Shown here: positions 1-58,256 of the stretch, piece after piece
Layout of the letters: each line of letters starts with the position of its first letter
How positions within the stretch are numbered: the stretch's first letter is position 1
Assembly: GCA_008501765.1 (NCBI GenBank)
Contig: QQUE01000016.1
Coordinates: forward strand, 1-58,256
DNA: 58,256 bases
Source of the DNA: Calditrichota bacterium
GTDB taxonomy: Bacteria > Zhuqueibacterota > Zhuqueibacteria > Zhuqueibacterales > Geothermadaptataceae
Direction: 5' to 3'
The notes under the pieces: model-generated
Databases searched by the model: none
What the model saw: only the letters and a program-made list of their open reading frames with translations
Told to the model about the DNA's origin: nothing
Made by a program: the position numbers and the translations under genes

Positions 1-1
1 C

Positions 2-2989
2 CGTCCGGGAATTCATCATGTTTTAGCCAGGACAGTCAAAGATCTCGTATGCCGTCTTATGATCGAGAAAAACTACCGTGTTGAGCGTAAAGCTGGTTGG
101 GATACGCATGGATTGCCGGTTGAAATTGAAGTCGAGAAACTGCTCGGCATCGAAAAGAAAGATGATATTGCAGCCTACGGTGTTGAGAAATTCAACGAAA
201 AATGCCACGAATCGGTGTGGAAATATAAAAAAGAATGGGATGAACTCACCCGGCGGATCGCCTATTGGATCGACCTTGATGATCCGTATATAACCTATGA
301 AAACAATTACATAGAGTCTGTTTGGTGGATATTATCTCAGCTCTGGGATAAAGGACTGATCTACGAGGGACATAAAATTATTCCTTATTGCCCACGCTGC
401 GAAACGCCGCTTTCCGGTCACGAGGTTGCACAAGGCTATAAAGACATCGACGATCCATCGGTATTCGTACGCATGCCACTGCTCGATGATCCCAAAACAT
501 CTTTTCTTGTTTGGACCACCACACCATGGACGCTCATTTCCAACGTGGCGCTGGCATTGCACCCAAATCTCGAATATGTTTTAGTTGAGTTTGAAGGTGA
601 AAAATTGATACTGGCGAAAAGTCGATTGGATTGCTTGAATGGTGAATATAAAATCCGGCAAACGTACACCGGGACGCAATTGGCCGGGCAGCGCTATAAA
701 AGAATTTTCGATTTTCTGCCAACAGAAAAAGATGCTTTTTATACAGTCGCGGCTGATTTTGTCACTGCCGATGATGGAACCGGTATCGTGCACATTGCTC
801 CTGCTTTTGGTGAAGATGATAACCAAATGGGGAAAAAATACGATCTGCCGCACTTAAATCCAATTGCAAAAGACGGCACCTTTGATGATAGTGTCCCTCC
901 ATATGCCGGGCAGTTTTTTAAGGATGCCGATCAACATATCACCAAAGATATGGACGAATCTGGCACCCTGTTAAAAGCCGAAACGCACACGCATTCCTAT
1001 CCCCACTGTTGGCGCTGCAGCACGCCTCTGATTTATTATTCCTATAAATCCTGGTATATCAGCACCTCTAAACTTAAAGAAAGAATGCTGGAACTGAATG
1101 CAGGCATCGACTGGTTTCCGCCGGAAGTGGGAGAGAAGCGATTTGGTGAATGGTTGCGCAACAATATCGACTGGTCATTATCGCGCGAGAGATTTTGGGG
1201 TACGCCGCTGCCGATTTGGAAATGCGAAGAATGCGGCGAAACCGAATGTGTCGGCAGCGTTGAGCAACTGAAAGAGAGGGCGAGTGTCCTTGAAATAAAA
1301 GATTTACACAAACCCTACGTTGATAATTTAATTTTTGATTGCCCCAAATGTGAAGGAAAAATGCATCGCGAACCGGAAGTGATCGACGTTTGGTTTGACT
1401 CCGGCAGCATGCCGATAGCCCAATGGCATTATCCTTTTGAAAACAAAGAGAAATTCGAAAATAAATTCCCGGCAGATTTTATCAGCGAAGGCGTTGATCA
1501 GACCCGGGGCTGGTTCTATTCCCTGTTGGCAATTTCGACCTTGCTTTTCGATAAACCGAGCTTCAAGTCATGCATTTCATTGGAAATGATCCTTGATAAA
1601 AAGGGTCAGAAAATGTCAAAGAGTAAAAGCAACAGTGTTGATCCATTCAAAATAATAGAAAAATATGGTGCCGATGCGGCACGCTGGTATTTAATGGCCG
1701 TGAGCCCACCCTGGCTGCCGACTCGATTTGATGAAGAAGGCATCGCCGAAGTGGTACGCAAATTTTTTGGTACTCTGCTAAATACATATAATTTCTTTGC
1801 CATGTATGCAAATATCGATAATTTTTCATATGATTCGGGAACGGTAGTAGCCATTGAATCACGACCTGAAATTGACCGTTGGATAATCAGCCGAATGAAC
1901 CGGCTTGTTCTGCAAGTTGACGGTTATTTTAAAAGGTATGATATTACAAAACTTGTGCGCATGATCAGTGATTTTCTGGTCGATGACGTCTCGAACTGGT
2001 ATGTTCGTCGCAATCGCCGCCGCTTCTGGAAATCTGAAGTTGGCGAAGATAAATTGGCAGCATATCAGACTTTGTTTGAAGTTCTGCAAACAGTCGCGAA
2101 ACTGATCGCTCCCGTTGCCCCATTTATCAGTGAAGAAGTTTACAAAAATCTCAATAAAGGCACAAAAAACGCATTGGAAAGTGTGCATTTGGAAACTTAT
2201 CCTGAACCATCCCGGCCAGCACATCACTATCGGGATGAAGCGTTGGAAAATCGGATGGAACTTGTCCGTGATGTCGTTTTCTCTGGGCGGGCTTTACGCA
2301 ATGAAGCAGGTGTGAAAGTTCGACAGCCGCTTCCACGGCTCATCGTTGTGACCAAAACGCAAGATCAGCAAAAGCAACTCGATGAAATGTTGGCACTCAT
2401 TCAGGAAGAACTGAACATTAAAAATATTTCTTACGCGGCCGATGCCAGTGAGTTGATGTCAAAAAAAGCGGAACCGAATTTTAAAAAATTAGGCCCAAAA
2501 TTCGGGAAAAATGTCAATAAAATTGCAGAATTAATTCGAGATTTACCGAACGAATCGGTTCTTGAACTGGAAATCAAGGGGGAATTAAACGTTTCTTCGA
2601 ACGGAATTACCGGTTCGATCGAGAAAGATGATGTGCGCATATTCGCGGTCGGTGCCGCTGGGTTGGTTGCAACCATGGATGGCACTTATCCCGTCGCACT
2701 CGATACAACTTTGACCCCGGATCTTATCTCTGAGGGGTACGCAAGAGAGGTTGTCAATCGTATTCAAAATATGCGAAAAGAGGCAGGCTACGAAGTTATA
2801 GATCGCATTATCATTGGATATGACAATGCGGATGATGAAATAGGATTGGCACTTTTGGCCCAGAAAGATTACATTCAGGCAGAGACATTGTCTGAGGCCA
2901 TCGTTGCTGAATCGGACGGATTTGATGTAACAAAAAAATGGAAAATTGAGGGTAAGGAATTTACCCTGGCAATAAAAAAAGTAAAATAG
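2..2989 (+). CDS. ileS: Isoleucyl-tRNA synthetase (5'-truncated by window edge)
   Basis: Class Ia synthetase that charges tRNA-Ile in the cytoplasm. The reading frame is open from base 2, and the catalytic HIGH-type motif (R-P-G-I-H-H-V-L-A-R) is encoded at bases 2-31, so the true start lies before the window and about 50 residues are missing; 995 are visible. Downstream are WDTHGLPVE, the editing-domain signature VWTTTPWTLISN, DVWFDSGS and the KMSKS loop (QKMSKSKSN, near base 1610). The GIHH form of HIGH, KMSKSKSN, and the absence of a C-terminal cysteine zinc finger resemble type-2 (eukaryote-like) IleRS rather than the E. coli type. It is the first gene of a + strand run with the DksA-like gene, lspA and rluD. 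The family call is firm; the subtype is inferred. Confidence 0.97.
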   Translation, partial: RPGIHHVLARTVKDLVCRLMIEKNYRVERKAGWDTHGLPVEIEVEKLLGIEKKDDIAAYGVEKFNEKCHESVWKYKKEWDELTRRIAYWIDLDDPYITYENNYIESVWWILSQLWDKGLIYEGHKIIPYCPRCETPLSGHEVAQGYKDIDDPSVFVRMPLLDDPKTSFLVWTTTPWTLISNVALALHPNLEYVLVEFEGEKLILAKSRLDCLNGEYKIRQTYTGTQLAGQRYKRIFDFLPTEKDAFYTVAADFVTADDGTGIVHIAPAFGEDDNQMGKKYDLPHLNPIAKDGTFDDSVPPYAGQFFKDADQHITKDMDESGTLLKAETHTHSYPHCWRCSTPLIYYSYKSWYISTSKLKERMLELNAGIDWFPPEVGEKRFGEWLRNNIDWSLSRERFWGTPLPIWKCEECGETECVGSVEQLKERASVLEIKDLHKPYVDNLIFDCPKCEGKMHREPEVIDVWFDSGSMPIAQWHYPFENKEKFENKFPADFISEGVDQTRGWFYSLLAISTLLFDKPSFKSCISLEMILDKKGQKMSKSKSNSVDPFKIIEKYGADAARWYLMAVSPPWLPTRFDEEGIAEVVRKFFGTLLNTYNFFAMYANIDNFSYDSGTVVAIESRPEIDRWIISRMNRLVLQVDGYFKRYDITKLVRMISDFLVDDVSNWYVRRNRRRFWKSEVGEDKLAAYQTLFEVLQTVAKLIAPVAPFISEEVYKNLNKGTKNALESVHLETYPEPSRPAHHYRDEALENRMELVRDVVFSGRALRNEAGVKVRQPLPRLIVVTKTQDQQKQLDEMLALIQEELNIKNISYAADASELMSKKAEPNFKKLGPKFGKNVNKIAELIRDLPNESVLELEIKGELNVSSNGITGSIEKDDVRIFAVGAAGLVATMDGTYPVALDTTLTPDLISEGYAREVVNRIQNMRKEAGYEVIDRIIIGYDNADDEIGLALLAQKDYIQAETLSEAIVAESDGFDVTKKWKIEGKEFTLAIKKVK

Positions 2990-3112
2990 CTTTCAATTTT
3001 CGAAATATTTGTTTGCGCGAATAAATTGGAGCAGGTTTTACAGATGTGTAGTGTTAAAGCCGGTTGAGTGTTTTACTGGTGGAGTCTGGATCTTAAAAAA
3101 GGAGTGGGTCCT

Positions 3113-3484
3113 ATGGCTATGTCCAAGGAAGACTTAGGTTACTTTGAAAGTTTGATTAACGAAAAGAAGACTGAACTTCTCAAGGAACTGGGACATTTGC
3201 GAGAACCCGGTTTATCCGGCAATAAAGGTGTAGAGGATCATACACCGTATTCCTTCCATATGGCGGACCAGGGGACCGATAATATGGAACGTGAAAAAAA
3301 GTATTTTTTCGCCGGCCGGGAAGGCAAACTTTTGGATTACCTTGATCGAGCGCTGGAACGGATTAAAGAGAAAACCTACGGTATGTGCCGGGGGTGTGGG
3401 AAAATGATTAATCCGGAGCGGCTGAAAGCCGTTCCACACGCCACGCTTTGCATCGAGTGTAAATCAAAACAGGAAAGAATTTAA
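3113..3484 (+). CDS. DksA/TraR-family zinc-finger protein
   Basis: A 123-residue protein with an alpha-helical N-terminal half and a C-terminal four-cysteine zinc finger (YGMCRGCG ... CIECK, spacing C-x2-C-x17-C-x2-C), the C4 type of the DksA/TraR family. Members act on RNA polymerase through its secondary channel, often with ppGpp; whether this one does is not known. The start at 3113 (MAMSKED) is chosen because AAGGAG lies at 3098-3103; an open frame extends upstream to 3068 but its extra residues do not resemble the family. The DksA coiled-coil tip D-x-x-D-x-A is not evident; the corresponding stretch reads MADQGTDNMERE. The gene sits 17 nt before lspA, an arrangement common in several phyla, and is probably cotranscribed with it. 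Confidence 0.9.
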   Translation: MAMSKEDLGYFESLINEKKTELLKELGHLREPGLSGNKGVEDHTPYSFHMADQGTDNMEREKKYFFAGREGKLLDYLDRALERIKEKTYGMCRGCGKMINPERLKAVPHATLCIECKSKQERI

Positions 3485-3501
3485 AATTCAGGAACACTTA
3501 T

Positions 3502-4035
3502 TTGCGTGTTTTATTTGCAACACTGCTGGTGATAATACTTGATCAAGCAACAAAATTTGCGATAAAAGCAAATTTTGTCCTCTATGAAAGCATTAAAATT
3601 ACCGGAGATTTTTTTCGATTTACTTATATTGAAAATCCGGGTATGGCATTTGGTATTCAGATTGCCGGGCCCTGGTTTTTTACGCTGTTCTCCACCGTCG
3701 CAAGTATTGCCATTCTTGTGATTCTTTACCGTATGCGCCACGAACGCCTTTTATCCCGCCTGGCGCTGGCTTTTGTCCTCGGAGGTGCCATCGGTAATTT
3801 AATCGACCGTTTCGCCTACGGGCGTGTAGTCGATTTTCTAGATTTTGGATTTGGTACGACCCGTTTTCCAGTATTTAATATAGCGGATGCTGGTGTTTCT
3901 ATTGGCATGGTTGTGCTCATTTTTCTGGTTTTATTCGAAAAAGATGAATCACAAAAGGATAATTCACACATATTGTATCGGTCTAATGACCAGCAGGAAA
4001 GTGAAGAACGTGATATTTGGCAGTCTGATAATTAG
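3502..4035 (+). CDS. lspA: Lipoprotein signal peptidase (signal peptidase II)
   Basis: Aspartyl protease of the inner membrane that cleaves the signal peptide of diacylglyceryl-modified prolipoproteins. The 177-residue sequence has four hydrophobic segments and the family motifs ENPGMAFG (44-51), GGAIGNLIDR (94-103) and FPVFNIAD (122-129); the catalytic pair is Asp102 and Asp129. The start codon is TTG at 3502 with GGAA about 8 nt upstream. The tail beyond residue 147 is longer and more polar than usual (about 30 residues rich in Asp, Gln, Ser and Glu). A lipoprotein substrate is encoded in this window, the dipeptidase at 40140-41366. It lies 9 nt before the rluD-type gene, so the two are likely cotranslated. 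Confidence 0.97.
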   Translation: MRVLFATLLVIILDQATKFAIKANFVLYESIKITGDFFRFTYIENPGMAFGIQIAGPWFFTLFSTVASIAILVILYRMRHERLLSRLALAFVLGGAIGNLIDRFAYGRVVDFLDFGFGTTRFPVFNIADAGVSIGMVVLIFLVLFEKDESQKDNSHILYRSNDQQESEERDIWQSDN

Positions 4036-4044
4036 TCCAGATTT

Positions 4045-5037
4045 ATGAGTGATAACCCAAACCCTGAAATAGAAATTCTGGTTCCAGCCGGGCAAGAGAG
4101 TGTGCGCGTCGACAAATATTTGGCAGAGAGATTGCCTGATGTTAGTCGCTCCTACATCAAAATTCTTATCCAAAAAAATAATATTCTCAAAGAAAACCGG
4201 CCGATGAAAGCCAGTGAGAAAATAGCTCCTGGTGATCAGATTAAGGTCATTCTTGAAGAACGACCGCAGCCAGATATCCTGCCTGAAGAAATTTATCTCG
4301 ACATAATTCACGAAGACGAATCCCTGATTGTTATTAATAAACCAGCCGGAATGGTTGTGCATCCGGCTGTTGGCAACTGGTCTGGAACTTTGGTGAATGC
4401 ACTGGTTCATCACTACCAAAATAATCTATCCACGCTCAGCGGCGAGAGCAGGCCCGGCATCGTGCATCGACTGGATAAAGATACTTCCGGGTTGATGGTC
4501 GTGGCTAAAAATGATATTGTACATGCAGCATTGTCCAGACAGTTTGCTGATAAAACGGCCGGGAGAATTTACAAGGCCGTGGTTTGGGGGATTCCTGAAA
4601 AAATAACGCAGACGATCGAAAGCTTCATTTCACGCAATCTTCGGGACCGGAAAAAAATGACTGTAAATGAGGGCGAAGGCAAATGGGCTGTAACACACAT
4701 GACCCTTGTCGAACATTTTGGAAATCTGGCCGGTTTATGTGATTTTAAACTTGAAACAGGCCGCACGCACCAAATTCGCGTGCACACGGCTTCCATCGGC
4801 CACCCGGTTTTTGGTGACCCAACTTATGGCGGACGCCGCCGCGGTCTGACTGGATTGAGTCAGGAACGGGTTGTTTTCTGCACCAAGTTGTTGAAAGATT
4901 TTCCCAGACAAGCATTGCATGCGTTTCGTTTAAGTTTTTCGCATCCTGTACTGAAAAAGGAAGTCACTTTTGAAGTAGATATGCCGGAAGATATGAAAAA
5001 ATTAGTGGAACAATTACGGCAATTTCAAAATAGCTGA
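4045..5037 (+). CDS. rluD: RluD-type 23S rRNA pseudouridine synthase
   Basis: Isomerises uridine to pseudouridine in RNA; RluD acts on helix 69 of 23S rRNA. The 330 residues carry an N-terminal S4 RNA-binding domain (about 18-75: VRVDKYLAERLPDVSRS) and an RsuA/RluA catalytic domain. Catalytic Asp144 lies in HRLDKDTSG, followed by TGRTHQIRVH and HPVFGDPTYGG. Length and domain order match RluD rather than the shorter RluA or RluC. The lspA-rluD order is a widespread arrangement. The exact target uridines cannot be read from sequence, so related RluC/RluD specificity remains possible. Confidence 0.93.
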   Translation: MSDNPNPEIEILVPAGQESVRVDKYLAERLPDVSRSYIKILIQKNNILKENRPMKASEKIAPGDQIKVILEERPQPDILPEEIYLDIIHEDESLIVINKPAGMVVHPAVGNWSGTLVNALVHHYQNNLSTLSGESRPGIVHRLDKDTSGLMVVAKNDIVHAALSRQFADKTAGRIYKAVVWGIPEKITQTIESFISRNLRDRKKMTVNEGEGKWAVTHMTLVEHFGNLAGLCDFKLETGRTHQIRVHTASIGHPVFGDPTYGGRRRGLTGLSQERVVFCTKLLKDFPRQALHAFRLSFSHPVLKKEVTFEVDMPEDMKKLVEQLRQFQNS

Positions 5038-5052
5038 CGGGTGCGACGAAGC

Positions 5053-5583
5053 TCACAGGCTGAGCAAGTGCGTGGAATCAATAATTCGTTTTTTCTTCTG
5101 AAAAATCAGCTCATCGAAAACTATCACCGCTATTATGGCAAAACCCGCTAACAATAACGCTGGCACGCTGACATTTAAACCTGCAAATGTTTGATTGATA
5201 ATGCCGAAATAGTCCTGGTTAAAAGTGCCAAACACCGATGAAACTTTATCGATTAGGAAAGCCTGCCAATTATTTAAAACAGGCTGTTTGATGAAATACC
5301 AAAATGATGGAATCACCACGGCAAAGCTTAAAAGGAAGGAGGCGATCAATCGAAATCGCGATTTCTTTTCCTGATACAGTTCAATTTTTTGCATAATTTG
5401 CGCATTAAAATTCCCGGAAAGATCCGGAGATTTTTCTTCATTCAGCATTTGAAAAAGTGCGCGGTATTGTTTTTTCAACGCATTGTTTTCACCGGATTCT
5501 CTGGTACTGGATTTCGAATTACAACCAGAAAACTCGGCCTCGAGCCATCTTTGAATCTGTTCATCGTTATTTTCTATAGCCAT
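5053..5583 (-). CDS. Putative membrane anti-sigma factor
   Basis: A 176-residue protein whose start codon overlaps the end of the upstream ECF sigma gene by 10 nt (5574-5583), the usual coupling of a sigma factor and its anti-sigma factor. The N-terminal ~95 residues are polar and cytosolic-looking (QRWLEAEFSG ... LSGNFNAQIMQKIE). Two hydrophobic segments follow: about 100-118 (FRLIASFLLSFAVVIPSFW) and 140-160 (VPALLLAGFAIIAVIVFDE). No HxxxCxxC zinc motif is visible, so this is not a typical ZAS anti-sigma factor. Function is inferred from gene order and topology only. It converges with rluD; the 15-nt gap holds no strong terminator. Confidence 0.65.
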   Translation of the reverse strand: MAIENNDEQIQRWLEAEFSGCNSKSSTRESGENNALKKQYRALFQMLNEEKSPDLSGNFNAQIMQKIELYQEKKSRFRLIASFLLSFAVVIPSFWYFIKQPVLNNWQAFLIDKVSSVFGTFNQDYFGIINQTFAGLNVSVPALLLAGFAIIAVIVFDELIFQKKKRIIDSTHLLSL

Positions 5584-6158
5584 AGCTCTTCCCGCTTGTA
5601 TTTTTTTTCCAAAATTTCTTTTAATATTTTTCTACCACGAAATATGTGACTTTTTACTGTACCAATAGGCAATCCCATAATTTCACTAATTTCTTCATAT
5701 TTCATTTCTTCAAGATGAAACAGGGCCAGTGCAGTTCGAAAATTGACCGGAAGTTTATCCATTTCAAGTTGCAGCCGTCTCGAGGTATCTTCCTCTTCGA
5801 TAAATTGCGACGCGTCCTTTCCGGAATCGTTTAAGGATTGGATGCCCGCATGTGTTGTGTGGAAATCATCATACAAATCAACGCGTTTTTTGTCGATAAA
5901 ATTCAGGCTGGAATTGTAAGCAATTTGGGCAATCCACGTCGAAAGTTTACATTCAAATTTGAATTTTGCCAGATTTTTATAGACTTTTAAAAATATATCC
6001 TGACAGATATCCTCACGCTCGGCGGATTTGTAAACCATTTTCCAAACCATCCGCGATACCAGTTTTTTATGATCATCCACAATAATCAGAAAAAGTTGGG
6101 TCTCTCCCTGCAAAATTCGCCCGATTATTGTGCGGTATTTTTCTCTCTCATCAATCAT
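5574..6158 (-). CDS. ECF RNA polymerase sigma factor
   Basis: An extracytoplasmic-function sigma-70 factor of 194 residues. Region 2 spans about 35-90 (EREDICQDIFLKVYKNLAKF, then STWIAQIAYNSSLNFIDKKR) and region 4 about 130-185 (LPVNFRTALALFHLEEMKY, GLPIGTVKSHIFRGRKILKE), the latter with a clear helix-turn-helix. Regions 1 and 3 are absent, as is typical for ECF factors. The overlapping downstream gene is probably its anti-sigma factor. A divergent small membrane protein gene starts at 6290; the 131-nt gap must contain promoters for both, and autoregulation would be typical but is not shown. Confidence 0.93.
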   Translation of the reverse strand: MIDEREKYRTIIGRILQGETQLFLIIVDDHKKLVSRMVWKMVYKSAEREDICQDIFLKVYKNLAKFKFECKLSTWIAQIAYNSSLNFIDKKRVDLYDDFHTTHAGIQSLNDSGKDASQFIEEEDTSRRLQLEMDKLPVNFRTALALFHLEEMKYEEISEIMGLPIGTVKSHIFRGRKILKEILEKKYKREELWL

Positions 6159-6289
6159 CTGCTTATTTGACCGGTTAGTGTGAAAAAAGTTGCGCCAATA
6201 ATTTTCCTCAAAATCTGCAACAAAAACAAGAGATACCTGTCAAATGGGGGCAGAAAGTCAATTATCCATCTACTAAAAGGAGTTGTTAA

Positions 6290-6643
6290 ATGCAAAATAT
6301 GGAAATATTAATACCGATTACACTTTTTATTGTCGTCGGTTTTCTGCTCAAAACGGCCATCGAGCACAAAACGATGCGCACGCTCATCAACCGTGGTGAC
6401 AATATTGGAAATCTGAATGAGCTATTGAAGAATATTTCACGTAAATCCAATGCGTCCAGTTCGATGAAGTGGGGACTGATATTTGTTGGCGTTGGTGTGG
6501 CCTTTATCGTCGCGATGTTTTTTCCGCGTGGGATGCAGGATGAAATGACGGTTTCATTTATGTTCATTCTCGCCGGTTTCGGGCTTATCGCCTATTATTA
6601 TTTCTGGGGAAATAGAGAGAATGATAAGGATTCACCGGCATAA
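6290..6643 (+). CDS. Small two-TM membrane protein, DUF6249-like
   Basis: A 117-residue protein with an N-terminal membrane helix (about 5-22), a basic amphipathic stretch including KTMRTLINRGDNI, and two further hydrophobic segments (about 65-82 and 91-110). The helix followed by an (R/M)-x-LIE/NRG-like motif resembles the DUF6249 family, often found near ECF sigma genes; I make that match from memory. The start at 6290 follows AAAAGGAG at 6275-6282. It is transcribed divergently from the sigma/anti-sigma pair, so it may belong to that regulon. No function is known. A hairpin terminator follows at 6672. Confidence 0.75.
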   Translation: MQNMEILIPITLFIVVGFLLKTAIEHKTMRTLINRGDNIGNLNELLKNISRKSNASSSMKWGLIFVGVGVAFIVAMFFPRGMQDEMTVSFMFILAGFGLIAYYYFWGNRENDKDSPA

Positions 6644-6671
6644 TTTCAAATACACACTTTTTCTGAATGCG

Positions 6672-6720
6672 AGCCAGGCTTCAATTTTTAAAATTGCAAG
6701 ACTGGCTTTTTTATTTTTTC
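6672..6720 (+). terminator. Rho-independent terminator after the small membrane gene
   Basis: AGCCAG (6672-6677) pairs with CTGGCT (6702-6707). An inner stem CAATTT/AAATTG (6682-6687 / 6691-6696) sits inside it, and a T-rich tract follows (6704-6720). It is placed 29 nt after the stop codon at 6643. Confidence 0.75.
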
Positions 6721-6738
6721 TTTCAGATTTTCCTTTTT

Positions 6739-6937
6739 AGCCTGAATAATTCTCACACAAAGGCACTAAGTCCGCAAACAAAATATTTAAATACTTAAAA
6801 CTTAATTTTGTGGGCTCTGTGGCTTTGTGAGAGATAATTTTTATAGAAAATCTATTTTTTCTGAACGTTTTATCTCAAAGATCGAATTATCAATAGGTTA
6901 ATAATATTTTAATAAATATATATGAATAAAGCAGGTT
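6739..6937. repeat. ~198-bp dispersed repeat, copy 1
   Basis: This stretch is closely similar over its whole length to 46007-46206. Both copies begin with CCTGAATAATTC and end with GAATAAAGCAGG, which are imperfect inverted ends (CCTGAATAATTC versus CCTGCTTTATTC). Inside lies an imperfect inverted pair: CTCACACAAAGGCACTAAG near the left side and CTCTGTGGCTTTGTGAGAG toward the middle. No open frame of useful length is present. It looks like a small non-autonomous mobile element or a repeat that forms structured RNA. It lies between the terminator of the preceding gene and the oxidoreductase at 7031. Confidence 0.8.
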
Positions 6938-7030
6938 ATATTTCAAAATCAATAATTGAACAGAAATGAGCATAAATCATTGTGTTGGCAACCCAGCATA
7001 TTTCAGGTGAAAATTCGAACAGGAGAATGC

Positions 7031-8035
7031 ATGCAGCAAGATAAAATTCGATGGGGAATTATTGGTTGCGGCGATGTTTGTGAGAAAAAAAGTGCCCCGG
7101 CGATGAATAAAATTCCCGGCTCGGTATTGCAGGCTGTCACCCGGCGGAACCTGGACAAAGCAAAAGATTATGCCGCCCGGCATGCAGTGCCGCTTGTCTG
7201 TGAAGATGCGGCGACTCTTATTGCCCACCCCGAAATCGATATCGTCTATATTGCAACGCCGCCGGATTCTCACGCTCAATATACAATTATGGCCGCGGAA
7301 GCAGGCAAACCGGTATACGTCGAGAAACCGATGGCGCGTACAGCGAAAGAGTGTCAGTGGATGATTGAAGCTTGTCACCATGCCGGCGTCCCGTTGTTTG
7401 TCGCATATTACCGCCGCAGCTTGCCGGTATTCCTGAAAGTGAAAGAACTGCTCGAAATGAATGCCATCGGTGAACTACGACTGGTCTCGATGGAAATGCT
7501 CAAGTCTGTGCCGGAGCTGGACAAAAATTCGTTACCCTGGCGGTTGCAACCAATAATTTCTGGCGGCGGGCTGTTTTTTGATCTGGGATCGCATCAAATC
7601 GACTTGCTGGATTTTTTCTTCGGACCAGTGAAAAATGTGCAGGGAGTGGCAGTAAATTCATCCCAACAGTCTGCAGCTGAGGACACTGTTCTGGCAAATT
7701 TTTCATTTGAAAGTGGATTGCAGGCCAGCGCTCGGTGGTGCTTTTCTGTTGCTCCCGGATTTGAAAAGGATCGTGTAGAAATTTATGGGAATTCCGGGAA
7801 AATTAGTTTTTCAGTTTTTGGGAATCAGGAAATTCATTTGCAACACTCCGATAGAACGAATGTTGTTCGATTTGAACCACCGGCGCACATTCAGCAACCC
7901 TGTATCGAAAGTATCATCGCTGAACTTAGTGGTACCGGAAAATGCCCAAGCACCGGCTTGAGTGCGCTCAGAACCGCGCAGGTTATGGATGTGATTGTGG
8001 CGGAGTATCGTGAGAAAAAGGGGATAAAGTTTTAG
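7031..8035 (+). CDS. Gfo/Idh/MocA-family NAD(P)-dependent oxidoreductase
   Basis: A 334-residue dehydrogenase with an N-terminal Rossmann fold (WGIIGCGDVCEKKSAPAM), the dinucleotide-side motif IATPPDSHAQ, the family Glu-Lys-Pro motif (VEKPMARTAKEC) and a C-terminal beta-sheet domain carrying GGGLFFDLGSHQIDLLDF with the conserved Asp and His. The family oxidises or reduces sugars, inositols and related polyols; the substrate cannot be predicted. The start at 7031 follows AGGAGA at 7021-7026; an upstream in-frame codon at 6956 would add 25 atypical residues. The gene stands alone, preceded by a repeat element and followed by a convergent helicase gene. Confidence 0.93.
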   Translation: MQQDKIRWGIIGCGDVCEKKSAPAMNKIPGSVLQAVTRRNLDKAKDYAARHAVPLVCEDAATLIAHPEIDIVYIATPPDSHAQYTIMAAEAGKPVYVEKPMARTAKECQWMIEACHHAGVPLFVAYYRRSLPVFLKVKELLEMNAIGELRLVSMEMLKSVPELDKNSLPWRLQPIISGGGLFFDLGSHQIDLLDFFFGPVKNVQGVAVNSSQQSAAEDTVLANFSFESGLQASARWCFSVAPGFEKDRVEIYGNSGKISFSVFGNQEIHLQHSDRTNVVRFEPPAHIQQPCIESIIAELSGTGKCPSTGLSALRTAQVMDVIVAEYREKKGIKF

Positions 8036-8090
8036 CGTCACAGATTGAGTAAATTTGGGACTTGATTGCAATCCCTCCGAAGATAAACGC

Positions 8091-11000
8091 TTAATCAAAT
8101 AGCGAGTGGATATCTTCTGTGGAGAGCTGCTTGAAAAAAGCCCGGTCTGTTGAGATAAGTTGATCGACGAGTTGCCGTTTTTTCTCCTGCAATTTGAGCA
8201 CTTTTTCTTCGACGGTTCCTTCGGTAATATATTTATAAACAAAGACATGCTTGTCCTGACCGATTCGGTGTGCACGGTCCGTTGCTTGAATTTCTACGGC
8301 CGGATTCCACCAGGGATCGAAGTGAATCACATAATCGGCTGCGGTGAGATTGAGCCCGACACCACCAGCCCGCAGGCTAATGAGAAATACTTTGACCTCG
8401 TTATCCGATTGAAACTCGTTTACTTTTCTGGCTCTGTCGCGCGTCCTGCCGTCGAGGTAGCTGTACTGGATTCCCAAATTATCAAGTTTGTTTCGCATAA
8501 TGGTCAGCATTTTCACAAATTGGGAGAATACCAGAACTTTGTGCCCCTCGGCAACTATTTCTTCCAATTGTTCACTCAGGGCGTCAAATTTCCCGGAGTC
8601 ACGGTTTGTATCAGGTTCAACAAGCATGGGATGACAGGCAATTTGCCTTAGTTTCATTAACCCTTCAAGCACGGTAAACCGGGCTTTATCGATTCCTTTT
8701 TTGTCTATTTCCTGTAAAATTGTCGCCCGATAATAATCCTTCCAATAACTGTAAAATTTTTCCTGAGATTCCGTCATATTCGTGTAGCAAATTGATTCGG
8801 TTTTGGGGGGCAATTCCGAGGCGACCTGCGACTTCGTCCGGCGCAAAATAAATGGATAAATCAGCTTTTGCAAAAGTTCTGCTGCTGCGGTGCTGCCTGT
8901 TTTTTCAATCGGGGTGGCAAAATTTTCCTGAAACTGGCGCAGTGTGCCCAGGAGACCGGGGTTTAAAAAGGACATCTGTGACCATAATTCCAGGGTATTA
9001 TTTTCGATCGGTGTTCCTGTGAGAACCAAATTGTGGCGGGCGTTGAGTATTCGCGCCGCTTTGGCAGTTTGTGATCCCGGATTTTTTATGTTTTGCGATT
9101 CATCAAGAATGGCATAATTGTACTTAAAATCCTTCATAAAAGCGATGTCACGCCGCAAGGTGCCGTAGGTTGTCAAAACGATATCAAATTTTTCAAATTC
9201 CTCCGTTGAACGAGGGCGGCTCTGCCCGACTTGCTGGAATATTTTGAGTGAAGGGGCAAACCTTTCCAATTCGTGCGTCCAGTTGAACACGACGGAATTA
9301 GGCGCCACAATTAAACTGGGCTCTTTGACATTGCGGCTCTTTTCCCGTAATAAAATGGCGATCGTTTGTATGGTTTTACCCAGGCCCATATCATCAGCTA
9401 AAAAGCCCCCGAATTTATGATCCTGCAGAAAAATCAGCCAATTGTAGCCCGCATATTGATAGGGGCGAAGTTTACCATTCAAAGTCTCAAGCACCGGATG
9501 CTGCTCAATTCCCTGAAAATGGCGGAGTTTGTTGATAAAGTGAGAATAGTCAACATCGGCCAGGCGCTGATCTGCCGTTTCCGCAAGTGTGTCGATTAAA
9601 GTTACGTGAAAACGGGAAAGTCGAATCGCATCATCATTTATTTCTCCCAGGAGAAAAAGTTGGTGAAATTTTCTTTGCAGGTCTTCCGGAATATGCGCGG
9701 TGCTGCCGTCGGAAAGTGTTATAAATTGTTCGCCTTTGCGAACAGCTTTTTTTAACGCTGCCAGAGAAACGAGAATGCCATCAAAATCGAAACTCACTTT
9801 TAAATCAAACCAGTCAATAGCCGAACTGACTTCGGTACGAATTCGCGGGGTGCTTCTGCGAATGCGGAACTCTTTTAGATCAGACTCACCGAACAGCTCA
9901 AAACCCTGGGACATCAGTTCCGGTGCGGCCAAATGCAGCCACTGGATTGCTTTATCTTCCGCTATTGAAAATGTTGTATAATCCGAAGTTGTTGCGCCGC
10001 TTTTTTGCAGCAATCGCTGATAATTTTTTTCCAGATTTGGATCGCGGATAAGTTTGGTGATTTTCCGTTTAAACTGACTGGTGAGAAAAGTGACATCCTG
10101 ATAGTTATTGGAGGTAACTTCATGATTTTCATAGGCATATTTTAAAATAACCTGAAGCGAACTATTTGTTTCCTGCAAATACAATCTCGCTGTCGGAACC
10201 GCATTTATTTCAAGGATTTCAAGCTTTTTATCCAGTTGAATATTTCTGGCGAATTCCGGATTGTTGGCAACACGTTGCAAAAAAGTTGGAAATTCGGACT
10301 GCGGAACACGCAAATTAAACCGGGCTTCGACGAACGGCAGCAGCATCTCGGCATTGGTCGTCCCTTCAACTTTTATGAGCGTGCTTTCTCTTAAAATCCA
10401 AATTGGATTTTGTGTTAAAATAAAATGGGACTGTTCGATTGGCTCTTCAATTTTATTCCACAGCAAATAGGGTTTGCAGGCTACATCCCGCCCTTCAATT
10501 GTTGTTTTAAAGATGATTTTGGCAGGCTCATCGCTGATTTGAACAACAACGGCTCCATGCCCATCTTTTTCCAGAAATAAATAGCTGCCGACGAGCAAAT
10601 CAAAGAGAAAACCGCAGTCAGCGCCGAGTGCGTGTCGAATGGCAACATGATTTGTGTAGAGATATTTCATATTCATGCCGCCAAATCCGTGGTTTTCGTG
10701 CGCGAAAACATAAGACAGAATGAATCGTTCTTTGTGATTTAAAAGGAGATTTTCGGTGCCTACTTCATTAATTTTTAGCCGCGAACGCCTGCCGAGTTGC
10801 CCGTCTTTGCGCAAAAATGCCTTCTCAACTAAAAATGTCCAGTGGTTATTATTCAACTCGATATTGAAGACGGGTTTCCACAATGGTATGGAAGCGGTAA
10901 TCGGTGGCTCGACGGTGCGGACAAATTTTTCCCATTCCGGTAAGCGTCGTACCTGCGCGCGTTGGGGGCTGGCCGGTGGATTCGTTTTAAGGCTATTGTT

Positions 11001-11324
11001 GGCGTCGATTTTCATTCCAACGGCAACAATATGTTTACAGAAAATGTCATCGGAACAGGTGCAGGTAAAATCGAATCCCTCCGGTCGATTCATTATGGTG
11101 ACTTGATAGATGGAATCGCCCTTAACTCGCGCCTCGATGATGTGCTCGGTACGGCGAATAATCGTCACTTTATTATCGAGAAAATAGCTTCGGCCATGGC
11201 TGTAGGTTTTTTCTTTGGATAATTCGCGCAATCGTGCTTTTGTCAGATTTTCCCAGGACACAGTATATTTCAATTTGTGATAAAATTCCGTGAGGTTAAA
11301 GTTGCGGAGTCCGGAGTACTCCAC
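8091..11324 (-). CDS. SWIM-domain SNF2-family DNA helicase/translocase
   Basis: A 1077-residue ATP-driven DNA translocase. A SWIM zinc finger lies at the N terminus (C88-x-C90-x5-C96-x-H98). A long middle region of the bacterial SNF2-associated type follows. The SNF2 ATPase core has Walker A ADDMGLGKTIQT (about residue 640), motif II as DESQ (LDESQNIKNP, about 740) and the helicase C lobe ending in TDRAHRIGQDKHVFVYKYI (about 1018-1036). The DESQ form is a variant of DEAH/DEAQ. The start is GTG at 11324 with no clear ribosome-binding site; a GTG about 20 codons in is an alternative. Roles in repair or transcription recycling are suggested for the family but unproven for this protein. It converges on the oxidoreductase gene. 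Confidence 0.95.
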   Translation of the reverse strand: MEYSGLRNFNLTEFYHKLKYTVSWENLTKARLRELSKEKTYSHGRSYFLDNKVTIIRRTEHIIEARVKGDSIYQVTIMNRPEGFDFTCTCSDDIFCKHIVAVGMKIDANNSLKTNPPASPQRAQVRRLPEWEKFVRTVEPPITASIPLWKPVFNIELNNNHWTFLVEKAFLRKDGQLGRRSRLKINEVGTENLLLNHKERFILSYVFAHENHGFGGMNMKYLYTNHVAIRHALGADCGFLFDLLVGSYLFLEKDGHGAVVVQISDEPAKIIFKTTIEGRDVACKPYLLWNKIEEPIEQSHFILTQNPIWILRESTLIKVEGTTNAEMLLPFVEARFNLRVPQSEFPTFLQRVANNPEFARNIQLDKKLEILEINAVPTARLYLQETNSSLQVILKYAYENHEVTSNNYQDVTFLTSQFKRKITKLIRDPNLEKNYQRLLQKSGATTSDYTTFSIAEDKAIQWLHLAAPELMSQGFELFGESDLKEFRIRRSTPRIRTEVSSAIDWFDLKVSFDFDGILVSLAALKKAVRKGEQFITLSDGSTAHIPEDLQRKFHQLFLLGEINDDAIRLSRFHVTLIDTLAETADQRLADVDYSHFINKLRHFQGIEQHPVLETLNGKLRPYQYAGYNWLIFLQDHKFGGFLADDMGLGKTIQTIAILLREKSRNVKEPSLIVAPNSVVFNWTHELERFAPSLKIFQQVGQSRPRSTEEFEKFDIVLTTYGTLRRDIAFMKDFKYNYAILDESQNIKNPGSQTAKAARILNARHNLVLTGTPIENNTLELWSQMSFLNPGLLGTLRQFQENFATPIEKTGSTAAAELLQKLIYPFILRRTKSQVASELPPKTESICYTNMTESQEKFYSYWKDYYRATILQEIDKKGIDKARFTVLEGLMKLRQIACHPMLVEPDTNRDSGKFDALSEQLEEIVAEGHKVLVFSQFVKMLTIMRNKLDNLGIQYSYLDGRTRDRARKVNEFQSDNEVKVFLISLRAGGVGLNLTAADYVIHFDPWWNPAVEIQATDRAHRIGQDKHVFVYKYITEGTVEEKVLKLQEKKRQLVDQLISTDRAFFKQLSTEDIHSLFD

Positions 11325-11691
11325 AGTTATTTTAATTGTATACCATCAATATTTAAGAATATCTCAATATTTCTTGAGGTAAAAATGAATGAAATCAGGC
11401 TCATAATCCCGAAAATACCGAAAATCTCAAACGGTCAAGATAAGCTATTTTCTGAATAAAAACAAAGTTATTGTACATTCGCACTAAATATTGCAGGTGA
11501 GTAGGTTGATGATAGGATTTTGCGACATGGTTTGGCTATCGAGGGATTCAGAGAGGAAGTCGCAGGCCAATATCAGGAATTGAATTTGTAAAAAATTTAA
11601 TTCAGGATGAATTTATCATTTTTCCGTTTTTGACCCTGTGGTATCCGAAAAACTATCGATCTATTGCTTGATTCCATGTTTGACTAAAATT
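11325..11691. other. Intergenic region upstream of the SNF2 gene
   Basis: The 367 bp between the end of the pseudokinase gene and the start of the helicase gene, both on the - strand, hold no credible gene. A short inverted repeat, GAATTGAATTT / AAATTTAATTC (11577-11587 / 11593-11603, one mismatch), lies in the middle; it lacks a T tract and is not a convincing terminator. A perfect 10-bp palindrome GGAGTACTCC (11313-11322) overlaps the helicase start codon region. Confidence 0.4.
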
Positions 11692-14600
11692 CTAATATTG
11701 TTTTCTCATCCTGAGAACGACCCTGTTTCTTTTCCCTTTTTTGAAATGAATACCTTTCATTGTTAATCGGTAGCCTTCCTTGCTGGCGAAAACCGAAAAA
11801 TATCCATCCGGAACTTGTGAAACTATTTTACCCTCATAATCTGTTGTGCCGAGATTTATCGCATTGTCCAGCGATCTCCGGGTATTGTAAAGAATAGTGG
11901 CATCGGGGATTATTTGTTTTGTCTGGACATCAAAAACTGTAATTGAAGCGTCTGTTGGTGTCGGAATCATTTTCGCGACAACGTGCATATCCCTGGGAAA
12001 TATTTTTACGGTTTTATCCTCATAATTATTTTTTCGAATCACGGCTGTATAAGTATACGGTAAAAGCCGAACCTGAACGGGTGTAGTTTTGTTTATTTCA
12101 ATAGTCTTGCCTTGCCCGATTATCTGCACAACGGTTGCTTTGATATCCGTCTCATCATAATTTTCAAAATCCTGCGAGGAAATTGTGACATAGCGGGATA
12201 AACTCTCTCTCAAAAAATTGGATGAAGTATCAGTGATGCTCAAATTAAAACGCTGGGGGATATAGCCTGGTTTGCGCAGGGTAATAATGTGCTCCCCTTC
12301 AGTAAAAAGCAGCGTCCCGTTAATTCCTGTTATTCCAGATGATGCCGTGCCTTCATCAACGTAAATTTCCGCTCTTGACGGCACGGAATCTATTTTGATT
12401 TCTTTCCGGAATACGCCTTCCACCGCGATATGATGTTTCATTTTGTTGAGGCGCTGGAATCGCCAGAATCGTTTATCGCTGATACTTTCAACATCCTTAT
12501 GGGCGTCGAACATGAGGCCGGCGACGGTGGGGTAATTGCCTTTTTCCATGCGTATTGATATAGGTTTATCACTTATTTCCCAATGGACTGTCGTCGGTGC
12601 TTTTTCTGAAATTTTAATGTCATCTATATAAACAGTGGCACCGGAGGGTTGCGATGATAATTCCAATTGCACCTTAAATTTAAAAATGTACGGAATGCTT
12701 CCGTGTCTTTCCTTTTCACCGGTAACGTGCAATTCACCTTTGCCCAGCACATTAAATGATTTTGTTATCGGATCAAACTTGGGCAGAGTGAGTTTCAGTT
12801 TATGGACGCCGGGATCGATTTTTGCCAGCTGCAAAGGCGTCTTGTTTGGCAGTGGTTTGTCATCCAAATATACCTGTGCCCCGCTTGGAACCGTCTCGAT
12901 TCGGATCGCAGGAGGAAAAAAATAATCATAGATACCGGTGCCATAGGAGGTGAATTGTCCGAAGGTATCAACAACGGTAAAAACGATAAATAACAGCGGA
13001 ATCATCGCGCCCCCAATGATGAATGCCTTGGGATTTGAGCGTGCAGATAGCCGGACAACGTCAATAATTGTTTTTACTTCTTCACCATCTATCGGTTGGC
13101 GTCCTGCACCCGCATCATCGATTATACTATAAAAACGAGAGGCAGATTCCGATTTGGCGGTGTTGTTGGAGTTATCGATGATTTTAAAAAACAGATTTTC
13201 TTTCTTTGTGTTTTTACTTCTTCCAAAGGGGTTCAGGAATGAAAATAGCCCCGATTTTTTGGCATCCGTTTCCTTGTTTATTGGTTGTTCTTTTCCGGCA
13301 TCTTCAGTTTGAGCTGTGCCTGCCGGATCGCTTTCATTTTTCGGATCCTGCTGGTTAATAGATGATTTTGGGGATGGTGAATTTTCATCATCGAGATTGA
13401 AAAATGATTCTGATTCGTTTTTAATGACCGGATCATCCACAAGATTTTCGGGCTGAGATATGTTGTCTGGCTGATCATCCAAACGGCTTTTTTCATTCAA
13501 TGCTTCACTAAAATCTGTTTTTTCTTCAAGTGAAGTGTCAATGTCAAAAATCGCCTCGTATTCTGACGGCGCATTGTCAGGAATGATGCTTTCACGCTCA
13601 AAAATAGGTTCTTCATTTTGAAAATGTGAGACTATCTCATCCGACTCTTCTTCGACAGGATTGGTCTCATCTCGCTTGGCAGGAGCATCTGTTTCTTCTG
13701 ACTCGTTGCCTGCAAAAACATGGTTTATGTTTTCGTTATCCTTCGGAAGACGGCCGTTTTGGCCCTGATCGATTTTTTCAACCGATTCTTCCCGGGGTTC
13801 TGTCACCGTGGATTCTGCTATTTCATCCTCAGCTACGACAGTATTTTTTGATAATTTATCATTCAGCTGTGCTTCTTCTGCATTTTCTGGAGAGATTTGC
13901 ACCGGTTCAACTTCTGTATCACTATTCGGGATTGTCGCATCATCTGTCGTTAGTGCCTCCTCTTGTTCTGTGGACTCTGGGATAGCATCATCCACAAAAT
14001 TTTCACTCTCCGAATCTGTGATCGATTTAGATGCCGAATTAGGCTCACCTGCAGGAGCGGCATCTGCAGAAATTGCCTCATCATCTGCAGTCGCAATCAA
14101 TACGTGGTCTGCCACATTGGAATCTTCTGGTTCCTGTTCTTCACGGCTTTCAGGAGGGGAAACATCAATTTCTGTCTGATTTTCTTCTTCGGTATAATTG
14201 CTCTCCCGCGATATTTCCTCCGTATCGTCGCCTGCCATGGGGGTGGCGATATCCTCAGACGACTCGTCGCTATCGAGATCATCGGAATTGATGATTTCGC
14301 TACGAAATTCTCCAGTTTCAAGTTGAGAATCATTATCTAACAGGACTTCAACATATTCTTCTTCGGGATGATTCTGTTGCGGAATTTCAGTGGTTTCAAC
14401 ACTGTTTTCACCTGGCTCAGCTTCGCTTTCCAATTCATCGGCCGGAGTTTGCTCGGTTATTTCAACATAATCTTCAGAAATTAGATAGTCAATCGCATCC
14501 GTTGTTGATTCATCGATATCTTCACTAAGAATGTGCTCCGCCTGTGGCGTCTTTATTTCAACAGAATCAGTATCATTTAAATCGACATCTGCCTGTGCCT

Positions 14601-16164
14601 GTTCTTCCTCCGATGAATCCGATTGTGCATCAACTGCCCCTGTTGGTTCACAATTCTCAGAATCTTCATCTTCGCCTTGATGGTGAATATCAGGTGCCGG
14701 GGAATCCTCAAAATCTGGCAACGAAGGTTTTGGATCCCGTTTTTGTATAAGATTTTGTAAGTAGGTCAGCGCTTCATTATTTATTTTGGCATCTGCTTCA
14801 CTGACAGATTGCGGCTGATCCTGAGTAATCTTTTCCTCATCCGCAGCACTGTCCCTCGAATCTGATTCTGCGCTTTTACTCAACTCAAATTTGGTTGCAG
14901 CCTCATTTTTTGTTTGAGCCATCTCATCAGCTTCGTTTTCATCAATTTCTGCTGCAAGTTTGCTGGATTGTTTCTGCGAATCTTCCTCGCCTCTGAATTT
15001 AGTGGTGGATTCCGGAGAAATTAATTCTTCGGCTGCATCCTCATCCTTTGATGGCGAAATTTCATCAGGTTCTTCGATTGATGTGGCGGGCTCTGATATT
15101 TCATTTTCAGATTGTTCCCCGGTGGATTCATAGGTTTCGATAGCTGCACGCATTGCAGGGTTTACTCCCACGCTCTCATTTTCATCTAATGAGATTGATG
15201 CGATTGCCGAGTCTCCGTCCACCAATTGGATAAAAGCAGCTAATTCATCTGTAAAATTTGCATTTGACGCCGTTAAAATGAGTTGATGCAAGAGGTCCAT
15301 GTATAACTGGTTTGTTGCGGAATAGCGCTCATCCGGATTTTCAGCCAGGATTGTATATAAAATTGTACGTAATCTATCAGTCGCTTCTTTGGGACGATTG
15401 TCGAAGTAATCCGAATTTAGCTCAAAAACCGAATTGATTTGCGAAGCAGGCGCACTGACGGGATTGAAGCGTTGACCTGACAAAAACTCTAAAAATAGAA
15501 TTCCTAATGCGTAGAGATCAGCACGAAAATCAACGACAGCGTTGCTATCTGAATATTCCGGAGCAAGCCGTGAATAAAATAGTGACTTGTGAAGTTCTTG
15601 TTTTTTATCAATATATTGATAGCGAATCGGAGACAATTCAACGCCGCGAATTTTGATTTTCCCTTCAAGCGAGATAAAAATATTTTCAGCGGAAAGACCA
15701 TGAAAAACACTATCTGGGGCCAAACTATCTTTCTGTGAACGTCTTGAGTGGATATAATCCAGGCCGGTACAAATTTCTGTGATTATGAAGGAGGCAAGAT
15801 GAATAGGTATCTTCGTATTGGTGCGAATAAAATAATCGAAAAGAAAATCAAGCGTGTAGCCATTATTGTATTCACTGATAAAAGCAGGCTCATTATTCTC
15901 TGTGCGCGCTACTTCGATAAAACGTGTGATATTGTGATGCTTGAATTCCTTGTAAATTTCGGTAGTTAGGTCCAGCCTTTGTGTTGTATCCTCGCCGTTT
16001 AGCAAGTCTGGCGACAAGAATTTTGCTTCGACGAAATTGTTTTCGCTATTATTGGAAGCGAGATAACTATGGCTTATAAAATCGTGCGCAAATTCCTGAT
16101 GAATTTTATATTTTTGCGAAAAGTCAGGGCTGGTGTTTGGCAATGTTGTGTGCTCCCCGCTCAA
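11692..16164 (-). CDS. Transmembrane Ser/Thr pseudokinase with acidic linker and PEGA repeats
   Basis: A 1490-residue protein. Residues ~20-300 form a protein-kinase fold: a lysine equivalent to VAIK (VEAKFL, Lys48), an APE motif (APEY, 201-204), the alpha-F segment FRADLYALGILFLEFLSG and PDERYSA (277-283). Catalytic parts are lost: the HRD loop reads HGLSAENIFIS with the Asp deleted (155-165), and DFG is replaced by GVE (174-176). A roughly 700-residue linker (about 330-1040) is extremely rich in Glu, Asp, Ser and Thr and probably disordered. One membrane helix follows (about 1045-1067). The C-terminal part has at least three PEGA-type modules (VPSGAQVYLDD, QPSGATVYIDD, VPSRAEIYVDE) and a final carboxypeptidase-regulatory-like module. 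Likely topology is pseudokinase in the cytoplasm and PEGA in the periplasm. No catalytic activity is expected; a scaffold or sensor role is inferred. Confidence 0.88.
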   Translation of the reverse strand: MSGEHTTLPNTSPDFSQKYKIHQEFAHDFISHSYLASNNSENNFVEAKFLSPDLLNGEDTTQRLDLTTEIYKEFKHHNITRFIEVARTENNEPAFISEYNNGYTLDFLFDYFIRTNTKIPIHLASFIITEICTGLDYIHSRRSQKDSLAPDSVFHGLSAENIFISLEGKIKIRGVELSPIRYQYIDKKQELHKSLFYSRLAPEYSDSNAVVDFRADLYALGILFLEFLSGQRFNPVSAPASQINSVFELNSDYFDNRPKEATDRLRTILYTILAENPDERYSATNQLYMDLLHQLILTASNANFTDELAAFIQLVDGDSAIASISLDENESVGVNPAMRAAIETYESTGEQSENEISEPATSIEEPDEISPSKDEDAAEELISPESTTKFRGEEDSQKQSSKLAAEIDENEADEMAQTKNEAATKFELSKSAESDSRDSAADEEKITQDQPQSVSEADAKINNEALTYLQNLIQKRDPKPSLPDFEDSPAPDIHHQGEDEDSENCEPTGAVDAQSDSSEEEQAQADVDLNDTDSVEIKTPQAEHILSEDIDESTTDAIDYLISEDYVEITEQTPADELESEAEPGENSVETTEIPQQNHPEEEYVEVLLDNDSQLETGEFRSEIINSDDLDSDESSEDIATPMAGDDTEEISRESNYTEEENQTEIDVSPPESREEQEPEDSNVADHVLIATADDEAISADAAPAGEPNSASKSITDSESENFVDDAIPESTEQEEALTTDDATIPNSDTEVEPVQISPENAEEAQLNDKLSKNTVVAEDEIAESTVTEPREESVEKIDQGQNGRLPKDNENINHVFAGNESEETDAPAKRDETNPVEEESDEIVSHFQNEEPIFERESIIPDNAPSEYEAIFDIDTSLEEKTDFSEALNEKSRLDDQPDNISQPENLVDDPVIKNESESFFNLDDENSPSPKSSINQQDPKNESDPAGTAQTEDAGKEQPINKETDAKKSGLFSFLNPFGRSKNTKKENLFFKIIDNSNNTAKSESASRFYSIIDDAGAGRQPIDGEEVKTIIDVVRLSARSNPKAFIIGGAMIPLLFIVFTVVDTFGQFTSYGTGIYDYFFPPAIRIETVPSGAQVYLDDKPLPNKTPLQLAKIDPGVHKLKLTLPKFDPITKSFNVLGKGELHVTGEKERHGSIPYIFKFKVQLELSSQPSGATVYIDDIKISEKAPTTVHWEISDKPISIRMEKGNYPTVAGLMFDAHKDVESISDKRFWRFQRLNKMKHHIAVEGVFRKEIKIDSVPSRAEIYVDEGTASSGITGINGTLLFTEGEHIITLRKPGYIPQRFNLSITDTSSNFLRESLSRYVTISSQDFENYDETDIKATVVQIIGQGKTIEINKTTPVQVRLLPYTYTAVIRKNNYEDKTVKIFPRDMHVVAKMIPTPTDASITVFDVQTKQIIPDATILYNTRRSLDNAINLGTTDYEGKIVSQVPDGYFSVFASKEGYRLTMKGIHFKKGKRNRVVLRMRKQY

Positions 16165-16676
16165 AACGGATACGATAAATTTTTTTTGATTTAGTTTGTG
16201 TTCAGAAAAATATGGTTAGAGCAAAGATTAAAGGCAAATTGCATGCCATTCATTAAGTATATTAAAAATAGAAAGTTAAATTGTTTTTGTCTGAGAATGT
16301 TTGTTCGATGAAGAGACGGGAAACGGCGCTGTGTTTTATTCTGATACAGAGCTCCAGTTTATCCCCGAAATTGTGTGATTAAGGAAATTATCATTTCGAA
16401 ATATGCGCCAAAGAGCACTGGAAAGATTAATTTCTTGCATATAATTTTCTGCACTTTGAGTCCTATTAAGTAATTATGACAATAAAATACGAATAAAAGC
16501 ATATATTTTGCGAATTTCCAAATCTGGTTGTGTCAGCTATTTTAAGAAGAACACTTTTAATAATTTAAAAATGATCTTAAACGCATTTCCCGTGTGCTGA
16601 TGAAGTTTTTTGAAAAAAGTGTTAGGTGTTGATGCACCCCCGGTTCATCCACTCATTTTATTTTGTAGAGGAAGTC
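16165..16676. other. Divergent promoter region, pseudokinase / roadblock-like genes
   Basis: The 512 bp between two divergently transcribed genes are AT-rich with no credible open frame. It must contain the promoters for both genes. I see no strong inverted repeat, riboswitch-like fold or clear operator. Confidence 0.4.
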
Positions 16677-17123
16677 ATGAAAGAAAAAGATCAAAATTCT
16701 TCAGGCCCGGTCAAAGAGATCACGTTGAATGATGTTTGTAGAGAAATCCGTGATGGCCAGGATGCCATACAAGCCTGTGCAGTCCTCGATTTGCAAAGCG
16801 GACTTGTGCTCGGAGTCAGTCACAAATTATCGGGATTTAATGACGCTTATGTTGAAGCCATAGCGGCTGCCGCTGTCGATTTATTTCGCGGTCCGACAGT
16901 CAATGCGGTTGAACATCTTCTTGGTGGGCATTTTGGCAAGAAGGTTGAAAATGCTATAAATGAACTTCAGGTTACAACCAACGATGGATTTACTTTTCTC
17001 AGTGTGGTTCCGGAAAAACGGAATGCACTCTTTCTTATGGCTACCGACAAGTCTATTACTTTGGGATTGGGATGGACATTATTGCGGGCTAATTTAAACA
17101 AAATCTCGCCGCTCTGTCCGTGA
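16677..17123 (+). CDS. Roadblock/LC7-like small protein
   Basis: A 148-residue soluble protein. Residues ~35-145 show an alternating beta/alpha pattern like roadblock/LC7 (MglB-like) domains: a first strand pair CAVLDLQSGLVLGVSHKL, a long helix (DAYVEAIAAAAVDLFRG), a strand with FTFLSVVPEKRNALFLMATD, and a final helix SITLGLGWTLLRANLNKI. Such domains dimerise and regulate small GTPases or act as scaffolds. The match is by pattern, not by an invariant motif, so it is tentative. The start at 16677 follows GAGGAAG (16668-16674). It is divergent from the pseudokinase/PEGA gene, and a terminator shared with the convergent gene follows. Confidence 0.6.
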   Translation: MKEKDQNSSGPVKEITLNDVCREIRDGQDAIQACAVLDLQSGLVLGVSHKLSGFNDAYVEAIAAAAVDLFRGPTVNAVEHLLGGHFGKKVENAINELQVTTNDGFTFLSVVPEKRNALFLMATDKSITLGLGWTLLRANLNKISPLCP

Positions 17124-17157
17124 ATGCGAGCGATTCATAAAGTTTAGTTTTTTCAGC

Positions 17158-17210
17158 GATGCGCGTCTTTTCATATTTAGAAGAATATTTAAAGATGCGC
17201 GTTTTCATTT
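17158..17210. terminator. Bidirectional terminator between convergent genes
   Basis: GATGCGCGTCTTT (17158-17170) pairs with AAAGATGCGCGTT (17191-17203) with two G-U wobbles, flanked by T-rich DNA on the + side (GTTTTCATTTTTG) and A/T-rich DNA on the other. It ends at the stop codon of the convergent gene at 17205. Confidence 0.65.
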
Positions 17211-18767
17211 TTGATCTCCGCTGAATTCATTCCTTAAAAGTACATGCAGCCCATTTGATTTTCCCATCCACTTTAACTTGTTATCCTCATATTGAATAAT
17301 GACGTCAGCTCGATTATCAGCGTTTAGATCCGTTGCCTGGACGAGCGTGCCGTCTTGTGGTAAGACTATCCGGTACGTGCCTTTGGATTTTGGGTTGATA
17401 ACATGCTTTCGGTCCCCCCAATAGAGCAGCAATTTTTCCTCATCAGCGCTGGTAAGAATATCTTTGTAGCCATCATTATTGAAGTCTGCAATTTCATAAA
17501 TCGGCGATGCTGCTCCTCCGCGAAATGAAAAACGTACTGTAATATCGATTTTCTGCTGCGCTTCGAGCGTAAAGCCATTTTTAGCTTGCATTAAAAACAA
17601 CTGCGCTTCAAAATCCACGGAGCGCGTCAAGAGCATTTTTATGATGCTCGTCACGCCGATTTTTATCGTCGGGATCAGAAAGTCCTGTCGGCCATCGTTA
17701 TTAAAATCAAAGATATCGATCACCATTTGCGTCCCATTAGGCTTGATTATAAAGTCGGGATTTTCCGCGAAGAAATAAGTGCCCTGCGCTGTTTTTTTGC
17801 CCAGAAACAGGCTTGTTTTGGTTTCCGGATTAATCAAACTGTTTTTCGTAGAAATTGAAGCGGAAACGATATCGAGAAGGCTGTCACCGTCGATGTCGAG
17901 CAAGCGCATAAAAAACTGCCGTTCATTTTGGTCGTCAAGGTGGGTGCGCATTATCTTGGCGCCATTCCAGATATCGCCGTGTGCCAACGGAATTGAATGA
18001 TCGGCCCGGTGCGAAAAACTGCCGTCGGTTTGCTGTAGATAGGTTTTGAGGCTGTCCTTGTATATGGCAATTATATCATCATGGTTGTCTGCGTTAAAAT
18101 CTTTTCGGAGCAGGTAGGGTGCTGAATAAACAGCCCCGGCTTTAGCGCCGACCGAAAACCGTGGATTATAATATGAAAATTGCCTGGATTGGGGGCGGAG
18201 ATCGAGCTTGTTTTCCTGCCATCGAGCAAAATTTTTCTGGCCCAATAAAATTGTGGTTCCGGAAAATTGGGGGATAAAAATATCAGCTCGCCCATCTGAA
18301 TTTAGATCGGTAACAAAATTCCAAAGCTGGATTTTAGAATTATCGGGATACATAAAGATTGATGAAATATCTTTAAATTTTTGAGGTGCCGACGCATATC
18401 CGCTGTCGCTGAGTGTGTGGTAAAAAATACCACCGCGGCCAAAATAAATGAGTTCGAGCCCGGGTGACTCAGAAATATCGCCAAAATCAAGGAGTGCTAA
18501 ATCGACGGGCAGGGTAAAAACCTGATTTGGGTATTCCGGGAAACCATTTTCAAGTTGAAAATAGAGGGCGAATTTGCGGTGGTTTTTATCTTTATCAATA
18601 TAAAACAGGGCGAGGTCTTTCATGCCGTCTGCGTCGAGATCTTCAGCGTGAATTGAGACTATTTTTCCGTCGCATGAAAGAAAATAGCTTTTAAAAAGAT
18701 CTTCCGCCGCCGCTAAATTTAGCCACAGCAGAAAGGTCAGAAAACCAGTCGAAGTCCATATTTTCAT
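17205..18767 (-). CDS. Secreted FG-GAP/VCBS-repeat protein
   Basis: A 520-residue exported protein with an N-terminal signal peptide (about 1-21, hydrophobic FLTFLLWLNLAAA). At least seven calcium-binding-type FG-GAP repeats are recognisable: DLDADGMKDLAL, DLNSDGRADIFI, DFNADNHDDIIA, DIDGDSLLDIVS, DFNNDGRQDFLI, DFNNDGYKDILT and DLNADNRADVII. These form a beta-propeller like integrin alpha chains and usually bind Ca2+ and mediate adhesion or carbohydrate binding. No catalytic domain or C-terminal sorting signal is evident. It starts 6 nt after the bshA stop, so it is cotranscribed with bshA, although no functional link is apparent. Confidence 0.85.
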   Translation of the reverse strand: MKIWTSTGFLTFLLWLNLAAAEDLFKSYFLSCDGKIVSIHAEDLDADGMKDLALFYIDKDKNHRKFALYFQLENGFPEYPNQVFTLPVDLALLDFGDISESPGLELIYFGRGGIFYHTLSDSGYASAPQKFKDISSIFMYPDNSKIQLWNFVTDLNSDGRADIFIPQFSGTTILLGQKNFARWQENKLDLRPQSRQFSYYNPRFSVGAKAGAVYSAPYLLRKDFNADNHDDIIAIYKDSLKTYLQQTDGSFSHRADHSIPLAHGDIWNGAKIMRTHLDDQNERQFFMRLLDIDGDSLLDIVSASISTKNSLINPETKTSLFLGKKTAQGTYFFAENPDFIIKPNGTQMVIDIFDFNNDGRQDFLIPTIKIGVTSIIKMLLTRSVDFEAQLFLMQAKNGFTLEAQQKIDITVRFSFRGGAASPIYEIADFNNDGYKDILTSADEEKLLLYWGDRKHVINPKSKGTYRIVLPQDGTLVQATDLNADNRADVIIQYEDNKLKWMGKSNGLHVLLRNEFSGDQK

Positions 18768-18773
18768 GATAGC

Positions 18774-19898
18774 TTAACTGCTGAGTACACGCTCATAAAA
18801 TTGATTCCATTGTGGCATAATAACATCTGTCGCAAAAGTATGGACAGCTCTCTTGCGTGCATTTTCTTTGAACAATTTGTGTTTGTCCGGGTTTTGCAGC
18901 AAATCGATGCTGGCGTTGGCCATCGCTGCAATTTCTCCAACCGGAAATAGAAATCCGGTTTCACCATCATTAATAACTTCTCCCATACCGCCGGTGGTGG
19001 CTCCGATTACCGGGACGGCACAGTTCATCGCCTCGAGGGCTGCCAAGCCGAAGCTTTCCTGTTCTGAAGGCAGGAGGAAAATATCTGCACATTTTAATAA
19101 ATCATCGATAAAATCTACCTGGCCCAGAAAAATCACATCATCCTTGATTCCGAGATCTCGAATGACCTGCTGGACAAGAATTCTGTCCGGGCCTTCACCG
19201 ACGAGAAGCAGTTTGGCCGGCAGTTGCTCGCGCACTTTTTGAAAGATGCGTACGACATCGGTTGTCCGTTTAACCGGCCGGAAGTTGGATGCGTGCATTA
19301 ATATTTTTTCACCGTTTTTGGCGTATTGGCTGCGCTTGCAGGCCGTCGGTCGCCGCATGCCGCGGTTGGCATCGATGAAGTTATAAATTACATCAATTTT
19401 GTCTTTTTCAATCTCGAATTCTTCACAGGTGCGATCGCGCAAATAGTTCGAAACAGCGGTGACGCCATCCGACTGTTCGATGCTGAATTTTACAACGCGT
19501 GAAAAACTGGGATCCGCCCCGGTCAACGTGATATCGGTGCCGTGCAGCGTAGTAACAATTTTAAGCTTGTCCTCGCCCACTATTTGCTTGGCAAGATAGG
19601 CACTCGTTGCATGGGGAACGGCATAATGGGCATGCAATATATCCAGTTTGTAATCACTGGCGACTTCCGCCATTTTTGTCGCCAGTCCCAAAGCGTAGGG
19701 GGGGTATTTGAAAAGTGGATAAATGCCAACTTCGATATCATGCAGCAGAATGTTCGGGTGATATTCGGTCAATCGAAATGGGGTGGCATAGCTTAAAATA
19801 TGTACCTCATGGCCGCTGTTTGCAAGCTGGATGGCCAGTTCGGAAGCAACAACTCCGGAACCGCCGTGTGTTGGATAACAAGAAATCCCTATTTTCAT
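18774..19898 (-). CDS. bshA: N-acetyl-alpha-D-glucosaminyl L-malate synthase
   Basis: GT-B (GT4) glycosyltransferase that joins UDP-GlcNAc and L-malate in the first step of bacillithiol synthesis. The 374 residues begin with the BshA-typical MKIGISCYPTHGGSGVVASE, then HAHYAVPHATSAYLA, TTLHGTDITLTG, and the donor-site E-x7-E motif EQESFGLAALEAM. The N-terminal signature separates it from generic GT4 enzymes. bshB and bshC are not in this window. It lies 162 nt downstream of the ABC permease gene and directly upstream of the FG-GAP gene. The start is ATG at 19898. Confidence 0.93.
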   Translation of the reverse strand: MKIGISCYPTHGGSGVVASELAIQLANSGHEVHILSYATPFRLTEYHPNILLHDIEVGIYPLFKYPPYALGLATKMAEVASDYKLDILHAHYAVPHATSAYLAKQIVGEDKLKIVTTLHGTDITLTGADPSFSRVVKFSIEQSDGVTAVSNYLRDRTCEEFEIEKDKIDVIYNFIDANRGMRRPTACKRSQYAKNGEKILMHASNFRPVKRTTDVVRIFQKVREQLPAKLLLVGEGPDRILVQQVIRDLGIKDDVIFLGQVDFIDDLLKCADIFLLPSEQESFGLAALEAMNCAVPVIGATTGGMGEVINDGETGFLFPVGEIAAMANASIDLLQNPDKHKLFKENARKRAVHTFATDVIMPQWNQFYERVLSS

Positions 19899-20060
19899 AT
19901 CTGTTCTTTCTAAAAAAGTATTGTAGAATCGAGCTTGATTTTTCTTAATTAAAGCCTGAAAATCTGCTTTGGAACGCGTTACCCCTAACCTTATCGTGCA
20001 TTCGAATTTACTAAAGGAAAGAGAACAATTTATCTGATATCGATATTTCGAATAATTCTA

Positions 20061-21710
20061 TTATTTTGCAGATTCAAATGTGAGCTTTCGTGCCCGGTTT
20101 AAAATTCGCAGGTGGGTTAATTTTTCAAATAGTAATATCAACGCTATTAAGCCGATATAAAACAAGAACAGGCTTGATCTTTGGTAATAAAAATTGGCGG
20201 TGATCCCTTGCAGCAGGATAAGTCCTGCGGTCGGGATTAAAATAAAAATTAACATATTGAGTTTTGATTGCGCCCCACGCGTTTTGGGCTCTGAAAACGG
20301 TAACTTTGGGTTGATAAAATAAATGGTTTGGATGATAAAAAAACACAGGAGCGTCAGCGTGAAAATATGGAGAAGCGCATTGGCCCAATTCAGAAAGTAG
20401 AAAGTAAAAATGAAAAAAATCAAAATCAGGCCGGGCAGTGAAAATAAAACGAACAACAGGTTACGCGAAGCAAAAACGAGCTTTGCAAGATCGGCGGAAC
20501 TCGTGTAAAATACCCACGATGCTTCATAAGCTGCGCTTGTCTCAATATTGTTTTTCATAATCATGGGCATTATCAAGATGGCAAAAAAGAAAACGCCAAA
20601 ATTCTGTAAACTTGCTGAACCGGATAAAAATGGATCTGAAAACGACCCTTGCTGCAAGCCGAGATAGAAATAGACGATGAGGATGGGAAGCATGCCCAAG
20701 ACAGAAAATCGAAACTTTAAATCATGGCGAAATTGCCCGCGCAGTAATCGCCACACCACCCGGGTCTCAACGGCAAAGACTTTGGCAAGGAGACGATAGC
20801 TATTTCCTTGAATTGGCGACCTTTTTTTATTGTCATTCCCGGAAATCACAGAAAGGTTGGCTAATTTTTCTGCGTAGCTCAAAGATAGGCGGGAAATGGC
20901 AAAATAGAAAAGGAATCCTGTAGCAGAAAGCGCCAGTGCTACACCGAAAATCTCAAAAATTGTGTTGTATCCGTGGCCGATGAGTAGAAACGAAGAAAAC
21001 CAGGAAGTGGGCGCTGCGAGCAGCCAGTTCGATTTTTCCATCTGAAAGTCGGCCGTATAGCGGCTCAGGAGATTTGGAATTATCAGGTAGCCCAGGTAAA
21101 TCAGCAGTGCGAGCCCGAATTGCAGATACGATAATAATTGTTTTAACCGCTGTGGGGAAATTAGTTTGAGCAAGAAGGAATACAGGCTGACGATGATGAG
21201 TGTCACAAAAATTCCTGATCCCAAAACAGTTGCAAATGCTGTGATTAACTTAAAAATTGTAAAGCCATTGCGTGTGGCTAAAACAATGGCCGTTGGTCCG
21301 CCGAGAATGAGTGTAAATGTCAAGGTGTAAAAAAGCAGGTTGAGGAGTTTCGTGACAAAATACGTCCGCGAAGTGATCGGCATATACCCGAGGATAGCAA
21401 AATCATTCGGTGAAATGATAATGGCGTTGTACTCCACCAGCATAATGCTCGCCATCATAAACATAATTATGCTTGTGATAATTGTCGCGGCGACGAATAT
21501 ATCCTCAATGGCATGGCAGGTTGTGGCAAATACAATCCCGAAAAAAAAGTAGAATGCGATGGCAAAGAGAAATGTAAATACCGGTTTTTTACCTTTGCGC
21601 GAGATGCCGAATCCCAGTTTACTTTGACGCATGTCGAGTCGCCATGCCAATCGCAGGAGTGCCCTGAAGTGCTGCCTGTCGATGCCAGCTTTTTCCAGCA
21701 ACCGTGTCAT
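20061..21710 (-). CDS. ABC-2 type exporter permease
   Basis: A 549-residue integral membrane protein with roughly 10-12 hydrophobic segments (for example FLFAIAFYFFFGIVFA, IVTIIV-type stretches around 150-200, and the C-terminal LFLFYIGLIALILLFE). Its start overlaps the stop of the ATP-binding gene by 4 nt (21707-21710), so both belong to one transporter. The large size and repeated topology suggest two permease halves fused. The substrate is unknown. Roles as drug, lipid or Na+ exporter are possible for ABC-2 systems and cannot be distinguished here. Confidence 0.8.
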   Translation of the reverse strand: MTRLLEKAGIDRQHFRALLRLAWRLDMRQSKLGFGISRKGKKPVFTFLFAIAFYFFFGIVFATTCHAIEDIFVAATIITSIIMFMMASIMLVEYNAIIISPNDFAILGYMPITSRTYFVTKLLNLLFYTLTFTLILGGPTAIVLATRNGFTIFKLITAFATVLGSGIFVTLIIVSLYSFLLKLISPQRLKQLLSYLQFGLALLIYLGYLIIPNLLSRYTADFQMEKSNWLLAAPTSWFSSFLLIGHGYNTIFEIFGVALALSATGFLFYFAISRLSLSYAEKLANLSVISGNDNKKRSPIQGNSYRLLAKVFAVETRVVWRLLRGQFRHDLKFRFSVLGMLPILIVYFYLGLQQGSFSDPFLSGSASLQNFGVFFFAILIMPMIMKNNIETSAAYEASWVFYTSSADLAKLVFASRNLLFVLFSLPGLILIFFIFTFYFLNWANALLHIFTLTLLCFFIIQTIYFINPKLPFSEPKTRGAQSKLNMLIFILIPTAGLILLQGITANFYYQRSSLFLFYIGLIALILLFEKLTHLRILNRARKLTFESAK

Positions 21711-22480
21711 CTATTTTCCCCGCGCAGGGCACTCAGAAAATCAACGGCTTTTTGTTCAGCATCTGCACCGTTAGTGAGCGCGTTAAAGGCGAGCTCGAGC
21801 GAGCTATGGCCCGTTTTTGCGGCAATAGATTCCGGCGTGCCCTCGGTGATAATTTCCCCTTCATTTATAATAATTATTCGTGTACACAAACGTTCCACAA
21901 CTTCCAAAATGTGTGAGCAAAAGAAAATCGTTTTCCCTTTTTCACGAAATTGTCTTAGTAATTCTTTGAATACAAGGGCTGTGTTCGCGTCGACACCATT
22001 CAGCGGTTCATCGAAGAAAAGTACTTCCGGATTGTGCAGCAATGCGGCGATAATCAGTACTTTCTGTTTCATGCCTTTGGAGAAGTCAGACAAGCGGGAA
22101 TGGCATTCCTCCTTCAGATCAAAAATTTCGAGAAATTCTTGCACACGCCGGTTGAAAATCTGTGCCGGCAAATGATGTAAATCGGCGACCATCTCCAGGT
22201 ATTCCCACGCGGTCAATGATTCAAAAAGAGCACCGCTTTCAGGAATATAGCCAAAGCGCTTTTTAACTTCAACAGGCTGGTCGATAATTGAAAAACCGCT
22301 GATAAGCGCTGTGCCGGAAGATGGTGGGATCAATCCGGTTAAAATCTTTATCGTCGTCGATTTTCCAGCCCCATTGGGGCCCAAAAAACCAAGAATCTCA
22401 CCGGGTTCCACTGAGAAGGAGATGTTTCTCAGCGCGTGTTTTTTATCGTAGAATTTTACGAGATTTTGCACATCGATCAT
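21707..22480 (-). CDS. ABC transporter ATP-binding protein
   Basis: A 257-residue nucleotide-binding subunit. Walker A is GPNGAGKST (34-42), the signature loop is LSDFSKGMKQKV (a variant of LSGGQ), and Walker B is EVLFFDEPLNGVD, with the switch His in FFCSHIL. Sequence style (GEILGFLGPNGAGKSTTIKI) is that of ABC-2/CcmA-type exporters. It overlaps the permease gene by 4 nt. It heads a - strand run reaching down to 17205. Confidence 0.93.
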   Translation of the reverse strand: MIDVQNLVKFYDKKHALRNISFSVEPGEILGFLGPNGAGKSTTIKILTGLIPPSSGTALISGFSIIDQPVEVKKRFGYIPESGALFESLTAWEYLEMVADLHHLPAQIFNRRVQEFLEIFDLKEECHSRLSDFSKGMKQKVLIIAALLHNPEVLFFDEPLNGVDANTALVFKELLRQFREKGKTIFFCSHILEVVERLCTRIIIINEGEIITEGTPESIAAKTGHSSLELAFNALTNGADAEQKAVDFLSALRGENR

Positions 22481-22914
22481 TGGATTGTATCACGCCTGGA
22501 TTTTTAATATGAGCAAGTGAAACGTGTTCTGGGTTTCGCTGAATTCTAAAAATATTAAATCATTTTACTTTATATGATTTATAGTTTTATGTATCAATTT
22601 ATTGCAATTGTAAGATTATCCAATTTTAATGATCATCGCAAGTGATTTTCTAATCGCGGTTTTTTTTAGTGCTGAAAAATGAAGCTGCAATTTGGCAAAA
22701 ATATCTACTCGTGTATGATTGATTCGTAGCGATTTTCAGATTCGGAACTTTAAATTTGCCAAAAATCGCTTGGATTATTTGCATAGCCGACTTTAGCAAT
22801 GCTCTGTTTGGGACGATTTTATTGTTAGGCGATGAAGCTCAATTTCTACCTGGGCCTGCGTGAAACCACAGCTGGGGCAGATAAATTCCACAGAAAAGTT
22901 ACTGGTACCTATGA
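22481..22914. other. Divergent intergenic region with an inverted repeat
   Basis: The 434 bp lie between the ABC operon (-) and the GGDEF-EAL gene (+). AGCGATTTT (22728-22736) and AAAATCGCT (22762-22770) form a 9-bp perfect inverted repeat with a 25-nt loop. TTTGGCAAA and TTTGCCAAA occur at about 22692 and 22756. The rest is AT-rich. A short reading frame with a CPSCG motif on the - strand is listed separately. Confidence 0.45.
22793..22891 (-). pseudogene. Possible zinc-ribbon remnant or tiny protein (CPSCG)
   Basis: A 32-codon frame on the - strand from GTG at 22891 to TAA at 22793. It reads V-E-F-I-C-P-S-C-G-F-T-Q-A-Q-V-E-I-E-L-H and continues for 12 residues, ending in Cys. The CPxCG knuckle followed by alternating residues resembles half of a zinc ribbon. 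No ribosome-binding site precedes the GTG and no second knuckle follows, so a decayed gene fragment or chance is as likely as a real peptide. Confidence 0.2.
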
Positions 22915-24633
22915 ATGATTAAAAATAAATTTACTATAGTTTGGTTGGATGATGATGGTGAGAGTTTAGGGCACATTAACAAGATATTAAATGAAAATTA
23001 TGCAAATTATAATATCAAGATTGTGCACATCGATGAACCTGAAAAAATTGTCATGCAACTCGAAAAGAATGTTCCTGAGGCGATTCTGGTGAGCCTGGAT
23101 TCGGAGCATGGAATCGGGAATCTCCAAAAACTCAATAAATATGCTGATGATGAATCACCCATCGTGGTGCTCACTCCTGAAGCAGATGCGGAAATGGCCA
23201 TATCCGCGCTCAAATACGGGGCTCAAGATTATGTTATTAAAGAGCATATCGCTACTGATTCTTTGTTTCGCAGCCTGCGCTATGCACACGAAATCCATCA
23301 ACTCACCGGCAAGCTGAAAAAGAATTCCAATATTCAACAGCATCTGATTTTTTACGACCAACTGACCGATTTACCCAACCGCCAGCTTTTTTTCGACCGA
23401 CTTTTTCAATCGCTGGCTCTTGCAAAACGCACTGGCAATCTGCTCGCTGTTCTCTATCTTGATATCAATAAGTTTAAGCTTATTAATGACGCAATCGGTC
23501 ATCGGGCGGGCGATATGATTCTCAAAAATGTGGCGAGTCGTTTAAATAGCTGTATCCGCGAAAGTGACACGGTTGCGCGCATGGGCAGTGACGAGTTTGC
23601 ATTTATAATTACCGATATTACCGATGAAAAAGACATTATTCACATAGCGCAAAAGATTATATCGAATGTCGCCCAGCCAATCGTTCTCAGCGGCAATAAA
23701 GACAGTGTCACAGCGTGCCTTGGGATAAGCGTATTTCCAACGGATTCAGAGGATGCGGAAATTCTCGTGCGCAATGCGGAGCTGGCGCATCAGCGGGCGA
23801 AAGTCCATGCTGTCAACTCCTTTCAATTTTTCAATGCCCGGTTGGACAAAAAGGCTGTCGAACGAATTGAACTTGAACAAAATTTGCGGTTTGCGTTGGC
23901 AAACGGTGAGCTTGATGTCTATTATCAGCCACAGTTTAACATTCAGCAAAATAAACTTGTTGGCTTTGAAGCTTTGATGCGCTGGATTCATCCTCAACAC
24001 GGTTTTATATCGCCGGCTACTTTTATCCCCATTGCTGAAGAAACCGGATTGATTATCGAATTGGGTAAATTCGTACTTAATGCAGCCTGCAAACAGATGC
24101 ATTCCTGGCACAAATCGGGATACGGCGATTTGCGGATTGCAGTGAATTTATCAGCCCGTCAGTTTCGGGATGAATCTTTGCCAAAAATCGTGAAAACCGT
24201 GTTGCGAAATACGAAACTGGAACCGCAATTTTTGGAGTTGGAGATCACAGAATCCAATGCGATGGACAGTGTGGAACATTCAATAGCCATGTTATCCCAT
24301 TTTATCGATATGAATGTCCGGCTGTCACTGGATGATTTTGGCACCGGATACAGTTCGTTGAGCTACCTGAAACGATTTCCCATTCATACCTTAAAAATCG
24401 ACCGCTCCTTTATTCGTGGAATCCCGGAAAATAAACAGGATTGTTCCATAACAACGGCGATAATTGCATTGGCTAAAAACATGGAAATGGAAGTGGTGGC
24501 TGAAGGCGTTGAAGAGAAAAAACAACTCGATTTTTTAAAGCGCCATGATTGTGAAATCGTCCAGGGATTTTACTTTTCAAAGCCGTTGCCGGGGAGAGAA
24601 ATTGAAGCGAAGTTTTTACAAAAAAAGGGCTGA
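22915..24633 (+). CDS. REC-GGDEF-EAL cyclic-di-GMP signalling protein
   Basis: A 572-residue cytoplasmic protein. An N-terminal receiver domain (about 5-125) has acidic pocket D12-D14, probable phosphoacceptor Asp62 (VSLDSEHGIG) and Lys109. A GGDEF domain (about 145-305) carries GSDEF at 224-228 instead of GGDEF. An EAL domain (about 315-570) keeps the catalytic set: E352-A-L, NLSARQF, ELEITES, DDFGTGYSSLSYL, KIDRSF, VAEGVE and the Gln of QGFYFSKP. The likely net activity is c-di-GMP phosphodiesterase, with the degenerate GGDEF perhaps regulatory. No partner histidine kinase is adjacent. ATG at 22915 lacks a strong ribosome-binding site; a 3-codon ATG frame overlaps it at 22911. Confidence 0.93.
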   Translation: MIKNKFTIVWLDDDGESLGHINKILNENYANYNIKIVHIDEPEKIVMQLEKNVPEAILVSLDSEHGIGNLQKLNKYADDESPIVVLTPEADAEMAISALKYGAQDYVIKEHIATDSLFRSLRYAHEIHQLTGKLKKNSNIQQHLIFYDQLTDLPNRQLFFDRLFQSLALAKRTGNLLAVLYLDINKFKLINDAIGHRAGDMILKNVASRLNSCIRESDTVARMGSDEFAFIITDITDEKDIIHIAQKIISNVAQPIVLSGNKDSVTACLGISVFPTDSEDAEILVRNAELAHQRAKVHAVNSFQFFNARLDKKAVERIELEQNLRFALANGELDVYYQPQFNIQQNKLVGFEALMRWIHPQHGFISPATFIPIAEETGLIIELGKFVLNAACKQMHSWHKSGYGDLRIAVNLSARQFRDESLPKIVKTVLRNTKLEPQFLELEITESNAMDSVEHSIAMLSHFIDMNVRLSLDDFGTGYSSLSYLKRFPIHTLKIDRSFIRGIPENKQDCSITTAIIALAKNMEMEVVAEGVEEKKQLDFLKRHDCEIVQGFYFSKPLPGREIEAKFLQKKG

Positions 24634-24658
24634 TCGGTTTTTCCTGGCCGGATAAAAT

Positions 24659-26167
24659 TTATCGATTCTTCCAGCCCCGTTCTTTCCAGCCTGAAGCGCT
24701 GCTGTTTGTTGCTTTTTTTATCGTAGAATTGGTGGAAGTGTTTAAGTCATAAAGAGTTGCCGCAATAGCGATTTTTTTTTGATCCAGTTCTGAAAATCCA
24801 AGTGTCTCACTGATATCTTTACTGAAAAATTCCTGTTCGATAAAACCGGTATCGATATTTCCTGCCTTAAACCGGTCGTGTTGCAAAACCCACTCACAAA
24901 AAGGAATCGTGGTCACGACACCCGCAATTCGATATTCCCGCAGCGCTCTCAACATTCGTGTGATCGCCAGTTCGCGGTTTTCTGCAAATGCAACAAGTTT
25001 TGATAGCATCGGATCGTAAAACATCGTCACTTCATCCCCGTTTGCAATACCGGAATCTTCACGTACTCCGGGGCCGTCAGGCGGCTCAAGATGGGTGATT
25101 TTCCCGGTGAATGGCAGGAAATTGTTTTTGGGATCCTCTGCATAAATTCGGCATTCGATGGCGTGGCCTGTCGCCTGAATTTCTTCCTGTTTTACTGGAA
25201 GGGCTTTGCCTTCGGCCACCTCAATTTGCAGGCGTACCAGATCGAGACCGGTTATCATTTCAGTCACCGGATGTTCAACCTGCAGGCGGGTATTCATCTC
25301 TAAAAAATAAAAATTTTTCTTTTCATCGACCAGAAATTCCACGGTACCGGCGTTGGTATAATTGCAGGCGAGGGCGGCTTGCGTTGCGACTTTTCCCATT
25401 TCTTCTCGCAATTCAGCGTCAAGAATACTGGATGGCGCTTCCTCAACTACTTTTTGGTGCCGGCGCTGGATTGAGCATTCTCTCTCAAATAAATGAACGG
25501 CATTTTTATGGTGGTCAACAAATACTTGAAATTCGATGTGGCGGGGTTTTTTAAGATACTTTTCCAAAAATATGCGGGAATCGCCAAAGGCTGCACCAGC
25601 TTCAGATGCCGCGCGTTCAAATTGACTTTCCATTTCATCGGCATTTTCAACGATGCGCATTCCTTTGCCGCCGCCACCGGCCGCAGCTTTGAGCAGCACG
25701 GGCCAACCCGTTTCTTCAGCTCGTTTTAAAGCCGCATCAGCAGAGGCGATGGCATCTTTTGTACCTGGGATCACCGGAACGCCCGCCGTGCGCATAATTT
25801 TTTTTGCAGCCGTTTTATCGCCCATCACCCGGATTGCCTCTGCGGGCGGACCGATAAAAATAATTCCAGCATCGATAACCTTTTGTGCAAATTCAGCATT
25901 TTCAGATAAAAATCCATACCCGGGATGAATGGCATCGGCTTTGTGTTTTTTTGCAATTTTCAGGATTTTTTTTTGATTGAGATAACTCTGATGCACCGGG
26001 GATTCACCGACATAGACGGCTTCGTCAGCGAGGCGCACATGTTTGCTGAAACGGTCGGCATCTGAAAAAATGGCGACCGATTTAATATTCATTTCACGGC
26101 AGGTACGAATAACCCTTACGGCAATTTCCCCTCGGTTTGCTATCAAAATTTTTTTTATCGCAGTCAT
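24659..26167 (-). CDS. accC: Biotin carboxylase subunit of acyl-CoA carboxylase
   Basis: ATP-grasp enzyme that carboxylates the biotin of its carrier protein with bicarbonate. The start at 26167 gives 502 residues beginning MTAIKKILIANRGEIAVRVI, with AGGGTGG just upstream; an open frame extending to 26317 would add 50 residues that overlap the STAS gene and is not used. Motifs seen include the glycine-rich loop AAAGGGGKGMRIV, EKYLKKPRHIEFQV, the HLFERECSIQRRHQKVVEE segment and EMNTRLQVEHPVTE. No biotinyl motif is at the C terminus, so it needs a separate carrier, which is not in this window. It is in one run with the carboxyltransferase at 26632, separated by a STAS gene. Confidence 0.93.
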   Translation of the reverse strand: MTAIKKILIANRGEIAVRVIRTCREMNIKSVAIFSDADRFSKHVRLADEAVYVGESPVHQSYLNQKKILKIAKKHKADAIHPGYGFLSENAEFAQKVIDAGIIFIGPPAEAIRVMGDKTAAKKIMRTAGVPVIPGTKDAIASADAALKRAEETGWPVLLKAAAGGGGKGMRIVENADEMESQFERAASEAGAAFGDSRIFLEKYLKKPRHIEFQVFVDHHKNAVHLFERECSIQRRHQKVVEEAPSSILDAELREEMGKVATQAALACNYTNAGTVEFLVDEKKNFYFLEMNTRLQVEHPVTEMITGLDLVRLQIEVAEGKALPVKQEEIQATGHAIECRIYAEDPKNNFLPFTGKITHLEPPDGPGVREDSGIANGDEVTMFYDPMLSKLVAFAENRELAITRMLRALREYRIAGVVTTIPFCEWVLQHDRFKAGNIDTGFIEQEFFSKDISETLGFSELDQKKIAIAATLYDLNTSTNSTIKKATNSSASGWKERGWKNR

Positions 26168-26246
26168 GCCACCCTGTAATTGTAATTGATTGCCGCCATT
26201 AAATTTAGGCTCAAATGAATGATCGCTTGTGATTGCAGCAGAACGA

Positions 26247-26591
26247 TTAGTCTTCGAAACTGGCGAGCGCTTCTTTTTCATCATCAAAAAAATCGATGAT
26301 ATTATCGAGCTTTGCAATACGAATCAAGCTCATCACCCGAATATTTATATTCAGTAGTTTGAGCTGGCTCTCGTTTTCCCGTGCCTGCCGAATCCCAAAC
26401 AAGATTGCGCCCAGCCCGCTGCTGTCCGCATAATCGACTTCTTTTAAATCGATGATTACTTTTTGACTGGCATCGCCCTGTATCAAGGCCATGAGTTCAG
26501 CTTTAAGTTCGGGTGCAATGCTTGTATCCAGCCGGGTTTCATGGACCCGGAGAATGTTGATATTGTTTATCTTTTCGACTTTAAAATTCAT
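26247..26591 (-). CDS. STAS-domain anti-sigma-factor antagonist-like protein
   Basis: A 114-residue single STAS domain. The phosphorylation loop reads YADSSGLGAILFG (residues 54-66), with the Asp-Ser-Ser-Gly core typical of SpoIIAA/RsbV proteins, which are phosphorylated on Ser by an anti-sigma kinase. No kinase or phosphatase partner is adjacent. Instead the gene lies between the carboxyltransferase (40 nt upstream) and biotin carboxylase (79 nt downstream) genes on the same strand. That placement is unusual for a partner-switching component. The domain call is firm; the partner is unknown. Confidence 0.9.
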   Translation of the reverse strand: MNFKVEKINNINILRVHETRLDTSIAPELKAELMALIQGDASQKVIIDLKEVDYADSSGLGAILFGIRQARENESQLKLLNINIRVMSLIRIAKLDNIIDFFDDEKEALASFED

Positions 26592-26631
26592 AGATCCACC
26601 AAAATCATTAATTGTCCTTCATTTTGAATAT

Positions 26632-28182
26632 TTATAATGGAATATTTCCATGTTTGCGTTTTGGATTCGTATCCACCTTGTTTTCAAGCATTTGCAACGC
26701 CGATATAATTTCCTGCCTCGTGGTTGAAGGCTGAATCACATCATCAATATAGCCGCGCTCGGCAGCAATATAGGGATTGGCGAATTTATCACCGTATTCC
26801 TCGGTCCGCTCCTGTAGCAGTTCTTCCGGTTTCTCTGCCTGTTCGAGTTCCTTTTTGAATATAATTTCTGCAGCCCCTTTGGGTCCCATGACGGCAATTT
26901 CTGCAGTTGGCCAAGCCAGATTGACATCACCACGAATGTGTTTTGAACTCATAACGTCGTAGGCACCACCGTAGGCTTTGCGGGTTATCACGGTAATTTT
27001 CGGTACCGTTGCCTCACAATAAGCGTAGAGCAGTTTTGCCCCGTGGCGAATAATTCCCTGCCATTCCTGTTCCGTGCCCGGGAGAAAACCAGGAACGTCG
27101 ACAAAAGTGACAAGAGGAATATTGAAAGCGTCGCAAAAACGTACGAAGCGGGCGGCTTTAACCGAGGCGTTGATATTGAGTACCCCGGCCATCATGGTGG
27201 GTTGATTGGCAATAATTCCCACCGACTTGCCTCCGCAGCGTGCAAATCCGACGATAATGTTACCGGCATATTCTTCGTGTACCTCCATAAAGTCTCCATC
27301 ATCAACAACAAATGTGATGATTTCTTTCATATCGTAAGGCACTGAAGCAGAGGCAGGAATAATCGAATCAAGTTTGGGCTCGGTTCGGTCTGCAGGATCT
27401 TTTGTTTCTTTTTCAGGCGGTTCCTCAGCATTATTCTGCGGGATAAAAGTCATGAGTCTGCGGATGTGCAGCAAACAATCGACTTCGCTTTTTTCATTGA
27501 AATGCGCTACACCGCTTTTCTGTGAGTGGGTTGAGGAGCCGCCCAGTTCGTCAAATGTCACATTCTCATGCGTGACTGTTTTTACTACATTTGGCCCGGT
27601 TACAAACATATGGCTCGTTTTCTCTACCATAAATATAAAATCAGTAATTGCGGGCGAATACACGGCACCACCAGCACACGGCCCGACGACTGCTGAAATC
27701 TGCGGGATCACACCGGAAGCAAGTGTATTGCGAAGAAAAATCTCTGCGTAGGCGCCAAGACTGGCCACGCCCTCCTGGATTCGGGCTCCTCCGGAATCGT
27801 TGATTCCAATTACGGGCGCTCCATTTTTAAGGGCGAGGTCCATTATTTTGCATATTTTTTCGCCATGGGCCTCCGAAAGGGAACCACCAAATACAGTGAA
27901 ATCCTGGGAAAAAAGATAGACAAGGCGACCATCGATGCGGCCGTATCCGGTGACAACCCCATCTCCATAATACTTTTGTTTGTCCAATCCAAAGCTGTCT
28001 GAATGATGCCGCACAAGCATGTCCATCTCGTGAAAGCTGCCTTTATCTAACAAAATATCAATGCGCTCTCGTGCAGTCAGTTTCCCTTTTTTATGTTGGG
28101 ATTCTATTCGCTTGGCGCCACCACCTTCTAATGCCGATTTCTTTTTGTTCTTCAGTTCATTTAGTTTGTCAGTGTGCTGCAT
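26632..28182 (-). CDS. pccB: Acyl-CoA carboxylase carboxyltransferase subunit (PccB-like)
   Basis: Transfers CO2 from carboxybiotin to an acyl-CoA, most often propionyl- or acetyl-CoA. The 516 residues show the double crotonase-like fold: [20 protein letters not shown] near the start, [20 protein letters not shown], the oxyanion loop [13 protein letters not shown], then [17 protein letters not shown] and the C-terminal [34 protein letters not shown] and [11 protein letters not shown]. These match propionyl-CoA carboxylase beta chains and the related decarboxylase alpha chains. Substrate cannot be settled by reading. It heads the - strand run pccB, STAS, accC. Confidence 0.93.
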
Positions 28183-28391
28183 ATTGAACCAGGTAATTGA
28201 AAATATTAAGTTTGCTATCTTTGAATTTTAATGGGAATATTAATCAAGAATGGGTAAAAAAGCAATACATTTTGTAAATACAGGTGATTTGCCGCAGAAT
28301 TAATGATTTCCTTTTTTATAGCTTTTTCAAAAATAAGGTCATCTATTCTTGGGAATTCGCACGCTTTCTATCTTCGGATTGAGTATCAAAA

Positions 28392-28763
28392 TTAGCGTGC
28401 GCAATCAGAGTTAACTCGCCTGTTGATAAAGAAATGAAATAACACGGCTCCACCTGCATATGCAATAATGTCAAATAGATCGCGTGTATGGTTTTGTGAA
28501 ATCCACGGCAAGATTCCTTCGAAAACCAGTGCTATAAAGAGAACTGAAAAAATGACCTGTTTGATTGGTAAATAATAAGTTTGTTCCTTGAAAACAAAGC
28601 GCTGTTGTACATACAAAATACCTGCAAGGAGGAGCGGCAAACAGAGGAAATCATCCAGATAGCTGGATAAAAAAATAGTTTTGAAAAATAAAAATTCAAA
28701 CAAGTGAAAGAGTCCAAATAGCGTCAGACAGCCAAGCACTATTTTATTTTTCAACAGGTCCAA
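28392..28763 (-). CDS. Small VanZ-like / Mg-citrate-transporter-like membrane protein
   Basis: A 123-residue protein with four hydrophobic segments. The motif SYLDDFLCLPLLLAG (about 34-48), the later FEGILPWISQNHTRD and a C-terminal AYAGGAVLFHFFINR resemble small membrane proteins of Bacteroidota often labelled magnesium-citrate secondary transporter; that label is doubtful for so short a protein. The start is TTG at 28763, one base after the stop codon of a 29-codon gene, with no ribosome-binding site of its own, so translation is probably coupled. Function is unknown. Confidence 0.75.
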   Translation of the reverse strand: MDLLKNKIVLGCLTLFGLFHLFEFLFFKTIFLSSYLDDFLCLPLLLAGILYVQQRFVFKEQTYYLPIKQVIFSVLFIALVFEGILPWISQNHTRDLFDIIAYAGGAVLFHFFINRRVNSDCAR

Positions 28764-28764
28764 T

Positions 28765-28854
28765 TTAAATACTCAACAATGCAATAATCGTCGATAAAAC
28801 CGATAGTGAGATAACAGTCGTTAGCCAGCTAATCCATGTCAGTTTTACTTTCAT
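28765..28854 (-). CDS. 29-residue single-TM peptide, translationally coupled
   Basis: A short gene: ATG at 28854, stop TAA at 28765-28767. It begins MKVKLTWISWLTTVIS and ends in ALLSI. Two basic residues, then a single hydrophobic segment spanning nearly the whole peptide, give an N-in small membrane protein. A good ribosome-binding site (AAAAGGAA, about 5-8 nt upstream) supports translation. The stop is followed by one base and then the TTG start of the next membrane gene. Either a functional small membrane peptide or a leader that couples translation is plausible. Confidence 0.6.
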   Translation of the reverse strand: MKVKLTWISWLTTVISLSVLSTIIALLSI

Positions 28855-28878
28855 CCGATTCCTTTTCATTTTTCATTC

Positions 28879-29082
28879 GTGCAAACCCGTTGTGCAGAAT
28901 TCAATCTAATCTGTCACAAGTCGATCTTTTCTCGTCATTCCGTCATTCTTTTAGACGGAATCCATCGTTTTACAGTCTAATCCCATTTGGATTCCCGCTA
29001 AAATTGTGCGGAGCCGCAGGCCGGCGCCAGCAAAATGACGAATAAATAGAAAAATTTTCTATTCTGCACAACGAGTTAGTGC
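28879..29082. repeat. ~200-bp inverted-repeat element (MITE-like)
   Basis: Ends are GTGCAAACCCGTTGTGCAGAAT (28879-28900, given here as its two halves GTGCAAACCCG and TTGTGCAGAAT) and its near-inverse ATTCTGCACAACG-A-GTT (29061-29077). The 13-bp core CGTTGTGCAGAAT / ATTCTGCACAACG is perfect. Inside are CGTCATTCCGTCATTC and AAAATGACG. No gene of useful length is present. It begins just upstream of the ribosome-binding site of the 29-codon gene, so it may supply that gene's promoter or 5' leader. Confidence 0.65.
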
Positions 29083-29090
29083 AAATAAAA

Positions 29091-29118
29091 AAAGCCATCC
29101 TCATTGGAATGGCTTTTT
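29091..29118 (-). terminator. Terminator of the LysR gene
   Basis: AAGCCATCC (29092-29100) and GGAATGGCTT (29106-29115) form a hairpin with a 5-nt loop and one bulge. On the - strand it is followed by TTTTTTATTTG, so it serves the LysR gene that ends at 29171; the + side also has TTTTT. Confidence 0.8.
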
Positions 29119-29170
29119 GAAATTATATCATTTTTTTGAGATCGGACATAATCTCATAAAGAATAAATTT

Positions 29171-30061
29171 TTACCTTGGTCCAAATTCGTCACGCAGTAA
29201 TTCGATGAATTTATTTTCTGCGTTCGAAAGGATGCGTCCTTTTTTCGCTATCACCGCAATTTCGCGTTCGATCGGCACGCCATCGAGTTCCAGGCCTTTC
29301 AGTATGCCACGTTCGATTTCTTCGCGAATTGAGTTTGCAGGCACGATAGAAAGTCCGGTTCCATTTTCAACGATGCGTTTGATCGTCTCGACATTATCCA
29401 GTGTCATAGTGATCTTTGGCTGAACGTTATTTTTCCGCAAGATTTTATCGAGCAACTTTCGTGTGGGAATATTGCGCTCAAAAGCGATGAAGGCTTCGTC
29501 ATTCAGCTCTTCAATTTTGATGGAATCCCGTGACCCGAATTTATGGGTTGGGGCAACAACCACAACCATTCTCTGTTTCCAGCACGGGTGAATATCGAGT
29601 TGACGGTTTTTTTGTGGTTCTGCAACGACCCCAAGATGGGCCATGTTTCCGAGCACATCCTGATAAATTTCTGCAGAGTGACGGTAGGTTAAATGCACCT
29701 TGACTTCAGAAAATTTGGACATAAATTTCTGCACGTACATTGGCAAATCGTGCAATCCGATGGTATAAATGCTTTCGAGTTTGATCGTTCCCGCGATTAC
29801 ATTCGCCAATTCGTTAATTTCAACACGCGCGGATTCCAGTAGTTGCAAGATATCCTTGCACGTTCTGTAGAAAACTTCACCTGCCGGGGTTAGTGCAAGA
29901 TTTCTCTGTGCACGTTCAATCATGCGTACACCAAACTCATTTTCGATATGGCTAATTTGCTGGCTTACGGCTGATTGCGTGAGGTGGTTGACTTTTGCCG
30001 CTTCAGAAAAGGAGTGCAGTTCAACAACGTCACAAAAGGTTTTTAATGTGCGAATTTGCAT
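29171..30061 (-). CDS. LysR-family transcriptional regulator
   Basis: A 296-residue regulator. The N-terminal winged helix-turn-helix is clear (LKTFCDVVELHSFSEAAKV, then LTQSAVSQQISHIENEF). The substrate-binding domain (about 90-290) is of the periplasmic-binding type. The inducer and targets are unknown. The closest gene transcribed away from it is the MEMO-like gene 580 nt upstream; sulfur-assimilation genes lie on the same side further on, which would fit a CysB-type role, but that is a guess. A terminator follows at 29091. Confidence 0.93.
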   Translation of the reverse strand: MQIRTLKTFCDVVELHSFSEAAKVNHLTQSAVSQQISHIENEFGVRMIERAQRNLALTPAGEVFYRTCKDILQLLESARVEINELANVIAGTIKLESIYTIGLHDLPMYVQKFMSKFSEVKVHLTYRHSAEIYQDVLGNMAHLGVVAEPQKNRQLDIHPCWKQRMVVVVAPTHKFGSRDSIKIEELNDEAFIAFERNIPTRKLLDKILRKNNVQPKITMTLDNVETIKRIVENGTGLSIVPANSIREEIERGILKGLELDGVPIEREIAVIAKKGRILSNAENKFIELLRDEFGPR

Positions 30062-30641
30062 GGATTTTTCACCAATATCGTAATTTATAAATTTTATTAA
30101 TTTTTTCTCTACAAGTAATAATCTATTATTATTTTTTTTAAAAACAACTTATTTTGCAATAAACATAAGTATATTTAATTATTTTTTGCCGGAAGCTGTA
30201 GTTTAATTGATTGAATTCTTTCTTTTTATCGTCATTTTTTTATTTTAATTTATAATTTTATCTGAATTCACTTTTCTACTGTTATATTATTCAATGTAAT
30301 AAAAATTGATTTAATCAGATTTAAAGGGTTTAATTAAGCACATTTAATGCTGCGTATTGAGCAAATTTATTAATAAATGAATAAAAATAGACACACTGGT
30401 ATTGTTTAATTGATTAAACTCAGATCATCATCCATCGAATGATGATATAACTTTCGAACGCCAAATTTGCGGAACAGAACCAAAAAAACAGTTTTTGGGA
30501 CAATAAAATAGCGGTGCAGAAACAAGATTTTTTGCCCGCGTTCGCATTTTTAAAATTATTAGTTGGATGAAAATAACAGCAATAAAACTTCTCTTTCTTC
30601 TGTTAATATATATTCTGAATGCTCAGGAAAGGATTTCTTTG
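30062..30641. promoter_or_regulatory. AT-rich divergent region with repeated GTTTAATTGATT motif
   Basis: The 580 bp between the divergent LysR and MEMO-like genes are strongly AT-rich and contain no gene. GTTTAATTGATTGAA (30201-30215) and GTTTAATTGATTAAA (30404-30418) are near-identical copies 203 bp apart. The second is an interrupted palindrome (GTTTAAT-TG-ATTAAAC). They are candidate regulator sites, possibly for the adjacent LysR protein. A signal-peptide-like frame just before the MEMO gene starts at 30567. Confidence 0.4.
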
Positions 30642-31868
30642 ATGAACACAAAGCCACGGCTTCGCTATGTCGAAGCTTTCCCTGTGGAAACCGAAAATGG
30701 ACAGATGATTGCGTTGCGGGATCCGGCAGGAATCGCAACGGAAACGATAGTGCTCAGCCATGCAGCCGTTTATATTTTACAATACTTTACCGGGGAACAC
30801 GATATAGATGACATAATGCGTATTTTGAGCAGGGAAACAGACCTGAGCATCGAAAAAAATGAGCTGGAAGCGCTGATTGACCAACTCGATACCAACCTGT
30901 TTCTTGATAATGAAAATTTTCTAAACAGACGGAAAGACCTGGAACTCAATTTTCTATCTTCAGGGGTACGGCCGGCTCGCTATGCCGGCAATAGTTACCC
31001 CGAAAACAAAACAGAACTCCAAAATACGCTGCAGAGTTTTTACACGACGGAGGGTGGCGCAGGGCCGCCCGGAGAAATAAATGGCCAACCAACACCGGCT
31101 GGAATTATAGCGCCGCACATCGATTTGCGCATTGGCGGGAGCACATACAGCCATGCTTATAAAGCGCTGGCCGAATCGCCGCCAGCTGATTTGTATGTTA
31201 TCATTGGTACCGGGCATTCCGGATTGCAGAATATTTATTCCGTGCTGCCTATCGATTTCGAAACACCCCTCGGCAGGGTGGAAACGGATAAACAGTTTAT
31301 TAAAAATCTAAAGGACAACTCAAAATCTGATTTTTTTAGTGAAGTTCTCCCACATAAAACAGAACATGCTGTCGAATTTCAAGTCGTTTTTTTACAGCAA
31401 GCCTTGTCAAAAAGACCATTTAAAATCGTGCCAATGTTGGCCTCATTTGGTTTTCAGTTTTTACAAAATCCTCTATTTGCAGCCGAACAGGAAATGATTG
31501 CCGAATTCACACAGGCTTTGAAAAAAACGATCGCTGAATATCCCGGTAAAGTTACTGTGCTTGCCAGTGTCGACATGGCCCACGTGGGGCCGCGCTATGG
31601 TGATAATAATATTCCAGATGCTCAATTTCTTGAACTGGTAAAAGAAGCTGATATGCAAGCATTGGAAAATGTCAGGTTGGCGAACGCCGAGGGCTGGGCA
31701 AAATCAATTGCTGAAATTGAAGACCGATACCGGGTTTGTGGCTTCGCACCCGTGTACACATTGCTGCAATCCATTCAGGCTAACGAAGGGAAAATACTCA
31801 AATATGACAAAGGATTGATGGATGACAACCAGTCTGTTGTCAGCTATTGCAGCGCAGTTCTATATTAA
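30642..31868 (+). CDS. MEMO1-family protein (AmmeMemoRadiSam system protein B)
   Basis: The start at 30642 gives 408 residues. An N-terminal ~110-residue PqqD-like module (LRYVEAFPVETENGQMIALR) precedes the MEMO1/extradiol-dioxygenase-like fold: IIAPHIDLRIGG, GTGHSG, HKTEHAVEFQ, SVDMAHVGPRYG and VCGFAPVYTLL, covering the conserved His, Asp and Cys positions. MEMO1 proteins bind metal; in bacteria they are often linked to AMMECR1 and a radical-SAM protein, neither of which is here. AGGAAAGGA (30625-30633) supports this start. The open frame extends to 30567 and would add a signal-peptide-like segment (KLLFLLLIYILNAQE), which is atypical for the family, so I reject it with some doubt. Confidence 0.88.
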   Translation: MNTKPRLRYVEAFPVETENGQMIALRDPAGIATETIVLSHAAVYILQYFTGEHDIDDIMRILSRETDLSIEKNELEALIDQLDTNLFLDNENFLNRRKDLELNFLSSGVRPARYAGNSYPENKTELQNTLQSFYTTEGGAGPPGEINGQPTPAGIIAPHIDLRIGGSTYSHAYKALAESPPADLYVIIGTGHSGLQNIYSVLPIDFETPLGRVETDKQFIKNLKDNSKSDFFSEVLPHKTEHAVEFQVVFLQQALSKRPFKIVPMLASFGFQFLQNPLFAAEQEMIAEFTQALKKTIAEYPGKVTVLASVDMAHVGPRYGDNNIPDAQFLELVKEADMQALENVRLANAEGWAKSIAEIEDRYRVCGFAPVYTLLQSIQANEGKILKYDKGLMDDNQSVVSYCSAVLY

Positions 31869-31930
31869 TCCTTTGAATTTAAAAGCGCCGATGTTGGTCT
31901 TTTGTCTGCTTTTGATGTAAAGATCAGTTG

Positions 31931-32019
31931 ATGTGCCAGGCACTTAGTTGATTTCAATAAAATTGAGAAGCTAAATAAAATACTTGTTCTCGCTAAAAGC
32001 ACATAAGTGCCTGGCACAT
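31931..32019. repeat. 16-bp inverted repeat element (ATGTGCCAGGCACTTA)
   Basis: ATGTGCCAGGCACTTA (31931-31946) and its perfect inverse TAAGTGCCTGGCACAT (32004-32019) flank 57 bp of AT-rich DNA. Each arm also has internal symmetry (GTGCC-AG-GCAC). This looks like a REP/REPIN- or MITE-type element. No transposase gene is nearby. Confidence 0.75.
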
Positions 32020-32063
32020 TTTAATCGGTTAATGTGTGCGGAGATAAAATCATGAATTTGATC

Positions 32064-32102
32064 AGCCAATTCTGAGAAATATTGACGAGTTGGCTTTTTT
32101 TA
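32064..32102 (+). terminator. Hairpin terminator between the MEMO-like gene and metZ
   Basis: AGCCAA (32064-32069) and TTGGCT (32090-32095) form a stem with a 20-nt loop, followed by TTTTTTT (32095-32101). It lies about 200 nt after the MEMO-like gene and before the metZ promoter region. Confidence 0.65.
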
Positions 32103-32164
32103 AATCCAAATTGGTGAATTTCGCACCAGCTGAAATATTCATTTTTACATTTGGAAATAATTTA

Positions 32165-32193
32165 TGCACTATTCGACTTTTATTAGAGTAGTG
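32165..32193 (+). promoter_or_regulatory. Hairpin in the metZ leader
   Basis: GCACTATTC (32165-32173) pairs with GAGTAGTGC (32185-32193) with one G-U, only 17 nt before the metZ start codon. It could be a protein operator or a translational control hairpin. It does not fit a SAM riboswitch I can recognise. Confidence 0.35.
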
Positions 32194-32209
32194 CTTGTTT
32201 GGAATTTAA

Positions 32210-33409
32210 ATGGTAGAATTTATTCAACGAGATAATAGTATGCAGAAAAAAGAAACCAGGGCGATACGAACACAGATTGACAATTCACTTTTGCATGAAC
32301 ATTCGGCGCCGGTGTTTTTGACCTCCAGTTTTGTTTTTGAAAGTGCGGAGGAAGGGCGGGCTTTATTTGCGGAGGAAATGGCTGGCAACATTTATTCCCG
32401 CTTTTCTAATCCCAATACCAGTGAGTTCATTGATAAAATGGTCAGCTACGAGAATGCAGAAGCTGGCCTGGCTTACGCCACAGGCATGGCGGCGGTTTTT
32501 GGTTCACTTGCGGCACTGCTCAACAAGGGCGATCACGTCCTGGCAAGCCGGTCCTTGTTCGGCTCAACACACCATATTTTTACTAAAATTCTGCCGCGCT
32601 GGGGGATCACATGCACCTATGTGGATGCTGGAAAAAGCGAAGAATGGGAAGCCGCAATTAAGAAAAATACACGCATGCTTTTCATCGAAACACCTTCAAA
32701 TCCGGGGCTGGATTTAATCGATCTTGAATGGGCCGGAATGCTCAAAGAAAAACACGGTTTAATCCTAAATGTTGACAATACTTTTGCTACGCCGTATTTG
32801 CAAAATCCGATTGACTATGGTGCGGATTTGGTCATTCATTCTGCCACAAAATATATCGACGGACAGGGGCGCGTGTTGGGTGGTGTCGCCGTTGGCAAAA
32901 AAGAACGCATGGATGAAATGCGGTTTTTTGCCCGGCAAACTGGCCCATCTCTGTCTCCATTTAACGCCTGGCTTTTGTCGAAAAGCCTCGAAACATTAGC
33001 TGTACGTATGGAAAAGCATTGTCAAAACGCGACAGAATTAGCCAATATTCTCGATAAGCACCCGGAAATTGAGACTGCAAAATATCCATTCCTGCCGTCA
33101 TTTCCCCAGTATGATCTGGCAAGGAAACAGATGCGAGCTGGTGGAGGATTGGTTACTTTCAACGTAAAAGGCGGTTATCACCGTGCAGCCCGATTTATCG
33201 ATTCTGTGAAATTTTTAACCGTCTCCGCCAACCTCGGCGACACACGAACGATCGTCACCCACCCGGCATCAACGACACATTCAAAACTCACCGAAGAAGA
33301 GCGAGCCGCCGTTGGGATCTTTCCCGGCCTCATTCGAGTTTCTGTTGGTTTGGAAAATGTTGAAGATATCATTGCAGACATTACGCAAGCGCTTGAGCTC
33401 TCGAAATAA
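32210..33409 (+). CDS. metZ: O-succinylhomoserine sulfhydrylase-like PLP enzyme
   Basis: A Cys/Met-metabolism PLP-dependent enzyme of fold type I, 399 residues. Features are YSRFSNPNTSEFIDKM, ATGMAAVFGSLAALL, the phosphate-site FIETPSNPGLDLIDL, NVDNTFATPYLQNPI and the PLP lysine in HSATKYIDGQGRVLGG (Lys214). The -GGVAVG- and TGPSLSPFNAWLLSKSLET segments suit sulfhydrylases (MetZ/MetY) that make homocysteine from an acylated homoserine and sulfide. Related cystathionine synthases cannot be excluded. GGAA lies just before the ATG at 32210; an internal ATG at 32240 matches family N termini and is an alternative. A transporter pair for sulfur compounds follows. Confidence 0.9.
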   Translation: MVEFIQRDNSMQKKETRAIRTQIDNSLLHEHSAPVFLTSSFVFESAEEGRALFAEEMAGNIYSRFSNPNTSEFIDKMVSYENAEAGLAYATGMAAVFGSLAALLNKGDHVLASRSLFGSTHHIFTKILPRWGITCTYVDAGKSEEWEAAIKKNTRMLFIETPSNPGLDLIDLEWAGMLKEKHGLILNVDNTFATPYLQNPIDYGADLVIHSATKYIDGQGRVLGGVAVGKKERMDEMRFFARQTGPSLSPFNAWLLSKSLETLAVRMEKHCQNATELANILDKHPEIETAKYPFLPSFPQYDLARKQMRAGGGLVTFNVKGGYHRAARFIDSVKFLTVSANLGDTRTIVTHPASTTHSKLTEEERAAVGIFPGLIRVSVGLENVEDIIADITQALELSK

Positions 33410-33441
33410 AATTGCAGCTTGACCAATTTAAGGATAGAAAA

Positions 33442-33921
33442 ATGAGTGATATTATTTTGGACTCCTGGGAATGGTATATCGCTGGCCCGTTGCTCGGAGC
33501 TTTCGTCCCGATTTTGCTTCTGCTCGGCAATAAACAATTTGGCATTTCATCTTCTCTTTTGCATTTTTGTTCTTTGATTTTACCTGAAAATTCGAAGAAA
33601 ATACTGCGATATGACCCCCATGAAAATGCCTGGAAATTATACTTTGTTATTGGAATTGCTATCGGAGCCTTTATCGCGGTTAATTTCTTGTCGAGCGATC
33701 AAATTGCATTTCTTCCTGAAAAATATTATGAATTTCAAGGGCTGATTCATCTTTTCGCTGGCGGATTTTTGATTGGTTTCGGAACCCGTTACGCAGATGG
33801 CTGCACCTCCGGGCATTCAATTATGGGACTATCACTTTTACACTGGCCCAGTTTAAAAGCAACACTTGCGTTTTTTGCTGGTGGTTTAACCTACACATAT
33901 TTGGTGCTGTTTTTCTTTTAA
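33442..33921 (+). CDS. YeeE/YedE-family half-transporter 1
   Basis: A 159-residue membrane protein with about four hydrophobic segments. The motif FGTRYADGCTSGHSIMG (around residues 112-128) is typical of the YeeE/YedE (TsuA-like) family, whose conserved cysteine takes part in thiosulfate uptake. Length is about half that of full-size TsuA, and the other half is the next gene, 14 nt downstream. The start at 33442 follows AGGA (33431-33434). It is 32 nt after metZ, so these three are probably one operon for sulfur assimilation. Confidence 0.87.
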   Translation: MSDIILDSWEWYIAGPLLGAFVPILLLLGNKQFGISSSLLHFCSLILPENSKKILRYDPHENAWKLYFVIGIAIGAFIAVNFLSSDQIAFLPEKYYEFQGLIHLFAGGFLIGFGTRYADGCTSGHSIMGLSLLHWPSLKATLAFFAGGLTYTYLVLFFF

Positions 33922-33935
33922 TTTGGAATGAAAAA

Positions 33936-34343
33936 ATGAAAATTATATATGGAATTTGTGGCGTTTTTTTTGGTATCGTGTTAACGAAATCTGAAGTGAT
34001 TAGCTGGTTTCGTATTGAAAAAATGTTTCGATTTGACGAGGCACACATGTATCTTACCATCGGTTCGGCGGTGGTCGTTGGTGCCATCTCTGTTTGGCTG
34101 CTCAAAAAAGTTCAGCAAAAATCGCCATCAGCAATCCAATTTAATTTTGCCGGAAAAACCGAAACAAAGGGCTTTGTCTATGGTGGCTTTTTATTCGGAA
34201 TCGGATGGGCCATAACTGGCGCCTGTCCGGGACCTATTTTTTCACAAATAGGCGCTGGTGAATGGCCAGCTTTATTTACGTTTCTCGGTGCTGTGTTGGG
34301 TGCGTTGTTTTTTAGCGCGGTTCGGGATAAATTGCCACAGTAG
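33936..34343 (+). CDS. YeeE/YedE-family half-transporter 2 (DUF6691-like)
   Basis: A 135-residue membrane protein with four hydrophobic segments. The motif GWAITGACPGPIFSQIG (about 89-105) gives the second conserved cysteine of the split YeeE/YedE transporter. Together with the preceding gene it should form a complete permease for thiosulfate or a related sulfur anion. The ATG follows GGAATG. It ends the metZ run; a 175-nt gap without a clear terminator precedes the next gene. Confidence 0.87.
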   Translation: MKIIYGICGVFFGIVLTKSEVISWFRIEKMFRFDEAHMYLTIGSAVVVGAISVWLLKKVQQKSPSAIQFNFAGKTETKGFVYGGFLFGIGWAITGACPGPIFSQIGAGEWPALFTFLGAVLGALFFSAVRDKLPQ

Positions 34344-34518
34344 AAATTTCTGAATTTCATTGAAGTTGAAATCGGGTAGCCAGGATTCTCCTCAGCGGAA
34401 TGCCTCTCTGCAATTCCTGAAAATCAATTTTTCTATACGCCGGTTTGGTTTTATAGATTATGGTTTGTAAATAAAACAGCCTCAGCTCAAAAAAAACAAT
34501 CAAAAATGGAGGAAGAAA

Positions 34519-35556
34519 ATGCGAGCAATCCACCTTACAAAACACAGCCGGGAAATGGATACCTACGCTCTGGTAGAAAATGCAAATCCACCTGAAATAA
34601 ACCCAGATGAAGTATTAATTCGAGTGGAATATGCCGCCCTCAACCGTTTGGATAATTTCGTGCGCATCGGCTGGCCCGGGTTAAATTTGGCTTTTCCACA
34701 TATCCCGTGTTCTGATTTTTCAGGTACGATTAAGCAAGTCGGGGCGGAGGTAAAAAACTGGCAGCCAGGCCAACGAGTGACAGCAAATCCATTGCTGTGG
34801 TCCGGCGATGATCGGTTTGTTTTGCGCGGTGAGCAGAACAGGTCTGCGGCATCACGGTTGACGGGAGAACATGTATCTGGTACGTGCGCAGAATTTATTA
34901 AATTTCCGGCACGCAATCTGGTGGCAATTCCGGTAGAATATAATATGCAAAAAGCGGCCGCTGCATCGCTGGTTTATGTTACGGCCTGGCATAATTTAAT
35001 AACGGCAGGCCAGCTTGAGCCTGGCGAAAGTGTGTTGATCGTCGGGGCTGGTGGCGGTGTCAATACGGCGGCATTGCAGATCGCCCGCATGCTGGGCGCT
35101 TCGACATTTGTTATTGCCAGTTCTGCCGAAAAAGCCCAAAAAGTACGTGATTCAGGTGCGGATTGGGTACACGACCGCAGTCAGGATCCACAGTGGAGCA
35201 AAGCTGTTTTTCTTGCCACCCAAAAACAAGGCATCGACATGGTTGTCGACAATGTTGGAGCCGAGACCTGGGGGCAGAGCTTGCGCGCGTTACGTCCGGG
35301 CGGCAGGTTGGTCACAGTTGGCGGCACGAGCGGCTACGAAGCACAAGTAAATGTCGGTCTCATTTTTCACAAACATTTGCGCATTATTGGCAGCACGATG
35401 GGCACCCATGTTGATTATCAGCGGGTGATGTCTCTGGTTTTTCAAAATAAGCTGGATCCTGTTGTTGACTCGGTCTTTGCGATGGAAAATTTTACAGATG
35501 CAATGAAACACATGGTTGATGGAAATCAGTTCGGGAAAATACTTATAAAAATTTAA
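34519..35556 (+). CDS. MDR-superfamily NAD(P)H oxidoreductase (quinone-reductase-like)
   Basis: A 345-residue medium-chain dehydrogenase/reductase. The N-terminal GroES-like domain has the motif FSGTIKQVGAEVKNWQPGQRV. The Rossmann motif is GAGGGVNTAALQIARMLGA (about 175-193), followed by VVDNVGAETW and GRLVTVGGTSG. The usual structural-zinc cysteine cluster and the catalytic Cys/His are not visible, so it is more likely a zinc-independent quinone or enone reductase than an alcohol dehydrogenase. GGAGGAAG immediately upstream (34507-34514) supports the start. The substrate is unknown. Confidence 0.88.
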   Translation: MRAIHLTKHSREMDTYALVENANPPEINPDEVLIRVEYAALNRLDNFVRIGWPGLNLAFPHIPCSDFSGTIKQVGAEVKNWQPGQRVTANPLLWSGDDRFVLRGEQNRSAASRLTGEHVSGTCAEFIKFPARNLVAIPVEYNMQKAAAASLVYVTAWHNLITAGQLEPGESVLIVGAGGGVNTAALQIARMLGASTFVIASSAEKAQKVRDSGADWVHDRSQDPQWSKAVFLATQKQGIDMVVDNVGAETWGQSLRALRPGGRLVTVGGTSGYEAQVNVGLIFHKHLRIIGSTMGTHVDYQRVMSLVFQNKLDPVVDSVFAMENFTDAMKHMVDGNQFGKILIKI

Positions 35557-35573
35557 AATAGATTGCGCGCCAA

Positions 35574-36206
35574 ATGACCAAAGCAACCTTTGCACTTCTT
35601 CTTTTTCTTGCTATTTTTTCAGAAATTGCAGCCCAACCGATAATTGGTTTTGGCATTAAAGCAGGGGGCACCCGGGCGAAACAAATATGGAAATGGGATC
35701 AGGTATACGATTTTCAGAAGAAACCACGCATTGGCATGGCTGTGGGCACATTTGTCGAACTCCGGGCATTGCCGCTCCTATCCGCCAGTCTTGAAGCTTT
35801 TTATATCCAAAAAGGATTTGAGGAAACAATACTATACAGTAATAAATTTACAAAAGAGGAAAAAACATACAATCCACGACTCGATTATCTCTCCTTTTTT
35901 TTACTGGCAAAATTTGCTTTATCCAAAGGCATCGAGACGTATTTTTTATTCGGCCCACACGTTGATATTGAAATTGTAAATGACAATGTTTCCGTTTACA
36001 ATCAGATTTATGATAATTTACAAGGTATTGATATCGGAGCCACGCTTGGCCTGGGCATCAAATCTCCGGAAATATATGCTACCAACCTGTTGCTGGAATT
36101 GCGTTACAGCCCCTCCGCGCGAAATATATTTGATGAGAAAATTCTTGATGAAGATATCACCGTTAGAAATCAATCGATCGAGTTTTTGATGGGATTTGAA
36201 TTTTAG
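35574..36206 (+). CDS. Outer-membrane beta-barrel protein (PorT/OMP_b-brl-like)
   Basis: A 210-residue exported protein. A signal peptide (about 1-20, hydrophobic FALLLFLAIFSEIAA, cleavage before QP) is followed by alternating amphipathic strands, with aromatic residues at strand ends (YFLFGPHVDIEI, NLLLELRYSP) and a C-terminal strand ending in Phe (FLMGFEF), as in outer-membrane barrels. About eight strands fit the size. It starts 17 nt after the MDR gene. The function is unknown. Confidence 0.75.
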   Translation: MTKATFALLLFLAIFSEIAAQPIIGFGIKAGGTRAKQIWKWDQVYDFQKKPRIGMAVGTFVELRALPLLSASLEAFYIQKGFEETILYSNKFTKEEKTYNPRLDYLSFFLLAKFALSKGIETYFLFGPHVDIEIVNDNVSVYNQIYDNLQGIDIGATLGLGIKSPEIYATNLLLELRYSPSARNIFDEKILDEDITVRNQSIEFLMGFEF

Positions 36207-36701
36207 AATACGTAAAATATGCACTTCATCGAGCGTGTCCAAAAATAGCATTGAATTGGCACACGAAATATTTCATCAACTTTCGTTTTCCGCTTTTTTA
36301 GCCTGAATGGGTGATTTTTATCAGCAATTTTCATTTAAATTAATGATTGAGCCTTTAACTCCGCATTTAAGCGAATAACTACTTTAGTATTAACCATTTA
36401 ATTTTTTCTTTTTGCTTCGCCGGCCGTTGGCTTTGCTTGATCAAAAAAGAAACAAAAAGCTAAAAGCCGGCGAAGCAAAATCAAGGCTGACGAAAAATGA
36501 CTAATTGCGAAGCAAACAGGCAGTCGTAAATTTTGGATTATTTCCTAAATCATTTAAACTCGCTCCGCTCAAACAGAAAATGATTCTTAGCGGAAATTAT
36601 CCAAAATTTCTTAACGCCATTTTTCGTAGGGTAAATGGGTAAAGGCAACGGAGCTAATGACCTAATCAATTAAATTATTGTTTAAAAAAGATACATGGTT
36701 T
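36207..36701. other. Intergenic region before nth, mostly the hairpin block
   Basis: The 495 bp hold no credible gene. The first 200 bp are plain AT-rich DNA; the rest is the nested hairpin block listed separately. The nth start codon follows directly, with only a weak ribosome-binding site. Confidence 0.5.
36410..36627. repeat. Nested inverted-repeat hairpin block
   Basis: Three nested or successive inverted repeats. TTTTGCTTCGCCGGC (36410-36424) pairs perfectly with GCCGGCGAAGCAAAA (36466-36480). AAATTTTGGATTATTTCC (36528-36545) pairs with GGAAATTATCCAAAATTT (36592-36609), one mismatch. ACGAAAAATG (36490-36499) pairs with CATTTTTCGT (36618-36627) and encloses the second. Transcribed, this would be a strongly folded RNA. 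It may be a dispersed repeat element or a structured non-coding RNA. Confidence 0.7.
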
Positions 36702-37340
36702 ATGAAAAAATCTGAAAAAGCAGCATTAATTTTAAATACATTAGACGGATTTTATCCCCAGCCCGCCATTCCGCTCAAGCACAAAGATGCTTACACATTG
36801 CTAATTTCCGTGGTTTTATCGGCACAAACGACAGATGCGATGGTTAATCGTGTAACACCGGATTTATTTGCCAGAGCCGACGATCCGGCAAAAATGGCCA
36901 CGCTGGATGTCGCCGTGATTCAGCAATTCATCCGGAAATGCGGCCTCGCACCGCGAAAAGCGAAGGCCATTCATTCACTTTCTCAAATTTTGCTCAAGAA
37001 ACATAACGGTCTGGTGCCACAAAATTACGCGGACCTTGAAGCATTGCCGGGTGTTGGCCACAAAACAGCCTCCGTCGTTATGAGTCAGGCTTTTGGTGAA
37101 GCCGCTTTTCCCGTTGATACCCATATTCATCGGCTGGCTTATCGCTGGGGACTCTCATCGGGGAAAAATGTGGAACAAACGGAAAAAGATCTCAAAAGAA
37201 TATTTCCGAAAGAAACTTGGAACAAGTTGCACCTGCAAATTATATACTTCGGGCGGGAATACTGCCCGGCACGGCGTCACGACCCGCAAGAATGTCCTTT
37301 GTGCAAACAGGTCGGGCGTAAATCTTTGACTAAAACTTGA
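36702..37340 (+). CDS. nth: Endonuclease III (DNA glycosylase/AP lyase)
   Basis: Base-excision repair enzyme for oxidised pyrimidines, 212 residues from ATG at 36702; an upstream TTG at 36678 is less likely. The helix-hairpin-helix LEALPGVGHKTASVV carries catalytic Lys121, and the catalytic Asp139 is in FPVDTHIHRLAYRWG. The C-terminal iron-sulfur loop is altered: only three cysteines (188, 198, 201) are seen in YCPARRHDPQECPLC, spacing C-x9-C-x2-C, with the fourth missing, unlike C-x6-C-x2-C-x5-C in E. coli. Variants of this type occur in some lineages, so the cluster may be absent or atypical. It is 7 nt before the PNPOx-like gene. Confidence 0.93.
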   Translation: MKKSEKAALILNTLDGFYPQPAIPLKHKDAYTLLISVVLSAQTTDAMVNRVTPDLFARADDPAKMATLDVAVIQQFIRKCGLAPRKAKAIHSLSQILLKKHNGLVPQNYADLEALPGVGHKTASVVMSQAFGEAAFPVDTHIHRLAYRWGLSSGKNVEQTEKDLKRIFPKETWNKLHLQIIYFGREYCPARRHDPQECPLCKQVGRKSLTKT

Positions 37341-37347
37341 GGCACAA

Positions 37348-37905
37348 ATGGGTTTTTATTCGCAATTAGATGAATCGCATTTCCAATTTATAAAGCAACA
37401 AAAGATGTTCTTTGTGGCCTCGGCGCCGGAAAGCGGGAGAATAAATCTATCTCCCAAAGGCATCGATACGTTCCGTTGTCTTGATCAGAATTCAGCAATT
37501 TATCTCGACTTTACCGGAAGTGGCAACGAAACATGCGCGCATATTCTCGAAAATGGCCGTTTGACTTTTATGTTTTGCAGCTTTGACAAACGGCCGAATA
37601 TCTTGCGGCTCTACGGCACGGGTTCGATGATTTATCCCGGGGATGGAGCCTGGGATGATTTGTATTCAAAATTCGAGGACTATGCCGGTGTACGCCAGAT
37701 CATTAAAATGCAGATCGAATCGGTTCAAACGTCCTGCGGATTTGGTGTGCCACTTTATGAATTCATCGCTGAACGGCAAACGTTGGAAAAATCATCCCAA
37801 CACAAAGGGGAAGCCGGGCTGGTAAAATACAGATTCGAGAAAAACCGGCAAAGTATCGATGGGAAACTGATCGATACACCGGCAACAAAAGAACCGCCCC
37901 GGTAA
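37348..37905 (+). CDS. Pyridoxamine-5'-phosphate-oxidase-like flavoprotein
   Basis: A 185-residue protein of the split-barrel FMN-binding family. The N-terminal barrel strands include MFFVASAPESGRINLSPKG and YLDFTGSGNETCAHILENG, and the third strand is LTFMFCSFDKRPNILRLYG. These match pyridoxamine 5'-phosphate oxidase-related proteins that bind FMN or F420, not canonical PdxH. The C-terminal 60 residues are specific. Substrate is unknown. It starts 7 nt after nth and is followed after 21 nt by the nitrilase gene, so the three are likely cotranscribed. Confidence 0.85.
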   Translation: MGFYSQLDESHFQFIKQQKMFFVASAPESGRINLSPKGIDTFRCLDQNSAIYLDFTGSGNETCAHILENGRLTFMFCSFDKRPNILRLYGTGSMIYPGDGAWDDLYSKFEDYAGVRQIIKMQIESVQTSCGFGVPLYEFIAERQTLEKSSQHKGEAGLVKYRFEKNRQSIDGKLIDTPATKEPPR

Positions 37906-37926
37906 ATTAAATTCGGAGAAAGCTGC

Positions 37927-38886
37927 ATGGTTGAGCAAATGCCAAAAGTAAAAGTCGCTGTCGTTCAGGCTGCGCCGGTTCTATTTAACCGGGAGGCTAC
38001 CGTCGAAAAAACCTGTGAGCTGATACAAAAAATTGCCCAAGATAAAATCCAGCTCGCTCTGTTTCCGGAAGCATTTATTCCTGCTTATCCCCGCGGTTTA
38101 AGTTTTGGTATGCTGGTCGGTAGCAGAAATCCGGCTGGCCGTGAACTTTGGCAACGCTACTGGCAAAACGCTGTTGAGATTCCGGGACCTGCAACAGAGG
38201 CAATCGGAAAGGCGGTGCGAGCAGCAAAATTACACCTGGCCGTGGGAGTAATTGAGCGTGACACCCAATTCGGCGGCGGCACTTTATATTGCACTTTATT
38301 ATATTTTGGGCCTGATGGCCGGATCATCGGCAAACACCGCAAGATTAAACCGACCGCAGCAGAGCGATGTATTTGGGGGGAAGGGAATGGCAGTACACTG
38401 ACGGTTGTCGAAACAGCGATTGGCAAAATTGGAGGGCTGATTTGCTGGGAAAATTATATGCCGCTGGCGCGCATGGCGATGTATGGCAAAGGAGTCGAAA
38501 TTTATCTCGCGCCAACCGCAGATGCCCGTGATTCGTGGCAATCATCCTTGCGGCATATTGCTTGCGAAGGGCGCTGTTTTGTCCTCGGGTGCAACCAATT
38601 TGTGACAAAAGCAATGTACCCTGCTGAACTACAAATTTTAGATGAAATGCAATCCCAGCCTGAAATAATGTGCCGCGGTGGCAGTGCAATTATTTCCCCA
38701 ATGGGTGATGTTTTGGCTGGCCCACTTTATGATGAAGAAGGAATTTTACTGGCTGAAATTGATTTGGCTGATATCGTGAAGGCAAAACTCGATTTTGATG
38801 TCACCGGCCATTATTCCCGCCCTGATATTTTTCAATTGATCGTAAATGAAAAACAGATGGAACCTATTGTTAATAAAACAGTTTAA
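37927..38886 (+). CDS. Nitrilase (carbon-nitrogen hydrolase family)
   Basis: A 319-residue thiol hydrolase of the nitrilase branch. The catalytic set is Glu48 (LALFPEAFIPAYPRG), a lysine in GKHRKIKPT (about 136-144) and Cys173 (GGLICWENYMPLARM). The CWENY context is characteristic of true nitrilases and cyanide-degrading enzymes; family length is usually 310-360. It hydrolyses nitriles to carboxylic acids and ammonia; the preferred nitrile is unknown. GGAG about 9 nt before the ATG supports the start. Confidence 0.92.
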   Translation: MVEQMPKVKVAVVQAAPVLFNREATVEKTCELIQKIAQDKIQLALFPEAFIPAYPRGLSFGMLVGSRNPAGRELWQRYWQNAVEIPGPATEAIGKAVRAAKLHLAVGVIERDTQFGGGTLYCTLLYFGPDGRIIGKHRKIKPTAAERCIWGEGNGSTLTVVETAIGKIGGLICWENYMPLARMAMYGKGVEIYLAPTADARDSWQSSLRHIACEGRCFVLGCNQFVTKAMYPAELQILDEMQSQPEIMCRGGSAIISPMGDVLAGPLYDEEGILLAEIDLADIVKAKLDFDVTGHYSRPDIFQLIVNEKQMEPIVNKTV

Positions 38887-39036
38887 TTGCTGTAATCCGA
38901 ATTTATACTCAGCAGTATGAAGCTATCGGAAAGTTCTAATCTGCTTCAATTTGCATTGATGGACAATTAAAAATAGCATTAATTATTATTTTTATTAGTT
39001 TATTTAAGTCAATTAATAAGAATAACAGGAGGAAAT

Positions 39037-39942
39037 ATGTATCTTTCAAAAGTACTTAAGTCCCTTTTTTTATTTTTGACCATCGGTATTTCGACGATCC
39101 TGGCACAAGATGATGTAACTATTATCGCCCCTACCTCTGAAGCTGCTGAAGGACTTGACCTGACAGCGGTGAGTGAATTATTCAAAGACACCGAATCGCT
39201 GGAGGAGTTCGAAAAGCAACTCAATGATCCCGAAACCGAAATCAATAACCTGGATTTGGATGACAATGGCGAGGTTGATTACATACGCATTGTAGAAGAT
39301 GTAGTCGATGATACGCATATCATTATTCTACAAGTCCCGCTGGGTGAAGACGAATTTCAAGATGTCGCGACCATTGAAGTCGAAAAAAATGGTGAAGAAG
39401 ATTATAATTTACAAGTGCGGGGGAACGAAGAAATTTACGGACCGGATTATTATATTGCTCCGGCACATGTGCACATTCATGCATGGCCCATTATTCCGTG
39501 GATTTACAGGCCGGTTTACCGCCCTTATCGATCTACATTTTATTTTGGTTTTTATCCACGCTGGTGGCGTCCCTATCGGCCGGTCACGGTCAATGTTTAT
39601 CGCACGCGCACAGTGCGTTATACTTCTCGCAGGACGTTTACTGTCCGCAGGACGAGTGTTGTCCGAACTTCAACTAAAGTAAATTATAAACCGCGTTCAT
39701 CCACGAGAGTGAAAAAGAAAACCACCGTATCGGTTTCGAATCAAGGTGGGAAGAAGAGTATTACCCATAAAACGAAACGGACAAATGCATCGGGAAAAAC
39801 GACGACCACAAAAAGAACGGTTACAAAGAAGAAAAATCCAAAAACCGGAAAATCTACAGTAACCCGCAGTAAGCGTAAAACAACAAAAACAAAGGGTGGG
39901 AAAAAGACGACTAAAGTTAAGCGGACGCGAAAGAAAGATTAA
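39037..39942 (+). CDS. Secreted protein with acidic N-terminal and Lys/Arg/Thr-rich C-terminal half
   Basis: A 301-residue exported protein. A signal peptide (about 1-23, LFLFLTIGISTILA, before QDD) leads to an acidic domain (about 25-135) containing NLDLDDNGEVDYIRIVEDV, an EF-hand-like loop. A short Tyr/Trp/Pro/Arg-rich stretch follows (YRPVYRPYRSTFYFGFYPRW, about 157-176). From ~185 the sequence is dominated by Thr, Arg and Lys (TRTVRYTSRR ... KRTRKKD). Such a sharp acidic-to-basic switch is rare for a secreted protein. Proteins of related N-terminal sequence occur in Bacteroidota, but I know no function. The ATG follows GGAGG at 39029-39033. A terminator follows. Confidence 0.75.
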   Translation: MYLSKVLKSLFLFLTIGISTILAQDDVTIIAPTSEAAEGLDLTAVSELFKDTESLEEFEKQLNDPETEINNLDLDDNGEVDYIRIVEDVVDDTHIIILQVPLGEDEFQDVATIEVEKNGEEDYNLQVRGNEEIYGPDYYIAPAHVHIHAWPIIPWIYRPVYRPYRSTFYFGFYPRWWRPYRPVTVNVYRTRTVRYTSRRTFTVRRTSVVRTSTKVNYKPRSSTRVKKKTTVSVSNQGGKKSITHKTKRTNASGKTTTTKRTVTKKKNPKTGKSTVTRSKRKTTKTKGGKKTTKVKRTRKKD

Positions 39943-39960
39943 TTAGTGTATAACAACAAA

Positions 39961-40000
39961 AAGCGGGAGCAACATCGACGAAGTGTTACTCCCGCTTTTT
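39961..40000 (+). terminator. Terminator after the acidic/basic protein gene
   Basis: AAGCGGGAG (39961-39969) pairs perfectly with CTCCCGCTT (39989-39997), followed by TTTTTT. A strong rho-independent terminator. It is adjacent to the 3' end of the tRNA gene on the other strand and could serve both. Confidence 0.9.
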
Positions 40001-40004
40001 TTAA

Positions 40005-40078
40005 TGGGCCCTGAAGGGCTCGAACCTTCGACCCACGGATTATGAGTCCGTTGCTCTAACCAGCTGAGCTAAGGGCCC
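40005..40078 (-). tRNA. tRNA with anticodon CAT (tRNA-Met or tRNA-Ile2)
   Basis: A complete 74-nt cloverleaf on the - strand: acceptor GGGCCCT/AGGGCCC, D arm GCTC...GAGC, anticodon stem ACGGA/TCCGT with loop CTCATAA (anticodon CAT), T arm GAAGG-TTCGAGC-CCTTC and discriminator A. The CCA end is not encoded. CAT reads Met, or Ile AUA after lysidine modification. C4-G69 and C5-G68, used by TilS in E. coli, are both present, which leans toward Ile2 but is not decisive. Confidence 0.93.
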
Positions 40079-40139
40079 GAATACAGGTGGGTTAATTTAG
40101 AACAAAAATAAAAAGATGCAAGTGAAATCCAGCTCCGGA

Positions 40140-41366
40140 TCAGCGCATGCTGAATTGCTCAACTTCCTTCCATACACGCATTAAATTACCCCCGTTTATT
40201 TTTTCGATGTCATTGGCGGTGTATCCAATTGCCAATAATTTCTTCGTTAATTCCGGGTACTTTGAAACATCTTCCAGGCCAACGGGTACGACGCCAACAC
40301 CATCATAATCACTACCAAGTCCAATGTGCTCAATACCAACCAATTTTATCGCATAATCAAGCTGGCGAACCACCTCATCGATGGTCGTATTTGGCGGGGT
40401 TGGATGTTCTTCGATGTACTGGGCATAAAGTGCAGCTGCTTTTTCACCGTTGTTTTTATATTTCACGTCGATAGAATCCTTAAATTCATAGCGGTTTTGA
40501 GCAGGAATACCAAATTCATCGGTGATAAAAAAGGAACCGAAATTGAACTGCAAAACACCCCCGTTTTTAGCAAGCGCTACCAGCATGGAGTCGGACATAT
40601 TGCGCTCCATTTTACGAAATTTTCGCAAGCTGGAATGTGAGGCGATAACAGGGGCCTTACTCAATTTCATGACCTGCCAAAATACGTCGTCAGAAACATG
40701 GGAAATATCGATCATCATGCCAATTTTGTTCATTTCATCGATGACCTTTTTGCCAAATTCCGTGAGTCCTTTGTTGGTATGGCGTTCATCGTAGGAGGAA
40801 TCACAGATATGGTTGTCTTTGGCGTGAACGAGTGTAATATAGCGAATGCCTTTCTGGTGCAGGTTGTGAAGTTTTTGCATATCGCCTTCGATGGGCGCGC
40901 CATTTTCCATACCCATGCAAACGGCAATTTTATTGGATTTTACGATACTTTCAACATCTGTCGTGCTCATCGCAAGTGCCGCGACGCCGGAGTTTGCGCT
41001 AACCACGCTATCCACCTGATTTATAATGCGGATGGCCTCGTTGTAAGCACCGCCTTTGGCACCGGAAAATGTGCCTGGTTTATTAAAATCTGAGGAAACA
41101 TAAACTGCAAAAAACGGCACGTCAAGGCCGCCTTCTTTGGCACGGACAAAGTCAAAATGCCCGTCTGGCAGGCGGTCAGAAATATTAACCTGTTCTTTGG
41201 TGATTCGGTAGGGAATATCGATGTGCGTATCCACCAGCATGGAAGCCTGGTGGATTTTTTGTGCCTTTTGGGAAAAATCCGCGGCACGGGGATCTAATTT
41301 TTCATTTTTATCGGATTGGCTACACGCAATAAAAATTAAACTTACCAATAACATCCAGATTCTCAA
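40140..41366 (-). CDS. Membrane dipeptidase, M19 family lipoprotein
   Basis: A 408-residue zinc dipeptidase anchored as a lipoprotein: the signal peptide ends in the lipobox IACS at about 13-16. The M19 zinc ligands are seen as VDTHIDIP (His, Asp), GMENG (Glu), DISHVSDD (His) and IASHSSL (His). The family hydrolyses dipeptides, including D-amino-acid-containing ones, on the cell surface. It lies 26 nt downstream of the M42 aminopeptidase gene, so the two may form a peptide-degradation operon. Confidence 0.93.
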   Translation of the reverse strand: MRIWMLLVSLIFIACSQSDKNEKLDPRAADFSQKAQKIHQASMLVDTHIDIPYRITKEQVNISDRLPDGHFDFVRAKEGGLDVPFFAVYVSSDFNKPGTFSGAKGGAYNEAIRIINQVDSVVSANSGVAALAMSTTDVESIVKSNKIAVCMGMENGAPIEGDMQKLHNLHQKGIRYITLVHAKDNHICDSSYDERHTNKGLTEFGKKVIDEMNKIGMMIDISHVSDDVFWQVMKLSKAPVIASHSSLRKFRKMERNMSDSMLVALAKNGGVLQFNFGSFFITDEFGIPAQNRYEFKDSIDVKYKNNGEKAAALYAQYIEEHPTPPNTTIDEVVRQLDYAIKLVGIEHIGLGSDYDGVGVVPVGLEDVSKYPELTKKLLAIGYTANDIEKINGGNLMRVWKEVEQFSMR

Positions 41367-41391
41367 TTTCTCTCTCCTGTTTCATTAAGAA

Positions 41392-42450
41392 TTATAATTT
41401 AAAGTCCATATCTGTAGTTACACATTTGGCAAAAGCGGCCAGTAATTTCGCAGCATTTGCTACATCTTTCAGCGAAACCAGTTCGCTTGGTGTGTGCATA
41501 TAACGCAGGGGAATGCTGACAGAGCCTGTGGCCGTTCCGCTGCCGGATAATTGCAGCTCGTTGGCATCACTGCCTATCCCACCGGGCAAGGCATGCACTT
41601 GATAGGGGATTTTTTCCATATCGGCAGCTTTTGTTAACAGCTCGGCAACTTTGGGGTTTGCATTGGCGCCGCGTAAAATCACCGGGCCATTACCGAGTTT
41701 CACTTCCCCTGTTTTTCGCAGATCAACCTCCGGATGGTCGGTGGCATGGGTGACGTCAATTCCGATAGCAATGTCCGGAGAAATATTGTAAGCCGCTGTG
41801 CGCGCCCCGCGCAACCCGATCTCCTCCTGCACTGTCGCTGCACTAAAAACAGCCACTTGCAGACTTTCCTTGTGTAAATGGCGCAGCGCTTCAGCCACGG
41901 CAAACGCCCCCACTTTATTATCGAAAGCACGGGAGGCAACGATATCATCGGTGATATGTTGGAATCCGGTATCATAAATGACGGCATCCCCGATGGCAAT
42001 GCGTTTTTCAGCTTCATCCTTGGATTCCGCGCCGATGTCGATCCACAGATTTTCAAATTCAGGAACTTTTTTTCGCTCTTCCAGGGTCATCAAATGGATG
42101 GCTTTTTTTCCGGTCACGCCAGCGACTTCACCCTTTTTTGTGAGAATTTTTACCCGGCGCCCGGAAATCATCGTGCGGTCGTGGCCGCCGATGGGCCTAA
42201 AATAAACGAATCCCTTTTCATTTATAAAATGAACGAGAAATCCGAGCTCATCACAGTGACCGGCGAACATGAGACGCATCTTCGCCGATTTGTTGATGCT
42301 GGCGATACTGTTGCCGTGATAATCTCTTGCGATGGATTCAGCAAATGGTTTTGTATAATTTCGCCACACCGCAGCAACCGGCTGTTCAAATCCCGAAGGA
42401 CCCGCTGCATTGATGAGGTTTTTTAAAAATGTGAGAGATGCCGCACGCAT
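41392..42450 (-). CDS. M42-family glutamyl/leucyl aminopeptidase
   Basis: A 353-residue cytosolic dinuclear metallopeptidase of the TET/M42 family. Metal-binding and catalytic motifs are AGHCDELGF (His, Asp), SRAFDNKVGAF (Asp), VQEEIGLRGA (catalytic and bridging Glu), GIDVTHATD (Asp) and the C-terminal RYMHTPSELVS (His). The start at 42450 (MRAASLTF) is chosen because AAAGGAAC lies just upstream; the open frame extends 9 codons further. It precedes the dipeptidase gene by 26 nt on the same strand. Confidence 0.92.
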   Translation of the reverse strand: MRAASLTFLKNLINAAGPSGFEQPVAAVWRNYTKPFAESIARDYHGNSIASINKSAKMRLMFAGHCDELGFLVHFINEKGFVYFRPIGGHDRTMISGRRVKILTKKGEVAGVTGKKAIHLMTLEERKKVPEFENLWIDIGAESKDEAEKRIAIGDAVIYDTGFQHITDDIVASRAFDNKVGAFAVAEALRHLHKESLQVAVFSAATVQEEIGLRGARTAAYNISPDIAIGIDVTHATDHPEVDLRKTGEVKLGNGPVILRGANANPKVAELLTKAADMEKIPYQVHALPGGIGSDANELQLSGSGTATGSVSIPLRYMHTPSELVSLKDVANAAKLLAAFAKCVTTDMDFKL

Positions 42451-42519
42451 TTTTGTTCCTTTCCCGGTCAAATACAAATTTAAATATAAATAGATTGATG
42501 AATTCAGAATATAATTGTT

Positions 42520-43002
42520 TCATCCCATTTTTTGCAGTGTTTCCAGGTCCAGGATTGGTAAAAAAACGTCGCGCTCCAATCCCGTCTGAAAAATAAACTG
42601 GGTTATTAATATTTTTACGATCGACAAGAGTTCAGTTGTGTCCCAGGGCTTTTCCAGGTAATGACTGACGTTGGCGTCATTGATCGCCGCGATCGCATCG
42701 CTGTGCGTTGCCAATCCTGTGAGCAGAATTTTTTTGGTATAGCGAAAGCGCGAATCGTTTTGTATGTCGATCATAAAGTCGATGCCATTTTTTCCGGGCA
42801 TAATATGATCGCAAATTAAAAGCGCGACCTCTTCATTTTCATCAGCCAGGCTGGAAAGCAAGTCTTCAGCTTCGGAGGCGGACTCACACGTCTGAATAGT
42901 AAAATATTCATCAAAATATTCCAGGTCTTTTTGCAGTGTGGCTAAAATTTGTCGCTGGTCATCAATACAAATAATATTCGGCTTATCCATATCCATCTCC
43001 AA
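42520..43002 (-). CDS. Response regulator, receiver-domain protein
   Basis: A 160-residue protein consisting of a receiver domain plus a short helical tail. The acidic pocket is ICIDDQR, the phosphoacceptor is the Asp of LICDHIMPGKNGIDF (about residue 64), Thr in LLTGLAT, and Lys in LEKPWDTTELL. The E/K-P-W-D-T-x-E-L ending is typical of regulators that feed into HD-GYP or histidine-kinase relays; no output domain is attached. The start overlaps the end of the histidine kinase gene by 20 nt, so they are coupled. Internal ATGs at codons 3 and 5 are alternative starts. Confidence 0.9.
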   Translation of the reverse strand: MEMDMDKPNIICIDDQRQILATLQKDLEYFDEYFTIQTCESASEAEDLLSSLADENEEVALLICDHIMPGKNGIDFMIDIQNDSRFRYTKKILLTGLATHSDAIAAINDANVSHYLEKPWDTTELLSIVKILITQFIFQTGLERDVFLPILDLETLQKMG

Positions 43003-44344
43003 CAGGTAATTTCACCTTAAAAACTGTTTTACCAGGTTTGCTTTTCACCGAAATTGTCCCGCTATAACTGTCCACAATTTTTTCGATAATGGATAATCCC
43101 AGCCCCAAACCAAATGACAAACCCTGGGCTTTTGTTGTGACATTAGGCTGAAAAATTATTTCCTGCAGGTCCTTCGGAATACCCGGTCCATTATCTTCAA
43201 TATACACATTGACAGCTCCATCTGCAAATGAACTGCGGATTTTCAATTGCGCATTCGGCGTATGGGCCTGTTGCATGGCTTCGATGGCATTTTTAAGCAA
43301 GTTTGTCCAGATTTGTACCAGTTCGCCGATATTGGCGACTATCGGCGGCAATTCTGCCAGCTTCTGTTTGATCGTAACCGATTCCACTTTTGTGCCGAGC
43401 AATGCAAGGGATTCCTGCAGGCTTTGATTGACGTCCAGATTGAGCTGGCGTGAATGTTTTTGCGCCCCCAGGGCTTTAACGGATCGCACAACATGGGCCG
43501 CATGCCGGGCAGCGATCATCATATCATGAAAAGTCGCTCCGATGTCCCAATAATAATGGATGATGTCGGCGTCGACATCCATGATATCGACAAAGCGTCG
43601 CAGGTCGTCTGCAGGGATACCGGTTTGCGCCAATTTCTGGGCGTCCTGTTTGGCGAGTGCGAATTTGGTCATAATTTCTTTCGTGTGCGCACGGACCTCG
43701 CTGCTTGAAAGACGGCGGCCTTTCTCGTTGCCGTACTGAAAAAATGGATATTCCTGCGGATAGCGTTTCTGTAAAATGGCATTAATATTTTCGCGCATCC
43801 AGTGGGTATTGCGCTCGAGAACTGCGATAGCATTGTTCAATTCATGGGCGAGCCCGGCTGCCATCTGTCCCAGTGAAGCCATTTTTTCACTGTGCAGAAG
43901 TTTTTTGGTTGCGGCTTCTTTTTCAAGAAAAAATTGCTGTTCCCGCTGTTGACGAAACGCTAAATCTGTGACAACAACGGGCATAAATTGATCGAAAAGC
44001 GAGTCGTAGCCTTCTCTTTTTACCAGCGGCTCGTCTTTTGTAATATAGGCAACTTCCGAATCCTCTTCCGCGATGACGTTGGCGCGGGCAATATAGGTTC
44101 GGGAAAAGAAACTGACGATACCGACAAACATATTTTTGCTGGCTTCAAAACGGGCGTAATGGCTGCCGTCGGGATTGTCGACATAGCCGTTTAATTGTCC
44201 GGATTTAACCAGGTACAATCGGTCGTTCGCATCTCCTTTTTTGAATAAACATTCGCCTTTTTTTATAAAAAAACGCTGTTTGTGCGATGAAAAATAATTT
44301 GCAAGCAGCCACTGTAAACTATTTTTAATACTGCTTTTGTCCAT
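42983..44344 (-). CDS. Histidine kinase with N-terminal cyclic-nucleotide-binding domain
   Basis: A soluble sensor kinase of 453 residues from ATG at 44344 (AAGGCCAGG upstream); 13 extra residues would be added by a start at 44383. Residues ~15-125 form a cNMP-binding/cupin domain (FFIKKGECLFKKGDANDRLY, VKSGQLNGYV). A coiled stretch precedes the H-box MAAGLAHELNNAIAV, and the ATPase domain has TNLLKNAIEAM (N box), DNGPGIP (G1) and GLGLGLSIIEKI (G2). No membrane segments are seen, so the signal is intracellular. The ligand need not be cAMP. It is translationally coupled to the receiver protein. Confidence 0.92.
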   Translation of the reverse strand: MDKSSIKNSLQWLLANYFSSHKQRFFIKKGECLFKKGDANDRLYLVKSGQLNGYVDNPDGSHYARFEASKNMFVGIVSFFSRTYIARANVIAEEDSEVAYITKDEPLVKREGYDSLFDQFMPVVVTDLAFRQQREQQFFLEKEAATKKLLHSEKMASLGQMAAGLAHELNNAIAVLERNTHWMRENINAILQKRYPQEYPFFQYGNEKGRRLSSSEVRAHTKEIMTKFALAKQDAQKLAQTGIPADDLRRFVDIMDVDADIIHYYWDIGATFHDMMIAARHAAHVVRSVKALGAQKHSRQLNLDVNQSLQESLALLGTKVESVTIKQKLAELPPIVANIGELVQIWTNLLKNAIEAMQQAHTPNAQLKIRSSFADGAVNVYIEDNGPGIPKDLQEIIFQPNVTTKAQGLSFGLGLGLSIIEKIVDSYSGTISVKSKPGKTVFKVKLPVGDGYG

Positions 44345-44383
44345 TTGTACCTGGCCTTTATCTGAAATCTGATTTAGCAGCAA

Positions 44384-44709
44384 TTAAATTCATCTCTGCG
44401 CGTTAATGTTGTGCAGAGGTATTTTTAAATTAACTTATTTTTGGCAATAATTACAACTTAATAAAACCAGATTATGTCATGTGATTAGAATTGCAGGCTG
44501 GTTGATCGCCAGCCAATAATTTTTGAGATTAAGAGGGGAGCCTATTTAACGTGAGTTCGATATAAGAAGAATTGGGACAAAACGAATTAATTATAGGATC
44601 AAGTCCGAAGGCGTCCCGCCGAGGATAACGCACGCAACGCTCGGCGAGACGCCTTCGCTCTATTATAATATGCTTGGTAAAGAATGTTACAGCTTACATC
44701 GAACTCAAG
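44384..44709. other. Intergenic region between kinase and flavoprotein genes
   Basis: The 326 bp contain the inverted-repeat element listed at 44548-44711 and, on the kinase side, about 160 bp of AT-rich DNA with the kinase promoter. No gene is seen. Confidence 0.5.
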
Positions 44710-44711
44710 TT
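44548..44711. repeat. Inverted-repeat element with AACGTGAGTTCGATATAAG end
   Basis: Outer ends AACGTGAGTTCGAT (44548-44561) and ATCGAACTCAAGTT (44698-44711) are inverted with one mismatch. An inner pair, CGAAGGCGTCCCGCCGAG (44606-44623) and CTCGGCGAGACGCCTTCG (44640-44657), has one mismatch over 18 bp. The left end resembles 57946-57964, supporting a dispersed family. The right end overlaps the stop codon of the flavoprotein gene by two bases. Confidence 0.7.
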
Positions 44712-45846
44712 ATTTAATATTTGAAGAATTCACCGGCTGCTTGTTTTGCAGCGTCATATACCAGGAAAGGACGTGGCCGAAAGCGGGCAATAATCTGTAA
44801 AAACCCGGGCGGTAAATGAGTTGAGCTACATTGCGTTTTCTGTTCAAATACCAGCCGAGTGAGGTTCTCTTTAGCGTGCGCGCGTAATCCGAAAATGAAT
44901 AATCACCGGTTTGTAAGGCTTTAAAAACAGCGTCGGCGACGATGGGGCCATAACTTAAAGCCGTGGAAATTCCTTCGCCGAGCCAGGGTTCGATCCCTGC
45001 TGCATCGCCTGTGAGCACGACCCGCGGACAACTGACCTGCTGCTTCGGATGGTACCAGCGTTCCGGGCACCCCTCGATTTTAAAATCCGAATTAATTCCC
45101 TTTTTTTGTATGTGGGCTTGCAAAAGCGCCGGTAAATCCGCACGCTTACCTGCATTAACCCGCGCATCAAAAATGCCGGAATTTAAGTAGGGTTCGCCGT
45201 CGATAAAACTTGGAAAATCCCAAATATAGCCTTGCAATCCGTGCCGGATAGCCGTGAAATCGAGAACAGCCATCTTATTTTCGAATTCGGGAGTGAGTTG
45301 ATTTTTGTCGATGGGAATGAGCACTTCAAGCAAGCGGGAAATACGGGATACTTTTTCCCGCATGAGCTGCCGCCGGACCAAACTTTTCACTCCATCCGCT
45401 CCAATGACGATATCAGCACTAAAAGTTCCTGCGGGAGATTCTAAAATAACCTCGTTCTGTTTTGGATGAATTTCGGTAATTTGCACACCTTCAATAACCG
45501 TCACACCTTTTTTGCGGATTTTTGTAACGAGCGCAGCGTCAAATTCGTTGCGGCGAATTGTGCGCATAAATTCGCTGGTTTCAAAATATATTGGTTTCTC
45601 ATAAAGGTAAAATGCAACACTTTCCAACTGAAACGATGGAACTTCGACATGCAAATCAAGCGAATCCAGCATTTCGTCCGCCCAGGGTGTCAGCCCGCCG
45701 CCACACAGTTTGGGACGCGGGTGATGGGCTTTTTCTAAAATGATAATTTCATCTTTTAATGCGGGATCTTTTTTGAGTAGTGCTGCCGCCGCCGCGATTC
45801 CTGCCGGGCCCGCTCCGATGATTGCAATATTATATTTTTCTGTCAT
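44710..45846 (-). CDS. Geranylgeranyl-reductase-family FAD-dependent oxidoreductase
   Basis: A 378-residue flavoprotein with the N-terminal FAD Rossmann motif IAIIGAGPAGIAAAAALL, the family signature HHPRPKLCGGGLTP (about 40-53), the second dinucleotide motif DIVIGADGVKSLVR and the C-terminal LTGDAAGIEPWLGEGISTAL. The family reduces isoprenoid chains of lipids or quinones. The substrate is not predictable here. The stop codon is inside the end of a repeat element, and the C-terminal ~12 residues (QNKQPVNSSNIK) might therefore be of recent origin. Confidence 0.88.
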   Translation of the reverse strand: MTEKYNIAIIGAGPAGIAAAAALLKKDPALKDEIIILEKAHHPRPKLCGGGLTPWADEMLDSLDLHVEVPSFQLESVAFYLYEKPIYFETSEFMRTIRRNEFDAALVTKIRKKGVTVIEGVQITEIHPKQNEVILESPAGTFSADIVIGADGVKSLVRRQLMREKVSRISRLLEVLIPIDKNQLTPEFENKMAVLDFTAIRHGLQGYIWDFPSFIDGEPYLNSGIFDARVNAGKRADLPALLQAHIQKKGINSDFKIEGCPERWYHPKQQVSCPRVVLTGDAAGIEPWLGEGISTALSYGPIVADAVFKALQTGDYSFSDYARTLKRTSLGWYLNRKRNVAQLIYRPGFYRLLPAFGHVLSWYMTLQNKQPVNSSNIK

Positions 45847-46006
45847 GAAATTCGGCTAATTATTGGATTCTTTACCTGAAAAAATTAACGAGGCAAGATA
45901 ACAGTTATCGAATAACAGTTGCAATTATTTTGTTATTCAATCCTATGGAAAAGCATCGCTCGGGATTCACTGGTTCGTCCGGCCATTATAAATTTTAGAT
46001 CAATCT

Positions 46007-46206
46007 AACCTGAATAATTCGCACACAAGGGCACTAAGTCCACAAAAAATATTTAAATAATTATAAAACATAACTTTGTGTACCCCGTGGCTTTGTGAGA
46101 GCTAATATTAATAGATAACTTAGTTTTTCTTCTCGTCTTATCTCAAATATCTAATTATCAGCAGGTTAAGAATATTTTAAAAAATATTTGTGAATAAAGC
46201 AGGCTA
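46007..46206. repeat. ~198-bp dispersed repeat, copy 2
   Basis: Same element and orientation as 6739-6937, with CCTGAATAATTC at 46009-46020, GTGGCTTTGTGAGAG near 46088, and GAATAAAGCAGGCTA at 46192-46206. Differences from copy 1 are scattered base changes and small indels. Confidence 0.8.
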
Positions 46207-46280
46207 AGTGTATGAAGATTAATTTGAACCTGTTTGGATAATTTTTTCACCCTACTAAATATGTACAGACATGCTATTAA

Positions 46281-46381
46281 TGTCATTCCGGTTTTCACAG
46301 AGTGAAATACCGGAATCTCCGGAGACCTGATTAAGGCTATTGAAGACTCCGGTATTGTACAAAATACAAATCGGAGTGACA
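46281..46381. repeat. ~100-bp inverted-repeat element, GTCATTCC type
   Basis: TGTCATTCCGGTTTT (46281-46295) and AAATCGGAGTGACA (46368-46381) are inverted with two mismatches. CCGGAATCTCCGGA and ACTCCGGTATTGTAC lie inside. Related ends occur at 28930 and 57987, which suggests one family. Confidence 0.6.
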
Positions 46382-46557
46382 AATAATGCTGAGCAGTGTA
46401 AATAATGTGAGTAAAATTTTTCTTCCACTTGGCAATAAAAGTTGTTTAATTGAAAGCTGCCATTTTTTTGAAAAATAGTGTAATATATTTAAGTCAAAAC
46501 TTATTTTGTATGATTTAATCTAAACTATTAAATAATGAAATATTGAGGAGAATTCGC

Positions 46558-49269
46558 ATGAGCCAAGCGAAAAAAGACTTCTTCGGTGCGTTGCAAACAT
46601 TTTCAGCGCCAGCCGGAGATGCGCATTTATACAGTTTGGAAAAGCTCGAAAAAGACGGGCTTGGAAACATCAGCCGACTGCCTTATTCTATAAAAGTTTT
46701 ACTCGAATCGCTACTCCGCAATTGTGATGAATTTCAAGTGATGCCCGATGATGTTAAAAAATTGGCTGCCTGGGACGCGAAAGCTGAAACACAGCAGGAA
46801 ATTCCTTTTAAACCAGCGCGAGTTGTGCTGCAAGATTTTACGGGTGTTCCTTCGCTGGTTGATCTCGCCGCCATGCGCTCTGCCATGCAGCGTCTCGGCG
46901 GTGATCCTGCGAAGATTGAACCGCTGATTCCAGCCGATTTAGTCGTCGATCACTCGGTGCAGATCGATAAATTTGGCAGCAAAGATGCGCTTTCGCAAAA
47001 TATGCAAATTGAATTTGAGCGCAATGCCGAACGATATCAATTTCTTAAATGGGGGCAACAGGCCTTTGAAAAGTTTAACGTGGTTCCGCCGGGAGTCGGC
47101 ATTATTCACCAGGTTAACCTTGAATACCTCGCAAAAGGCGTTTTTTCCGCTGATGAAAATGGCCGGCAGGTCGTTTACCCCGACAGCCTTGTGGGCACCG
47201 ATTCGCACACCACGATGATTAACGGGCTGGGAATTGTCGGCTGGGGTGTCGGCGGCATCGAAGCGGAAGCTGTGATGCTGGGACAGCCAATTTATATGCT
47301 CGCACCACAAGTGATCGGCTTCAAACTGACGGGCGTGCTGCCGGAAGGCGTCACCGCAACAGATATGACTTTAACAGCCGTTGAAATGCTGCGCGCCAAA
47401 GGTGTTGTAGGAAAATTTGTCGAGTTTTATGGCCCCGGGTTGAATGAAATGAGCCTGCCCGATCGCGCCATGTTGGCCAATATGGCGCCTGAATACGGTG
47501 CCACGATGGGTTTTTTCCCCATGGACGCCGAGGCGATGAATTACTTGCGCCGCAGCGGCCGCCCGGATGAGCATGTTCAACTTGTTGAAAATTATTTAAA
47601 GGCGCAGGGGATGTTTCGAACGGAAAATAGCGCTGATCCAGTCTTCACCGATACGATGGAATTGGATCTCAGCACGGTCGTGCCAAGCCTTGCCGGCCCG
47701 AAACGACCACAGGATCGGGTCACTGTGCCCGCGATGGCTGAAGCGTTTCATAAATCACTCAAGGGCGGGCTGAACGAGCGTGGTTTTGCGCTAAACGACG
47801 ACGAGCTAACCCGTGTCGCTACGATGCGAAATGGCAACGGCGGTGTTGAAATGAAACACGGCTCCGTAGTAATCGCTGCCATTACGAGTTGCACCAACAC
47901 CAGTAATCCATCGGTGCTTTTGGGTGCGGGCCTGGTGGCGAAAAAAGCCGTAGAAAAAGGACTGCAGGTTCCTGAATATGTAAAAACCAGCCTGGCACCC
48001 GGCTCCCGCGTGGTGACAGAATATTTGCAGCAAGCCGGTCTCACCCCTTATCTTGAAAAGTTGGGATTTCATACCGTGGGGTATGGCTGCACAACGTGTA
48101 TTGGCAACAGCGGGCCATTGCTCGAACCTGTTGTTGAAGCGATTGAAGCTGGCGATTTGGTCGCCGCTTCGGTGCTCAGTGGCAATCGAAATTTCGAGGG
48201 CCGGGTTAATCCGCATGTAAAAGCGAATTACCTGGCGTCACCGCCATTGGTCGTCGCCTACGCGCTGGCCGGCACCGTGGATATCGATTTAACCAGCGAG
48301 GCCATTGGTAAAGATAAAAACGGCAAGGAAGTCTTTCTCAAGGATATCTGGCCGAGCAGCAGTGAAATTGGAGAGTTGCTGGAGGTGAGTTCAAATCCTG
48401 AAAACTATAAACGTATGTATGCGGATGTCAATTCCTTCAGTGCTGAGTGGAAAGATATAGAAACCAGCACGGGCGATATTTACGCCTGGCAGGCTGATTC
48501 TACATATGTGCAGGAACCTCCGTTTTTCGTCGATTTGCAACCGCAGCCTGAACCCATTCATGCAATTGAAAATGCACGTGTTTTAGCCTTATTGGGTGAC
48601 TCCGTAACCACAGACCATATTTCACCAGCCGGAGCAATTCCTGCTGATAGCCCTGCTGCCCGTTTTCTGAATGAAAATGGCGTCGAACGAAAGAATTTCA
48701 ATTCTTATGGTTCCCGACGCGGCAATGATCGAATTATGGTTCGGGGTACTTTCGGAAACATTCGATTGAAAAACCTGCTCGCCCCCGGAACAGAGGGGGG
48801 GGTGACTTTGAAATTGCCTGAAGGTACGCAGGCTTCAATTTACGATGCGGCCATGGCTTACAAAGAAGAGGGCACGCCGCTGGTGGTTATCGCCGGCAAA
48901 GAATATGGCACCGGCAGTTCCCGCGACTGGGCTGCCAAAGGTACATTTTTACTGGGTGTAAAATCGGTCATCGCTGAAAGTTTTGAGCGCATACACCGCT
49001 CAAATTTGGTGGGTATGGGCGTTTTGCCATTGCAATTTAAAAACGGTGATTCCGCAGCCAGTCTCGGTTTAACGGGCCATGAAAAATTCAGCATCCAGAT
49101 TGATGATGCGGTGCAGCCCTTGCAGGATGTAGAAGTTGTTGCAGAAAACAACGACGGCTCGAAACGTAAATTCACCGCGACTGTGCGCATCGACACACCA
49201 GTCGAAATCAGCTATTATCGCAATGGTGGGATTTTGCAGACGGTTTTGCGGAGCATGTTGAAAAATTAG
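46558..49269 (+). CDS. acnA: Aconitate hydratase A
   Basis: TCA-cycle [4Fe-4S] enzyme converting citrate to isocitrate via cis-aconitate, 903 residues. The AcnA/IRP1 branch is clear from length and the order of domains. Cluster ligands are the Cys of [11 protein letters not shown] and the two in [12 protein letters not shown]. Other family marks are [19 protein letters not shown] and the swivel-domain [13 protein letters not shown]. The start at 46558 follows GAGGAGAA; the frame is open to a TTG at 46543, which would add five residues. A terminator follows at 49294. Confidence 0.97.
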
Positions 49270-49293
49270 ATTTATTAGAAAAGTAGATATTAA

Positions 49294-49331
49294 AAATCCC
49301 TGTTCCACTTTCATGGCGCAGGGATTTTTTT
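49294..49331 (+). terminator. Terminator after acnA
   Basis: AAATCCCTG (49294-49302) pairs perfectly with CAGGGATTT (49319-49327), followed by TTTT. It lies 24 nt after the acnA stop. Confidence 0.88.
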
Positions 49332-49420
49332 ATATAAAATAAAACCAGATCAAATTGGAATATCACTTTCACTGGCTTATTTTTACAGGCATTTTTTAGC
49401 AACAGAGTCCATATTACAAA

Positions 49421-49738
49421 TTACTCTTTTGCTTTGATTGGGTTTGGCAACAGGGGTGAGGGCCCCCAAAAAGTAACTTCCAGATTCGTGACATAAGTAC
49501 GAAATTCCGCGGCTATATTTTGGAATTCGTGTTGTTGTGCAAAAGCGGCATATTGCCCAAAACTTTCCCAAACAGATGTCCGGCGCACGTGCGGCGAACC
49601 AAGCATATTTCGATGCGCATGAAATTCGATAAATCCATCCGCCGAGAGCATCATGTTTGTTGCTTTCCGCGCAAGTCTGGCATAGGCATTTTCATCGATG
49701 CCAGGCAAAAAATCATATGTAAATGCTACTTCAATCAT
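49421..49738 (-). CDS. Small ABM/dimeric alpha-beta-barrel-like protein
   Basis: A 105-residue protein with the ferredoxin-like pattern of antibiotic-biosynthesis-monooxygenase and related dimeric alpha-beta barrels: a first strand MIEVAFTYDFLPG, a helix NAYARLARKATNMML, strand FIEFHAHRN, strand RRTSVWESFGQYAAFAQQHE and a final strand VTNLEVTFWG. No catalytic residue can be named. It lies 76 nt downstream of oadB on the same strand and may be cotranscribed with it. Function is unknown. Confidence 0.65.
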   Translation of the reverse strand: MIEVAFTYDFLPGIDENAYARLARKATNMMLSADGFIEFHAHRNMLGSPHVRRTSVWESFGQYAAFAQQHEFQNIAAEFRTYVTNLEVTFWGPSPLLPNPIKAKE

Positions 49739-49814
49739 TAATTATCTCCTTATCAGATAAAAAAACCGTTAGTTTAAAAATAAAGAACGATAAGCAAATT
49801 TTAATATAAAAAAA

Positions 49815-50942
49815 TTAAAGTAGCAAACTTAAAAATACACCTGCTGCTACGGCAGAGCCGATTACACCTGCAACATTGGGTCCCATGGCCGCCATAAGTG
49901 GATTTACCCGTCCGTTGGTTTCATCGGAAACAAAAGTTTGCACCACGCGTGCAGCCATCGGAACCGCAGAAACGCCTGCTGCGCCAATACATGGATTTAT
50001 TTTTTTGTTTTTTGACAAAAATAAATTGATGAATTTGGCAAAGAGAATTCCACCCATCGTGCTGAATGTAAAAGCGACAGCACCCATGGCTAAAATCATC
50101 AGTGTTTGCGCTGTTAAAAAACGACCTGCGTCCATTGTTGCACCAACGGTCAAGCCTAAAAAGATGGTTACAACATCAATCATGGGACCGCCGGCTGTTT
50201 TTTTCAGACGATCGGTGACACCACTTTCGCGGATTAGATTACCAAACATCAGCATGCCAATCAGTGGCGCACTCGAAGGAATTGCCAGCGATGCCAGTGC
50301 GCCGGTTACGATCGGGAAGAGTAAAACAGCTGTTTTCGATACTTTCTTTGCTTGCGGCATATCGATAGCGCGTTCTTTTTTCGTAGTTAACATGCGCAAA
50401 ATTGGCGGCTGGATAATTGGCACCAACGACATATAGCTGTACGCAGCCAAAGCGACGGGTCCCAATAAATGCGGCGCGAGTTTGCTGGCTAAAAAGATTG
50501 AAGTTGGTCCGTCGGCACCCCCGATAATTCCGATGACGGCGGATTCTTTTGGATCAAAGCCAAACAGATAAAAAGCACCCAACGCGGCAACGATAATTCC
50601 AACTTGCGCAGCGGCACCCAATAAAAAAGTGAGCGGTCGGCCTAACAGCGGGCGAAAATCTGTCAGCACACCGACGCCCAGAAATATGATTGGTGGCAGC
50701 AGTTCCGTTTTGATACCGGAGTTATAAATCAGGGCAATGATACCATCGTCATGTGAGCCCATTTCAGCCAGTGGTAGGTTGGCCGCCAGGATCCCAAAAC
50801 CGATCGGGATCAAAAGCAAGGGTTCAAATTCTTTCACAATGGCCAGATAGATCAAAAGGCCGGAAATCAGGAACATGACCCAGTTTCCCCACACCATATG
50901 GGCAAATCCCGATTGGGTAAACAGATCAAATAAAGCATCCAT
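49815..50942 (-). CDS. oadB: Oxaloacetate decarboxylase beta subunit (Na+-translocating)
   Basis: Membrane subunit that decarboxylates carboxybiotin and pumps Na+ outward. The 375 residues have nine or more hydrophobic segments and the conserved GIIGGADGPTSIFLASKLAP (about 137-156), with the key Asp. The C-terminal GAAGVSAVPMAARV and NPLMAAMGPNVAGVIGSA are also family marks. Related methylmalonyl-CoA decarboxylase beta subunits share these motifs, but the OadA-type carboxyltransferase next door indicates an oxaloacetate decarboxylase. It starts 12 nt after oadA. Confidence 0.96.
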   Translation of the reverse strand: MDALFDLFTQSGFAHMVWGNWVMFLISGLLIYLAIVKEFEPLLLIPIGFGILAANLPLAEMGSHDDGIIALIYNSGIKTELLPPIIFLGVGVLTDFRPLLGRPLTFLLGAAAQVGIIVAALGAFYLFGFDPKESAVIGIIGGADGPTSIFLASKLAPHLLGPVALAAYSYMSLVPIIQPPILRMLTTKKERAIDMPQAKKVSKTAVLLFPIVTGALASLAIPSSAPLIGMLMFGNLIRESGVTDRLKKTAGGPMIDVVTIFLGLTVGATMDAGRFLTAQTLMILAMGAVAFTFSTMGGILFAKFINLFLSKNKKINPCIGAAGVSAVPMAARVVQTFVSDETNGRVNPLMAAMGPNVAGVIGSAVAAGVFLSLLL

Positions 50943-50954
50943 TAAATTAAACCC

Positions 50955-52814
50955 CTATGCGATTGTTAAAATAGGATGTGATGAGTCAATTTCATCACCA
51001 ATTTGGATGAAAATTGTCTCTACGGTTCCCGCTATTTGAGATTTAATATCGTGCTTGGCTTTCATTGCTTCGACTTGCGCCACAACCTGACCCTCGGCAA
51101 CGGAGTCTCCCACTTTCACCAGAATATCAACAACATCCACAACACCTGCAAAGGTGGAGAATACAGGTTTGCCGGAGGTGCTGGCTTCGGCGCTTTTCGG
51201 CGCTGTGATTGTTGGGGCTTCCTGCCCATTTGAATTATTTGCAACGGGTTCAACAGTGACCATAAATGTTCGTGCTTTGCCATTTTCCTCAACGGTGCAC
51301 TTTGTTTTCATCCGGCCACTTATTGGCGCCGATGAAACCACCGGAGTCGGCGTTTGTGTTTGAGTTGCGGGTTTTTCTTCTTCTATTTTCTTTAAAGGAA
51401 TGTCGATTTTTCCTTTTCCGGTGAGAAATCGGATCCCTTCATTTACTTCAATTTTTTTACCGGGAACCATAGCAGCAAGCACCAGAAATGTATTCACATC
51501 GTTGACTTCGATATTTCTTTCTTTCAGTGCATCCTGTGCTGGTTTGATGTTGTTGGCGGCTGCTTCGAGGGGGTCTCCGGAAAAGACAGGCAATTCCAAC
51601 TGCTCAGCAGCGATTTCAACAACCTTTGGATCTGGCGGTAACGGGGTTTTGCCAAAATAACCCAACACGGCGCGGCCATAACCGGATTCAATTTTTTTCC
51701 AGCGGCCGTACATGACGTTGTTAAATGCTTGCAGCCAATACTGCTGGCTACCCGGTGTAACACTTGTCCAGGCGCCACCGGCTTCCACCACCACTGGAAA
51801 TTCGGCGAGCACTTCGCTGTATTTGTTTAAAATACCTGCTTTCACCATCATGTGAACGTTCGGGCCGATAGCTCCGCCGGGCATGGGAAAACCGAGTACG
51901 CGCGCATCAGCCGTTGTGGTGGCGGGATTAAAACTGTAGTCTTTTAGTCCTTCATTGAGCAGATTTTCAACACCGTGTAATTTTGAAACATCGACGTCAA
52001 GGGAGTAGCCGGTTCCTTTTAAGCCGTGATCCAAAGAGCGAATATCCGGTTGAACCGTGCCGCTGGCCATCGGCCGGATTGATAAATCGACTCCATCAAC
52101 TCCGGCTGCAATACCGGCCATGTAACAAGCAACGGCCGTACTCGCCGTATCGTGGGTGTGTTGCCAGAGCGCCATCTCGGGTGGCATTATTTTTTTGAGC
52201 CCAATAACTGTATCATAAATAGTGTTAGGGTCTGTGGTGCCGCTGGCATCTTTTAAACAGATGCTGTCGATCTGCATTCCACTGTCCAAAAGCCGTTTTC
52301 CGATGCCGATATAAAATTCGGGATTATGCACTTTATCAGATTTAAAGGGAAGTCCCATGATTGCGATACAAACCTGATGATGCATACCGGAGTCAACGAT
52401 TGGCTTGCCGGTTTTAATCAGGTTCTCGACATCGTTCATGTAGTCGAAATTGCGGTCGTAGGTTGTACCGTATTTATGCATCAATTTCGCTTGCAGGTTG
52501 AGTCCTTCGATGGACTGGGTTGTCAGGGTAACGCCGGATACGGAACGTGTCAAAATTTGCAAATCGATGTCCGGGCCAACGGCATCGCGCATGGCTTGCA
52601 TAGTCTCGAAAGGGTTCTCCCCCAGGTAAAAATAAGGGGCCTGATAGCGTGCGCCACCACCAAATTCAAAATGTCGAATACCTGCATCTACCGAAGCTTG
52701 CATGGCTGGGAGATAATCATTTAATCTTACTTTTCCCCCGAACGAACTTTGCAAACCATCTCGAAACGGGGTGAACATCACTTTAATTTTTTTGGGTGAT
52801 TGGGTGCGTATCAT
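50955..52814 (-). CDS. oadA: Oxaloacetate decarboxylase alpha / pyruvate carboxylase subunit B-like
   Basis: A 619-residue biotin enzyme. The N-terminal TIM-barrel carboxyltransferase has FTPFRDGLQSSFGGKVR near the start, CLKDASGTTDPNTIYDT and the metal-site LWQHTHDTASTAVACYMAG. A conserved carboxylase domain follows (about 300-460), then a Pro/Thr/Gln linker (about 475-540) and a C-terminal biotinyl domain with VEAMKAKHDIKSQ, in which the biotinylated Lys is about 35 residues from the end. The motif is AMKA rather than the usual AMKM. The start overlaps the oadG stop by 4 nt (52811-52814). Confidence 0.95.
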   Translation of the reverse strand: MIRTQSPKKIKVMFTPFRDGLQSSFGGKVRLNDYLPAMQASVDAGIRHFEFGGGARYQAPYFYLGENPFETMQAMRDAVGPDIDLQILTRSVSGVTLTTQSIEGLNLQAKLMHKYGTTYDRNFDYMNDVENLIKTGKPIVDSGMHHQVCIAIMGLPFKSDKVHNPEFYIGIGKRLLDSGMQIDSICLKDASGTTDPNTIYDTVIGLKKIMPPEMALWQHTHDTASTAVACYMAGIAAGVDGVDLSIRPMASGTVQPDIRSLDHGLKGTGYSLDVDVSKLHGVENLLNEGLKDYSFNPATTTADARVLGFPMPGGAIGPNVHMMVKAGILNKYSEVLAEFPVVVEAGGAWTSVTPGSQQYWLQAFNNVMYGRWKKIESGYGRAVLGYFGKTPLPPDPKVVEIAAEQLELPVFSGDPLEAAANNIKPAQDALKERNIEVNDVNTFLVLAAMVPGKKIEVNEGIRFLTGKGKIDIPLKKIEEEKPATQTQTPTPVVSSAPISGRMKTKCTVEENGKARTFMVTVEPVANNSNGQEAPTITAPKSAEASTSGKPVFSTFAGVVDVVDILVKVGDSVAEGQVVAQVEAMKAKHDIKSQIAGTVETIFIQIGDEIDSSHPILTIA

Positions 52815-53023
52815 TTTAATTCCTCAATCTTTGTAATTTTAGTACCTGGAAAGAGAGCAGCATGGCTTGCAGTGAGCGCAGCGTAAACGGTCGTATCCTC
52901 GTTTGGCTCTTTAAAGGAGAACACTTGAGTTATAATTTGAATTGTTACTGCTAAACTGCTTAAAATTAGAAAAACTGTTAACAGTACTGAAAAACAAATG
53001 GATAAAATATCAGGAGATTCCAT
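52811..53023 (-). CDS. oadG: Oxaloacetate decarboxylase gamma-like small membrane subunit
   Basis: A 70-residue protein with one membrane helix (about 9-32, FSVLLTVFLILSSLAVTIQII) and a polar tail. Position and topology match OadG, which stabilises the alpha-beta complex; sequence similarity is low, as usual for this family. It overlaps oadA by 4 nt. The start follows AAGGATAT. The family's C-terminal His/Asp-rich zinc site is not visible. Confidence 0.75.
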   Translation of the reverse strand: MESPDILSICFSVLLTVFLILSSLAVTIQIITQVFSFKEPNEDTTVYAALTASHAALFPGTKITKIEELK

Positions 53024-53124
53024 TTGATATCCTTAGGTTTAGATGAAAAATTGAAAGTTGCAAAATTTACAAAGTAAAATTGCAATGGGCAACAGTTAAA
53101 AGAATTTTTTTAATAAAATTAATA

Positions 53125-54066
53125 CTAACCTGGCTCTTGCCATGTGATTCTGCCGCGGATAATCGGTTCTTTCTGATGTTCTAAAAACAGCTCCAGGTTA
53201 TCGCCTATGGAAGTTACTTTTCCGGAATTAATTTTCACCGGTTCACCCTGTTGTGGATCGGAATAGACTTCAATGTTTTTCCCAATTATCATCGACCTTT
53301 TCCGATACAAGTCAAGAATTGTGCGATACTGGCCATTTAAGAGTAACTTATAATTGATGGCCAGGTTTTGTAACAAATTATCGAGAATAGATGGCAGGCT
53401 TTCCGAAGTCGGTTTTGCGATGTGCTCTTTGATGGAAGTGGCTTTTTTCGTGAATAAGGCTTCATCAAGTTGTGGCGTGGATTCAATATTAATTCCAATT
53501 CCCAGAAATAAATCGGTTATTTTTGTTTCAACAGCACGGGTGTGAGTTAATACACCGGATATTTTACAATTATTTATAAGAATATCATTGATCCATTTGA
53601 TGGATGCTTTATTCTGCAAACCCGGAATTTTGTCCAGTGTCTGAATAACGGACAAGGCAGAGAGAATCGTGAAACCTGTATGAAAATTCTCGACAACCTG
53701 ATCCGGTTTTAAATAGGCTGAAAGATGGAGATTACCCGGCAGGCTTATCCAGTTTCTGTTTCTAAATCCGGTGAAATTTTTACCGGTTCGGGCAAGACAT
53801 AAAATGCCCCCGGGCAAGTCAGCTTCGTTTTTAACAAATTCAATTAATGTTGAGAATTGTGAGTTTTGAGCGTCGTCTGCAATAATTACATAGCGCCACA
53901 GGGACCCGGATTTATTTGCAGTGGTAAAAAGATTCCCTGATCGGAAGAATTCCGGGATTAATTTTTTTAAAACGGGATCCTGCGGCATTCCGGAGTAATT
54001 TTGCCATGGCGGGTGGATGTTAAAGAGATGTTCTGTGAAGGATTTGCAATCAGTAAAAAAAAGCAT
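53125..54066 (-). CDS. birA: Divergent biotin-protein ligase
   Basis: A 313-residue BPL/LPLA2-fold protein without an N-terminal DNA-binding domain. The catalytic lysine motif is present (IKWINDILINNCKISGVL, Lys of KW-ND), as are LGIGINIES and the beta-strand LPGNLHLSAYL. The biotin-binding loop that reads GRGRRGRxW in E. coli BirA is altered to TGFRNRNW (about 118-125). About 85 N-terminal residues are not of a type I recognise. It is 101 nt upstream of oadG on the same strand, which fits biotinylation of OadA. Function by homology is fairly secure; the altered loop is unusual. Confidence 0.8.
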   Translation of the reverse strand: MLFFTDCKSFTEHLFNIHPPWQNYSGMPQDPVLKKLIPEFFRSGNLFTTANKSGSLWRYVIIADDAQNSQFSTLIEFVKNEADLPGGILCLARTGKNFTGFRNRNWISLPGNLHLSAYLKPDQVVENFHTGFTILSALSVIQTLDKIPGLQNKASIKWINDILINNCKISGVLTHTRAVETKITDLFLGIGINIESTPQLDEALFTKKATSIKEHIAKPTSESLPSILDNLLQNLAINYKLLLNGQYRTILDLYRKRSMIIGKNIEVYSDPQQGEPVKINSGKVTSIGDNLELFLEHQKEPIIRGRITWQEPG

Positions 54067-54212
54067 TATAAACCAATAAGTTGATGGAGAATTTATACTT
54101 ATTGATAATTTAATATTATTTTATTGCTGTGGTAGTTATTTAAAGGTAATTCAAATTACAACCATAGCATTCAGGATATTAATCTGCTCCCCATTTGCCC
54201 TTTGGTCAATCG

Positions 54213-56087
54213 TTAAACAACTGTTGGCTTGAGTAAATCATCATTTTTATGCGCTTCAAATCTCATATCGTGATCATCGACCTTAAATTGATTTATGAGA
54301 GATTGCAGGTTTTCGGTTAGCTGGTTCAGGTCTTCGGAAGCACGCGCTATTTGCTCGACACCCGTAGCCGATTCCTGAGCAACCTGGTTGATTGCCTCGA
54401 CACTTTTGCTAATCTGTTTCACGGTGAATGATTGTTCTTCATTGGCAGTTGCGACTTGTTCAACGATATTCCTAACCTTACCGGAAGAATCGATGATCGC
54501 GCCCAAGGATGTATCCGCTTTTTGAGCCAACTCTTTGCCTTTAACAGTCTCATCTGTTCCGTTGCGCATTGCGATAACAGCTTTCCCGGTTTCAGATTGT
54601 ATTTTTCCAATCATTTCTTCGATTTCTTTTGTAGCGTTTGTAGTTCGTTCAGCAAGTTTTCTCACTTCATCCGCAACAACGGCAAATCCACGCCCCTGCT
54701 CACCGGCCCGCGCCGCTTCGATAGCCGCATTCAACGCCAGGAGATTGGTTTGGTCGGCTATGTCATTGATTACCTGGGTGATTTCACCAATTTTTTCACT
54801 GTTTTCACCAAGAACATCCACGATTCCAGCGGCTTCCGATACAACATGGGCAATATTATCAATTCCAATGATCGTTTCTTTGACAACGGAACCGCCCTCT
54901 TTTGCTGTGCTGCCAGAGCTTTTTGCGCTTTCCGCAGCTTCGGTAGCATTTTGTGTGGTCTGCATGATGGTCGCGGCCATTTGTTCAATTGCGCTTGAAA
55001 CTTCAGCTGTTTGCATACTTTGTTCTTGGGAGCCAGTTGCCATTTCTTCAGCGCTTGATGAAATTTGCGCGCTGGCTTTGACAGTTTCGTGCACGGATTC
55101 TGTTACTTTAATAATCATATTTTTGATGTTTTGTACTACCTGGTTAAATCCTTTAAAAAGCTGTCCAATTTCGTCATTTTTTTTCAGATCAAGTGAAACA
55201 GTCAGGTCTCCACTTGCAAATTTATTAATTTTCTCCAGCATTTCATTAACGCTGTCCTTGAGATATTTCCGTTGCGACTCTGATTCTGTAACAGTCTTTT
55301 CTACTTCTATTTTCTCATCCTGCAACTGCTTCATGAGTTTCTTTATATTCCCAGCCATTAGATTAAAATTATCTGCAAGCTCACCTATTTCGTCTTGGGA
55401 TTTATAATCAATATTTAAATCAAGCTGACCTTCGGCCATCTGCGTTGCTGCACTATTAAATTTTTTAAGCGGTGCAGTGATCGAGCGGATAAGAACAATT
55501 GACAAGCCAATCAAAATTCCCGTACATAAAATAATTGTGATCGACATCATTTTTGTCATTGCTGAATTCGTCTTGTGTGATTCGGAAAATGCGCTATCCA
55601 TATCGATTTTCTTTGAGGCAGCAAAGGCATCAATTGCCATTTTAACCTCATTGTACTTTTCTTTCATTTGTCCTAAAGAAGCAATAATTTCACTATCCAT
55701 ACCTTTGTCAATTATTTTCCCTGTCATTTCATAAGCAATGGCATAATAAGCTTTAAAAGAACTATTTAAGCTATATAGTTGCGGATTATTTGCCCCTTCA
55801 ATCTCTTTACTGGCAGCGAGATGGTTGAAAAAGAGATCACGAAACTCATTTGCCTCAATTAGCATGTCCTCATCTGCCGCTGCGGCGGCAGCTTGCAAAC
55901 TTCTTTGCATATCTTCAAGTGTTTTAATCAGATCTCTGCTAATTTCTAAAGATGGGAAATATGTTTTTTCAATGTTGGTCAAGATACTGTTATTCTTGTG
56001 GCTCCCAAATATCGCAACCAATAAGATCAAACAAAAACCAAATGCTGCCAACGAGGGCAGCAGGATGATTTTATTTATAAATTTCAT
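54213..56087 (-). CDS. Methyl-accepting chemotaxis protein with tandem HAMP
   Basis: A 624-residue transmembrane chemoreceptor. TM1 is about 7-30, and a helical periplasmic sensor domain runs to about 175, followed by TM2 (about 180-205). The first HAMP contains [15 protein letters not shown] and [15 protein letters not shown]; a second HAMP-like unit has [13 protein letters not shown] and [15 protein letters not shown]. The methyl-accepting signalling domain has the hairpin tip [20 protein letters not shown]. No CheR-docking pentapeptide is at the C terminus (LKPTVV). It is 111 nt downstream of the PstS-like gene and on the same strand as the porin gene. Confidence 0.95.
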
Positions 56088-56198
56088 TTTACAGTTCTTA
56101 TTTTAATGTTTTTAGTTATTTGACTGTTTAATTTAATCCATCAATTTATTTAAGGGTGCAAAATCTTTAGTATAGCAAGCTGAAGCTGGATTAAAGTA

Positions 56199-56642
56199 TT
56201 AATTGTCGAACTCTATCGTAATGACCTTCACATCTTTGGTATCCGGTGGATTTGACACATAGGCTATGGCATTTTTGTTGGCCTTTACAAATGTCAATAT
56301 TTCGTTTTCTGATTCTTTTATTGTTGGTGGTATGTTTCTTCCTGAAAAGAGCTGCTGTTGCCAATAGTTGTTGACGGAAGATAAATTCTTTTTGAGTACC
56401 TTCTTGGAGAAAAGTTTTCGGATAGTCGAATTTGCGGGTAAATCTATGGGGATTATTTCCTTCCCATCTTCCCATTTAGTAATTTTTTTTAAAAAGATCT
56501 TCGACAATTTTGTTCTTTTCATATTTGCAACAGGGTTTTTACTATTCACTATGATTGTAATTGACTTAGAGTCCTGTGCCATTGAGGGTTCTGAAAAGAA
56601 TACCACGCCCAATAATAAAAAAATTGTTAATAGTCGTTTCAT
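56199..56642 (-). CDS. Small PstS-like periplasmic binding protein
   Basis: A 147-residue exported protein. The signal peptide is about 1-22 (cleavage after SMA). The mature part matches short phosphate-binding-type (PBP-like) proteins: KNPVANMKRTKLSKIFLKK, TKWEDGKEIIPIDLP, VNNYWQQQLFSGRNIPP and KNAIAYVSNPP. Full-size PstS is about twice as long, so this is a single-lobe or truncated-fold version common next to signalling genes. No transporter permease or ATPase is nearby. It lies 25 nt after the porin gene and 111 nt before the MCP gene. Confidence 0.87.
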   Translation of the reverse strand: MKRLLTIFLLLGVVFFSEPSMAQDSKSITIIVNSKNPVANMKRTKLSKIFLKKITKWEDGKEIIPIDLPANSTIRKLFSKKVLKKNLSSVNNYWQQQLFSGRNIPPTIKESENEILTFVKANKNAIAYVSNPPDTKDVKVITIEFDN

Positions 56643-56667
56643 GATTATACCTTATAAGTTTGATGAA

Positions 56668-57828
56668 TTAGAAACTGAATTGGGTCCCAAATTGAATAAG
56701 ATTTGTCTTTTCATCCAGTGTATTTGCTTCCAGACTTTCAATAATATCTCCAGGTGTAGCAAACCGATTTCCATCCACAAAATGATATGAAAACTTTACA
56801 GCGAAAGACGAGCTAAACCAATAGTTGATTCCTAATCCGAAATCTCTATGCTTGAATAATGAATCCAATTCTTCTTCTTCAATCTCAGATATGGATGCTG
56901 AGGAATGGTCGTATCGCCCAGCCAATTGCAGTTTCTCTGTTACTTTCACTCCAATTTCCAGGTAGAAAGCATTCACTTTTTCAGAGTTATCACCTTCTCC
57001 ATCAGTCAAATACGCATATTCACTGCGCAGTGAAACTCTGTCTGACATGTACTCCAAATGGGTACCAGCAACGGCTCTAGTCGAACTTTCCTCGCTTTCT
57101 TCGCTTTCCTCCTCTGCCTCTTCATCATCACTTTTGTTTTCACCAAAATATGCAGAAACACCAAGTTTTAGGCCTTCAATACCAGTAAAAACATTAAGTC
57201 TACCCCCAACAGCTGTCGCGCGCTCCAGTTCAAACTCGCTGGTCTCTTCTTCATTTGGGGATTCTTCCAATTCTTCCCAGATTTCTGATGACTTGTAATC
57301 AAACTGGCCGAAATAGACATCATATTGAATTCCCCAATTGCTCGACTGAGAATAATGGCTGTTTGTTAAACCTGCACCATTGAATCCTTCAGCAATAATA
57401 TCAGAATACCCATAAATCCCCTGGGGAAGGGAAAAGAAAGGGCGAACGGTTCCAATATTATAAATTTCAGCATAAAGCCCAAAAGGATGTTTTACTCTAC
57501 CCAACCTTAGTTCCGGACCAATTGAAAATGACCACGACGCAAATGCATAATCCAGCTCGGTAATGAGAATCGATGAATTGGAGAGCCACTCAATCTGGCC
57601 AATTATTCTCAAACTGGAAGATGGTTGTGCGGTGGTGTTTAGTGCAAAAGTCGTTTGTTCATAATTACCATCTTTTACTCCGTTGAGGTAGTTATTGTGG
57701 TCAGTCTTGCCATAGGACCAGCCACCATAACCATGAATAGTTACCTTGTTCATTGATCCTTGCCCATATAGCCCACTCGAAAGAATAAGAATGGCGAATA
57801 AATAGGATAGATTTTTAATAAAGTTCAT
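56668..57828 (-). CDS. Outer-membrane porin-like beta-barrel
   Basis: A 386-residue exported protein with a signal peptide (about 1-22, FAILILSSGLYG before QG). Beta strands with aromatic girdle residues alternate through the sequence (RLGRVKHPFGLYAEIYN, RTLKLGV-like strands, NYWFSSSFAVKFSYHF) and the last strand ends FGTQFSF, as in barrels. An acidic loop is inserted at about 225-245 (SDDEEAEEESEESEESS). The start at 57828 follows GGAG at -12; 33 extra in-frame codons upstream are not typical of a signal peptide. It heads the porin, PstS-like, MCP run. Confidence 0.85.
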   Translation of the reverse strand: MNFIKNLSYLFAILILSSGLYGQGSMNKVTIHGYGGWSYGKTDHNNYLNGVKDGNYEQTTFALNTTAQPSSSLRIIGQIEWLSNSSILITELDYAFASWSFSIGPELRLGRVKHPFGLYAEIYNIGTVRPFFSLPQGIYGYSDIIAEGFNGAGLTNSHYSQSSNWGIQYDVYFGQFDYKSSEIWEELEESPNEEETSEFELERATAVGGRLNVFTGIEGLKLGVSAYFGENKSDDEEAEEESEESEESSTRAVAGTHLEYMSDRVSLRSEYAYLTDGEGDNSEKVNAFYLEIGVKVTEKLQLAGRYDHSSASISEIEEEELDSLFKHRDFGLGINYWFSSSFAVKFSYHFVDGNRFATPGDIIESLEANTLDEKTNLIQFGTQFSF

Positions 57829-58203
57829 CAGTGTATCTCCGTTTAATAGTTTCGGAATCGATGTCAGTAGTTTAGATTCTACTCGGACATTCGTTTTTAT
57901 TCGATTAAGTGATCGTCTTATAGTCAATTTTTAAATTACTTATTTAACTTGAATTCGATATAAGGAAATTGCACTAAATATGTCTCGTCATCCCGGTTTT
58001 TGCAGGGCAAAATAACGGGATCTCAAACGATTAACTCGAACATAGGTTAAAGTGCTTTGCAAGGAGATCCTGGCATCTCGTTGGCACGCGAGCCGGGATG
58101 ACTTGTTTCATATTCATTTTGTGCTTACATGATATTGCTATATTTTTACGGACACAATGTTAAGTTAGTGTGAATCCCATATCACTAACCGAGAATTTAA
58201 AAA
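57829..58203. other. Intergenic region upstream of the porin gene and the transposase
   Basis: The 375 bp contain the porin promoter region (57829-57945), the repeat element listed separately, and about 70 bp of AT-rich DNA before the transposase start. No other gene is seen. Confidence 0.5.
57946..58130. repeat. Second copy of the TTCGATATAAG end with a GTCATCCCGG inverted repeat
   Basis: AACTTGAATTCGATATAAG (57946-57964) matches 44548-44566 with two mismatches. GTCATCCCGG (57987-57996) and CCGGGATGAC (58093-58102) are inverted. GCTTACAT at 58123-58130 equals 44692-44699, near the other element's right end, after which the sequences diverge, suggesting truncation near 58130. Confidence 0.5.
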
Positions 58204-58256
58204 ATGAACAAGAAACAAAGTCGCCGTCGTTACAGCGCAGAATTCAAAAGAAGTGC
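58204..58256 (+). CDS. Transposase (IS3-type OrfA-like), 3'-truncated by window edge
   Basis: Only the first 17 codons are visible: a very basic start, MNKKQSRRRYSAEFKRS, typical of the helix-turn-helix N terminus of IS3-family OrfA and some related transposases. The rest lies beyond the window. The family cannot be confirmed. Confidence 0.65.
   Translation, partial: MNKKQSRRRYSAEFKRS

Follow-up and report, generated by a model that had tools for sequence, protein, structure and literature searches.

We identify, in the 58,256-nucleotide stretch of Calditrichota DNA analyzed here (the window), a gene for a membrane pseudokinase of the PEGA-domain kinase family, and suggest, at about even odds (probability roughly 0.5), that duplication and division of labor made it a non-catalytic scaffold or co-receptor. 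The best functional clues, taken jointly, are an active sister kinase in the same genome, an abandoned FHA/PP2C operon and a co-occurring roadblock-like gene. Bacterial pseudokinases are recognized by sequence and have been little studied experimentally (PMC12599244), and the use of the kinase fold after loss of catalysis is the general question at stake. Here two copies in one genome have kept or lost their parts in opposite ways, and a small partner tracks the dead copy across two genera; with an active sister, this opposite retention of parts and an accompanying partner, the question is therefore testable on a defined protein pair and motif.

Domain architecture and active site

The open reading frame (11692-16164, reverse strand) is uninterrupted over 1490 amino acids. 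The conserved start is probably a TTG, which would give a protein of 1483 amino acids; it is favored because GGGGAG precedes it and because the position is conserved in the G001 and G002 orthologues, where the first in-frame start falls at the aligned Leu. The features considered below are:

11692..16143, minus strand: pseudokinase-PEGA gene; frame open to 16164, probable TTG start at 16143
15226..16110, minus strand: kinase-like domain, residues 19-313 (Pfam Pkinase, AlphaFold2, Foldseek)
15682..15705, minus strand: degenerate catalytic loop FHGLSAEN, residues 154-161, with Gly156 at the place of the HRD Asp
15628..15645, minus strand: degenerate DFG, GVELSP, residues 174-179
13078..15225, minus strand: acidic linker of 716 residues, residues 314-1029
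14737..14778, minus strand: helix-like linker motif NEALTYLQNLIQKR, residues 463-476, the best conserved block of the dead-clade linkers
13114..13137, minus strand: juxtamembrane motif RFYSIIDD, residues 1010-1017, from comparison with active kinases
12961..13035, minus strand: transmembrane helix, residues 1044-1068, hydropathy maximum 2.2
11695..12909, minus strand: far-side region of three Pfam PEGA domains and a C-terminal beta domain (Pfam, family alignment)
16677..17123, plus strand: roadblock/LC7-like partner gene, divergent, 148 amino acids from a conserved Met; frame open from 16626

The protein thus runs from a PknB-type kinase-like domain through an acidic linker and one transmembrane helix to three PEGA domains. 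Pfam matches only kinase and PEGA domains in it, the latter as three stretches (whole-protein E 1e-22), and the predicted helix is the single strongly hydrophobic stretch (about 1045-1069). These results support the earlier sequence-only reading of a transmembrane pseudokinase with PEGA modules beyond the membrane, a predicted topology. The kinase-like domain before the helix and the homologous PEGA region after it place the protein in the family of PEGA-domain membrane kinases, in which TIID and a following Arg/Ser just before the helix are invariant. Dead-clade proteins keep the FYSII-type motif, as do most active kinases of close families where these occur in single copy; it is lost in the active sisters of the two-copy genomes (g1 and g3).

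By profile and predicted fold the N-terminal domain is a PknB-like bacterial Ser/Thr kinase fold. Pfam Pkinase matches residues 34-287 (E 2e-17, 63.9 bits versus a cut-off of 31.7), AlphaFold2 predicts a kinase fold with confidence (pLDDT 82, pTM 0.85), and a Foldseek search with this model returns Mycobacterium tuberculosis PknB as the best match among solved structures. The APE, alpha-F and PDERY landmarks named in the sequence-only reading are all present. That reading also took the HRD aspartate to be deleted, which has to be corrected: FHGLSAEN aligns without a gap to HQDISPSN of active homologues, and the change is therefore a substitution, D156 to G, accompanied by H154 to F and R/Q155 to H. 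In the family alignment position 156 is Asp in 41 of 41 active homologues and Gly in all four pseudokinases, which span two genera, and no other Asp occupies the catalytic position. D151, the nearest candidate for a compensating Asp, was rejected, the residue varying as D/D/T/G within the pseudokinase clade.

The DFG motif reads GVE, as had been noted. Its Gly is replaced by Glu in four of four pseudokinases versus none of the 41 others, and its Asp position reads G, G, S and D across the four, so that Asp is lost in three and kept in that of g3 (DFE). The Gly-loop and the alpha-C Glu are also absent from the window pseudokinase; among the features of an active Ser/Thr kinase (HRD Asp, DFG Asp, Gly-loop, Lys-Glu bridge) only the beta3 Lys48 remains. 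This position reads K/R/K/K across the four proteins, and the three pseudokinases of the same genus retain both it (as Arg in G001) and the catalytic-loop Asn. Pseudokinases are defined as lacking one or more of the beta3 Lys, HRD Asp and DFG Asp (PMC12599244), and the present proteins, with the HRD Asp lost in four of four and the DFG Asp in three of four, fall within this definition. We infer that the domain lacks phosphotransfer activity; given the kept Lys48, ligand binding of some kind is conceivable.

Duplication, constraint and the abandoned operon

The pseudokinase copy is found in two genera of the uncultured candidate division KSB1/Calditrichaeota, in five of the 63 genomes of the class that were compared. 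A tree of the PEGA region unites the pseudokinases in one clade (support 99/96), and this clade appears again, with a very long stem, in the kinase-domain tree. The order of duplication inside the family is less clear, a grouping of the dead copies with the active ones of g1/g3 having support of 61/58 and the alternative, dead with g2, an AU p of 0.47.

The genome also encodes the active sister (G000:C14:205831-208941, locus L051), which is catalytically intact and shares with the pseudokinase the order kinase, acidic linker, transmembrane helix and PEGA, with 28% identity in the kinase domain and 40% in the PEGA region. It differs in its intact HxD and DFG and shorter linker, and in adjoining FHA (and PP2C) genes while lacking a divergent roadblock-like gene. 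Essentially all active homologues lie near an FHA/beta-propeller gene and usually also a PP2C gene, the FHA and PP2C domains being identified by Pfam. The FHA homologue is present at 41 active-homologue loci and absent from all pseudokinase loci, and the pseudokinase thus lacks the nearby FHA/beta-propeller gene that is a trait of the PEGA kinases of the class. By gene neighborhood, the dead copy has departed from the FHA/PP2C operon.

Between G000 and G001 the PEGA region is 74% identical in the dead copy and 77% in the active paralogue, the kinase domain 63% and 91% respectively, and the dead-copy linker 30%. Along the kinase domain the pattern of constraint is inverted: the N-lobe is the best conserved part of the active kinases (100%, G000/G001), whereas in the dead clade its identity drops to 42-56% and the highest values are those of the C-terminal extension (83-91%). 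As dS is saturated, the comparison of selection is limited to dN and codon-position differences; dN in the dead-copy kinase domain is 0.27 versus 0.77 in the linker. Intact frames occur in three genomes of the first genus; in the second genus they run across split contigs. The pseudokinase is under purifying selection.

Acidic linker and roadblock-like partner

The linker contains 28% D+E and 6.6% K+R, with a net charge of -154. The sequence-only reading called it extraordinarily long and acidic; its length stands as the special feature of the dead clade (525-716 amino acids), its uniqueness does not, since active homologues carry shorter versions (73-283 amino acids), the majority of which are acidic, and a long acidic linker is a family trait. 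The 716-residue linker contains no tandem repeats, and an origin by repeat expansion was accordingly rejected. Likewise, the linkers show no enrichment of the FHA-type patterns TxxD, TxxE and Txx[ILV] over shuffled sequences, and the idea that the linker displays a series of Thr sites for FHA binding was rejected. A motif with the consensus NEALxYLQxLxxxR is common to the dead copies and absent from active-kinase linkers, the direct comparison of the window linker with the g3 orthologue being not significant (score 36 versus a shuffled maximum of 47).

The roadblock-like gene occurs in exactly the five pseudokinase genomes and in no other of the 63, and is divergent from the pseudokinase gene in G000, G001, G006 and G004, wherever contigs permit the check; a single evolutionary event may account for this co-occurrence. 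Comparison of the partner with Pfam, NCBIfam and PDB sequences gave nothing convincing, with no Pfam match and none to PF03259 at E 10 in any of the five members. Nearly all top Foldseek matches are roadblock/LC7 proteins, but at E 0.007 and TM about 0.3 from a weak AlphaFold2 model (pLDDT 44), and a profile alignment over 111 columns has E 0.011.

Functional and evolutionary implications

Because the catalytic loss is conserved in two genera and the gene is under purifying selection, the earlier suggestion of a scaffold or sensor is reasonable. Its sequence basis lies in the catalytic loss, single clade, predicted kinase fold, constraint and operon departure, together with a partner gene that co-occurs and is divergently arranged, and with the conservation of the linker motif. 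We propose that the ancestral kinase, with a cytoplasmic kinase domain, acidic linker, transmembrane helix and PEGA ectodomain, would have worked with the products of adjoining genes, a phosphothreonine-reading FHA protein and a PP2C phosphatase. Following duplication within one KSB1 family, one copy would have remained in the operon as a kinase, while the other would have moved out, with loss of its ATP-binding and catalytic motifs and a two- or threefold lengthening of its linker, and become tied to the small roadblock-like gene. The PEGA ectodomain of the dead copy may sense the same sort of envelope state as that of its sister, and its kinase domain may serve, via the C-lobe, as a folded docking or dimerization surface. 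The long disordered linker would extend into the cytoplasm and bind a roadblock-like dimer via the conserved helix motif. Membrane topology, partner docking and co-reception with the active sister are deduced in this scheme. A bolder extension, speculative and on balance improbable, is that the dead PEGA kinase, with its long disordered arm and conserved helix, keeps a roadblock dimer of its own at the membrane and so links the circuit of kinase, FHA protein and phosphatase to one built on an MglA-type GTPase; if true, this would be a new kind of bacterial envelope signaling unit built on a dead PEGA kinase.

Among other explanations, a phospho-scaffold resembling MviN deserves attention, though we consider it doubtful: the active sister would phosphorylate the linker or domain of the dead copy and thereby recruit the FHA protein of its operon, the roadblock-like gene being a mere neighbor. 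The sister in the same genome with adjoining FHA and PP2C genes, the precedent of MviN itself (PMC12599244) and the richness of the linker in Ser/Thr/Asp/Glu are consistent with this, but the FHA-type patterns stay at the level of shuffles, and this explanation does not account for why the roadblock-like gene co-occurs so strictly. It is also conceivable, if quite unlikely, that the pseudokinase is an input to a polarity system, the membrane-held roadblock-like protein regulating or positioning an MglA-type GTPase. The genome does contain an MglA-like GTPase gene (Pfam Arf) adjoining a PF03259 roadblock gene, and roadblock proteins such as MglB are known MglA regulators; however, PF03259 roadblock genes are present in 40 of 40 genomes, including some lacking the pseudokinase, and the GTPase gene lies elsewhere in the genome, with no physical link to the pseudokinase seen.

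Retained enzymatic activity, in which a rearranged active site would catalyze another nucleotidyl transfer, is very improbable. Such activities exist in other kinase-fold proteins (PMC12599244), and the retained beta3 Lys (or Arg) and Asn could be read in this way, but the protein has lost its Gly-loop, alpha-C Glu and HRD Asp, as well as the DFG Asp in g1, and the nucleotide lobe ranks among its least conserved regions. Scarcely any probability attaches to a decaying, functionless duplicate: its kinase-like domain does evolve faster than that of the active paralogue, yet the frames are intact, the PEGA part is constrained like that of the active copy, the kinase domain has a lower dN than the linker, and partner gene and linker motif are conserved.

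Comparison with known systems

Among openly accessible papers we found none on PEGA kinases or PEGA pseudokinases, and a review of bacterial pseudokinases does not mention PEGA (PMC12599244). The GLW, ActPs1-3, CP1, DYD and DLHK families are likewise conserved bacterial kinase-fold proteins without catalytic motifs, several with a transmembrane segment after the kinase domain, but they differ in their motif losses and attached domains (PMC12599244). In GLW proteins GLW replaces HRD and Leu/Trp the beta3 Lys (PMC12599244); membership was rejected, the window protein having FHG for HRD and Lys48 kept. ActPs2 proteins show beta3 Lys to Arg, HRD Asp to Asn and an activation-loop insertion of about 250 amino acids (PMC12599244), and were rejected as the window protein keeps the Lys, has Asp to Gly and lacks any large insertion between GVE (174) and APE (201). 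CP1 proteins, with a fused COG3899 domain and no transmembrane segment (PMC12599244), were rejected on the kinase-plus-PEGA composition and the presence of the helix. MviN of M. tuberculosis, of the ActPs3 family, is a bacterial membrane pseudokinase that acts as a scaffold in the MviN-FhaA pair; the window protein shares its membrane location and dead kinase domain, and would share this role. MviN differs in architecture, in the hallmark activation-loop deletion of ActPs3 and in that the review mentions no PEGA domain for it (PMC12599244).

A further parallel is the RomR-MglC-MglB system of Myxococcus xanthus. RomR, which is not a PEGA protein, has a receiver domain at its N-terminus and carries its binding helix at the C-terminus; its binding to MglC has been measured, whereas that between pseudokinase and roadblock-like protein is only proposed (PMC12719032). 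In both cases a signaling domain is joined to a long disordered region bearing a helix, which in RomR lies at the end of that region and binds the roadblock dimer (PMC12719032), and which in the pseudokinase would do likewise.

Domain architecture and active site

11692-16164, minus strand: pseudokinase-PEGA gene, an uninterrupted ORF of 1490 residues
Residues 34-287: protein kinase domain (Pfam)
Kinase domain to PEGA part: linker of 716 residues, 28% Asp+Glu, net charge -154
About residues 1044-1068: single hydrophobic helix, between kinase domain and PEGA part
After linker and helix: three PEGA stretches (Pfam)
16677-17123, plus strand: probable roadblock-like partner gene, 148 aa, divergent from the pseudokinase
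G000:C14:205831-208941: catalytically active sister in the same genome, from the search of relatives

The start codon of the pseudokinase is likely the TTG at 16143, seven codons into the ORF, because GGGGAG precedes it and the orthologues of two congeneric genomes, G001 and G002, have their first in-frame start codon at the aligned position. Arg and Lys residues flank the hydrophobic helix N-terminally (KTIIDVVRLSARSNPK), which under the positive-inside rule would be consistent with a kinase domain in the cytoplasm and an exported PEGA part.

The sequence-only reading held that the HRD aspartate is deleted; however, in a domain alignment with 41 homologues from related genomes FHGLSAEN lies over HQDISPSN without a gap, and the catalytic Asp is therefore substituted, by Gly156. 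This position is Asp in 41/41 other homologues and Gly in all four dead-clade members with a readable loop, so that the loss, whose conservation had been left as a question, extends across two genera. The DFG motif is G-V-E in the window, as had been claimed; its equivalents across the clade (n=4) are G-V-E, G-V-E, S-V-E and D-F-E, with Glu as the third residue in each, where every other homologue has Gly. Also lost are the glycine-rich loop and the alpha-C Glu; in the window, beta3 Lys48 and loop Asn161 are retained. The call of an intact kinase fold is supported: an AlphaFold2 model from 17 aligned sequences predicts it (pLDDT 82, pTM 0.85), with PknB kinases as the closest solved structures. 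The active homologues, including the sister at L051, carry the loop HQDISPSN, in which the Lys of the usual HRDxKxxN is Ser family-wide.

Phyletic spread and genomic neighborhoods

Orthologues were recovered from two further genomes of the window genus and, over split contigs (G006:C713; G004:C425 and C253), from two of a second genus in the same family; named records for these genomes come mainly from metagenome bins of candidate division KSB1 and Calditrichaeota. In a PEGA-region tree the four pseudokinase sequences form one clade (support 99/96), and the duplication is placed inside the family (85/88); the kinase-domain tree recovers the same clade on a long stem. The gene directly downstream, a SNF2 helicase with a SWIM-like match (8091-11324, minus strand), is kept in G001 and G002, and an AcrB-type transporter occupies its place in the second genus.

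All five pseudokinase genomes have the partner gene, and it is absent from the rest of the 63 class genomes searched. It is divergent from the pseudokinase in G000, G001, G004 and G006, the two lying on different contigs in G002. It has no Pfam or NCBIfam match, and its product is probably roadblock-like, because the PDB matches of a weak AF2 model (two sequences, pLDDT 44) are nearly all roadblock/LC7 proteins (LAMTOR, MP1-p14, MglB; best E 0.007, TM about 0.3) and its profile aligns with roadblock proteins of the class over 111 columns (E 0.011). Elsewhere in the genome (L127:1363-2901, G000:C8), a PF03259 roadblock gene and an MglA-like GTPase gene are followed by a 138-aa gene, roadblock-like by eye. 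Adjoining the partner in the window is an FG-GAP repeat protein (17205-18767, minus strand), not at this position in G001; its repeats are of a type reminiscent of the FHA/FG-GAP protein in the active operon.

Active homologues adjoin a gene for an FHA protein with FG-GAP/beta-propeller repeats, and most also a PP2C phosphatase gene. The FHA gene is present at 41 fetched active loci (in L091 about 5 kb off rather than adjacent); it was sought at the pseudokinase loci and found at none. At the active sister's locus (L051:10784-19501, G000:C14), genes for FHA/beta-propeller, PP2C and TPR proteins follow the kinase gene; this module is conserved and widespread in the class, and we found no description of it in the open literature searched. 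Some genomes of family f7 (L061-L068) have three PEGA kinases of different subclades, with an FHA gene near each.

Proposed division of labour and function

Between G000, the window's genome, and G001 the PEGA part is 74% identical in the dead copy and 77% in the active copy, the kinase domain 63% versus 91%, and the dead-copy linker 30%. The nucleotide-binding lobe is the most conserved part of these active copies; in the dead clade, conservation peaks in the C-terminal extension of the domain and this lobe ranks near the bottom, which is the pattern of a kinase-like domain apparently kept for its surface and not for ATP. Both decay of the duplicate and a hidden enzymatic activity are unlikely. 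The best conserved linker block of the dead clade, NEAL-x-YLQ-x-L-x-x-x-R (window residues 463-476), was not found in active linkers (best scores 4-26 vs 63-70 within the genus); compared directly with the second genus the window block is weaker and not significant alone, the comparison from G002 being significant. Just ahead of the membrane, the dead clade and most single-copy actives of close families carry an aromatic motif (FYSII, FYSFV, FYKVI) that is gone from the active sisters in both two-copy genera. As one copy lost catalysis and the other this motif, a division of labour after duplication is suggested.

On the best-supported reading, the pseudokinase serves as a scaffold or co-receptor in the membrane and has a roadblock-like partner of its own. 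The leading alternative is that it acts as an MviN-like phospho-scaffold for the FHA protein of the active operon, although FHA-type Thr motifs are not enriched in the pseudokinase linkers, by a weak test. A link to the genome's MglA-like GTPase is also possible.

Bacterial pseudokinases are a known kind, as are kinases with PEGA domains, the latter also evident from architectures among the present homologues. We found no paper in the open literature joining the two, and PEGA goes unmentioned in a review of the families of bacterial pseudokinases (PMC12599244). In the proposed scaffold, a helix within the disordered linker would bind a roadblock-like dimer on the model of RomR-MglC; there, binding of a roadblock dimer by a helix in a disordered region has been measured (PMC12719032), whereas here it is proposed. 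Likewise, in MviN-FhaA a pseudokinase acts as a scaffold at the bacterial membrane (PMC12599244), and the window protein may have the same role.
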